From Syntrophobacteraceae bacterium (GTDB lineage Bacteria; Desulfobacterota; Syntrophobacteria; Syntrophobacterales; Syntrophobacteraceae): 35,067 nt of DNA. Numbering within the stretch: the first letter of the stretch is position 1; every line of letters starts with the position of its first letter. Shown here piece by piece: positions 1 through 35,067 of the stretch. A program made the translations under genes and the position numbers. The notes beneath the pieces were generated by a model. The model did no database searches. It had not been told where the DNA came from and was given only the letters and a program-made list of their open reading frames with translations. The stretch spans positions 1 through 35,067 of the forward strand of contig JARLHO010000174.1 of assembly GCA_031292215.1 (NCBI GenBank), in the 5' to 3' direction.

Positions 1-88
1 GTGTCGCCGCAGACGGGTTGCCAAGCCCCGACCTGCCCGGCTGGCTGCGCCGGCGGCAGCTCGGACGGCAGTCCGCACCGCCTGCCGG

Positions 89-156
89 GTGATGTATTCG
101 CCGAAGTTTCATTCTCGTTCAAACAGCGTCCAAAGACGGGCGGCGCGGCTCATATG
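89..156 (+). repeat. dispersed repeat, AAGTTTC family, copy 1
   Basis: A segment with the core AAGTTTCATTCTCG followed by a GGCGGCGCGGCTC box recurs in degenerate form at 503-569 (same strand) and at 3855-3909 (opposite strand). All copies are intergenic. The match is by eye, and the family function is unknown. Confidence 0.6.
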
Positions 157-170
157 AAACATCAGTTGTA

Positions 171-200
171 GGTTGGGCTAAGCGCAGCGCAGCCCAACAA
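171..200 (+). repeat. 30-bp palindromic dispersed repeat, copy 1
   Basis: The arms GTTGGGCT (172-179) and AGCCCAAC (191-198) flank an 11-nt loop, giving a REP-like hairpin. Positions 3931-3960 are the exact reverse complement of this 30-bp segment. A shortened copy lies at 5685-5708. Confidence 0.75.
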
Positions 201-288
201 ACAGGAGCGCCGGTTGGGCGCAATCCATCGACTCTTGACGCATCTTTTTTGAAACGTCTGAGTGAAAGTGCCGTGCCCCCCCTCGAAT

Positions 289-490
289 CTTACAATTACC
301 CACACATACGCCCACTTACCCCTTAGCGGAGACTCCCAAGAAGGGGCTTGGCCCGATCGCCCCCCTTTTTTTGCAAAGGTGGGGTTGGGGCCGCTGCAAT
401 GACGCGCATGGACCGGCCGGGCTCGCTCGCTCCCCTTATTTGCAACTTTGCAAAAGGAGATAGGTGGGCGTATATGTGGGTAATTGTAAG
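289..490. mobile_element. MITE-like element, 202 bp, with 30-bp TIRs and 9-bp target duplication
   Basis: The terminal inverted repeats are 289-318 (begins CTTACAATTACCC) and 461-490 (ends GGGTAATTGTAAG). They match at about 28 of 30 positions. The element is bounded on both sides by the same 9 bp, CCCTCGAAT, at 280-288 and 491-499, as expected for a target-site duplication. The 142-bp interior has no convincing coding frame, so the element is non-autonomous and would need a transposase in trans. Its IS family is not recognised; a 9-bp duplication fits several families. Confidence 0.85.
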
Positions 491-502
491 CCCTCGAATC
501 GG

Positions 503-569
503 GGTGATGCGCTGCCTAAAGTTTCGTCCTCGATAAAACCCTGTCCCAAAACGGGGCGGCGCCGCTCTT
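503..569 (+). repeat. dispersed repeat, AAGTTTC family, copy 2
   Basis: This is a degenerate same-strand copy of 89-156. It shares a leading GGGTGATG, the AAGTTTCGTCCTCG core and a GGGGCGGCGCCGCTC box. It lies just right of the MITE-like element. Confidence 0.55.
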
Positions 570-597
570 GCCCGGGTCGCACCCATGGTGAGGAAAA

Positions 598-645
598 CCC
601 GGGACAATCGCTTTAAAATTTAGCGGATCCTCCCGGGGTTTTTTT
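598..645 (+). terminator. Rho-independent terminator
   Basis: The stem CCCGGGA (598-604) pairs with TCCCGGG (631-637), with an inner CGCT/AGCG pairing, and is followed by seven T residues (639-645). No intact gene lies directly upstream, so it may be left over from a lost gene. A second hairpin (CCCGGGT/ACCCGGG, about 570-600) overlaps its 5' arm. Confidence 0.6.
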
Positions 646-961
646 CTTTCGCCGCACCTCGCCAGTGGATGGGCAATGCGTAAAAGTATTAATTGCCGGC
701 TTGATTTGAGGCACGCCGCTTTACTGCCCGCGCCAGAATACAACGAGCAGGTTGTACAACAAATGTGCTGTAGACTATTTGCTTTTTGCCTCGCCTGAAT
801 TATACAACCAATACGATGTTGTACATCGATCCGGTTTTATTTACTGGAGGGGCCATGGCCGATTTTATCGTAGGTAGTTATCTCTTGGACCTTGGCGATG
901 CATCCGAGCGCGGGATGTCGAAGATGGAAATAGTCGCCCACTGGATGTCGCGGCAGGCGGG
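646..961. other. gene-poor stretch left of the TPR remnant
   Basis: No reading frame here resembles a known protein. A frame beginning at 855 (MADFIVG...) runs into the TPR remnant in the wrong frame and is probably fortuitous. Short TTGTACA-type dyads occur near 750 and 820, but no function can be assigned. Confidence 0.4.
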
Positions 962-1339
962 GGGCAGGCTGGAAAGCGAACCGCGCTCAGCAACATTTCG
1001 CAAATCTATCACGCTCGGGGAGATTACGAGAAGGCGCTGAACTACCTGGAACAGTCGCTTGCAATCAGGCGGCAAATCGGCGATAAGGCCGAGCTCTGCA
1101 TCACCCTGTTCAATATGGGGCATATTCACATGCAAAATGAGCAGTTTCAGGATGCTCTAAGCGCCTGGGCGGAGGCATATACGATCGCCAAATCAATGAA
1201 CCTGGCCCAAGGGCTGCAAGCTCTGGCGAAACTCGCCCCGCGGCTGGGCCTGCCCGAAGGTCTCACCGGCTGGGAGGAGCTTTCGCAGCAGGCGCAAGGC
1301 GCCAATTCGTCTCCCTCCGGGACAACCCAGAAACCATGA
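962..1339 (+). pseudogene. TPR-protein 3' remnant
   Basis: The frame beginning at 962 reads through TPR-like motifs without a stop: LSNISQIYHARGDYEKAL, then NYLEQSLAIRRQIGDKAE, then LFNMGHIHMQNEQFQDAL. It ends in a tail containing LAPRLGLPEGLTGWEEL at the stop near 1339. This is the C-terminal pattern of the large bacterial tetratricopeptide-repeat protein families, which act as protein-protein interaction scaffolds. No start codon with a ribosome-binding site lies upstream in this frame, and the frame is closed by TAG at 875, so the N-terminal part is missing. An ATG at 1115 could express only the last one to two repeats. The remnant lies beside a MITE-like element and repeats, which fits a decaying accessory locus. 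Confidence 0.7.
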
Positions 1340-1425
1340 AAAGTATTCTTCCCTTCTTAGCCCCTTCGCGTCTTCGCGTGAGAAAATTTTTCCCGCCCTC
1401 CGTCACCGCCTCCGTTACCCCTCCG

Positions 1426-2550
<1,125 letters not shown>

Positions 2551-2573
2551 TTAGTCGCCGTAGTCGCCGCAGA

Positions 2574-3668
2574 TTACAGGATCAGCATTGCATCCCCGTA
2601 GCTAAAGAAGCGGTACCGCTCGCAAACGGCCTCCCGGTAGGCGGAAGCTATTTGGCTTCGCCCCGCGAAAGCCGACACCAGAAGTATCAGGCTGGACTTT
2701 GGGACATGAAAGTTTGTGACCATGCAGTCAACGACTTGAAACCCGTAGCCCGGGTAGATGAAGTGATCGCACATGCCGGAAAACGGCCTCACTTCGCCCT
2801 GTTGGGCAAAGACCCACTCAAGAGTTCGCACCACGGTCGTTCCGACGGCGACAATGCGCCTTTTTTCGCCCTTTGCCCGGTTAATCGCCCGGGCGCTCGC
2901 CTCGCCTACCTCGATATACTCGGAGTGCATCCGGTGATCGCGAAAGTCTTCGCACCGTATGGGCGAAAAAGTGCCGTAACCCACGTGAAGAGTCAGCGCG
3001 GCGAGCTCTATTCCGGCAGCGCCCAGTTCGTGTAAAAGAGATTTGGTAAAATGCAAACCGGCAGTGGGCGCCGCAATCGCTCCGGGGTGTTTTGCGTATT
3101 CGGTCTGATAGCAGATAAGATCGCCTTCAGACTGTGCTCCGGCATCCCTTTCGATATAGGGCGGCAAGGGGGTGCGGCCGATTCGGTCCAGAAGATCGAC
3201 CAACTGCGTTGCTCCCAAAAACCTCGCTTGGACCAAGCCATCCCCGGAGGCCGAAACCACCTCTGCGCGGATGCCTTCGGAGAACTCGATAATTTGTCCC
3301 TGGCGAACGGGCTTGGAGGCTTTTGTCAGGCAGCGGTAGCCCCGGGTTTCTCCAAGCTCTGGGTCCTTATACGGGTCCAGGACCAAAAACTCGACCCTGC
3401 CTCCCGTTTCTTTTCGCCCCACGAGCCGCGCGGGAACCACCCGCGTGTCGTTTACAACCAATAGGTCGCCAGGCCGTAAATACTGACCTATTTTATCGAA
3501 CCGGGAATGTCGGAGCGTGCCCGCGGACCGGTCCAAAACGAGCAGGCGGGACAGCTCTCTTGCAGGGGCTGGATGCTGGGCTATTAACTCGGGCGGCAGC
3601 TCGTAGTCATAATCCTCGATCCTAAAGGATGCGAGTTTTCCTTCCGCCATGTTTTGCTGAAAATCCAT
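2574..3668 (-). CDS. queA: S-adenosylmethionine:tRNA ribosyltransferase-isomerase
   Basis: QueA transfers and isomerises the ribosyl moiety of AdoMet onto preQ1-tRNA to form epoxyqueuosine. The protein shows the family N-terminus (DYDYELPPELIAQHP), VVNDTRVVPARL, HPGAIAAPTAGLHFT, LHVGYGTFSPI, GTTVVRTLEW, and the C-terminal RFFSYGDAMLI. The frame stays open further upstream to 3875, but that extension is unlike the family. I chose the ATG at 3668 (MDFQQN), giving 364 aa; an ATG at 3650 (MAEGK) is the alternative. It lies upstream of tgt in a two-gene queuosine operon. Confidence 0.95.
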   Translation of the reverse strand: MDFQQNMAEGKLASFRIEDYDYELPPELIAQHPAPARELSRLLVLDRSAGTLRHSRFDKIGQYLRPGDLLVVNDTRVVPARLVGRKETGGRVEFLVLDPYKDPELGETRGYRCLTKASKPVRQGQIIEFSEGIRAEVVSASGDGLVQARFLGATQLVDLLDRIGRTPLPPYIERDAGAQSEGDLICYQTEYAKHPGAIAAPTAGLHFTKSLLHELGAAGIELAALTLHVGYGTFSPIRCEDFRDHRMHSEYIEVGEASARAINRAKGEKRRIVAVGTTVVRTLEWVFAQQGEVRPFSGMCDHFIYPGYGFQVVDCMVTNFHVPKSSLILLVSAFAGRSQIASAYREAVCERYRFFSYGDAMLIL

Positions 3669-3854
3669 ACCGATACCGGGGCCTCGAAGCGATTTTTCTT
3701 TTTCCCCATGCCCCGAAGACGGACCGGGATTGCAGCCAAGTATAACGCATCGAGTCGGCGAGGTAAGCAAGAAACGGTTCCCCCCCCCGGATAAAATTCC
3801 TCCCCCCCTCGGGGCTGTAGACGAAAACAGTCGCGCCCGCATCTTTACCAAGTC

Positions 3855-3909
3855 CCATACAAGCCGCGCCGCCACGTCCTCGGATGCGGTTTGAACGAGG
3901 ATGAAACTT
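3855..3909 (-). repeat. dispersed repeat, AAGTTTC family, copy 3
   Basis: Read on the minus strand it starts AAGTTTCATCCTCGTTCAAAC and contains GGCGGCGCGGCTTGTATG, closely matching 104-156. It lies in the 326-bp gap between queA and the secreted-protein gene. That gap otherwise holds poly-C tracts, the next repeat and a ribosome-binding site, with no recognisable gene. Confidence 0.65.
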
Positions 3910-3930
3910 GACGTTTCCTATACGATTAAT

Positions 3931-3960
3931 TTGTTGGGCTGCGCTGCGCTTAGCCCAACC
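3931..3960 (-). repeat. 30-bp palindromic dispersed repeat, copy 2
   Basis: This is the exact reverse complement of 171-200. Its arms GTTGGGCT (3933-3940) and AGCCCAAC (3952-3959) form a hairpin upstream of the gene at 3995. Confidence 0.75.
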
Positions 3961-3994
3961 GACCGATGCAGCTTTCGGAAAAGAGGTGTGAATT

Positions 3995-4750
3995 ATGAGA
4001 AGCATGCTCATTATGGTTCTGGCGGCAGGTTTGGCTCTTTTGCCGTATGGGGCGCCGGTCGGGGCGCAGGAAAAGACGTCCTCCGAAAGCCCGCCGATCG
4101 AGCACCCCCCGGTGAGCGAAGGCCAGTTTGCCGTAAGGCTTGCGGAGGCCCTGGGGGTAGCGTCTTCCCGCGAGAAAGCCGCCGCGGAAGACTCTTTGGC
4201 CCGGGCCAACATCGCGCCTCGAAGCGGATGGGTTTCCGACTATCCCATGACCCCCGATATTATCGAAGAAGTGAGGCAAAGCGCCTCGATGTCGGCCTCA
4301 GCGGGCGGACTCAATATGTCGGAAGCAGGTGCGGCCCGCGCCGTAACCGGGGTGAGCGCCGCGATGAACCTCCCCACCAGGTCGGGGGGCCAATATGGGC
4401 GATCCGGATATAGTTTGTCTAGCCATTCCACGAGTTCCGAATACGAATCGGCCCGGCAGAGCGCTCCGCCCCCGGAGGCCCCAGCCCTCGGCGCACCGGT
4501 CCGTGCGCGTTCTTCGACGTTTGCCGGGGAAGGTAGAGCCGCCGGCACGGCGCGGTTTAGCTCCTCGGGCGAACGGATCCCCTTGGAGCGATCAAACGCA
4601 AGGAACCCGGTCTCGACCATGAGAAATCTTCGCGGCTCTTACGGAGGCCCTTCGGGGAGGGACGGCCGGTATGGCGCACACCCCTACTCCGGCGAATCCG
4701 CATTCAGTGGCGGCTACCAGGCGGGAGGCACGGGCGGCGGCGGCCGCTAA
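3995..4750 (+). CDS. secreted low-complexity protein of unknown function
   Basis: I do not recognise this 251-aa protein. Residues 1 to about 24 form a Sec signal peptide: Arg at position 2, a hydrophobic core, and a likely cleavage at VGA|QE. The mature part begins with a charged region (about 40-75). From about residue 95 it becomes rich in Ser, Gly, Ala and Pro, ending in a run of glycines and Arg. There are no cysteines or catalytic motifs. The start is supported by AAGAGGTG about 6 bases upstream of ATG. It converges on the gene ending at 4836, and a hairpin-capable repeat lies between them. It could be an envelope-associated or extracellular disordered protein. Confidence 0.7.
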   Translation: MRSMLIMVLAAGLALLPYGAPVGAQEKTSSESPPIEHPPVSEGQFAVRLAEALGVASSREKAAAEDSLARANIAPRSGWVSDYPMTPDIIEEVRQSASMSASAGGLNMSEAGAARAVTGVSAAMNLPTRSGGQYGRSGYSLSSHSTSSEYESARQSAPPPEAPALGAPVRARSSTFAGEGRAAGTARFSSSGERIPLERSNARNPVSTMRNLRGSYGGPSGRDGRYGAHPYSGESAFSGGYQAGGTGGGGR

Positions 4751-4763
4751 GGACCGGTGGATA

Positions 4764-4831
4764 GGGGAATGGTTAAACAGGTGAGCAGGCTTTTCGATTC
4801 ACCCATTCACCCATTCACCGACTCACCGACG
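4764..4831. repeat. GTGAATCG-type repeat between convergent genes
   Basis: The tandem CACCCATTCACCCATTCACCG, with a preceding GTGAGCAGGCTTTTCG, matches on the opposite strand the motifs at 12974-13018 and 33318-33345. Its GGTGAG and CTCACC ends can pair. It may act as a two-way terminator between the genes ending at 4750 and 4836. Confidence 0.45.
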
Positions 4832-4835
4832 CTTC

Positions 4836-5501
4836 TCACCTCCCGGTCTGGCAATCTTTTTTGGAAAGCTCCGCGTTGAAAAGCGCGTAAAAATTCCTGT
4901 GCTCCTTTATCAATCGGGCGAAGAGCACCTTTGCCTTATCGAGGTCGTTTACGTTCAAGATGAGATTGACCCCGATCCTGAAAGCCAGCTTTGCATCCAT
5001 ACTGGTTTTTTCCCTGCTGAGAAGACACAGATAGAATTGTCTTCTCTGGTGCATGGGAAGAAGCTGTATGTGGTGGAGGACGAGATTTTCGGATTCTTTT
5101 TCGGAATTGAAATTCTCATCGAGCACGAGGAGATCGTAGGAGTTGTGGTGGAGCTTTCCCAGGGCGAACGCGGGGCGAAGGGCATGGATGACCCAGAAGT
5201 CCAGTTCCTGGAGCACTTGCACGATGCGTTGCCCGCGTTTAAGATCGGTGTCGCAGAGAAGGGCGGTCCTAACGCCTTGATCGACGACATCGATTGCATT
5301 TGCGTAATCGAGCAGAGGGTCCGCCGGATTTTGCTCCGAAAGGCAAAAAGGGCTCTTTTCCGCCTCGGCGGGCCCATTTCTCCCGAGGATTTCCAGGGGG
5401 GATTTGCACCTTGGGCAAAGCGTTTTGAGCGGCTTATCTTCCGGTATTTTTTCGTCCGCAACGTTGAATTCGACCCGGCATCCTTTGCATTGAATTCTCA
5501 C
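4836..5501 (-). CDS. zinc-ribbon plus receiver-like domain protein
   Basis: The N-terminal 35 residues form an MJ0042-like zinc ribbon with paired cysteines C5/C8 and C29/C32. From about residue 77 to 200 the sequence resembles a CheY-like receiver: a strand followed by acidic residues (LLCDTD, D84 and D86), a helix, and then YDLLVLDEN with D128 at the phospho-acceptor position. The conserved Lys-Pro near the end of a true receiver is not visible (LILNVNDLD instead), so phosphorylation is uncertain. No DNA-binding output domain is present, so this is probably a regulatory adaptor of unknown partner. The start is GTG at 5501 with GGAGAAAG upstream. The gene diverges from the one at 5739. Confidence 0.65.
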   Translation of the reverse strand: MRIQCKGCRVEFNVADEKIPEDKPLKTLCPRCKSPLEILGRNGPAEAEKSPFCLSEQNPADPLLDYANAIDVVDQGVRTALLCDTDLKRGQRIVQVLQELDFWVIHALRPAFALGKLHHNSYDLLVLDENFNSEKESENLVLHHIQLLPMHQRRQFYLCLLSREKTSMDAKLAFRIGVNLILNVNDLDKAKVLFARLIKEHRNFYALFNAELSKKDCQTGR

Positions 5502-5591
5502 TGTCTTTCTCCAGTCAATCGAGGTATCTATTCCAGGCGCGATGCTTTTGGGCTATAAGTAAATCGGCAGAAGTCAGGAATCGGACTACTG

Positions 5592-5631
5592 AAAATTGCA
5601 ATTTTTGGGCCTTAATGACTAATTTTAAGGC
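5592..5631. promoter_or_regulatory. two adjacent dyads in a divergent intergenic region
   Basis: A perfect 14-bp palindrome, AAAATTGCAATTTT (5592-5605), is followed 3 bases later by the hairpin GCCTTAA/TTAAGGC (5609-5631). They sit between the divergent genes starting at 5501 and 5739. They could be an operator or a terminator-type structure; no regulator is identified. Confidence 0.4.
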
Positions 5632-5684
5632 AGAGCAGTTTGGCACGTCTTCCCCCGGGACGCCCGGAAACGATGAAAAGCCGC

Positions 5685-5708
5685 AGGTCGGGCTAAGCGC
5701 GCCCAACA
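5685..5708 (+). repeat. degenerate copy of the GTTGGGCT palindrome
   Basis: The segment AGGTCGGGCTAAGCGC followed by GCCCAACAGG is a shortened version of the 30-bp element at 171-200. It lies 30 bp upstream of the next gene start. Confidence 0.5.
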
Positions 5709-5738
5709 GGAACTTTTCGAAACAGCAAAGGAAGCTTT

Positions 5739-6542
5739 ATGGATTTCCTGGAACCCGAAGCATTTTTCGAGTTGGCGACATTTGATCACCGCGATCTTTT
5801 CGCCGACTGCAAGTATGTGTGGGACGCCCTGGGCAGGATAGGCGGCTACCTGGAACAGCACCTGGGGGCAAACGTTGCCGGGGTAAAGTGCTTTAAGCGT
5901 CCACTCCCGCAAACGGTTGTGCTGTGGCGGGGAAAGACCCTTACGGAAGGCTTTGAGATCCTCGGCGGAGACACGAGGAAGGGGCAATTCCAGGTCCTTA
6001 TCGAGGGCGAGGAAACAACCGAGGCTGCCGTCTTATGGGAAGGCAGCGTGCTGTGGGACGAGTCGGTCTATATTGGCCCCGGGGCGGTCGTCGAACCCGG
6101 CGCCCTGGTACAGGGGCCGACGGTTATCGGGCCGCACACCGAGGTCCGCCATGGGGCTTACGTGAGGGGAAAGTGCGTCGTGGGCGCCCGATGCATCGTG
6201 GGCCATACCACGGAAATCAAGTCGAGCGTAATGCTTGACGGCGCCAAAGCGGGTCACTTCGCCTATGTGGGGGACTCCGTAATCGGATGTGAAGCAAACC
6301 TTGGCGCCGGAACCAAGCTTGCGAATCTCAAAATCAGGGAGCAGTCCATCCGGGTCATGGCCCACGGCACGCGGATAGTGACAAATCTTCGCAAGTTCGG
6401 GGCAATTTTGGGCGATCATGTGGAAACCGGGTGTAATTCCGTGACCAACCCGGGGACCGTTCTGGGCAAGGGGTGCCAGGTATTTCCCTTGACCTCCGTT
6501 CGAGCCGGCTACTATGAACCCAATTCCGTCATCAGAGGTTAG
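5739..6542 (+). CDS. left-handed beta-helix (hexapeptide-repeat) transferase, GlmU-like
   Basis: This 267-aa protein has an N-terminal region of about 90 residues (DFLEPEAFFEL...) followed by imperfect hexapeptide turns from about residue 105: VYIGPGAVVEPGALVQG, PTVIGPHTEVRHGAYVRG, CVVGARCIVGHTTEI. This is the fold of acyltransferases and of the GlmU C-terminal acetyltransferase. The segment GDSVIGCEANLGAGTKLANLK resembles the GlmU acetyltransferase domain, where such motifs bind acetyl-CoA and sugar phosphate. The pyrophosphorylase domain of GlmU is absent, so a role in sugar-nucleotide or envelope-glycan synthesis is inferred only. The ATG is preceded by AAAGGAAG. The next gene overlaps its 3' end by 29 bp. 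Confidence 0.75.
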   Translation: MDFLEPEAFFELATFDHRDLFADCKYVWDALGRIGGYLEQHLGANVAGVKCFKRPLPQTVVLWRGKTLTEGFEILGGDTRKGQFQVLIEGEETTEAAVLWEGSVLWDESVYIGPGAVVEPGALVQGPTVIGPHTEVRHGAYVRGKCVVGARCIVGHTTEIKSSVMLDGAKAGHFAYVGDSVIGCEANLGAGTKLANLKIREQSIRVMAHGTRIVTNLRKFGAILGDHVETGCNSVTNPGTVLGKGCQVFPLTSVRAGYYEPNSVIRG

Positions 6543-7065
6543 GGGCGAGGAGGCGGCCGCCGGGGTCATCGACTATTTCCGCAACCGCTTGGAGGATTGC
6601 AGCCAGGCGAGCCCCTATCGGCGCACGGCCTCCGGCGCCTGGGCCGCTTCGCGGCCCGAGTACCTGTTTAGTTTTTTTAAAATGGTGAACCTTTCGGGTT
6701 TCGGTCTTTTCATAGATCTGGGCGCCGGGGATGGAGTCGCCTGCTGCGTTGCGGGTCTTTTTACCAGGGCGCTCGGCATCGAGTCCGACCCCCTCCTGGC
6801 AGCGGGGGCGGGACGCGCCGCCCGCCATTTACACCTCCAGGATCGCGTGGGCTTTATTTGCGCCGATTTTCTCGCCCAGTCCATTGGCAAAGCCGATTGT
6901 CTCTACGTCTATCCCGATAAGCCCATCTACGCCATCGAAAACGCCCTGGAGGGCTGGGGCGGGACGCTTCTTGTCTATGGGCCCCATTTCCCGCCAAAGC
7001 GATTTTCGCTTAAAAAAAAGCTCCGGTTGGACATGGAGACGATGTCTGTCTATTCCGGACGGTGA
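6514..7065 (+). CDS. class I SAM-dependent methyltransferase
   Basis: The 183-aa protein has the AdoMet-binding motif I FIDLGAGDG (about residues 65-73), an acidic motif II after strand 2 (LGIESDP), and a motif-III-like segment DRVGFICADFL. The lead-in SPYRRTASGAWAASRPEYLFSFF resembles a small deltaproteobacterial methyltransferase family whose substrate I do not know. The proposed ATG lies inside the 3' end of the upstream gene, with no strong ribosome-binding site, so translational coupling is likely. The N-terminal segment looks family-like, which argues against the later ATG at 6682. The Uma2 gene starts 13 bp after the stop. Confidence 0.75.
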   Translation: MNPIPSSEVRGEEAAAGVIDYFRNRLEDCSQASPYRRTASGAWAASRPEYLFSFFKMVNLSGFGLFIDLGAGDGVACCVAGLFTRALGIESDPLLAAGAGRAARHLHLQDRVGFICADFLAQSIGKADCLYVYPDKPIYAIENALEGWGGTLLVYGPHFPPKRFSLKKKLRLDMETMSVYSGR

Positions 7066-7078
7066 ATGGGAGTAAAAG

Positions 7079-7675
7079 ATGGCCGAGAGCGCTAAAAAGA
7101 ATGCAACCTATGAAGATCTTTTCACTATTCCCGAAAATACGACCGGAGAAATCATCAATGGTGAGCTTTTCGTAACTCCCAGGCCATCGAGGAAACATAC
7201 CTATTCGACCTCGGTCTTGAACAGTAGGATAGGACCTCCCTATCAATTCGCGGAAGGCGGGGGACCCGGGAGTTGGATTATAATCGTGGCGCCGGAAATT
7301 AAGCTTGGAGAAAACATCCTGGTCCCCGATCTTGCCGGCTGGAAAAAGGAGGGGTTCCCGTTCGAAGAAGACACCAACTGGATTTCGGCCGCTCCCGACT
7401 GGGTCTGCGAAATCCTCTCCCCGGGAACAGCCAGTCTCGATAAGAGCTGGAAAATGCCCGTTTACGCCCTGCACGGGGTTGCCTGCGCATGGATAATCGA
7501 TCCGATGGCGATGAGAACCCTCGATGTGTACGGGCTCGCGCAAGGAGGCGGGTGGCGCCTCCTTGCGAGCTATGGTGAAAATGACCTGGTGCGGGCCAAT
7601 CCTTTCGAAGAGATCGAAATAAAGCTGAGCGATCTGTGGCTTGAAAACCGGGGGGCGCAGACCCAACAGCCTTGA
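7079..7675 (+). CDS. Uma2-family (DUF820) PD-(D/E)XK-like protein
   Basis: This 198-aa protein matches the Uma2/DUF820 layout: an N-terminal TYEDLFTIPENTTGEIINGEL, a central PDLAGWKKE, then PDWVCEILSPGT, and YALHGVACAWIIDP. The acidic residues in GEIINGE, PDLAGW and CEILSPGT correspond to the restriction-endonuclease-like active site of the family. Cellular role is unknown in most members. GGGAG lies 6 bp upstream of the ATG. It is closely spaced behind the methyltransferase, although no functional link is known. These genes are often multicopy in bacteria that carry them. Confidence 0.85.
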   Translation: MAESAKKNATYEDLFTIPENTTGEIINGELFVTPRPSRKHTYSTSVLNSRIGPPYQFAEGGGPGSWIIIVAPEIKLGENILVPDLAGWKKEGFPFEEDTNWISAAPDWVCEILSPGTASLDKSWKMPVYALHGVACAWIIDPMAMRTLDVYGLAQGGGWRLLASYGENDLVRANPFEEIEIKLSDLWLENRGAQTQQP

Positions 7676-7730
7676 AGACTCAGCTCCGCCTGCTTTTCCC
7701 CCGACACTTGCCGCCTTCGGCCGCCTGCCT

Positions 7731-8744
7731 CTAGAATAAGTCGGCGAGATTTCGCCTCGGCCGGTTCTTCCAATTGCCCCGGTGATAGGCGTAACTAGCC
7801 AGGATAGGCACGGCGATCGTGCCCTCGCAAAAGACCATCTGGTCGTTTCCCGATTCCACCTTGCCCCAGGATCTCGCTTCCTTGAGGGTGGAACTCGAAC
7901 AGGCCCCGTCGCGTGAATCGGCGACCGTCACCTGGATTGCGTACTTGTGCATGGGAACCTCTTTTCCCAGCACCTCGGCGCAGATAACGACGTCCTGTAT
8001 GAAATTTTTCGGAACCCCGCCGCCTATTATCAAAAGTCCGGTGTCGGAGGATTTGATCTTTATCTGGGTGAGCTCCCGGAAGTCCTTAACCGAGTCAATG
8101 GAGACATGGCCCGAAGGTCTTTGGGTCTGGTGTTGCACCAGGCCAAACCCGGCGCTCGAATCGGAAAAGGCCGGGCAAAAAATCGGAACCTTGTTTTCAA
8201 AGGCGCACTGGATGAGCGAATTTTTCTTCTTCGCGTTCGAAACGAGGTATTTACCCATTTCTTTTATGAACTCGCGCGAGGAATACGCCCCGGGCGGGAG
8301 TTGGTCGGCAATTATCTTGGTCGTCGCGTCGCATTCCTGCAGTTCATTTTCATCGATGTAGGTATCGTAGATTCTATCCACATACGCATCTCTTAGCAGG
8401 CAATCGTCGATTTGCGAGGTCCCCTTGTAGTGCCTGAAGCCGAGCGCCTCGAAAAAATCCATGTCGACAATGCTTGCCCCGGTCGAAACCACGGCGTCGA
8501 TCATGTTATACCGGATGAGGTCGCTGTAGACCGCCATGCAGCCGGCGGCGCTGGTGCTGCCGGCAAGAGCGAGCACGATGGTGCAGGCCGTATCGCCTAC
8601 CATGCGGTCGAAAATCATCGAGGCGTCGGCAAGCTCCCTGGCGCTAAAGGACATCTTGCTCATCGACTCGATCATGCCGATCGGGTTAAAACTGGTTATG
8701 TCAATATGTTCGATAGTTTCGGTTAAAAGGTCTTTTTTGAGCAT
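7731..8744 (-). CDS. deoxyhypusine-synthase-like protein
   Basis: This 337-aa protein belongs to the deoxyhypusine synthase family. It has the NAD-binding STSAAG region (64-68), VVSTGAS (86-91), LIIGGGVPKN (238-247), the VTVADSRDGACSSSTL block, and SWGKV with the probable catalytic lysine K295. Eukaryotic and archaeal members modify eIF5A, which bacteria lack. Bacterial homologues are thought to use the same aminobutyl-transfer chemistry on polyamines, for example making homospermidine-type products. The substrate here cannot be told from sequence. A ribosome-binding site (GAGAGGAG) precedes the ATG at 8744. It converges with the Uma2 gene and lies downstream of the PIN-like pseudogene. Confidence 0.88.
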   Translation of the reverse strand: MLKKDLLTETIEHIDITSFNPIGMIESMSKMSFSARELADASMIFDRMVGDTACTIVLALAGSTSAAGCMAVYSDLIRYNMIDAVVSTGASIVDMDFFEALGFRHYKGTSQIDDCLLRDAYVDRIYDTYIDENELQECDATTKIIADQLPPGAYSSREFIKEMGKYLVSNAKKKNSLIQCAFENKVPIFCPAFSDSSAGFGLVQHQTQRPSGHVSIDSVKDFRELTQIKIKSSDTGLLIIGGGVPKNFIQDVVICAEVLGKEVPMHKYAIQVTVADSRDGACSSSTLKEARSWGKVESGNDQMVFCEGTIAVPILASYAYHRGNWKNRPRRNLADLF

Positions 8745-8815
8745 CGATCTGAAAGGCTCCTCTCGTTTTTTCGTCTAGTTATCCCCGTGTCTTAACCATT
8801 TTCAATGCTTTTGCA

Positions 8816-9356
8816 TTACCGATCTTTCCTGGACACCCGCCAGGGGATCTTAATGCTTTGATCCTGACGTCTGGTTTTATTGGTCAAATTGTCAAACTGC
8901 TGCTGCGTCAAGCAGCCCCGGGAGTGCAGATATTCGAAAAATTCGAACGGATGACAGACTCTGCCCCTCCCAAGTTCTCATAGAGCGACCATCGCCGCGT
9001 GTTTGTCCCGTGCGACAAGGACCGGATCATCCCCCATATGAGTCAACGCCCCAGGCTATGCTCTGATCTTCTGCCAGATTTTTAGTGCTACCCGGCCCGG
9101 TCCGCAAGTGATCATATAAAATGGACCAGGCTTCACTATCGGATGTAACAGAGAAGGACTTGATAACAGTAGCGGTAGTGGCGGGGGATTTTACGGCAAG
9201 AAGAGCCTGCCTCCGTCCTGAGCCGTCCCGGTCGGTCGCCTTGGCGGTCTCATCGGCAAGCATCAATCCGACGACGTCAGGCCAACCGGCGAGGTCGCTC
9301 GGTGGTACCTCACAGGCCAGGTCGTTAAATACCATGTCGTCGAGTATCCACTTCAC
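8816..9356 (-). pseudogene. PIN-like partner of the Xre-ImmA gene, broken by a frameshift and a stop
   Basis: Starting at the GTG at 9356 (VKWILDDMVFNDLA), the frame runs to a TGA at 9027. A run of five C on the plus strand (9031-9035) is one base too long. Removing one base continues the protein as SYGDDPVLVARDKHAAMVAL. That frame hits an in-frame TGA (8978-8980), and beyond it the same frame continues as ELGRGRVCHPFEFFEYLHSR to a TAA at 8816-8818. The total length (541 bp) is 180 codons plus one base, as a single insertion predicts. The restored protein of about 179 aa has an N-terminal Asp-rich strand, an acidic LAEDQSIAWG helix and a late DDPVLVARD. These suggest a PIN-type RNase fold. 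The assignment to PIN is tentative, while the disruption is seen directly. Overlap with the Xre-ImmA gene suggests an operon. Confidence 0.65.
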
Positions 9357-9361
9357 AAAAC

Positions 9362-10495
9362 CTACCCCCACGAGAGCAGCTCTTTGGCGCGCCCAAATGA
9401 AATCGCAGATTCCTCAAAAGCCTCGATCACCATTTTTGCAGCGAATCCTTCCATGAGGGGCGACAGGTTTTCCTGAAGCTCGGGATAGGCAGTTAATGAC
9501 CGAGGGCAGACAGGCTCCGTCTCGAACCGTTCCATGTCCATAGCCGGCTGAATGTTCATTTCAGCCAGATCAAAAGCAATTTCGGATTCGATCAGCCTGC
9601 AGTTCTTGGCGTGCCAAATTGCCCCCTCAAATGACAGGCCCCAATAAGAAGCCAGTTCATACACCAGATGAGGCGGTTCTGTTGGTAGATTAACAGTTTG
9701 TGCCCACTCGTGAACCTGTTTTCGGGGCGCCAGGAAAGCCGGAGCAAATCCACGAGCCCGTTTTTCTATCGCATCCTGCAAATTACTACATATGGGGCAT
9801 GTGACCCTTGTGGCAATGTCGGCTTTGCCGCCGTCATGGAGCAAATGGCACATTTCGTGAGCGAGGCAGGCCCGACGAGAGAGCTTGTATGCAACCTTCG
9901 TAGCGCCGGTATTTAGCAGGATCACGGGGACAGCGCCGTATTCCCGGATACTCGCCGCTTCGATCTCGGAGGTTGAGAACCTTACGCGAGCGACGTGCAC
10001 ACCCAGCTCTGCAAGCGCTCTTTCGAGCTCGACTGCAGGCCCTTCATGCGGGATTAACAAAGCCCTCGCAGCCTCGCCCAACTCGTAGCCCTCCTCCCGG
10101 GGGGGCAGGTTCGTTGAAGGGGCGCGGAGATTCCTATACTGGCCGAACGGAAGCGGTTTGCCTTGTGCGGCCATCACTTCTGCCAACGCCATGCCGATTT
10201 CGGACGCTGTGGCCAATAGCCCCAGGTCGTTAGAGGTCAGGACGTCATGGCCTTCCAACGCAGAGCGAAAACGCGTTACGCTTCGCGTTGGAGTATCACT
10301 TTCACCGTGAAGTAGAGCCGCGGGAGAGATGGCCAGCCCCCTGCAAATTCGTTCGAAATCAAGGGCTGAAAGATCGCTCCTTGTCTCTTTATCCTCCAAC
10401 CAGTCGGGTGCTTCGCCACACCACCGGGCGGCTTCTCGCCTATCGGCGCCGAAAGCCTCCCTTCGCTCGCGGAGGAGTTCGCCTATTGATTTCAT
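9362..10495 (-). CDS. Xre-family HTH plus ImmA/IrrE metallopeptidase
   Basis: The N-terminal 60 or so residues form a helix-turn-helix (IGELLRERREAFG to RICRGLAISPAALL). The C-terminal half holds the COG2856 (ImmA/IrrE) zinc-peptidase motif, HExxH in LAHEMCHLL (H213, E214, H217), with E244 in EKRARGFA as the probable third ligand. Such proteins cleave a repressor or act as antitoxin-type regulators next to a partner toxin. I chose the ATG at 10495 because AAGAGG lies 8 bp upstream; a GTG at 10504 would start inside that site. It is preceded by a strong promoter (10562-10590) and followed by the broken PIN-like gene. Confidence 0.88.
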   Translation of the reverse strand: MKSIGELLRERREAFGADRREAARWCGEAPDWLEDKETRSDLSALDFERICRGLAISPAALLHGESDTPTRSVTRFRSALEGHDVLTSNDLGLLATASEIGMALAEVMAAQGKPLPFGQYRNLRAPSTNLPPREEGYELGEAARALLIPHEGPAVELERALAELGVHVARVRFSTSEIEAASIREYGAVPVILLNTGATKVAYKLSRRACLAHEMCHLLHDGGKADIATRVTCPICSNLQDAIEKRARGFAPAFLAPRKQVHEWAQTVNLPTEPPHLVYELASYWGLSFEGAIWHAKNCRLIESEIAFDLAEMNIQPAMDMERFETEPVCPRSLTAYPELQENLSPLMEGFAAKMVIEAFEESAISFGRAKELLSWG

Positions 10496-10561
10496 CGGAA
10501 GCACCTCTTGCCACTATTAACCGTGCCGGATAACGAATGTCCAAAAAACACGGACTGCTTC

Positions 10562-10590
10562 AGGATAGGCAACTCTTCGGATACTGTCAA
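10562..10590 (-). promoter_or_regulatory. sigma-70-type promoter for the Xre-ImmA gene
   Basis: On the minus strand a perfect -35 box TTGACA (10590-10585), a 17-bp spacer and TATCCT (10567-10562) give a near-consensus promoter. It lies about 65 bp upstream of the ATG at 10495. The leader carries a short GTCC/GGAC dyad. Confidence 0.6.
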
Positions 10591-10635
10591 TATTTTCCGC
10601 CGGATCGTTCTCTGTCCCGGGAGCTGCGCCGGGTC

Positions 10636-11526
10636 CTACCCCGCAACCGGGAGCAGGCTTGGCGAGTCCGGGTCGTGGCGGGCGTGGTTGGCTTTGGCGC
10701 GCTCGAAGCTGGTTGTCGCATAGCAGTAGCTGCACCCGAAAAGGCAGGTGTCATACATTCCGATGTCCCTGCTGGCCGCGCACCCGCATTCCTTTCTCTG
10801 ATACGGGTCCTTTTTAGTGGAGGCCTCCATCCCGAAAAGCTTTGAGATCAGCTCGGCATCGACACAGCGGGAAGGCTTTATGCCATAGGCGGAATAATCC
10901 TCTCCCGTGGCGCAGGAAAACATCTGCATCCCGTTTTCACCGGCAATTTGTGCGATGGCGCCGAGCAGGCCGCGAACCTGCGGGTGGCTAAAATCGATCC
11001 TGTCGCGCCACCCGGGCGCTGCTGCCTCCATTCGGGCGCGCGCCTTTTGGTAAGGCTGGACAAAGCTTATCACGCAACGTTTGGCCGCCCCCCGAAGCTC
11101 CCCTGCCAGCCTGCGGAAATTTCTCTCATGAAACCCGACTCCGCTAAGATCGCTTAAAACTATGGGGTCGTAGCGCCAAATGGTTTTCTCGGGCCCCACC
11201 CGCGCCGAGAGCTCCAAAAAAGTTTTGATGGAACGCCGCGGCGATGGCGCCCCGGGGTCTATCCCGCGCGGGTAGCCGACCAGTGTGAAAAGAAAATAGT
11301 ATCGCAACCCCAAGTCGTCTAATTCTCCCAGGTGTTTTATCAGCGGGTGCGGGTCGCGGCTCCAAAAAACGAAGGCATCGACTTCGGAAGCGCTAAGGGC
11401 CACCCTGGAAGTCTGCTGCGGATTAAACGGATTGGGCACAAGGCACCACCCCGCGCGCACCCGGTTTACAAACCACTTCGAGTAAAAGGCCGCAATGTCT
11501 GTCCGCCGGCTTACGCTCACTATCAT
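10636..11526 (-). CDS. DUF1848 family protein with CX3CX2C cluster
   Basis: The 296-aa protein starts MIVSVSRRTDIAAFYSKWF, the signature of DUF1848, and contains DAFVFWSRDPHPLI and RYDPIVLSDL. Near the C-terminus there is a cysteine-rich segment, CGCAASRDIGMYDTC, followed by LFGCSYCYA. The CX3CX2C pattern there (TCLFGCSYCYA) equals the iron-sulfur motif of radical-SAM enzymes, although it sits at the C-terminal end. Function is unknown. I chose the ATG at 11526, which has GGGGGAG upstream; a TTG at 11556 would add ten residues. It diverges from the PLP enzyme at 11701. Confidence 0.8.
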   Translation of the reverse strand: MIVSVSRRTDIAAFYSKWFVNRVRAGWCLVPNPFNPQQTSRVALSASEVDAFVFWSRDPHPLIKHLGELDDLGLRYYFLFTLVGYPRGIDPGAPSPRRSIKTFLELSARVGPEKTIWRYDPIVLSDLSGVGFHERNFRRLAGELRGAAKRCVISFVQPYQKARARMEAAAPGWRDRIDFSHPQVRGLLGAIAQIAGENGMQMFSCATGEDYSAYGIKPSRCVDAELISKLFGMEASTKKDPYQRKECGCAASRDIGMYDTCLFGCSYCYATTSFERAKANHARHDPDSPSLLPVAG

Positions 11527-11585
11527 TTTCCCGAACTCCCCCGGCGCCGGCGACAAAAGATCCTTCCCGGGCCAATCGCCCCCGC

Positions 11586-11648
11586 ATTATAGTCGCCCGT
11601 CATGGAAAAGATAATTCCTCCTCAAACGATCGCGGGCGACTTTATAAT
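11586..11648. promoter_or_regulatory. inverted repeat between divergent genes
   Basis: ATTATAGTCGCCCG (11586-11599) is mirrored by CGGGCGACTTTATAAT (11633-11648) across a 33-bp spacer. It lies between the DUF1848 and PLP-enzyme starts and could be an operator or a stable hairpin. Confidence 0.4.
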
Positions 11649-11649
11649 A

Positions 11650-11677
11650 TTGACTTACACTTTCAAAATATTAGAAA
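11650..11677 (+). promoter_or_regulatory. weak candidate promoter for the PLP enzyme
   Basis: TTGACT (11650-11655), a 16-bp spacer and TAGAAA (11672-11677) precede the ATG at 11701 by 24 bp. Other -10-like boxes are nearby (TATAAT at 11643-11648), so the choice is uncertain. Confidence 0.3.
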
Positions 11678-11700
11678 ACAAATAGGGGGGGGAGACAAAA

Positions 11701-12966
11701 ATGAAAACCGATCCCAAAAAATCGGAGCGATTTCGAAAATCGACTACCGCCATTCATGCCGGAGGGTTGGAACGCAGCATCTATGGAGAGATGTCCGTTC
11801 CCATATTTCAAAGCTCGACATTCGCTTTTCCGAGCGCAGAGGACGGGGCCGCCAGATTTTCCGGGGAAAAGCCCGGCTATATATACAGCCGGTTGGATAA
11901 TCCGACGGTGAACGCTTTGGAGGAAAACGTCGCAACCCTTGAGGGAGGCTTTGGAGCAGTAGCCACGGCCACCGGCATGGCTGCTGTCAGCTCGGTCTAT
12001 CTGTCATTTCTTGGCCGGGGAGACCACGTCGTTGCCGCCAGTTGCATCTACGGGGCTTCGCGGGTGATTCTTGAAAGCGAACTCAGCCGCTATGGAGTCG
12101 AAGCAACCTTTGTGGACAGCTCGGATCTTGTAAATATTGAAAAAGCCATGCGTCAGGAAACCCGGATGGTTTTTGTAGAAACACCCATGAACCCGAGCAT
12201 CAGGCTAACCGATCTTGCGGGCGCTGCGGCAATAGCCAAAAAATACGGTTCAGACCTGGTCGTCGACAACACCTTTGCCAGCCCATACCTCCAGCGGCCC
12301 ATCGAGTTTGGCGCCGATATCGTTATCCACAGCCTCACCAAGTTTATAAACGGCCATGCCGACGTGATCGGTGGCATGGTGGTAGCTCGGGACCAGGAGC
12401 ATTATGACCGGGTAAAGAAGGTGGCAGCCCTTTTTGGAAACACGATGGACCCGCATCAGGCATGGCTTATACTGCGCGGCTCGCGCACCCTGGCGCTAAG
12501 GGTCGAGCGGGGGCAGGAAAACGCGATGAAGCTTGCCCGCTTTCTTGAGTCCCACCCCAAGGTGTCCTGGGTGAGCTATCCCGGTCTTTTGAGCCACCCG
12601 CAGCATGAACTGGCCAAACGCCAAATGGACGGCTTCGGTTGCATGATTTCCTTCGGGGTCGAAAAAGGACTCGAAGGCGGACTGACGCTCATGAATAACG
12701 TGCGCCTGATCGCCCTGGCGGTCTCGCTCGGAGGAGTCGAATCCCTTATAGAACATCCCGCCTCGATGACCCATGCCTGCATAGCGGCGGAAAAAAGGCG
12801 CGAGGCTGGAATTCTTGATGAACTGGTTCGGCTTTCGGTTGGGTGCGAGGATTTCGAAGACCTGCGAGACGATCTGGACCAGGCGCTAAACCGGATAGGC
12901 GAATACAAAATCAAAATCACACCCCTCGAGGCGGAAATGGAGGCCTTCGAGGAGCCCGGCTGCTAG
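11701..12966 (+). CDS. Cys/Met-metabolism PLP enzyme (cystathionine gamma-synthase/sulfhydrylase family)
   Basis: This 421-aa trans-sulfuration family enzyme has the pyridoxal-phosphate lysine in SLTKFINGH (K214), the PLP-stacking region around TATGMAAVSS, and the C-terminal EHPASMTHA. Family members make cystathionine or homocysteine, or cleave methionine or cystathionine. The cysteine of methionine gamma-lyase (YGCTF in the Pseudomonas enzyme) is replaced here (YGASR). That weakens a gamma-lyase call, so an O-acyl-homoserine sulfhydrylase or cystathionine enzyme is at least as likely. A strong GGGGGGGAG precedes the ATG. A terminator-like hairpin follows the stop. Confidence 0.85.
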   Translation: MKTDPKKSERFRKSTTAIHAGGLERSIYGEMSVPIFQSSTFAFPSAEDGAARFSGEKPGYIYSRLDNPTVNALEENVATLEGGFGAVATATGMAAVSSVYLSFLGRGDHVVAASCIYGASRVILESELSRYGVEATFVDSSDLVNIEKAMRQETRMVFVETPMNPSIRLTDLAGAAAIAKKYGSDLVVDNTFASPYLQRPIEFGADIVIHSLTKFINGHADVIGGMVVARDQEHYDRVKKVAALFGNTMDPHQAWLILRGSRTLALRVERGQENAMKLARFLESHPKVSWVSYPGLLSHPQHELAKRQMDGFGCMISFGVEKGLEGGLTLMNNVRLIALAVSLGGVESLIEHPASMTHACIAAEKRREAGILDELVRLSVGCEDFEDLRDDLDQALNRIGEYKIKITPLEAEMEAFEEPGC

Positions 12967-12972
12967 AGGGTC

Positions 12973-13029
12973 CGGTGAATCGGTGAATCGGAAAAAGCCT
13001 GCTCACCCATTTACCGGCCTTGCCTTTTT
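12973..13029 (+). terminator. terminator-like hairpin built from the GTGAATCG repeat
   Basis: CCGGTGAATCGGTGA pairs with TCACCCATTTACCGG around the loop ATCGGAAAAAGCCTGC. It is followed by GCCTTGCCTTTTTT. It lies just after the PLP-enzyme stop. Confidence 0.6.
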
Positions 13030-13052
13030 TAGTTACCACCCCTTCGAACTTA

Positions 13053-13081
13053 TTGTAAAAACCACCTATCCGTACTATCAT
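13053..13081 (+). promoter_or_regulatory. candidate promoter for proBA
   Basis: TTGTAA (13053-13058), a 17-bp spacer and TATCAT (13076-13081) lie 75 bp upstream of the proB ATG and downstream of the preceding terminator hairpin. Confidence 0.4.
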
Positions 13082-13155
13082 TAATATCCTTTTTTTAATT
13101 TGCCGGTAAACGGTTCGAATTCTCTTAAAATTCAATCGGGAAAATGTTTTGAGCT

Positions 13156-14316
13156 ATGCGTGAGTCTGTAAAGAGAACCGAACTGTTCAGCCGATGCAGG
13201 CGCGTGCTGGTAAAGGTGGGCAGTGCGACCGTAACGGGCTCTAAGGGGCTCGACCGGGCCATGATTCACCGGCTAAGCGATCAGATCGCCGAGCTTCGCC
13301 GACGCACTCCTCGAATCGATATACTTGTCGTCTCCTCGGGCGCCATCGCTTCAGGCATGTACAGGATGGGGCTTGCCGAGCGTCCTCGCTCGATTCCCCA
13401 CAAGCAGGCGGTGGCAGCCGTTGGCCAGGGCGCTCTTATGGAAGCCTGGGAGGGCGCCTTTGATAAATACGATCTGCTCGTCGCCCAGGTGCTTCTAACA
13501 AGCGAAGATCTTGCCAACCGGCGCCGCTATCTCAATGCCCGAAATACGCTCGAAACTCTTCTTTCATGGGGCATTACCCCGATCATCAACGAAAATGACA
13601 CCGTTGTCGTCGAAGAGATAAAGTTTGGGGATAACGACAATCTGTCCGCCCTCATCGCCGGGCTGGTAGGGGCCGATCTCGTTATAAACCTTACCGACAC
13701 AGAGGGGCTATACGACTGCAATCCGAGGCGGGATCCAACCGCCAGGCTGATTCCCGTCGTACACCGCGTGGACCGCACGATCCTTGCCTGCGCGGCGCCC
13801 GAGCCTGGTGCGGTGGGCACCGGCGGCATGCTTAGCAAAGTCAACGCCGCCCGCAAGTGCCTCGCCCTGGGCATCCCGATGATCATTGCGCCCGGAAAGC
13901 ACAGAGACATTCTTTTACGCCTCTTTGAGGGCGAAGAGCTGGGCACGATGTTTGTGCCCAGGAACCGGGCCTGGTCCGGCAAAAAGGTCTGGCTCGCCAA
14001 TCTGCCCAAACCCTCCGGAGAGATCACCCTCGACGACGGGGCCGCTGCTGCTCTGATCGAGCGGGGCCGCTCGCTTCTGCCCATAGGGATAAGGGAGGTA
14101 AGGGGAGTGTTCGGGGTCGGCGCTCCGGTGCGGTGCCTTGACCGGTCCGGAAACGTGATCGGAATCGGGCTTACCAATTACAAGTCCACGGAAATCGAAA
14201 CCATAAAGGGCTGCCACAGCGATGAAATCGAAGGCCTTATCGGTTATAAGCATTCCGATGAAGTGATTCACAGGGACAATTTCGTCCTGACCGGCGAGTC
14301 CGCCCAGGAGCTATGA
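13156..14316 (+). CDS. proB: glutamate 5-kinase
   Basis: ProB phosphorylates L-glutamate with ATP in the first step of proline synthesis (EC 2.7.2.11). The 386-aa protein has the amino-acid kinase domain: [22 protein letters not shown], the NENDTV segment, [20 protein letters not shown] and GTGGMLSKV. The C-terminal PUA domain follows from about residue 280 ([12 protein letters not shown] to NYKSTEIE). Proline feedback on this enzyme type is known for the family. The gene overlaps proA by ATGA, so translation is coupled. The Shine-Dalgarno sequence is weak. Confidence 0.96.
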
Positions 14317-15584
14317 AATCCCACGCGGAGGAATTTATGCGGGAGCAAATTTTGGAGATGGGCAAAAGGGCCCGCGAGGCCTCTCAGGCCATGGCTACGG
14401 CCGGCAGCGACATAAAGCGCCAGGCTCTCGAGGCGATGGCCTCTGCCCTGGAACTCCAGCGCGACGCAATTGAGGCCGAAAACCGCAAAGACGTGGAAGA
14501 GGCCGAGCGAAAGGGACTGGCAAAGCCCAAGATAGACCGGTTGATCATCGGCCCTAAGGTTTTAGACGAGATGATCGAAGGACTAAAAGAGGTCTCGAGG
14601 CTCCCGGACCCGGTGGGAGAGATCACCCGGATGTGGACCAGGCCAAACGGGCTCCAGGTCGGTAAGATGCGCATTCCGCTGGGGGTTATCGGCATCGTCT
14701 ACGAATCGCGCCCCAACGTTACGGTGGATTCGGCGGCTCTTTGCATAAAGGCCGGAAACGCGGTGATTTTGCGCGGAGGCTCGGAGGCTTTTCACTCCAA
14801 CAACTGCCTTGCCGCTATTTTAAAAGAGTCGCTCCGGCAGGTGGGACTTCCCGAAGACGGCGTGCAATTTGTGGGGACGGTCGACCGCCAGGCGGTGCTC
14901 GATCTTTTGGGCCTGGAGGAGTACATAGACGTCATGATCCCTCGGGGGGGCGAAGAGCTCATTCGCTTTGTGGTCGAAAACGCGCGGATGCCCGTTTTAA
15001 AACATTACAAGGGCGTCTGCCATATCTACGTGGATTCGGGCGCGGATATCGAAATGGCCCGAGGGATTTGCCTCAACGCCAAGACCCAGAGACCGGCCAC
15101 CTGCAACGCAATGGAGACCTTGCTGGTTCACAGGGAGATTGCCGGGAGTTTTCTGCCCCGGGTGGCCGAGGATTTCAGGCAAAGCGGCGTCGAACTGCGG
15201 GGCTGCGAGGCGACCAGGGCGTTTGTGCCATGCGTTGCTGCAACCGAGGAGGACTGGCATGCGGAATATCTCGACCTCGTCCTCGCGGTGCGTATCGTGG
15301 CGGATATGGACGAAGCTGTCCGCCACATCGCCCGGTACGGCTCGCAGCATACCGAAGCCATCGTTACCGAAAACTTCCAGCGGGCGCACCTCTTCGTTAG
15401 GCAGGTGCAGTCTTCGCTTGTGCTGGTCAATGCCTCGACGCGCTTTAACGACGGGTTCCAGCTTGGTCTCGGGGCCGAGATCGGCATCTCGACCTCCAAG
15501 CTCCATGCTTTCGGCCCCATGGGGCTTGAAGAGCTTACGACAACCAAGTTCATTGCCTTTGGCAACGGCCAGTTGCGCGGGTGA
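14313..15584 (+). CDS. proA: glutamate-5-semialdehyde dehydrogenase (gamma-glutamyl phosphate reductase)
   Basis: ProA reduces gamma-glutamyl phosphate with NADPH to glutamate semialdehyde (EC 1.2.1.41), the second step of proline synthesis. This 423-aa protein carries the family segment [41 protein letters not shown], and the catalytic cysteine in [12 protein letters not shown] (C264). It closes with [10 protein letters not shown]. The 4-bp overlap with proB implies coupled expression. The dispersed AATCCTGT repeats begin only about 10 bp after the stop. Confidence 0.97.
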
Positions 15585-15593
15585 TGACGGGAT

Positions 15594-15691
15594 TGACAGG
15601 ATTAAGAATTTTTGCTGTATCCGGGTTCTTTCGGCTCGAAGGGAAATGACTTCGAACCAAACCTAATCCTGTAAATCCTGTTAATCCTGTC
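15594..15691 (+). repeat. AATCCTGT palindromic element, copy A
   Basis: The element opens with GACAGGATTAAG and closes with CCTGTTAATCCTGTC. An inner dyad lies around GGGTTCTTTCGGCTCGAAGG and GACTTCGAACC. It is followed by CCAAAAAGCCTTTGTTTTTTGGGCG. The outer ends are complementary, so the element can form a cruciform. It recurs at 15740, 25634 and 25799. Confidence 0.8.
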
Positions 15692-15739
15692 CAAAAAGCC
15701 TTTGTTTTTTGGGCGTAGGGGCGAAGAGCAAAACTTTAT

Positions 15740-15853
15740 GACAGGATTACAGGATTAACAGGATTAAGAATTTTTGCTGTATCCGGGTTCTTTCGGCTCG
15801 AAGGGAAACGACTTCGAACCAAACCTAATCCTGTAAATCCTGTTAATCCTGTC
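15740..15853 (+). repeat. AATCCTGT palindromic element, copy B
   Basis: This is a near-identical direct copy of 15594-15691 with extra CAGGATTA units at the left end. A partial right half follows at about 15900-15960 (TTCGAATAAAATAAAATCCTGTC). Together with copy A it fills the 393-bp gap between proA and nadD, which holds no other gene. Confidence 0.8.
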
Positions 15854-15977
15854 CAAAAAGCCTTGTTTTTTTGGGCGCGGGGGATCAAGAAGGTTAGTTG
15901 GCGCAATCATAGATTCTTTTGAAGCGAAGTGAAATAACTTCGAATAAAATAAAATCCTGTCAACGGAGCAAAAATAG

Positions 15978-16676
15978 ATGCCGCTACGGCTTGGCATTCT
16001 TGGAGGGACCTTCGATCCGGTCCATCTCGGTCATTTGAGAGCAGCCGAAGAAGCCATGGAGTTTCTCGGGCTCGATCAAATATGTTTTGTCCCGGTGGCC
16101 CTCCCGCCTCACAAATTGGAGAAAAACATTGTCTCCTTCGAAAGCCGCTGGCGCATGCTCCAACTCGCCATCAACGGCAACCCGAGGTTTTGCCTCTCCG
16201 ACATGGAGTTGCGGTTGCCCGGGAAATCCTATACCGTGAATTCGCTTAAAAACTTTGGAAAGGAAAACCCGGGGACTGAGCTTTTTTTCCTGGTAGGCTA
16301 TGATGCCTTTTTTGAGATGGACACCTGGTATGAGTATAAAAAAATTTTCGCGCTGGCCGACATTGTCGTGCTGTGCAGACCCGAATGCCGCCAGGATGAG
16401 ATATTGGAGTTTGCAACCGGGAAGGTGTCGGGGTTATACGAAGCGGTTCCCGGAACCGGCCGGATCGGACATCCGGAGTTGTGCTCGATTTACAATCTCT
16501 TAAATACCCGGATGGATATCTCGTCGACCCGGATACGGGAGCTTGCCGCGCAAAGACGCTCCATACGCTACCTGGTTCCGGATAGCGTATGGAGTTATAT
16601 TGCGGAAAATGCGCTTTACCAAAAGGGCTCCGGTGGGCCTGTTAATTTTGAACTAGCAAGGAACGGCGATGGCTGA
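15978..16676 (+). CDS. nadD: nicotinate-nucleotide adenylyltransferase
   Basis: NadD converts nicotinate mononucleotide and ATP to deamido-NAD (EC 2.7.7.18). The nucleotidyltransferase motif GGTFDPVHLGHL (9-20) and the ISSTRIREL motif near residue 180 are intact, as are VPVALPPHK and FFLVGYDAFFEMDTW. At 232 aa it is slightly longer than many NadD proteins. GGAGC precedes the ATG. The stop lies inside the rsfS start region with an 8-bp overlap, the common nadD-rsfS arrangement. Confidence 0.96.
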   Translation: MPLRLGILGGTFDPVHLGHLRAAEEAMEFLGLDQICFVPVALPPHKLEKNIVSFESRWRMLQLAINGNPRFCLSDMELRLPGKSYTVNSLKNFGKENPGTELFFLVGYDAFFEMDTWYEYKKIFALADIVVLCRPECRQDEILEFATGKVSGLYEAVPGTGRIGHPELCSIYNLLNTRMDISSTRIRELAAQRRSIRYLVPDSVWSYIAENALYQKGSGGPVNFELARNGDG

Positions 16677-17109
16677 ATTGAGTGTCCCGGCCAAGGCCGG
16701 GCAAAAAAGAGAAGATGTTGGCGCGAATTTGAGCAGCAGGGACAAGGCGCTCCTGTGCGCCAGGGAGGCCCTGCAGGATAAAGCGCTCGATCTGGTGGTC
16801 CTTGAGATCTCGCGCTTTTCTTCCGTGGCCGATTATTTTATCATCTGCAGCGGAAAATCGAGCAGGCAGGTCCAGGGTATCGCCGATAACCTGGAAAGGG
16901 GCCTGAGAACCGGGGGAATAAAGCCCCTGGGCAGCGAGGGAAAACAGGAAGGCCACTGGGTCCTTATCGACTATGGAGATGTTGTCATCCACATCTTCTA
17001 CGAGCCCGTGCGCCTTTTCTACGATCTGGAAAGCCTGTGGTCCGAGGCGCCAAGGGTCGAGGTCGACTGGGACCATTCCGAGGGGGCGCCCGGACCGGAT
17101 ACCGTTTGA
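16669..17109 (+). CDS. rsfS: ribosomal silencing factor RsfS
   Basis: RsfS (DUF143) binds ribosomal protein L14 and keeps the subunits apart when nutrients are short. After a charged, species-specific start of about 25 residues the 146-aa protein shows the family core: ALDLVVLEIS, VADYFIICSGKSSRQVQGIAD, EGKQEGHWVLIDYGDVVIHIF, and YDLESLW with the following acidic residues. AAGGAACGGCG precedes the ATG. The gene overlaps nadD by 8 bp, so the two are translated together. Confidence 0.95.
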   Translation: MAELSVPAKAGQKREDVGANLSSRDKALLCAREALQDKALDLVVLEISRFSSVADYFIICSGKSSRQVQGIADNLERGLRTGGIKPLGSEGKQEGHWVLIDYGDVVIHIFYEPVRLFYDLESLWSEAPRVEVDWDHSEGAPGPDTV

Positions 17110-17123
17110 CAGGGGCTTACTTT

Positions 17124-18545
17124 ATGTCGCGCGCAAGAGGTTTTGGAAAGAAGATGGTAAAGGCGAGGGTCGTTTTGGTCCTGCTTATTTTCACCTTCGT
17201 AGCCCTTGCGCCAAGCGGGGCTTCCCCGATGTCTCTTAGCGACGAAGACGCTCTGGGACACAAGATAATTAAGCTCATCCGCAAGGCCGAGCCCTTTGTC
17301 GATGACGGCGATATCCTCACCTATGTCAATGAGGTGGGGCAGCGGCTCGTAAATCAAGTCGGCGTTACGCCCTACAGGTTCCGGTTTTTCGTCATCGATG
17401 AATCGGTGCCCAACGCTTTCGCCGTACCCGGGGGAAATATCTTCATCTACCGGGGCATCATCGAAATGATGTCTTCCGAAGATGAACTGGCCTCCATTTT
17501 GGGGCATGAGTGCGGCCATATAATGGCGCGCCATTTCCAGCGGTCGATAGACGAAGCCAAGATCACGAGCATCGGGATGCTGGCGGGGATGATTGCGGGG
17601 ATTTTTCTCGGGGCCCCGGGCCTTGCGGCCGGAGGCATGGCGGCCGGGGAGAGCGCCACCTTGAAATACAGCCGCGAGCACGAAATGGAAGCCGATCTGC
17701 GCGGGTTTGGCTATCTTTGCAAGGCCGGATACAACCCGGAAGCCATGCCTGCCATGATGGCCACGCTTTTGCACCACACCTGGCTGCAAAGCTCCAATGT
17801 GCCCGATTACCTCGAGACCCACCCGGCCACCGAGGAACGCGTGCTGTATCTAAAGGAGCTGGTCAAAAAGGAGAAGGCCTCCGGACATGTTGTACGGCAT
17901 CCGCCGGTCGGGGATTTCAAGGTGATCCAGACCGCTCTCATCGCCGGCTACGGCGACGAGGAGAATGCCCTTGCGCGTTTCCGGGAGGGAATAAAAAAAG
18001 GCGATGCGACCGCTTTCTACGGTCTGGGACGGCTGTACTTAAGAGAGCAGAAGTGGCGCGATGCCGTAGTGGAGCTAAGGAAGGCCGCGCGCCTTATGCC
18101 CTATGATCCTTTTATCCTTAGCACCCTGGCTGAAGCCTGCCGAAAGACGGGCAAACTCCAGGAAGCCAAAAGCATCCTGGAATCGGCCCTGGCGATCGAC
18201 CCTTCTTCGGCGATTGCTCGCTACAGGCTGGCTCTCGTGTTGATGGATATGGGAAAAAAACATGAGGCGATTGAAAACCTGACTCGGATCGAAGAACTAG
18301 CCCCTACATTTCCGGATATCGACTATCAGCTTGGCGTGGCGCTGGGGCAGACAGACAAGCTGGGGCTGGCGCATTTTTATCTCGGATGCTATTACTATCA
18401 CGAAGATAACAGCGAGGCTGCCATCTCACAGTTCAAGATGGCTAAAGCCCTTATCGCCGACTCGCCGTCGAAATTGAGAAAGACCGAGGATTATCTAAGC
18501 GAGCTAGTCCCCAAGAAGAAAAAAGGGTTCTCGTTGCATCTGTGA
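17124..18545 (+). CDS. M48 metalloprotease with C-terminal TPRs (BepA/YfgC-like)
   Basis: A signal peptide (MVKARVVLVLLIFTFVALAP) precedes a mature zinc-metalloprotease domain with HECGH (H128, E129, H132) and a downstream SREHEMEADLRG segment that supplies the third ligand. The C-terminal half from about residue 280 contains TPR repeats such as FYGLGRLYLREQKWRDAV. The layout matches BepA/YfgC-type periplasmic proteases that oversee outer-membrane protein assembly. The ATG at 17124 is used here; the ATG at 17154 (MVKARVV) has a GGAAAG site and would start directly on the signal peptide, so it is a real alternative. Confidence 0.88.
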   Translation: MSRARGFGKKMVKARVVLVLLIFTFVALAPSGASPMSLSDEDALGHKIIKLIRKAEPFVDDGDILTYVNEVGQRLVNQVGVTPYRFRFFVIDESVPNAFAVPGGNIFIYRGIIEMMSSEDELASILGHECGHIMARHFQRSIDEAKITSIGMLAGMIAGIFLGAPGLAAGGMAAGESATLKYSREHEMEADLRGFGYLCKAGYNPEAMPAMMATLLHHTWLQSSNVPDYLETHPATEERVLYLKELVKKEKASGHVVRHPPVGDFKVIQTALIAGYGDEENALARFREGIKKGDATAFYGLGRLYLREQKWRDAVVELRKAARLMPYDPFILSTLAEACRKTGKLQEAKSILESALAIDPSSAIARYRLALVLMDMGKKHEAIENLTRIEELAPTFPDIDYQLGVALGQTDKLGLAHFYLGCYYYHEDNSEAAISQFKMAKALIADSPSKLRKTEDYLSELVPKKKKGFSLHL

Positions 18546-18671
18546 TTCCGGCACAGGGTATGTATAACGGTCTGCGGGGGATAGAGGCGCAAGCAGTTGT
18601 TCTCGCCCCCTTAGGAACATCCTGAACCAGGAAAAGGGTGGGCCGATGGCCACCGTAAGGAAAGTTTATTT
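18546..18671 (+). promoter_or_regulatory. structured leader of the VKOR-DsbA fusion gene
   Basis: The 126-nt leader has a GC-rich region (CTGCGGGGG...CGCAAGCAG) and a hairpin GGTGGGCCGATGGCCACC at about 18637-18654 that sits just before the GTAAGGAAAG ribosome-binding site. The order CACAGGG, GGCGCAAG, GCCGATGGC recalls the c-di-GMP-I riboswitch, but its CAAACC block is missing. A translational control element is possible. Confidence 0.35.
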
Positions 18672-20189
18672 ATGTTCTCTAATAAAAATAAAGATTTGCA
18701 GGACTCGCGGATAGAGCCGGAAAGTTCTTCATGCGAAGACTGCCCTAAAAAAAGCATCCCTTTGCTGGTCGTCTCCCTCATGGGACTTCTCGTGGCATTT
18801 CTTAGCGGATTTCATGAAACCATTCCCTTTGCCGGCTCCCTTTGCTCCACGGCGTGCGCGGATACGGCCAGGATGCATTTCCTCCATATTCCCTTCTGGC
18901 TTTGGGGCGCGCTCTTTTATCTTGGCGCGGCAGCCCTTGCCTTTTTCAACCAAAAGAGTGTGGCATGGATCTCTTTTGCCGCGGCGGGGGTGGAAGCCGT
19001 TCTCGTTTTGCTCATGATCTGGATGCAGACCCCGTGTGTTTTTTGCATTGCCAATGCCGCAGTCCTCGTCGTGCTGCTTGCGGTTTCTTTTCGAAAAGAG
19101 CTCGTGTGGCAGCAGGCGACACTGGCCCTTCTTTTCTTTGTGGGCTTTCTTTTCTGGGTCCCGTATGAAAACAATCTCCAGATCTTTTCGCCAAAAAACG
19201 ATGCTGTCAATGATCGCTACGATTCCGGGATAGCCGCAACGGTAGGCGGGGAGAACATAACCAACCAGCGGCTCGACGTGCTCCTTGGCTCCCGGCTCCA
19301 GCAGATGCGCTCCGATATCTACCAGATGAAGATGCAGCGGCTGGACCAATTGGTAATCGATACCATTCTCGATAAAGAGGCAAAGAAGCAGGGTAAAACC
19401 CTCGATCAGCTTATAAGCGGGTTGACCGGTTCGGTGAAGGTCTCGGATGCCGAGGTGGACAAGTACATGCAGGAGCATCGGCAGCAGCTCCAGGTTTACG
19501 CCAAAACCATGCCTGACCTCAAACAGCGCATCAAACAGGGCCTTGAAGAGCAGAAAAAAACGATGGCGGTCAACGCTTACGCCCATGCCCACGAGGCCCA
19601 ATACGGCGTGAGGGTCTTTGTGGCCATGCCCCATCCGCCCAAGGTCACAATCGATATCGCCGGCGCCCCGGCCCTTGGACCCAAAAATGCGCCGGTTACA
19701 GTCATCGAGTTTTCCGACTACGAGTGCCCGGCATGCCGCGCCAACCATAAGGTGGTACAGCAAGTCCGGGCCGCCTTCGGCGACAAACTCCGGTGGATCT
19801 ACAAGGAGTATCCGCTCCACGTCCACCCGCTTGCATTCAAGGCGGCCGAGGCCGGGCTGTGCGCCGAAGACCAGGGGAAATTCTGGCAGTATCAAAACGA
19901 TCTCTACACCACGCCCGACCTTGCGGTCCCCAATCTGATCGCCATGGCCGCAAAACTCGGCATGTCGGGCAAGCAGTTCTCGGAGTGCCTGAATAGTTCC
20001 AAATACAAGGCAATGGTTCAAAAGAGCATATCCGATGCCGTACGGGCGGGTATAGACAGGACCCCTACCTACGTCATCGACGGAACGGTGTTTATCGGCG
20101 GACCCTCGCTCGATACATTCGAAAGAGTTATTGGTGAAGAATTGAAAGAAAAGGGGATTCGCCCTCAGGTTGCCGGAAAGACCAAGTGA
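18672..20189 (+). CDS. VKOR-SurA-like-DsbA fusion, disulfide-forming membrane protein
   Basis: The 505-aa protein has three parts. Residues 30-165 form a four- to five-helix membrane domain of the VKOR type, with the redox CVFC (122-125) and a partner loop cysteine pair C58/C62. Residues 185-310 resemble the N-terminal chaperone segment of SurA/PpiC proteins (VGGENITNQRLDVLLG). Residues 325-500 are a thioredoxin-like DsbA domain with CPAC (352-355) and the cis-proline RTPTYVIDG. The VKOR domain oxidises DsbA using quinone in known bacterial fusions, so one polypeptide would carry both. It probably supplies disulfides to exported proteins. It follows the protease gene by 126 bp. Confidence 0.88.
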   Translation: MFSNKNKDLQDSRIEPESSSCEDCPKKSIPLLVVSLMGLLVAFLSGFHETIPFAGSLCSTACADTARMHFLHIPFWLWGALFYLGAAALAFFNQKSVAWISFAAAGVEAVLVLLMIWMQTPCVFCIANAAVLVVLLAVSFRKELVWQQATLALLFFVGFLFWVPYENNLQIFSPKNDAVNDRYDSGIAATVGGENITNQRLDVLLGSRLQQMRSDIYQMKMQRLDQLVIDTILDKEAKKQGKTLDQLISGLTGSVKVSDAEVDKYMQEHRQQLQVYAKTMPDLKQRIKQGLEEQKKTMAVNAYAHAHEAQYGVRVFVAMPHPPKVTIDIAGAPALGPKNAPVTVIEFSDYECPACRANHKVVQQVRAAFGDKLRWIYKEYPLHVHPLAFKAAEAGLCAEDQGKFWQYQNDLYTTPDLAVPNLIAMAAKLGMSGKQFSECLNSSKYKAMVQKSISDAVRAGIDRTPTYVIDGTVFIGGPSLDTFERVIGEELKEKGIRPQVAGKTK

Positions 20190-20263
20190 TCGACTCTTTT
20201 TCCCTTTCGATTCGTCTCTTAAGGCGCGGCAGGTTTTGTGACAACACGATTGAGGAGGAGTAA

Positions 20264-21847
20264 ATGAAAATTCTTATAAGCGACAATCTCTCCGATTCGG
20301 GGATTGAAAAGCTTACGAAAGTTCCCGGTTTCGAAGTGCAGGTGAGCACCTCGCTCACTCCGGAGGAGTTAAATCAGGTGATCAAGGATTTCGACGCGCT
20401 CATTATTCGAAGCGCGACCAAGGTCACAGCCGAAGTGCTCGAAAATGGCAAAAACCTGAAGGTGGTAGGCCGCGCCGGCATAGGGCTCGACAATGTGGAT
20501 ATCGAAGCAGCCAGCAAACGTGGCATAGTGGTGATGAATACGCCGGAGGGCAACGTCATAACCACCGCCGAACACACCATCGCGATGATGCTCTCCCTTA
20601 CCCGAAACATTCCGCAGGCCTCGAGTTCTTTAAAGAACAACCTGTGGGAAAAGAAGCGCTTCAAGGGAAAGGAAGTCTACAACAAGGTGCTCGGAATCAT
20701 CGGGATCGGCCGAATCGGTCGCGTGGTGGCCGAACGCGCCCAGGGGCTCAAAATGCAGGTCATAGCCTACGACCCGTTCATCAATCCCGAAGTTATCGAG
20801 ACTCTCGGGCTGAGGGGGGTAACGTTTGATGAGCTGCTCGCGCAAGCCGACTACATAACCGTGCATACTCCGATGACCGCGGAAACCCGAGGGATTCTTA
20901 ACAAAAGTGCCTTCGAAAAAATGAAAAAGGGTGTCTTCATCCTCAATTGCGCACGAGGGGGAATCATCGAAGAGCAGGACCTCTACGACGCAATTAAACA
21001 GGGAAAGGTTGCCGGGGCCGCCATTGACGTCTTTGCCAAAGAGCCGCCAACGGATAATCCGCTGCTCACCCTCGAACAGGTGATAGCCACCCCGCACCTT
21101 GGCGCTTCCACCGAGGAGGCGCAGGAAAACGTCGCATTGGCCGTCGCCGACCAGATTACCGATTTTCTCACTCGCGGCACGATCCGAAATGCGGTAAACG
21201 CCCCCAATATCGACGGGGCGGTGCTGGTAAAGCTGCGGCCCTACCTCACCCTGGCCGAAAAGCTCGGGTGCGTGGTGGGCCAGATTACCAAGGGCGCCAT
21301 CCGGAAAGTATCGGTGGAGTTCGTAGGAGATGCGGCCGGGCAGGAGACCCAGACCCTTACCACCGCCATCTTAAAGGGGATGCTTACCCCGATCCTTGGA
21401 GACATGGTCAATTTTGTCAATGTTCCCATCCATGCCAAGGAACGCGACATCAAGGTCACCACCTCGGTGCAAAGCGAGGCCGAAGACTTCACCAACCTTA
21501 TCAGCATCCATGTCAAGACCTCGCAGGGTGAAAACGTGGTGGCGGGAACCATCGTGGGCAAAAAAGAACCGCGCATGGTTTGTATCAACGACTTCCGCCT
21601 GGAAGCTCCTCTTGAAGGACACCTGCTTTTGATCCGCAACATCGATACCCCCGGCACCATCGGCGCGATCGGAACCTGCCTCGGGCGCCATAAGATAAAT
21701 ATTTCGCTCATGAACGTGGGACAGGTGCTCGAACGAGGGGAAAACATTATATTCTTGCGAACCGATACGCCGGTTCCAGCCGAGGTTACCCGGGAGTTGC
21801 TCGCGCTAGACAACGTCGATGTTGTCCAGGCTATTACTCTTTGTTGA
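20264..21847 (+). CDS. serA: D-3-phosphoglycerate dehydrogenase
   Basis: SerA oxidises 3-phosphoglycerate to 3-phosphohydroxypyruvate in the first step of serine synthesis (EC 1.1.1.95). The 527-aa form has the NAD-binding GIIGIGRIGRVVAERAQG, LNCARGGIIEEQDL, and the catalytic histidine in TPHLGASTEEAQ. After the catalytic core come the intervening ASB domain and a C-terminal ACT domain (LLIRNIDTPGTIGAIGT), the site that binds serine in many homologues. GAGGAGGAG lies 4 bp upstream of the ATG. Confidence 0.97.
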   Translation: MKILISDNLSDSGIEKLTKVPGFEVQVSTSLTPEELNQVIKDFDALIIRSATKVTAEVLENGKNLKVVGRAGIGLDNVDIEAASKRGIVVMNTPEGNVITTAEHTIAMMLSLTRNIPQASSSLKNNLWEKKRFKGKEVYNKVLGIIGIGRIGRVVAERAQGLKMQVIAYDPFINPEVIETLGLRGVTFDELLAQADYITVHTPMTAETRGILNKSAFEKMKKGVFILNCARGGIIEEQDLYDAIKQGKVAGAAIDVFAKEPPTDNPLLTLEQVIATPHLGASTEEAQENVALAVADQITDFLTRGTIRNAVNAPNIDGAVLVKLRPYLTLAEKLGCVVGQITKGAIRKVSVEFVGDAAGQETQTLTTAILKGMLTPILGDMVNFVNVPIHAKERDIKVTTSVQSEAEDFTNLISIHVKTSQGENVVAGTIVGKKEPRMVCINDFRLEAPLEGHLLLIRNIDTPGTIGAIGTCLGRHKINISLMNVGQVLERGENIIFLRTDTPVPAEVTRELLALDNVDVVQAITLC

Positions 21848-21872
21848 TCGAAACGGAAAAGGGAGAGGGCCT

Positions 21873-22292
21873 ATGGCAGAAAATGAAGAAGAAAAGGGAT
21901 TTGTGATAAAGGATCGCCGTCGGTTCACAGAGGATGCAGAGGTCAAAGAAGATGCGCCCCGGGAAAGCGCTGAGACTTCCGACCAGGCGCCCGGCGCCGG
22001 CCCCCAAACCGCCTCGCAGGAAGAAGACTATGCTCGAGGCCCCTTGCCGGAAGTTACCCTGGCAACCTTTGTCTTCTCGCTTAGCTCCTCTGCCCTGGTT
22101 CATCTCGGGGAGATCCCCGAGCCGGAAACCAACCGGACTAACGTCGATTTGACGATAGCCAAGCAGATCATCGACACCCTGGGGATGCTCCAGGAAAAAA
22201 CGAAGGGCAACCTCGACCACGACGAGGAAAACCTCCTTCGCTCGGTGCTCTACGATCTGCGGATGCGCTACGTTCAGAAGTCGGGTAAATAG
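21873..22292 (+). CDS. DUF1844 family protein
   Basis: This 139-aa protein has a charged, disordered N-terminal half and a conserved C-terminal core, LATFVFSLSSSALVHLGEIP, then LTIAKQIIDTLGMLQEKTKGNLD. This core is the hallmark of DUF1844, a small protein of unknown function common in Desulfobacterota. An upstream extension from 21819 reads in the serA end and lacks a ribosome-binding site, so I chose the ATG at 21873, which has GGGAGAGGG close by. It lies 3 bp ahead of ispE, suggesting an operon from serA onward. Confidence 0.85.
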   Translation: MAENEEEKGFVIKDRRRFTEDAEVKEDAPRESAETSDQAPGAGPQTASQEEDYARGPLPEVTLATFVFSLSSSALVHLGEIPEPETNRTNVDLTIAKQIIDTLGMLQEKTKGNLDHDEENLLRSVLYDLRMRYVQKSGK

Positions 22293-22295
22293 CCC

Positions 22296-23219
22296 GTGAT
22301 CACCAAAGAAGGCGTTGTATTCGAAAAAGGACCCGAAGGATCGGTTTCGATTCTCCGGGTCCCGGCCAAGATTAACCTGTGGCTCGAAGTCATCGGGAAA
22401 AGAGAAAACGGCTACCACGACATCTCCAGCCTGATGCTGCCCATTTCGGTCTTCGACCGCCTAACGGTGGCCGTGCGGCCCGGGGATGGGGGGATAGCGA
22501 TCACCTGCGACACCCCGGAGATACCCGCCGATGAGCGAAACCTGGCCTGGCGGGCCGCCGATCTCTACGTAAAGGCGAGCGGCAAAAAGGCGGGAGTGGA
22601 CATTGGGATCGAAAAGCGCATTCCCTGGGGCGCGGGGCTTGGCGGGGGCAGCTCGGATGCGGCCGGAGTACTCGTAGCCCTTAACTCTTTTTTCGAAAAC
22701 GCGATCCCCTCGGGCGAGCTCGAAACTGTGGCCCTGACCCTTGGGGCCGATGTTCCTTTTTTTCTTGCATCTCGCCCGGCTCTCGCCACAGGGGTAGGCG
22801 AGAAGCTCGAATTGGCCAAAAGCTCGCCTGACTATCCGCTCCTTTTGATAAAGCCGCCGGTCTTTGTTGCGACGGGCTGGGTATACCAAAGTTTAAAATT
22901 GACAAAACAGGGCGCTCAAATTAAACTTGCTGGTTTCGAAGAGAAGCCATACGATTTTGAGCTTCTCGTCGATAATGATCTTGAGTCGGTGACCGTTCCC
23001 CGGTACCCGGTGATAGCCGCAATCAAACAATGGTTGATCGGCCGGGGGGCTTTGACGGCTTCGATGAGCGGATCCGGGCCCACCGTGTTTGGAATCTTTC
23101 CGACCGACCAGGCGGCGGCCGAGGCCGCGCAAATCGCCCGAAAAGAGTGGTCCGATTGCTGGGTCCACGCGGCAAGGGTGATGGGCCGGAAAAACCGATC
23201 CCGCCGGAGGGCGCGCTGA
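22296..23219 (+). CDS. ispE: 4-diphosphocytidyl-2-C-methyl-D-erythritol kinase
   Basis: IspE phosphorylates CDP-ME in the MEP isoprenoid pathway (EC 2.7.1.148). The 307-aa GHMP-kinase-fold protein shows PAKINLWLEVIGKRENGYHD near the N-terminus, the ATP-binding PWGAGLGGGSSDAA, the LGADVPFF segment, and SMSGSGPTVFGIF near the C-terminus. The start is GTG (22296). A run of basic residues follows the family C-terminus. It starts 3 bp after the DUF1844 stop and is followed by a tRNA gene. Confidence 0.95.
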   Translation: MITKEGVVFEKGPEGSVSILRVPAKINLWLEVIGKRENGYHDISSLMLPISVFDRLTVAVRPGDGGIAITCDTPEIPADERNLAWRAADLYVKASGKKAGVDIGIEKRIPWGAGLGGGSSDAAGVLVALNSFFENAIPSGELETVALTLGADVPFFLASRPALATGVGEKLELAKSSPDYPLLLIKPPVFVATGWVYQSLKLTKQGAQIKLAGFEEKPYDFELLVDNDLESVTVPRYPVIAAIKQWLIGRGALTASMSGSGPTVFGIFPTDQAAAEAAQIARKEWSDCWVHAARVMGRKNRSRRRAR

Positions 23220-23266
23220 GTATTGTCCTCCGCTGTTTCTACAACCGCATTAGCGGGTTATTGTGT

Positions 23267-23341
23267 TGGGGCGTCGCCAAGCGGTAAGGCACGGGTCTTT
23301 GGAATCCGCATTCGGAGGTTCGAATCCTCCCGCCCCAGCCA
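23267..23341 (+). tRNA. tRNA-Gln (anticodon TTG)
   Basis: The acceptor TGGGGCG (23267-23273) pairs with CGCCCCA (23331-23337). The anticodon loop is CTTTGGA with TTG at 23299-23301. The T-arm is GGAGG TTCGAAT CCTCC, and the 3' CCA is encoded (23339-23341). An eight-T run follows directly. It sits between ispE and prs on the same strand. Confidence 0.95.
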
Positions 23342-23386
23342 TTTTTTTTCCGTTTTGCCGTCGAGCAAACGGGGCAGAGTGAAACT

Positions 23387-24325
23387 ATGTGGAGCCGACT
23401 GACTCTTTTTACTGGAAATTCGAACACCGCTCTTGCGCAAAAGGTTTGCTCGCAACTGCAGATAAGCCCCGGTAAAGCCCTTATCGGCCGCTTCAGCGAC
23501 GGAGAGATAAGGGTGGAGATCGGCGAAAACGTAAGAGGCATCGACACCTACGTTCTCCAGTCCACCTGCCCTCCGGTCAATGAAAATCTCATGGAGCTGC
23601 TGGTCGTGATCGACGCGCTAAAAAGAGCGTCGGCTCGGCGCATAAACGCCATAATCCCCTACTACGGCTACGGGCGCCAGGACCAAAAAGATAAGCCCCG
23701 GGTCCCCATAGCCGCCAAGGTGGTTGCCGATCTTTTAACTGTTGCGGGCGCAGACCGAGTGATCACAATCGACCTGCACGCCGACCAGATCCAGGGGTTT
23801 TTCCATATTCCCGTTGAGCATTTGCTGGGCACTACCGCGCTAATCGATGCGATAAAGTCCGAACTTAAGGGAGACGAGATTGTCGTCGCCCCGGATTCGG
23901 GCGGCACCGAGCGCTCAAGGTTTTTTGCCGCGCGCCTCGGGTTGGATCTTGCCCTGATGGACTACCGGGAGGAAAACGGCCATCACCCGGAAATCGTGGG
24001 CAACGTAAAGGGCAGAAAGGTAATAATTCTTGACGACATTATAGATACCGGCCAGACGGTGTTGCGAACCGCCAGCGCCGCCCGCGAGGCAAAGGCCGGC
24101 TCGGTCGTGGTCTGCGTCGTCCACCCTGTGCTTTCCGGGATATCTGTTGAAAAAATCGAGCAATCGGCCATCGAGAAGATTCTGGTGACCGACACCATTG
24201 CTCTTAGCGATAAGGTGAAGGCCTGCAAAAAGATTGAGGTTGTGAGCATAGCGCCCATGCTCGCCGAAGTCATTAAGCGGGTGCATTTTGAGGAATCCAT
24301 CAGTTCGATATTCAGGCAATATTAA
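23387..24325 (+). CDS. prs: ribose-phosphate pyrophosphokinase, with an unusual catalytic loop
   Basis: Prs makes PRPP from ribose 5-phosphate and ATP (EC 2.7.6.1). The 312-aa protein has the family landmarks: FSDGEIRVEIGENVRG, YYGYGRQDQKDKPRVPIAAK, IDLHADQIQGFF and the PRPP-binding VIILDDIIDTGQT (212-224). In the flexible loop where most class I enzymes have D-K-R-R, this one reads MDYREENG, so the conserved catalytic Lys and Arg appear as Tyr193 and Glu195. The loop is also about three residues shorter than in E. coli. DVGG is DSGG. It is followed by rplY and pth, the usual order in these bacteria. Confidence 0.92.
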   Translation: MWSRLTLFTGNSNTALAQKVCSQLQISPGKALIGRFSDGEIRVEIGENVRGIDTYVLQSTCPPVNENLMELLVVIDALKRASARRINAIIPYYGYGRQDQKDKPRVPIAAKVVADLLTVAGADRVITIDLHADQIQGFFHIPVEHLLGTTALIDAIKSELKGDEIVVAPDSGGTERSRFFAARLGLDLALMDYREENGHHPEIVGNVKGRKVIILDDIIDTGQTVLRTASAAREAKAGSVVVCVVHPVLSGISVEKIEQSAIEKILVTDTIALSDKVKACKKIEVVSIAPMLAEVIKRVHFEESISSIFRQY

Positions 24326-24350
24326 GTGGTTGCATCGGGAGACATACGCA

Positions 24351-24938
24351 ATGAGTCTGGAACTAGAAGCGGTACTGAGACAGAAGACGGGAAAAGGCGG
24401 CGCGCGAAGCGTGCGCAGGGACCTCATGGTTCCGGGTGTCCTTTACGGACCCAAGACGGCGGCGACCTCACTTTCGGTTTCTGCCGCGCAGTTGGAGAAG
24501 TTTTTACGAGAGACCCACGGTGAGAGCAAGCTCTTAAACCTAAAGATTGACGAGGGCGAGCCCCGGCAGGTGCTAATCCGCGAAATTCAGACCCACCCTT
24601 ACCGCAGGCGCTTTCTTCATATCGACTTCTATGAAGTGCCCCTGGATCAGCAAATTACCGTTGAGGTGGTCGTGGAACTGGTGGGTGATTCGGTTGGCGT
24701 CGGCAAAGGCGGTGAGATTAACCTCATCCGGAGAACGCTTGCCGTGCGCTGCCTGCCCAACCAAATACCGGAAAGCATAAAAATTGATGTGACAAACCTC
24801 GATTTGGGGGAAATCCTCCATGTCGCGGACCTGGTTGCCGAAGCTTCCTATGTGTTCGAAGAAGACCCTTCGACCGGCGTAGTGGGGGTCGAGGGTCCCG
24901 AGAGCACCCCGGCCGCGGAAGAAGGCTCGGCAAAATAG
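24351..24938 (+). CDS. rplY: 50S ribosomal protein L25 (Ctc form)
   Basis: L25/Ctc binds 5S rRNA; this two-domain form of about 195 aa is the Ctc/TL5 type. Residues 1-90 form the 5S-binding domain (TGKGGARSVRR, VPGVLYG, HPYRRRFLHIDFYEV). Residues 95-180 form the C-terminal beta domain (VVELVGDSVGVGKGGEIN, IPESIKIDVTNLDLGEILHV). The tail is acidic. The ATG at 24351 has GGGAG upstream; an upstream reading frame to 24288 overlaps prs and is unlike the family. Confidence 0.94.
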   Translation: MSLELEAVLRQKTGKGGARSVRRDLMVPGVLYGPKTAATSLSVSAAQLEKFLRETHGESKLLNLKIDEGEPRQVLIREIQTHPYRRRFLHIDFYEVPLDQQITVEVVVELVGDSVGVGKGGEINLIRRTLAVRCLPNQIPESIKIDVTNLDLGEILHVADLVAEASYVFEEDPSTGVVGVEGPESTPAAEEGSAK

Positions 24939-24944
24939 TGTTCC

Positions 24945-25541
24945 ATGGGTGATGTCTGCCGCAACGAAGAGCAAATCCTTGCCCTCATCGGCCTGGGAAA
25001 TCCGGGGAAAGAATACGCCGGCTCGCGCCACAACGCCGGGTTCCTGGTCCTCGACAGGCTCATTGCGCTCTATGGGCCGGCGATGATGGAGCGCAAATTT
25101 CGTGCCTCCTGGGGCTTTGGGGTGGCCGAGGGTCGAAAAGTTCTCTTCGTTAAGCCCCTCACCTACATGAACCTATCCGGCGAAGCCGTCGGCGAGTTGA
25201 TCAAGTACTTCGGAATCCCTGCCGCAAAGATGCTGGTCGTCCATGACGACCTCGATCTTCCCTGCGCAAGGATTCGCATTGCCCAAAAAGGCGGCTCGGG
25301 CGGCCATAAGGGCATTCAGTCGATTATCGATCACATCGGCGGTACGAATTTCCCTCGGCTAAAAATCGGGGTCGGGCGCCCGAAACACGGCGAGCGGGTC
25401 GAAGATTTCGTCCTGCTTCCCCCCTATCCGGAAGAGCGTGAGGATTTCGAAAAAACGCTCGCTCAGGCTGAAGAAGCCACCCGCGTCGTCCTGGCCGGTT
25501 GCCTCTCCGAGGCAATGAACCAGTTCAATCGGCGCGATTAA
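24945..25541 (+). CDS. pth: peptidyl-tRNA hydrolase
   Basis: Pth releases peptides from stalled peptidyl-tRNA (EC 3.1.1.29). The 198-aa protein has the canonical GLGNPGKEYAGSRHNAGF segment with the catalytic histidine in SRHNAGF, KPLTYMNLSGEAV, the VVHDDLDLP aspartate, and GGSGGHKGIQSI. The N-terminus is about nine residues longer than in many relatives, and no closer start with a ribosome-binding site is visible. It follows rplY by only 6 bp, ending the co-oriented block. Confidence 0.95.
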   Translation: MGDVCRNEEQILALIGLGNPGKEYAGSRHNAGFLVLDRLIALYGPAMMERKFRASWGFGVAEGRKVLFVKPLTYMNLSGEAVGELIKYFGIPAAKMLVVHDDLDLPCARIRIAQKGGSGGHKGIQSIIDHIGGTNFPRLKIGVGRPKHGERVEDFVLLPPYPEEREDFEKTLAQAEEATRVVLAGCLSEAMNQFNRRD

Positions 25542-25567
25542 AAAAATCCAACCATTTTGTCCTACAA

Positions 25568-25604
25568 GACGTAAGCTGCCTCCCACATCCCGGCGGCTTG
25601 CGTC
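25568..25604 (+). terminator. hairpin after pth
   Basis: GACGTAAGCTGCC (25568-25580) pairs with GGCGGCTTGCGTC (25592-25604), with two G-U pairs, 26 bp after the pth stop. A clear T-run is lacking (TCTTCCCC follows), so strength is uncertain. Confidence 0.5.
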
Positions 25605-25633
25605 TCTTCCCCCTCGCGAAGAGCAAAACTTTT

Positions 25634-25749
25634 GACAGGATTAACAGGATTAACAGGATTAGCAATTTTGGCTAAATCCGGATTCTTCCGGAATCGAAGG
25701 GAAATGACTTCGAACAAAACCTAATCCTGTAAATCCTGTTAATCCTGTC
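25634..25749 (+). repeat. AATCCTGT palindromic element, copy C
   Basis: This matches 15740-15853 with extra CAGGATTA units, in the same orientation. Both are followed by a GCCTTTGTTTTTTTGGGCG-like linker and GCGAAGAGCAAAACTTTT. Confidence 0.8.
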
Positions 25750-25798
25750 TAAAAAAGCCTTTGTTTTTTTGGGCGCAGGGGCGAAGAGCAAAACTTTT

Positions 25799-25902
25799 GA
25801 CAGGTTAACAGGTTAACAGGATTGAAAATTTTGGCTATATCCGGGTTCTTGCGGAGCGAAGGGAAGTGACGTCGAATAAAATAAAATCCTGTAAATCCTG
25901 TC
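25799..25902 (+). repeat. AATCCTGT palindromic element, copy D
   Basis: This is the fourth, more degenerate copy; its right end resembles the half copy at 15900-15960. Copies C and D fill the gap between pth and the convergent rodZ-like gene. Confidence 0.75.
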
Positions 25903-25909
25903 CAAACCT

Positions 25910-26956
25910 CTAGCCTTGCGCCGCCTTGGCGTAATCGGGCAGGCGGAACCGCAGAACGCGGCCGGATTTGTGCGGGGCTTCCAGCGGGTGATCGTTCCAC
26001 TGCATCCGCACCCCTCCCGCGTTGCCGACTACAACCTCCAGGCTCTTGGCCGCAACCCACTCCCTGTGGTCTCCGGGATGGAGCAATTCCGAGCGGGGTT
26101 TTTGGCCGTCGATTTTTACCTGGATCCAAACCTTGCCTTCCGCCTCCACCGTGAACCGGCCGCCTGTGAACGGCTGATTATTTAAAACGGTGGCCCCACC
26201 TGGTTGCGCATCACTTTTTTGGTTTTCATCCGTTTTCCCGGCTTCGCCTGCGGTCTGTGGAGCGGGGTTTGCCGGTGCGGGCGTGGTCGGTTTGGCGACC
26301 TTGGGCTTTTCGCTTGATGGCGGCAATCCCGGCAGTCCCACCGGCAGGTTTTGAGAGGTGGGCGGCTGATTACTTAAAACGGTGGCCGGTTTTTGGTTTT
26401 CATCCGTTTTGCCGGCCCCGCCCGCAGTCTGTGGAGCGGGGTTTGCCGGTGCGGGCGTGGTCGGTTTGGCGACTTTGGGCTTTTCTTTGGATGCCGGCAA
26501 TTCCTGCAGTTCCACAGGCAGGTTCTGCTGGGAAAAGATCCTGTTTGCATTCGGTGGGGCATACAGGGTGGAGCGTCTTTTCGATATCCATTCTCCGCCG
26601 TAGAAAACGGCTGCGGAGGCCAAAAATAAGACCAATACGGGAAGGGCGACCATTCTGCGGCGCTTATAGAGAGTTTTCTGCAACCTCCCGTATCTTTTTA
26701 TTCCTTCCTCCTGGACGTTGCAGGCCTCAATTTGGGAAGCGTACTGTACAAGCAGCGGTTCGGACTCGATGTGCAAGGCCTCGCAGTAGGCGCGAACGAT
26801 ATTGCGCAGCAAAATGGAGGCGCCGAATCGCTCGAAGTCCCAGCTCTCGAAAGACTCGAGCATCGATACGGAGATCCCGCTACGCTCCGAGAGGGCTTCC
26901 ACCGTCAGGCTGCAGTTCAGGCGCTCGTTTTTTAAAAACTCGGCAAGTTCTTTCAT
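25910..26956 (-). CDS. RodZ-like protein: Xre-type HTH, single TM segment, DUF4115 domain
   Basis: The first 90 residues form a helix-turn-helix of the RodZ type (LAEFLKNERLNCSLTVEALSE). A single membrane segment follows at about 102-120 (VALPVLVLFLASAAVFYGG) after a basic patch, which gives a cytoplasm-in, periplasm-out topology. The C-terminal 90 residues (FTVEAEGKVWIQVKIDGQ onward) match the DUF4115 periplasmic domain. RodZ links MreB to the cell wall and sets cell shape; that role is inferred. The Pro/Ala-rich linker between them is tandemly duplicated: EKPKVAKPTTPAPANPAPQ appears twice. It lies 18 bp after the surA-like gene in the mfd-surA order. Confidence 0.8.
   Translation of the reverse strand: MKELAEFLKNERLNCSLTVEALSERSGISVSMLESFESWDFERFGASILLRNIVRAYCEALHIESEPLLVQYASQIEACNVQEEGIKRYGRLQKTLYKRRRMVALPVLVLFLASAAVFYGGEWISKRRSTLYAPPNANRIFSQQNLPVELQELPASKEKPKVAKPTTPAPANPAPQTAGGAGKTDENQKPATVLSNQPPTSQNLPVGLPGLPPSSEKPKVAKPTTPAPANPAPQTAGEAGKTDENQKSDAQPGGATVLNNQPFTGGRFTVEAEGKVWIQVKIDGQKPRSELLHPGDHREWVAAKSLEVVVGNAGGVRMQWNDHPLEAPHKSGRVLRFRLPDYAKAAQG
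26221..26540. repeat. 174-bp tandem duplication inside the rodZ-like gene
   Basis: GGTTTTCATCCGTTTT occurs at 26221 and again at 26395, an offset of 174 bp (58 codons). GGTTTGCCGGTGCGGGCGTG also recurs. The duplication keeps the reading frame. Length polymorphism between strains would be expected. Confidence 0.8.
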
Positions 26957-26974
26957 TACATGACGGCCGTTGCC

Positions 26975-27967
26975 CTAGAGGGAAATCTGGATGAAAGCTT
27001 TCGATTCCAAGTTCTTTAGCCATTGTTCGTACTTGCGGTTCATTGCCTGCTCGTACAGGATTTGTCGGACTTTTTCGCGCGAGGTGGAGCTCGCTATATT
27101 AGTAGGGTGGCTCCCAACGTCAAGTATTTTTACAAGATAGTATCCGTCAGGCCCCTGCACCAGATCGGACACCTGACCTTTTTTCATGCCATGAATCGCC
27201 TTGGCGATAAAAGGGGCGATATCCTCGGGCTCCATATACCCGACATCTCCCCCCTGCTGCGCAGCCGGCCCCTTCGAATATTGCTTTGCCAGGGCGCCGA
27301 AGTCGGCCCCTCCCTGGAGTTCCTTGACCAGCTTGGCGCCGGTTTTCCTGGCTTCCGCGCTGGAGCCCCCGTTTGCGCCGCCAACCGGGAGCATGATGAG
27401 GGCAAGGTGCATCTTGTTGGTGGAATTGGCCTCCTGCGCGTCCTGGCTCGATTGTGTCTGCCGCCACTTTAAATAGGCGTCGATCTCCTGGTCGCTGATA
27501 ATCACCTGGGATTTTAGCACCCTCTGGACAAGCTCCTGGCGCGCTATGTTTTCTTTTATCTGTTTGCGTAGTTTCGCAAGGGTGTCGCCATTGGCCTTAA
27601 GGCTCGCTTGGAGCTGCTCCGGGGTTAAATGGTTCATTTTCATAAGCTCCCCGATCCTGGCGTTAATTTCGGAGTCGCTTACGGTTATCTTTAGCCGCTT
27701 GGCTTCCATATCGGCAAGCTTTTGCTGGACCATCTGCTCCAGGACCTCATGCTCGACTTTGGATTTTTGCTCCGGATCGGTCAAGTCCAAGGTGGGCATC
27801 CTTTTTTTCAAAACCGCTATCTGGTGCTGCAAATCGCTGTATAAAATAATTTGGCCGTTTACGTTCGCAACGATCCGGTCGACTAGTTCGGCGCGGCCGG
27901 TTTCACAGAGAAGAACACCAAAAATCATGCAAACAGCAAGAATCCCGATCTTATGTAAACGGTTCAT
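26975..27967 (-). CDS. surA: SurA-type periplasmic peptidyl-prolyl isomerase
   Basis: After a signal peptide (IGILAVCMIFGVLLC...RAELV) the 330-aa protein has the SurA N-domain (DRIVANVNGQIILYSDLQHQ) and a parvulin PPIase domain around FGALAKQYSKGPAAQQGGDV and GYMEPEDIAPFI, with a final QSSL-like helical region. SurA guides beta-barrel proteins through the periplasm. I chose ATG 27967 because GAGGAACTC lies directly upstream. It follows mfd by about 91 bp and precedes the rodZ-like gene by 18 bp. One PPIase domain is visible, where E. coli SurA has two. Confidence 0.88.
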   Translation of the reverse strand: MNRLHKIGILAVCMIFGVLLCETGRAELVDRIVANVNGQIILYSDLQHQIAVLKKRMPTLDLTDPEQKSKVEHEVLEQMVQQKLADMEAKRLKITVSDSEINARIGELMKMNHLTPEQLQASLKANGDTLAKLRKQIKENIARQELVQRVLKSQVIISDQEIDAYLKWRQTQSSQDAQEANSTNKMHLALIMLPVGGANGGSSAEARKTGAKLVKELQGGADFGALAKQYSKGPAAQQGGDVGYMEPEDIAPFIAKAIHGMKKGQVSDLVQGPDGYYLVKILDVGSHPTNIASSTSREKVRQILYEQAMNRKYEQWLKNLESKAFIQISL

Positions 27968-28037
27968 GAGTTCCTCGTAAATGCGAAAATTGATAGATAA
28001 TGACCCGTGGCCGGAAAATCCGTTCACCACTCACTTG

Positions 28038-28051
28038 CCAGTGGCCACTGG
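28038..28051. repeat. 14-bp perfect palindrome between mfd and surA
   Basis: CCAGTGGCCACTGG reads the same on both strands and lies in the mfd-surA gap, with more TGGCCAC-like units beside it. Function is unknown. Confidence 0.6.
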
Positions 28052-28058
28052 CCACCAG

Positions 28059-31000
28059 TCACGAATTTTGGCCTGTAGCATTTTCGTCGGTTTCTTGCAA
28101 GATTCTTTTAAGGCGCAGAAGCCTTTGCGCAAAATTGCGCCCCCAAATCTCCACCTTCACCTTCCACCGGGATTCCGTGGTGAAGCGTAACTTTTTGCGC
28201 TCGAATAAAGAAGTGACCGGCAAAGAGTCCTCTTCCCGTACAAACGACAGATGGAGGTTTTCCGCGTCACCATCGAGCCGGCTCACCCTGAGGCGCCTTA
28301 GAAGGAGCCGCATCATAGCCATCAAAACAAGGCTTTTAGCCTGCTCGGGCAAGGGGCCGTAACGGTCCCGCCATTCCCCGGCAAGCTCCTCGATAGCCTC
28401 TTCGTCGGCCAGTGTGGCAAGCCTCTTATAGGCGATAAGCCTCTGGTCGGTATCGCCAATGTACTCCGCAGGCAAAAAGGCTGAAACCGGAAGATTTATC
28501 TCCGTATCGATCGTTTCCGCCTGCGAACCGTCATTTTTCATGCTTTGTACCGCTTTTTCAAGCAGTTCCAGGTAAAGCTCGTAGCCGATCGCCGCTATGT
28601 GGCCCGACTGCGACGAACCAAGTATCGCGCCGCCCCCGCGGATCTGAAGGTCGTTTAGGGCGATCTTAAAACCTGCGCCCAGTTCGCTGAAATCTAAAAG
28701 GGCGCGCAGCCTTTTCTGGGCGTCCCGGGTGATGAGCGTCTCCCCCGGGATGATCAGGTAGGCGTAGGCCTGCTCGCTCGATCGGCCCACCCGGCCCCGG
28801 AGCTGGTAGATTTGGGACAGTCCGAATTTATCGGCCCGGTTGATTATTATCGTGTTTGCCGCCGGGATATCCAGCCCCGATTCTATGATCGTCGTACAGA
28901 CCAGGACATCGGTTTTCTTGTGGATAAAATCGAGCATGACCTTTTCGAGTTCATGTTCTTTCATCTGCCCGTGAGCCACCGAAATGCGCGCCTCCGGCGC
29001 CAGGGCTTGAAGCTTTGAGGCCATGTTTGCGATAGTCTGGACATGGTTGTGTACAAAGAACACCTGCCCGTTGCGGTTTAATTCGCGATGGATGGCCTCA
29101 CGGATCGTGAATTCATCGTAGCTGGTTACGTACGTTTCTATCGAGTGGCGGTCTTCCGGGGGAGTCTCGATAGTGCTAAGATCTCGTATTCCGGCAAGAG
29201 CCATGTGCAAGGTCCTGGGGATAGGGGTGGCGGTAAGCGTCAGTACGTCCACCGAGGCCCGAAGCTTTTTTAATTTTTCCTTGTGGCTTACGCCAAACCG
29301 CTGCTCCTCATCGATTATAAGGAGCCCCAGGTCTTTAAACACCACATCCTGTTGCAGGAGCCGGTGGGTGCCTATCACGATGTCGACCTGGCCTTTCCGT
29401 GTCTTTTCGATTACCGCCTTTTGCTGGGAGGCCGACTTAAATCGGCTAAGGGAAGCCACATTTACCGGAAACCCCTCGAATCGCTCCTGGAAAGTCTCAT
29501 AGTGCTGCTCGGCCAAAATGGTCGTTGGAACCAGCATCGCCACCTGTTTGCCATCCATGACCGCTTTGAACGCGGCGCGAATGGCGACCTCGGTTTTCCC
29601 GTAGCCCACGTCCCCGCAAATCAGGCGGTCCATCGGGCGCTTCGAGGTCATATCGTCGAGGACGTCTTCTATCGCTTTTACCTGGTCGGGGGTTTCCTCG
29701 AAGGCGAAGGTCGTCTCGAATTCCTGGTAATACCGATCGGGTGGCGTGAAGGAATGTCCTTCTCCCACCTGCCTCATAGCATAGAGATCGAGGAGTTCCT
29801 CGGCCATTTTTTCCGCCGATTCCCTCGCCTTTGCCTTGGCCTTTAGCCAGGATTTTCCTCCCAGCTTGTCGACCTTGGGCGACTCCCCCTCCATGCCCAG
29901 GTACTTTTGGACTTTTCCAAGTTTATCCACCGGCACGTAGAGCTTGTCGCCTTCCTGGTAGGCGATGAGGAGAAAATCGTTTTCCACCCCTCCCGCATTC
30001 AGGTGCGCCAGCTCCTTGTAGACCCCTATCCCGTGGTCCACGTGAACAATGAAATCTCCCTGGTGAAGGTCCTGAAACGAGCTAAGAAATAGGCCGGCAA
30101 CCGACTTTTGCCCCCGCCGCGGCGAGCGCCTTTCAAATATTTCCTCCTCTGCCGCAACGGCCAGTTTTTCGGCGGGCCAAAAAAACCCGTTGGCAAGCGT
30201 TCCCTGGACAATCTTAACCGGGCCGGCCTCAAAGGACTCCTCCCCAAAACCCCTGCCGCTCGCAAAAGACTCCACCCCGTAGTCCTGGAGAAGCTCGGCT
30301 ATCCTCTCCGCGCGATCTTTACTCGAACATACCAGGTAGACCGAAACGGACTGTGCGGTCCAATCGCGAAACCTCCCGGCAAGAGGTTCGAGCAAACGCT
30401 CGCTGTTTTCGTGGGCCTTTACGGCCGCGGCAAGTGCGGTATGGGGGGAGGTCCCGAGATCGAAAACCCTGGCCGCTCCCTGCCGGTCCGAAATGGGGTT
30501 GGAGAGAAGCTGCTGAAATCGGCCCAAAGCCTCCAGGGCCTTTTGCGGCTCAAAGAAGAGTTCCTCCGGGGGCCTTCGCCACTCGCTTGGCGTTTCCCCT
30601 TCGTCGAAGTTGCGTAAAAGTTTTGTCCACTGCCCCGTCATCTCCCGGCCCGCACTTGCCGCGTCGGCCCAAACCACGATGGCGTCCTTTTCCAGGTACT
30701 CCCACAAAGAAGAGGTCTTGGCGAAAAAGACCGAAAAAACGGACTCGAAAGCCTCCGAATGGTACCCCTCCGAAATCCTTTCCAGCCAGATATTTCCGGC
30801 CGATGGCGAGAGCAGCCCCTTTGTTACGTCCTGGTAGACGGCATCCCGGGCCCGCAGCTTTGTGTCCTCATCGAGGATGATCTCGTTTCCAGGAAGAAGG
30901 ATCGCGTCTTCCAGCATGCCCAGCGAGCGTTGAGTCCCCGGGTGGAAAAGGCGGATGGACTCCAGTTGATCACCAAAAAACTCCAATCGCAGCGGTCGGC

Positions 31001-31670
31001 GGTAAAGAGGGCCGTAGACGTCGAGAACTCCTCCCCGAAGACTTAAATCCCCGTAGTCTTCCACGAGCGAGACCCGGAAAAAGCCGCGTTCGCACAACCT
31101 TCGAACGAGTTGCTCAGGCTCCAACGTTTCTCCGGCCGGCAGGTAATCGGTATTGGCGATAAGCACCTCCGGCGGTATAAGCCGTTCGATAAGCGCCGGG
31201 GCAGACGTTACCACCACCAGGGGCGCGGAAGCTGTACGCAATGCGTAGAGCGTTTCGATCCTTTTGGCGGTAGTTTCGGCTTTGCCGAGTGCGCGCGCCT
31301 TGTGGCCCGCGCGCGAGGGCAAAAGCCAAATCCGCCGCTCCAAAGGCGCGCCGCCCACCTGCCTGCGGCGATTTTTTTCGGGCGCCTGGTTCTCTATGTT
31401 CCCTCCGCCGCCCGAAAAAAAACCGATCATCTCCGCGAACTTTTCGGCTTCCTTATCGGTTGCGGCGATAAGCACAAAAACCTTTCGAAGCCGGCGCATA
31501 GCCATGGCGACCAGGTAGGCCAGGGCCGAGGGCTGGACACCCCGCAGACCCGCCGACTCCCCGGTTTTAAGAAACGCCATGACTTCGGCCGATGCGCATT
31601 TAAGTTCGGCGGGACCGCCTAGAAGGTCCTCGGGTAATCCGTAGTTTTGCTCAAATTCTGAAAATGTCAT
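28059..31670 (-). CDS. mfd: transcription-repair coupling factor
   Basis: Mfd removes RNA polymerase stalled at DNA lesions and recruits UvrA for nucleotide excision repair. The 1203-aa protein has the UvrB-like N-terminal module (YGDLSLRGGVLDVYGP), the RNA-polymerase-interacting domain (VDHGIGVYKELAHL), a RecG-type translocase with Walker A GDVGYGKTEV and the motif II IDEEQRFGV, TATPIPRTLHMAL, QIYQLRGRVGRS, and the C-terminal TRCF domain. The frame is open far upstream to 31973, but the extension lacks family similarity, so the ATG at 31670 (MTFSEFEQNYG) is chosen. It heads the mfd-surA-rodZ-like series. Confidence 0.97.
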   Translation of the reverse strand: MTFSEFEQNYGLPEDLLGGPAELKCASAEVMAFLKTGESAGLRGVQPSALAYLVAMAMRRLRKVFVLIAATDKEAEKFAEMIGFFSGGGGNIENQAPEKNRRRQVGGAPLERRIWLLPSRAGHKARALGKAETTAKRIETLYALRTASAPLVVVTSAPALIERLIPPEVLIANTDYLPAGETLEPEQLVRRLCERGFFRVSLVEDYGDLSLRGGVLDVYGPLYRRPLRLEFFGDQLESIRLFHPGTQRSLGMLEDAILLPGNEIILDEDTKLRARDAVYQDVTKGLLSPSAGNIWLERISEGYHSEAFESVFSVFFAKTSSLWEYLEKDAIVVWADAASAGREMTGQWTKLLRNFDEGETPSEWRRPPEELFFEPQKALEALGRFQQLLSNPISDRQGAARVFDLGTSPHTALAAAVKAHENSERLLEPLAGRFRDWTAQSVSVYLVCSSKDRAERIAELLQDYGVESFASGRGFGEESFEAGPVKIVQGTLANGFFWPAEKLAVAAEEEIFERRSPRRGQKSVAGLFLSSFQDLHQGDFIVHVDHGIGVYKELAHLNAGGVENDFLLIAYQEGDKLYVPVDKLGKVQKYLGMEGESPKVDKLGGKSWLKAKAKARESAEKMAEELLDLYAMRQVGEGHSFTPPDRYYQEFETTFAFEETPDQVKAIEDVLDDMTSKRPMDRLICGDVGYGKTEVAIRAAFKAVMDGKQVAMLVPTTILAEQHYETFQERFEGFPVNVASLSRFKSASQQKAVIEKTRKGQVDIVIGTHRLLQQDVVFKDLGLLIIDEEQRFGVSHKEKLKKLRASVDVLTLTATPIPRTLHMALAGIRDLSTIETPPEDRHSIETYVTSYDEFTIREAIHRELNRNGQVFFVHNHVQTIANMASKLQALAPEARISVAHGQMKEHELEKVMLDFIHKKTDVLVCTTIIESGLDIPAANTIIINRADKFGLSQIYQLRGRVGRSSEQAYAYLIIPGETLITRDAQKRLRALLDFSELGAGFKIALNDLQIRGGGAILGSSQSGHIAAIGYELYLELLEKAVQSMKNDGSQAETIDTEINLPVSAFLPAEYIGDTDQRLIAYKRLATLADEEAIEELAGEWRDRYGPLPEQAKSLVLMAMMRLLLRRLRVSRLDGDAENLHLSFVREEDSLPVTSLFERKKLRFTTESRWKVKVEIWGRNFAQRLLRLKRILQETDENATGQNS

Positions 31671-31736
31671 CTTCGGGTCGAAAAATCCTGCACTGTGGCG
31701 ATCGAATTTTATCCGGACAATATAACCAGTATTCGT

Positions 31737-31745
31737 ATTATACCA
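31737..31745 (-). promoter_or_regulatory. extended -10 promoter for mfd
   Basis: On the minus strand TGGTATAAT is a perfect extended -10 box. No good -35 box lies upstream, as is common for extended -10 promoters. It gives a leader of about 60 nt to the ATG at 31670. Confidence 0.4.
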
Positions 31746-31910
31746 CATATTGCCCACTCCACATCCCCCAAACAGGTGCGGCGAGGTGCGGCGATCGAAT
31801 CGCAAAAGCCTCGCCCGACCGTCGTAATGGCTTGAGGAACGTGGAAGGGGGGCAGGGCTTGTGATATAAAAAATAAAAATGACCGTTAATTGCTCCAGGA
31901 GGGGGACGCA

Positions 31911-33335
31911 GTGGGAGAAAACCAGATAAGGCAACTTCTTAAACAAATACCGGGCGTGGACGCCGTGCTGCAATGGGAAAGCGTTGGGGAGGCGCTTTTA
32001 CGCCATCCGCGAAAGATTGTCCTGGATGCGATTCGCGAGGAACTAGGAGAGGTGAGAAACCAGATCCTGCAAAGCGAGGGGGCTCTTTTGCCGCTAGATC
32101 CCCAAGAACTTGCCCGGGCAATAGCGCGGCGAGCCGACCGGCTTTCGGCCTTCACTTTGCGCCCGGTCGTAAATGCCACGGGGATAGTGATCCATACGAA
32201 CCTGGGGCGCTCCCTTCTTCCCGAAGATGCCCTCACAAGGCTTCAAACGATTTGCCGCGGCTATAACAACCTCGAATACGACCTCCAGCGGGGCGAGCGG
32301 GGCTCGCGATACGTTCACGCCGAATCGATCCTTTGCGAGCTTACCGGCTCGCAGGCTGCCCTGGTGGTAAATAACAACGCCGGGGCGGTGTTTCTCGCCC
32401 TGAACACCCTGGCCGCAGGCCGCGAGGTTGTGGTCTCCCGGGGGCAATTGGTCGAGATCGGCGGCTCCTTTCGAATCCCCGACGTTATGAGCGCGAGCGG
32501 CGCAATCCTAAAAGAGGTGGGAACTACCAACCGCACACACCTCTTTGACTACGCAGCCGCCATTTCCGAGCGCACGGCCATGCTGATGAAAGTGCACACC
32601 AGCAATTTCAGGATCGTTGGTTTTACCAAAGAGGTCTCGCTGGGGGAACTGGCGGCCCTTGGACAAGAGCGCGGCCTGCCCGTGGTCGAAGACCTGGGAA
32701 GCGGCTGCCTGATCGATCTCGCGCCCTTTGGACTGCGCGGGGAAACAACTGTCCAGCAAACAGTCCGGGCGGGCGCCGACCTGGTCACCTTTAGCGGTGA
32801 TAAGCTCCTTGGCGGTCCCCAGGCGGGCATACTGGTCGGCAGGAAGGAGTTGATCGAAAAGTGCCGCAAAAATCCCATCACGCGCGCTCTACGCGTCGAT
32901 AAAATGACTCTGGCCGTTCTTGAGACTACGCTTAGGCTTTATCGCGACGAACACCAGGCGCTCGAAAAAATCCCGGCCCTGAGGATGATCGCCCTGTCCC
33001 CCGAGGAATTGAACCGGCGCGCCTGCGAACTGGCTTTGGCCCTACAAGGCGAAGACCCCGAAAACCTCCTGCGCATCGAGGTCCGTCCCGGATTCTCGCA
33101 GGTGGGCGGCGGCTCTTTGCCGGCCCAGGATTTACCCACATCCGTTGTGGCCGTGCAATCCGCCTCCATTAGCGCCAACCGGATCGAAGAGTTCCTGCGC
33201 CGAAACGATCCGCCAATCATCGGCAGGATCGAATCCGATCGTTTCCTGATGGATGTTCGCACCCTCATCGCCGGGGAAACGGAGATAATTGCCGCGGCCT
33301 GTAAGCGTATGATCGATGAATCGGTGAATCGGTGA
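31911..33335 (+). CDS. selA: L-seryl-tRNA(Sec) selenium transferase
   Basis: SelA converts Ser-tRNA(Sec) to Sec-tRNA(Sec) with selenophosphate (EC 2.9.1.1), so this bacterium is expected to make selenoproteins. The 474-aa PLP enzyme has VVNATGIVIHTNLGRS, LEYDLQRGERGSRYVH, NNNAGAVFLALN, EDLGSGCLIDL, and the PLP lysine in FSGDKLLGGPQAG (K298). I chose the GTG at 31911 because GGAGGGGG lies just upstream; a TTG at 31890 would place the start within the leader. selB is not found in the window; it may be elsewhere. It diverges from mfd. Confidence 0.95.
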   Translation: MGENQIRQLLKQIPGVDAVLQWESVGEALLRHPRKIVLDAIREELGEVRNQILQSEGALLPLDPQELARAIARRADRLSAFTLRPVVNATGIVIHTNLGRSLLPEDALTRLQTICRGYNNLEYDLQRGERGSRYVHAESILCELTGSQAALVVNNNAGAVFLALNTLAAGREVVVSRGQLVEIGGSFRIPDVMSASGAILKEVGTTNRTHLFDYAAAISERTAMLMKVHTSNFRIVGFTKEVSLGELAALGQERGLPVVEDLGSGCLIDLAPFGLRGETTVQQTVRAGADLVTFSGDKLLGGPQAGILVGRKELIEKCRKNPITRALRVDKMTLAVLETTLRLYRDEHQALEKIPALRMIALSPEELNRRACELALALQGEDPENLLRIEVRPGFSQVGGGSLPAQDLPTSVVAVQSASISANRIEEFLRRNDPPIIGRIESDRFLMDVRTLIAGETEIIAAACKRMIDESVNR

Positions 33336-33345
33336 GTGGGTGAAA
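33318..33345. repeat. GTGAATCG-type repeat at the selA 3' end
   Basis: GAATCGGTGAATCGGTGAGTGGGTG covers the end of selA and resembles 12974-13018 and the reverse strand of 4764-4831. It reaches into the coding end of selA, whose last residues (DESVNR) may come from the repeat. Confidence 0.5.
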
Positions 33346-33389
33346 AAGATAAAGCCTGCCCTCGATCCGTGGATCGAAAAGGCAGGCTT
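33346..33389 (-). terminator. strong terminator for the His/Lys-rich gene
   Basis: Read on the minus strand, AAGCCTGCC pairs with GGCAGGCTT, with an inner TCGATCC/GGATCGA stem, and a TATCTTTTTC tail follows. It lies 54 bp after the stop at 33443. The hairpin may also serve selA on the plus strand, though no T-run follows there. Confidence 0.65.
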
Positions 33390-33442
33390 CGCGCAGCCCT
33401 GATTTCGCAATCTCTCAAAGTGGCGGCAGGTGACTTGCTGAG

Positions 33443-33793
33443 CTACTCGGCTTTTGCAGGCGCCTCTGTTTTCGGGAGCGCCTTTTTCTTCATGTGCTTC
33501 ATGTGCTTCATGTGCTTTACGTGCTTCTTGGCCTTCATGTGCTTTACGTGCTTCACATGCTTTACGTGCTTTTTGGCCTTTTTCTTGGTAGCCTTTTTCT
33601 TGGCCGGCTTGGCTTTTTCGGGTGCTTTAGCCGGGGCAGGCGCCTCGGCTGGAGCAGGTGTTGAAGGTGCCTCCATTGCAGGCGCCTGAGTGGACGGCGG
33701 TGTAGCCGGCTCGGCAGCCATTACGATAGGACATGCAGCCATGGATGCCCCGAACAGTACAGCGGTGATGATAGAGAGAACCTTACCCTTCAT
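33443..33793 (-). CDS. secreted His/Lys-repeat protein
   Basis: I do not recognise this 116-aa protein. Residues 1 to about 27 are a signal peptide (hydrophobic core, cleavage near VMAA|EP). Residues 28-60 are rich in Pro, Ala and Glu and probably disordered. Residues 62-105 carry a basic region with repeated Lys-His-Val and Lys-His-Met triplets, about eight in two clusters, separated by a KAKK break. Such His-rich stretches can bind metal ions, and Lys-rich ones can bind anionic polymers; both are inferences. ATG 33793 has AAGGAG upstream. It lies downstream of a second basic secreted protein. Confidence 0.75.
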   Translation of the reverse strand: MKGKVLSIITAVLFGASMAACPIVMAAEPATPPSTQAPAMEAPSTPAPAEAPAPAKAPEKAKPAKKKATKKKAKKHVKHVKHVKHMKAKKHVKHMKHMKHMKKKALPKTEAPAKAE

Positions 33794-33814
33794 ATGTAGA
33801 CTCCTTTCCTCCTT

Positions 33815-33855
33815 CGAAAATTATCTTGCCCCTCATCGAAAACGATCTTGCCCCT
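33815..33855 (-). promoter_or_regulatory. 22-bp-spaced tandem direct repeat upstream of the His/Lys gene
   Basis: CGAAAATTATCTTGCCCCT (33815-33833) recurs as CGAAAACGATCTTGCCCCT (33837-33855). The 22-bp spacing, about two helical turns, suggests paired binding sites or a duplicated leader segment. It lies just before the ribosome-binding site of the gene at 33793. Confidence 0.45.
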
Positions 33856-33930
33856 TTGAGAGAAGGTTCAACCACAGCGCACATTTTAAGGATAAATTTT
33901 AAAATATACAAATTAAGAATTTGTTCAAAA

Positions 33931-34791
33931 TCACTTTTTATGATTTTTTTTCACCTTATGGCCTTTTCCCTTCCGGTTAGCCCTGCCGCGACTTCTCCTC
34001 CCTTTCTTTTTTACGGTGCTTTTCTTCGCTCGACCCTTGCTCGCATGGGCCAAACGGTGGCTCTTCCGCGCCTTCTTTGCCGACAAACGGGCGGTTTTTC
34101 CGCCTCGCCGGGTCGATGCGCGCGAAGACCGCAATCTTTTATGGACCTGCTTTCTCGCTGAAGCCGCCCTTTTTGAAGATGTCCTCGCGTGTCTATGGGA
34201 CTTATGGACCGAGGCTTTTGCGCTTCGCCCCGATATCTTTTTGCCCGAAGAGGCCCTGTGGCGTCCATGGGACTTGCGCGCAAAGGACTTCGAGCTTCGG
34301 GAAGACTTTCTCCGCGAGGCGCCATGCGTTCGCGATCTTTTCCTGGAGTAGTAGCGGCGCGCCGACTTTTCCCCCCTGACTCTTGTGTGTCGAGACGATC
34401 TGCGCGCATAGGTTCCGTGCTTTCCGTGCTTTCCGTGCGAGCGTGAAACCGTTTTCCGGGATCTGCCCTTCGAATGATTCAACCAGCCCGGTTTGCTAAA
34501 AGAGGGCTCTCCGGTGGCCTTCGGGTGATATTTCGAAGGATTGTACTCGTGTTTCAACAGGTTTTGATATTGCTCCTGGAGTTGGCGGACCCTGTCGTTA
34601 ACCTGCCCTTGTTTTTGGCCCTGTCCGGCGGGGGGAGGGGGAGGGGGAGCCTGGCTCTGTCCCTGCCCCTGGGGCTGCTCCTGGTTTTGAGCGTACAGGG
34701 TTTGACTTCCATCCCCGGCAAAGCAACTGAGCGTAAAAAGTAGTGTAATCGAAACCAAAACGGGCAACATGAGTATATTGCGAAATCTCAT
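33931..34791 (-). CDS. secreted, highly basic Ser/Arg/Lys/His-rich protein
   Basis: The 286-aa protein starts at ATG 34791, chosen because GAGGAG lies 7 bp upstream; the frame is open to 34893 without a ribosome-binding site. A hydrophobic signal (RNILMLPVLVSITLLFTL) is followed by a Gln/Gly/Pro segment that includes a run of six prolines, and a helical segment (VNDRVRQLQEQYQNLL). From about residue 105 to the end nearly every third residue is Arg or Lys, mixed with Ser and His, ending in KKNHKK. No conserved domain is visible. The composition resembles histone-H1-like or SR-like tails, but the signal peptide points outward. Confidence 0.7.
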   Translation of the reverse strand: MRFRNILMLPVLVSITLLFTLSCFAGDGSQTLYAQNQEQPQGQGQSQAPPPPPPAGQGQKQGQVNDRVRQLQEQYQNLLKHEYNPSKYHPKATGEPSFSKPGWLNHSKGRSRKTVSRSHGKHGKHGTYARRSSRHTRVRGEKSARRYYSRKRSRTHGASRRKSSRSSKSFARKSHGRHRASSGKKISGRSAKASVHKSHRHARTSSKRAASARKQVHKRLRSSRASTRRGGKTARLSAKKARKSHRLAHASKGRAKKSTVKKKGRRSRGRANRKGKGHKVKKNHKK

Positions 34792-35067
34792 GGAATCTCC
34801 TCTACAGTGAAAGCCTTTCCGGCAGCGGCCGCGCAGGCTTTCCATTCCATTCGGTTTTTGTTGGAGCAAAATTTGATCGAGCGAATATATCACAACTGAG
34901 GATATTTACAACGCCTGCCGGACGAGTCTGGATATTCGATATAGCGCTCGGCCCAAAGCGACCAAAGCAGAACAGGGTCATAAAAAAAAATCAGAAAAAT
35001 TGCCAAGAACCTGCATTCCATCCACTTCACTTCGTAGCTGAGACGACCGTCAGGATTGGGGTCTGGA
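34792..35067. other. intergenic region at the right edge
   Basis: This 276-bp stretch contains the upstream region of the basic secreted protein gene, including an AT-rich segment at about 34885-34905. No further gene, repeat or RNA is recognised. A gene crossing the window edge cannot be judged. Confidence 0.4.

Follow-up and report, generated by a model that had tools for sequence, protein, structure and literature searches.

What is the short sequence bounded by inverted repeats at the beginning of this contig, how did it come to lie there, and did it arrive recently? The earlier note on the window (by which we mean the whole stretch of 35,067 nucleotides) took it for a MITE-like insertion that had moved recently, through a transposase encoded elsewhere in the genome.

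The element is 202 bp long (Table 1) and is flanked on both sides by CCCTCGAAT; the two copies of this 9-mer lie where the earlier note had read them, and so do the 30-nt inverted arms, which are 93% complementary (28/30) and 142 nt apart. Short size and terminal inverted repeats, as expected of a MITE, are therefore found both here (202 bp, 28/30) and in the family to which the element belongs (126-558 bp). It contains no transposase gene. Indeed, the only listed ORF of at least 80 aa over the element (323-607, minus strand; 94 aa with a TTG start, unsupported as coding) runs out of it, which bears out the claim that the element has no coding frame. The strand folds far more strongly than shuffled sequences do (z -7.5), and this is expected of any sequence having such arms. 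At gathering thresholds no Rfam family lies over the element, and the one hit found anywhere in the window is to a tRNA (23267-23338). Beside the element, at 844-1340, short frames resemble by eye a broken TPR-type gene, which we mention as a candidate.

Table 1. Features of the element and its surroundings (positions in the window)
Feature	Position	Strand	Basis or remark
Interspersed repeat hosting the insertion, left part	104..288	+	Element-free paralogues: C59 (whole part), C12 and C95 (partial)
Left 9-bp target duplication, CCCTCGAAT	280..288	.	Sequence; 9-bp rule across the family
Left terminal inverted repeat, CTTACAATTACCCACACATACGCCCACTTA	289..318	+	First 20 nt: IS50-subgroup end consensus 7/7
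Non-autonomous 202-bp element	289..490	.	Family consensus 217 bp; window copy short by 15 bp after ~390
Internal REP-like palindromic module	356..390	+	Similar 33-mer in the genome near and away from MITE-family ends
Right terminal inverted repeat	461..490	-	28/30 versus left; first 20 nt: IS50-subgroup consensus 7/7
Right 9-bp target duplication, CCCTCGAAT	491..499	.	Sequence
Same interspersed repeat, right part, beyond the element	500..566	+	Alignment with element-free sites
Expected end of the complete driving IS in this species			CTKACAATTACCCACACAT

The earlier note suggested that the genome be searched with the 30-bp ends, and the search uncovered a large family. With up to 3 mismatches allowed, the own genome (G000; 4,885,943 bases in 177 contigs, 96.9% complete) has 150 occurrences of the 30-nt end and 194 of a 24-nt core; a 21-nt core, allowed up to 2, has 195. 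The reversed patterns gave zero matches each in this genome. Elsewhere the reversed 21-nt control found two other genomes, with one match each. Since the 30-nt end is seen 150 times and its reversed pattern never, a chance origin of the ends is excluded. Used as a DNA query together with its repeats, the element returned at least 118 matching pieces from the own genome, a lower bound with 40 of 254 first-look candidates scored; the best 40 of those pieces, the window copy included, span 176-226 bases at 81-100% identity. We further examined 110 stretches of this genome (367,377 bases), which contain 174 ends. A script joined neighbours that had at most 7 mismatches in 26 and were separated by less than 1500 bases, yielding 60 paired elements of 126-558 bp and leaving 54 ends partnerless. 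The main size class of 202-219 bp holds 36 of the 60. By eye nearly all partnerless ends run into the family interior, the exceptions being C80:7631 and the weak C38:3792; the end at C169:13255 diverges from that interior after about 55 bases. From the 195 ends we estimate the family at roughly 100 copies in 4.9 Mb. This is a heavy load, and with several copies at contig edges the family is best masked ahead of any calling of regulatory repeats.

The duplication can be judged much better from the family than from a single copy. Two of the 60 paired elements had insufficient flank and were omitted; among the remaining 58, a 9-bp repeat is perfect in 22 and matches at 8/9 or better in 32. Other lengths from 5 to 13 give at most one perfect case, and at most three with no more than one mismatch. 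When the flanks were shuffled 1000 times, the mean number at 8/9 or better was 1.21 and the maximum 6. Thus there are many copies with duplications of a fixed length, 9 bp (32 observed versus 1.21). There is a C at both 289 and 500, so the window copy alone is compatible with a 10-bp repeat; it is the distribution across the family that makes us read its duplication as 9 bp. The 26 elements that fall under 8/9 could reflect nesting, recombination or decay.

We also looked for sites that lack the element. With the window flanks joined, a search of the own genome gave 53 matching pieces, and 28 fetched loci were compared. Three of these sites, on C59, C12 (present under two locus names) and C95, align through the junction, at 69-75% identity to the window flanks and with gaps at or near the junction, for which reason we call them related rather than identical sites; they are paralogues in the own genome, not orthologous empty sites of a congener. 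These three sites, together with the duplications, support a MITE-like insertion with a 9-bp target duplication. Judged from the alignments, the element is inserted into a member of another interspersed repeat. Repeats of this second family, which contain GTTGGGCTAAGCGCAGCGCAGCCCAAC, surround the insertion (168-201 and 3930-3963 in the window, and 104-288 with 500-566) and have many matches in the genome. The window holds yet another repeat, with 139-bp units at a spacing of 162 bp, in two places about 10 kb apart (15583-15883 and 25641-25941).

Insertion takes place mostly between a run of C on the left and a run of G on the right. We scored 31 sites that have good duplications and flanks of 20 bases: the number of C among the six left-edge bases plus that of G among the six right-edge bases averages 7.65 out of 12, versus 3.29 at random positions drawn from the same stretches; a score of 9 or more is reached by 8/31 sites and by 0.13% of random positions. 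This contrast is somewhat overstated, because the score was devised once base counts had been seen for many of these sites and the random positions are not intergenic only. Palindromic pairs average 5.42 of 15 at the target sites and 3.74 at random ones, and 7 of the 31 well-marked sites are similar to the REP-like repeat of this genome.

What kind of transposase could recognise such ends? Table 1 of 'IS4 family goes genomic' (PMC2266710) gives for the IS50 subgroup of the IS4 family the end consensus CW------Y---CA-A--W- and duplications of 8-9 bp. Both window ends match this consensus at 7/7, and the 9-bp duplications of the family fall within that range. Agreement with other subgroups is poorer: ISPepr1 5/8, IS231 3/8, ISH8 2/4, IS4Sa and IS1634 2/3 each, IS4 and IS701 2/7 each, ISH3 1/4. 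For IS10 the same table gives a consensus of CT only and repeats of 9 bp. The window ends fit this two-base consensus (2/2); the ends alone therefore do not tell IS50 and IS10 apart, and it is the Tn5 domain described below that decides.

The domain comes from a congener. Ends of this type occur in two of 10 congeners, 11 in G001 and two in G007. In G001 the distance from end to contig edge is about 70-204 bases, and the 11 ends fall into two kinds: five lead to an ATG, and six, read in reverse, give the final 58 codons of a transposase gene. These 58 residues match PF02281 (Dimer_Tnp_Tn5) at 3.4e-11 and NF033590 at 8.2e-12, the latter under the whole-protein cut-off of that family. A search for Tn5 structures with this very short query returned none. 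The two ends of the congener IS share their first 17 and 19 bases with the window left end and match the IS50-subgroup consensus at 7/7; past 26 nt the two ends compared show no likeness to the MITE. Among 30 pairings of left and right flanks in G001, five have a perfect repeat: L094/L090 with an unambiguous one of 9 bp, L102 with L080, L086 or L092, also 9 bp (at most one of these can be the true partner), and L100/L092 with 10 bp. The congener IS thus shares end bases, a 9-bp duplication and the genus with the window MITE and differs from it in encoding the C-terminal part of a Tn5-type transposase. It is known from its two ends alone, its interior being absent from the bin.

A relative with both ends is found in a different phylum. 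The 58 residues match 135 plasmid records, four of which were fetched. One is pRMAR01 of Rhodothermus marinus, which carries an IS4-family element with the ends CTTACTTTTACCCACAAGTGC and CTTACCTTTACCCACAAA (also given as CTTACTTTTACCCACA and CTTACCTTTACCCACA), both 7/7 on the IS50-subgroup consensus. Directly outside both ends lies CTCTACATC, a 9-bp duplication, followed by C-rich left and G-rich right flanks. These ends fit the IS1634 consensus as well (3/3, versus 2/3 for the window), but IS1634 duplications are 5-6 bp (PMC2266710). The annotated transposase of the plasmid element (WP_244870294.1, 390 residues) hits NF033590 with 5.5e-123 and structures of the Tn5 transposase with about 3e-32; over 52 residues it shows 50% identity to the G001 fragment. 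The N-terminal part of the gene is in a different frame from the rest, so this copy looks broken; our reading of it is unaffected, since its ends, duplication and family assignment still hold. The element resembles the MITE in its CTTAC..TTACCCACA ends, its 9-bp duplication and its C-rich/G-rich flanks, but it is about 1.5 kb long, has a transposase gene (frame-broken near the start), and its ends are only partly identical. An inverted-repeat scan of the other three fetched elements (two from Gloeothece, one from Paraburkholderia) found no MITE-like ends.

In the 96.9% complete assembly of the own genome we found no intact transposase with MITE ends, only relics; an autonomous partner in the same genome, usual for a MITE and not required, is thus missing from it. 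Such a partner may be lost or unbinned. PF14706 has no match in this genome, and PF01609 matches five places, none of them with MITE ends (matches with 7-8 mismatches in 23 were taken as chance). Below its cut-off, NF033590 picks up a relic split into two pieces (C175) and a broken remnant (C102). The Tn5-like fragment on C175 was considered as the driver and rejected, being a relic of a different IS4 element. No transposase was recognised in the ORF lists of C80:7631 and C169:13255, whose interiors are unusual. Consequently the full-length IS with matching ends for which the earlier note advised a search of the genome did not turn up, and the type of driver has to be deduced from relatives. 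Of the proposal that the transposase is encoded elsewhere in the genome, the existence of a driver type with matching ends survives, by virtue of the congener and Rhodothermus, and an intact copy of it in the own genome was not found by these searches.

The whole element matches 4/147 genomes, its own and, partially and weakly, those of the congeners G005, G007 and G009, and it has no match among plasmids and phages. At up to 2 mismatches the ends occur in 6/39 genomes of the order, and with a looser-spelt end pattern at 1 mismatch in 2/395 genomes of the phylum sample, the own genome being counted in both. G083, an outlier in the phylum sample, carries a single similar end, with no transposase recognised in the 3 kb read. 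The end pattern was not found in viral_contigs. An exact end scan of genome_contigs gave 12 stretches, 11 of them in MAG DX1.bin82 (labelled Deltaproteobacteria) and one in an Actinomycetes MAG. The latter is a congener IS end at positions 1-90 of L125, at the margin of a contig (JAKABW010000031.1) assigned to that Actinomycetes MAG, through either misbinning or transfer. Congener G007 also has a 220-bp element with related ends and a different interior (L134 1302-1521, G007:C11).

Given the ends, the family-wide 9-bp duplications, the element-free sites, the biased choice of targets and the agreement of the ends with the Tn5-domain sequence of the congener, all of which are observed, we read the element as a MITE mobilised in trans by a transposase of the IS4 family, IS50/Tn5 type, with a probability of about 0.9. 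It is the 7/7 agreement of the ends, the congener ends flanking a Tn5 dimerisation domain and the Rhodothermus relative that point to this type of driver. The element would then be a transposon reduced to two ends, which we predict to bind transposase, and a gene-free interior. An IS with the same ends, presumably once present in the own lineage, would supply the enzyme, which by analogy with Tn5 would bind both ends and excise the element by cut-and-paste; joining to a target whose strands are cut 9 bases apart, followed by repair, would leave the 9-bp duplication. The enzyme would favour sites having a C-run at the left and a G-run at the right, palindromic repeats among them, and here it would have entered a different interspersed repeat.

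Could another family or subgroup with 9-bp duplications drive the MITE instead, such as IS10 or the ISAba12 type proposed for MITEAba12? Duplications of 9 bp are indeed common to IS10 (PMC2266710) and to MITEAba12 of Acinetobacter, which keeps them in 40% of 90 copies (PMC6382973), and the two-base end consensus of IS10 fits. MITEAba12 is thus comparable as a MITE with 9-bp duplications, but both its ends and its proposed driver are different: the ends of the IS listed as related to it start with GGCTTTGTTGC, and those of the window family with CTTACAATTACCCACA. With the IS50 consensus at 7/7 and the congener ends on sequence encoding a Tn5 dimerisation domain, we consider a driver of another kind very improbable. 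Even less credit can be given to the idea that the element is an interspersed palindromic repeat of the REP/ERIC kind, spread without a DDE transposase. Strong strand folding (z -7.5) and a REP-like module that is also found away from MITE ends would suit it, but long conserved ends, 9-bp duplications, element-free sites and the lack of an Rfam match to the element at gathering thresholds do not. At the level of sequence, 30-bp ends with 9-bp duplications speak for a DDE element over a REP/REPIN.

Set beside known systems, the element is a well-formed MITE, probably of the IS50/Tn5 type, ordinary in kind and new as a family so far as the searches reach. IS50 itself (IS50R of Tn5) agrees in its ends (7/7) and its 8-9 bp duplications; unlike it, the MITE has no transposase gene, is 202 bp instead of the 1350-1550 bp in the tabulated data, and prefers C-run/G-run targets. 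Tn5 targets are described as palindromic with frequent GC pairs at the repeat edges (PMC1525189). The same paper describes ISRm22, an IS4-family element of Sinorhizobium that inserts in REP palindromes, but this is a complete IS of subgroup IS4Sa with 6-bp duplications. In size and copy number the Chunjie MITE of Geobacter uraniireducens is similar: it is 178-235 bp long, and 38 copies have both ends and repeats while 57 are partial (PMC10969869). No Geobacter is among the matches listed by the exact end scan of genome_contigs. Geobacter was formerly placed in the Deltaproteobacteria. A literature query for MITEs with IS4 or IS50 gave no IS50-driven MITE, judged mostly by titles and the beginnings of abstracts. 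An uncultured lineage hereby gains a defined MITE family with a named type of driver, and the IS50/Tn5 subgroup a gene-free family.

With regard to age, the data do not support the view that the window copy moved recently. Divergence was calculated from the 36 copies of 200-220 bp (actual lengths 202-219 bp), with gapped columns excluded; identity between pairs of them averages 93.8% and reaches 99.1% at best. The window copy is 6.0% off the 217-bp consensus (mean of the copies 3.5%, maximum 9.7%) and short by 15 bp. Its nearest relative is 94.9% identical, and only 4 of the 36 copies are more isolated, which makes it the fifth. Because of this divergence, the missing 15 bp and the distance to its nearest relative, the insertion is not notably recent, and it is probably an older member of the family despite its perfect duplication. 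Some other copies are up to 99.1% identical to one another, so the family probably stayed active after this insertion. Whether it still is concerns its present activity and not the identity of the element. It may be a relic whose driving IS has been lost from the species, leaving the copies immobile, and we give this somewhat less than even odds: no intact transposase was found in the own assembly and the window copy is 6% off the consensus, but copies that are 99.1% alike argue otherwise, and the interior of the multicopy IS of congener G001 is likewise missing from its bin, so a gap in a draft bin carries little weight.

The REP-like module inside the element deserves separate consideration. 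A 33-mer from it has 159 copies in the own genome and none in 10 congeners at up to 3 mismatches. Looser matches (80-87%) are present in the congeners G005, G007 and G009, so the module is expanded in the own genome rather than unique to it. Twenty exact occurrences were read, and a MITE end lies within 300 bases in 15 of them and in none of the other five; example loci in the own genome are L280, L283, L289, L292 and L295. It is tempting to speculate that the MITE carries its own preferred C-run/G-run palindrome, so that each insertion creates a new target and MITE and REP-like repeat have multiplied together. We find this rather unlikely at present; if true, it would provide an example, open to testing, of a transposon that propagates the sites it inserts into.

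A last observation concerns the IS4 relatives in the order. MITE ends are absent from L220-L223, a 4-mismatch match in L222 being taken as chance. In these four and in L224, five IS4-family transposase genes or relics in all (G036:C8, G020:C8, G001:C164, G025:C60 and G000:C175), a run of 8-9 A precedes the Tn5-dimerisation part, which continues in a different frame. Programmed slippage, in a family described as having a single ORF, and parallel decay are both candidate explanations.
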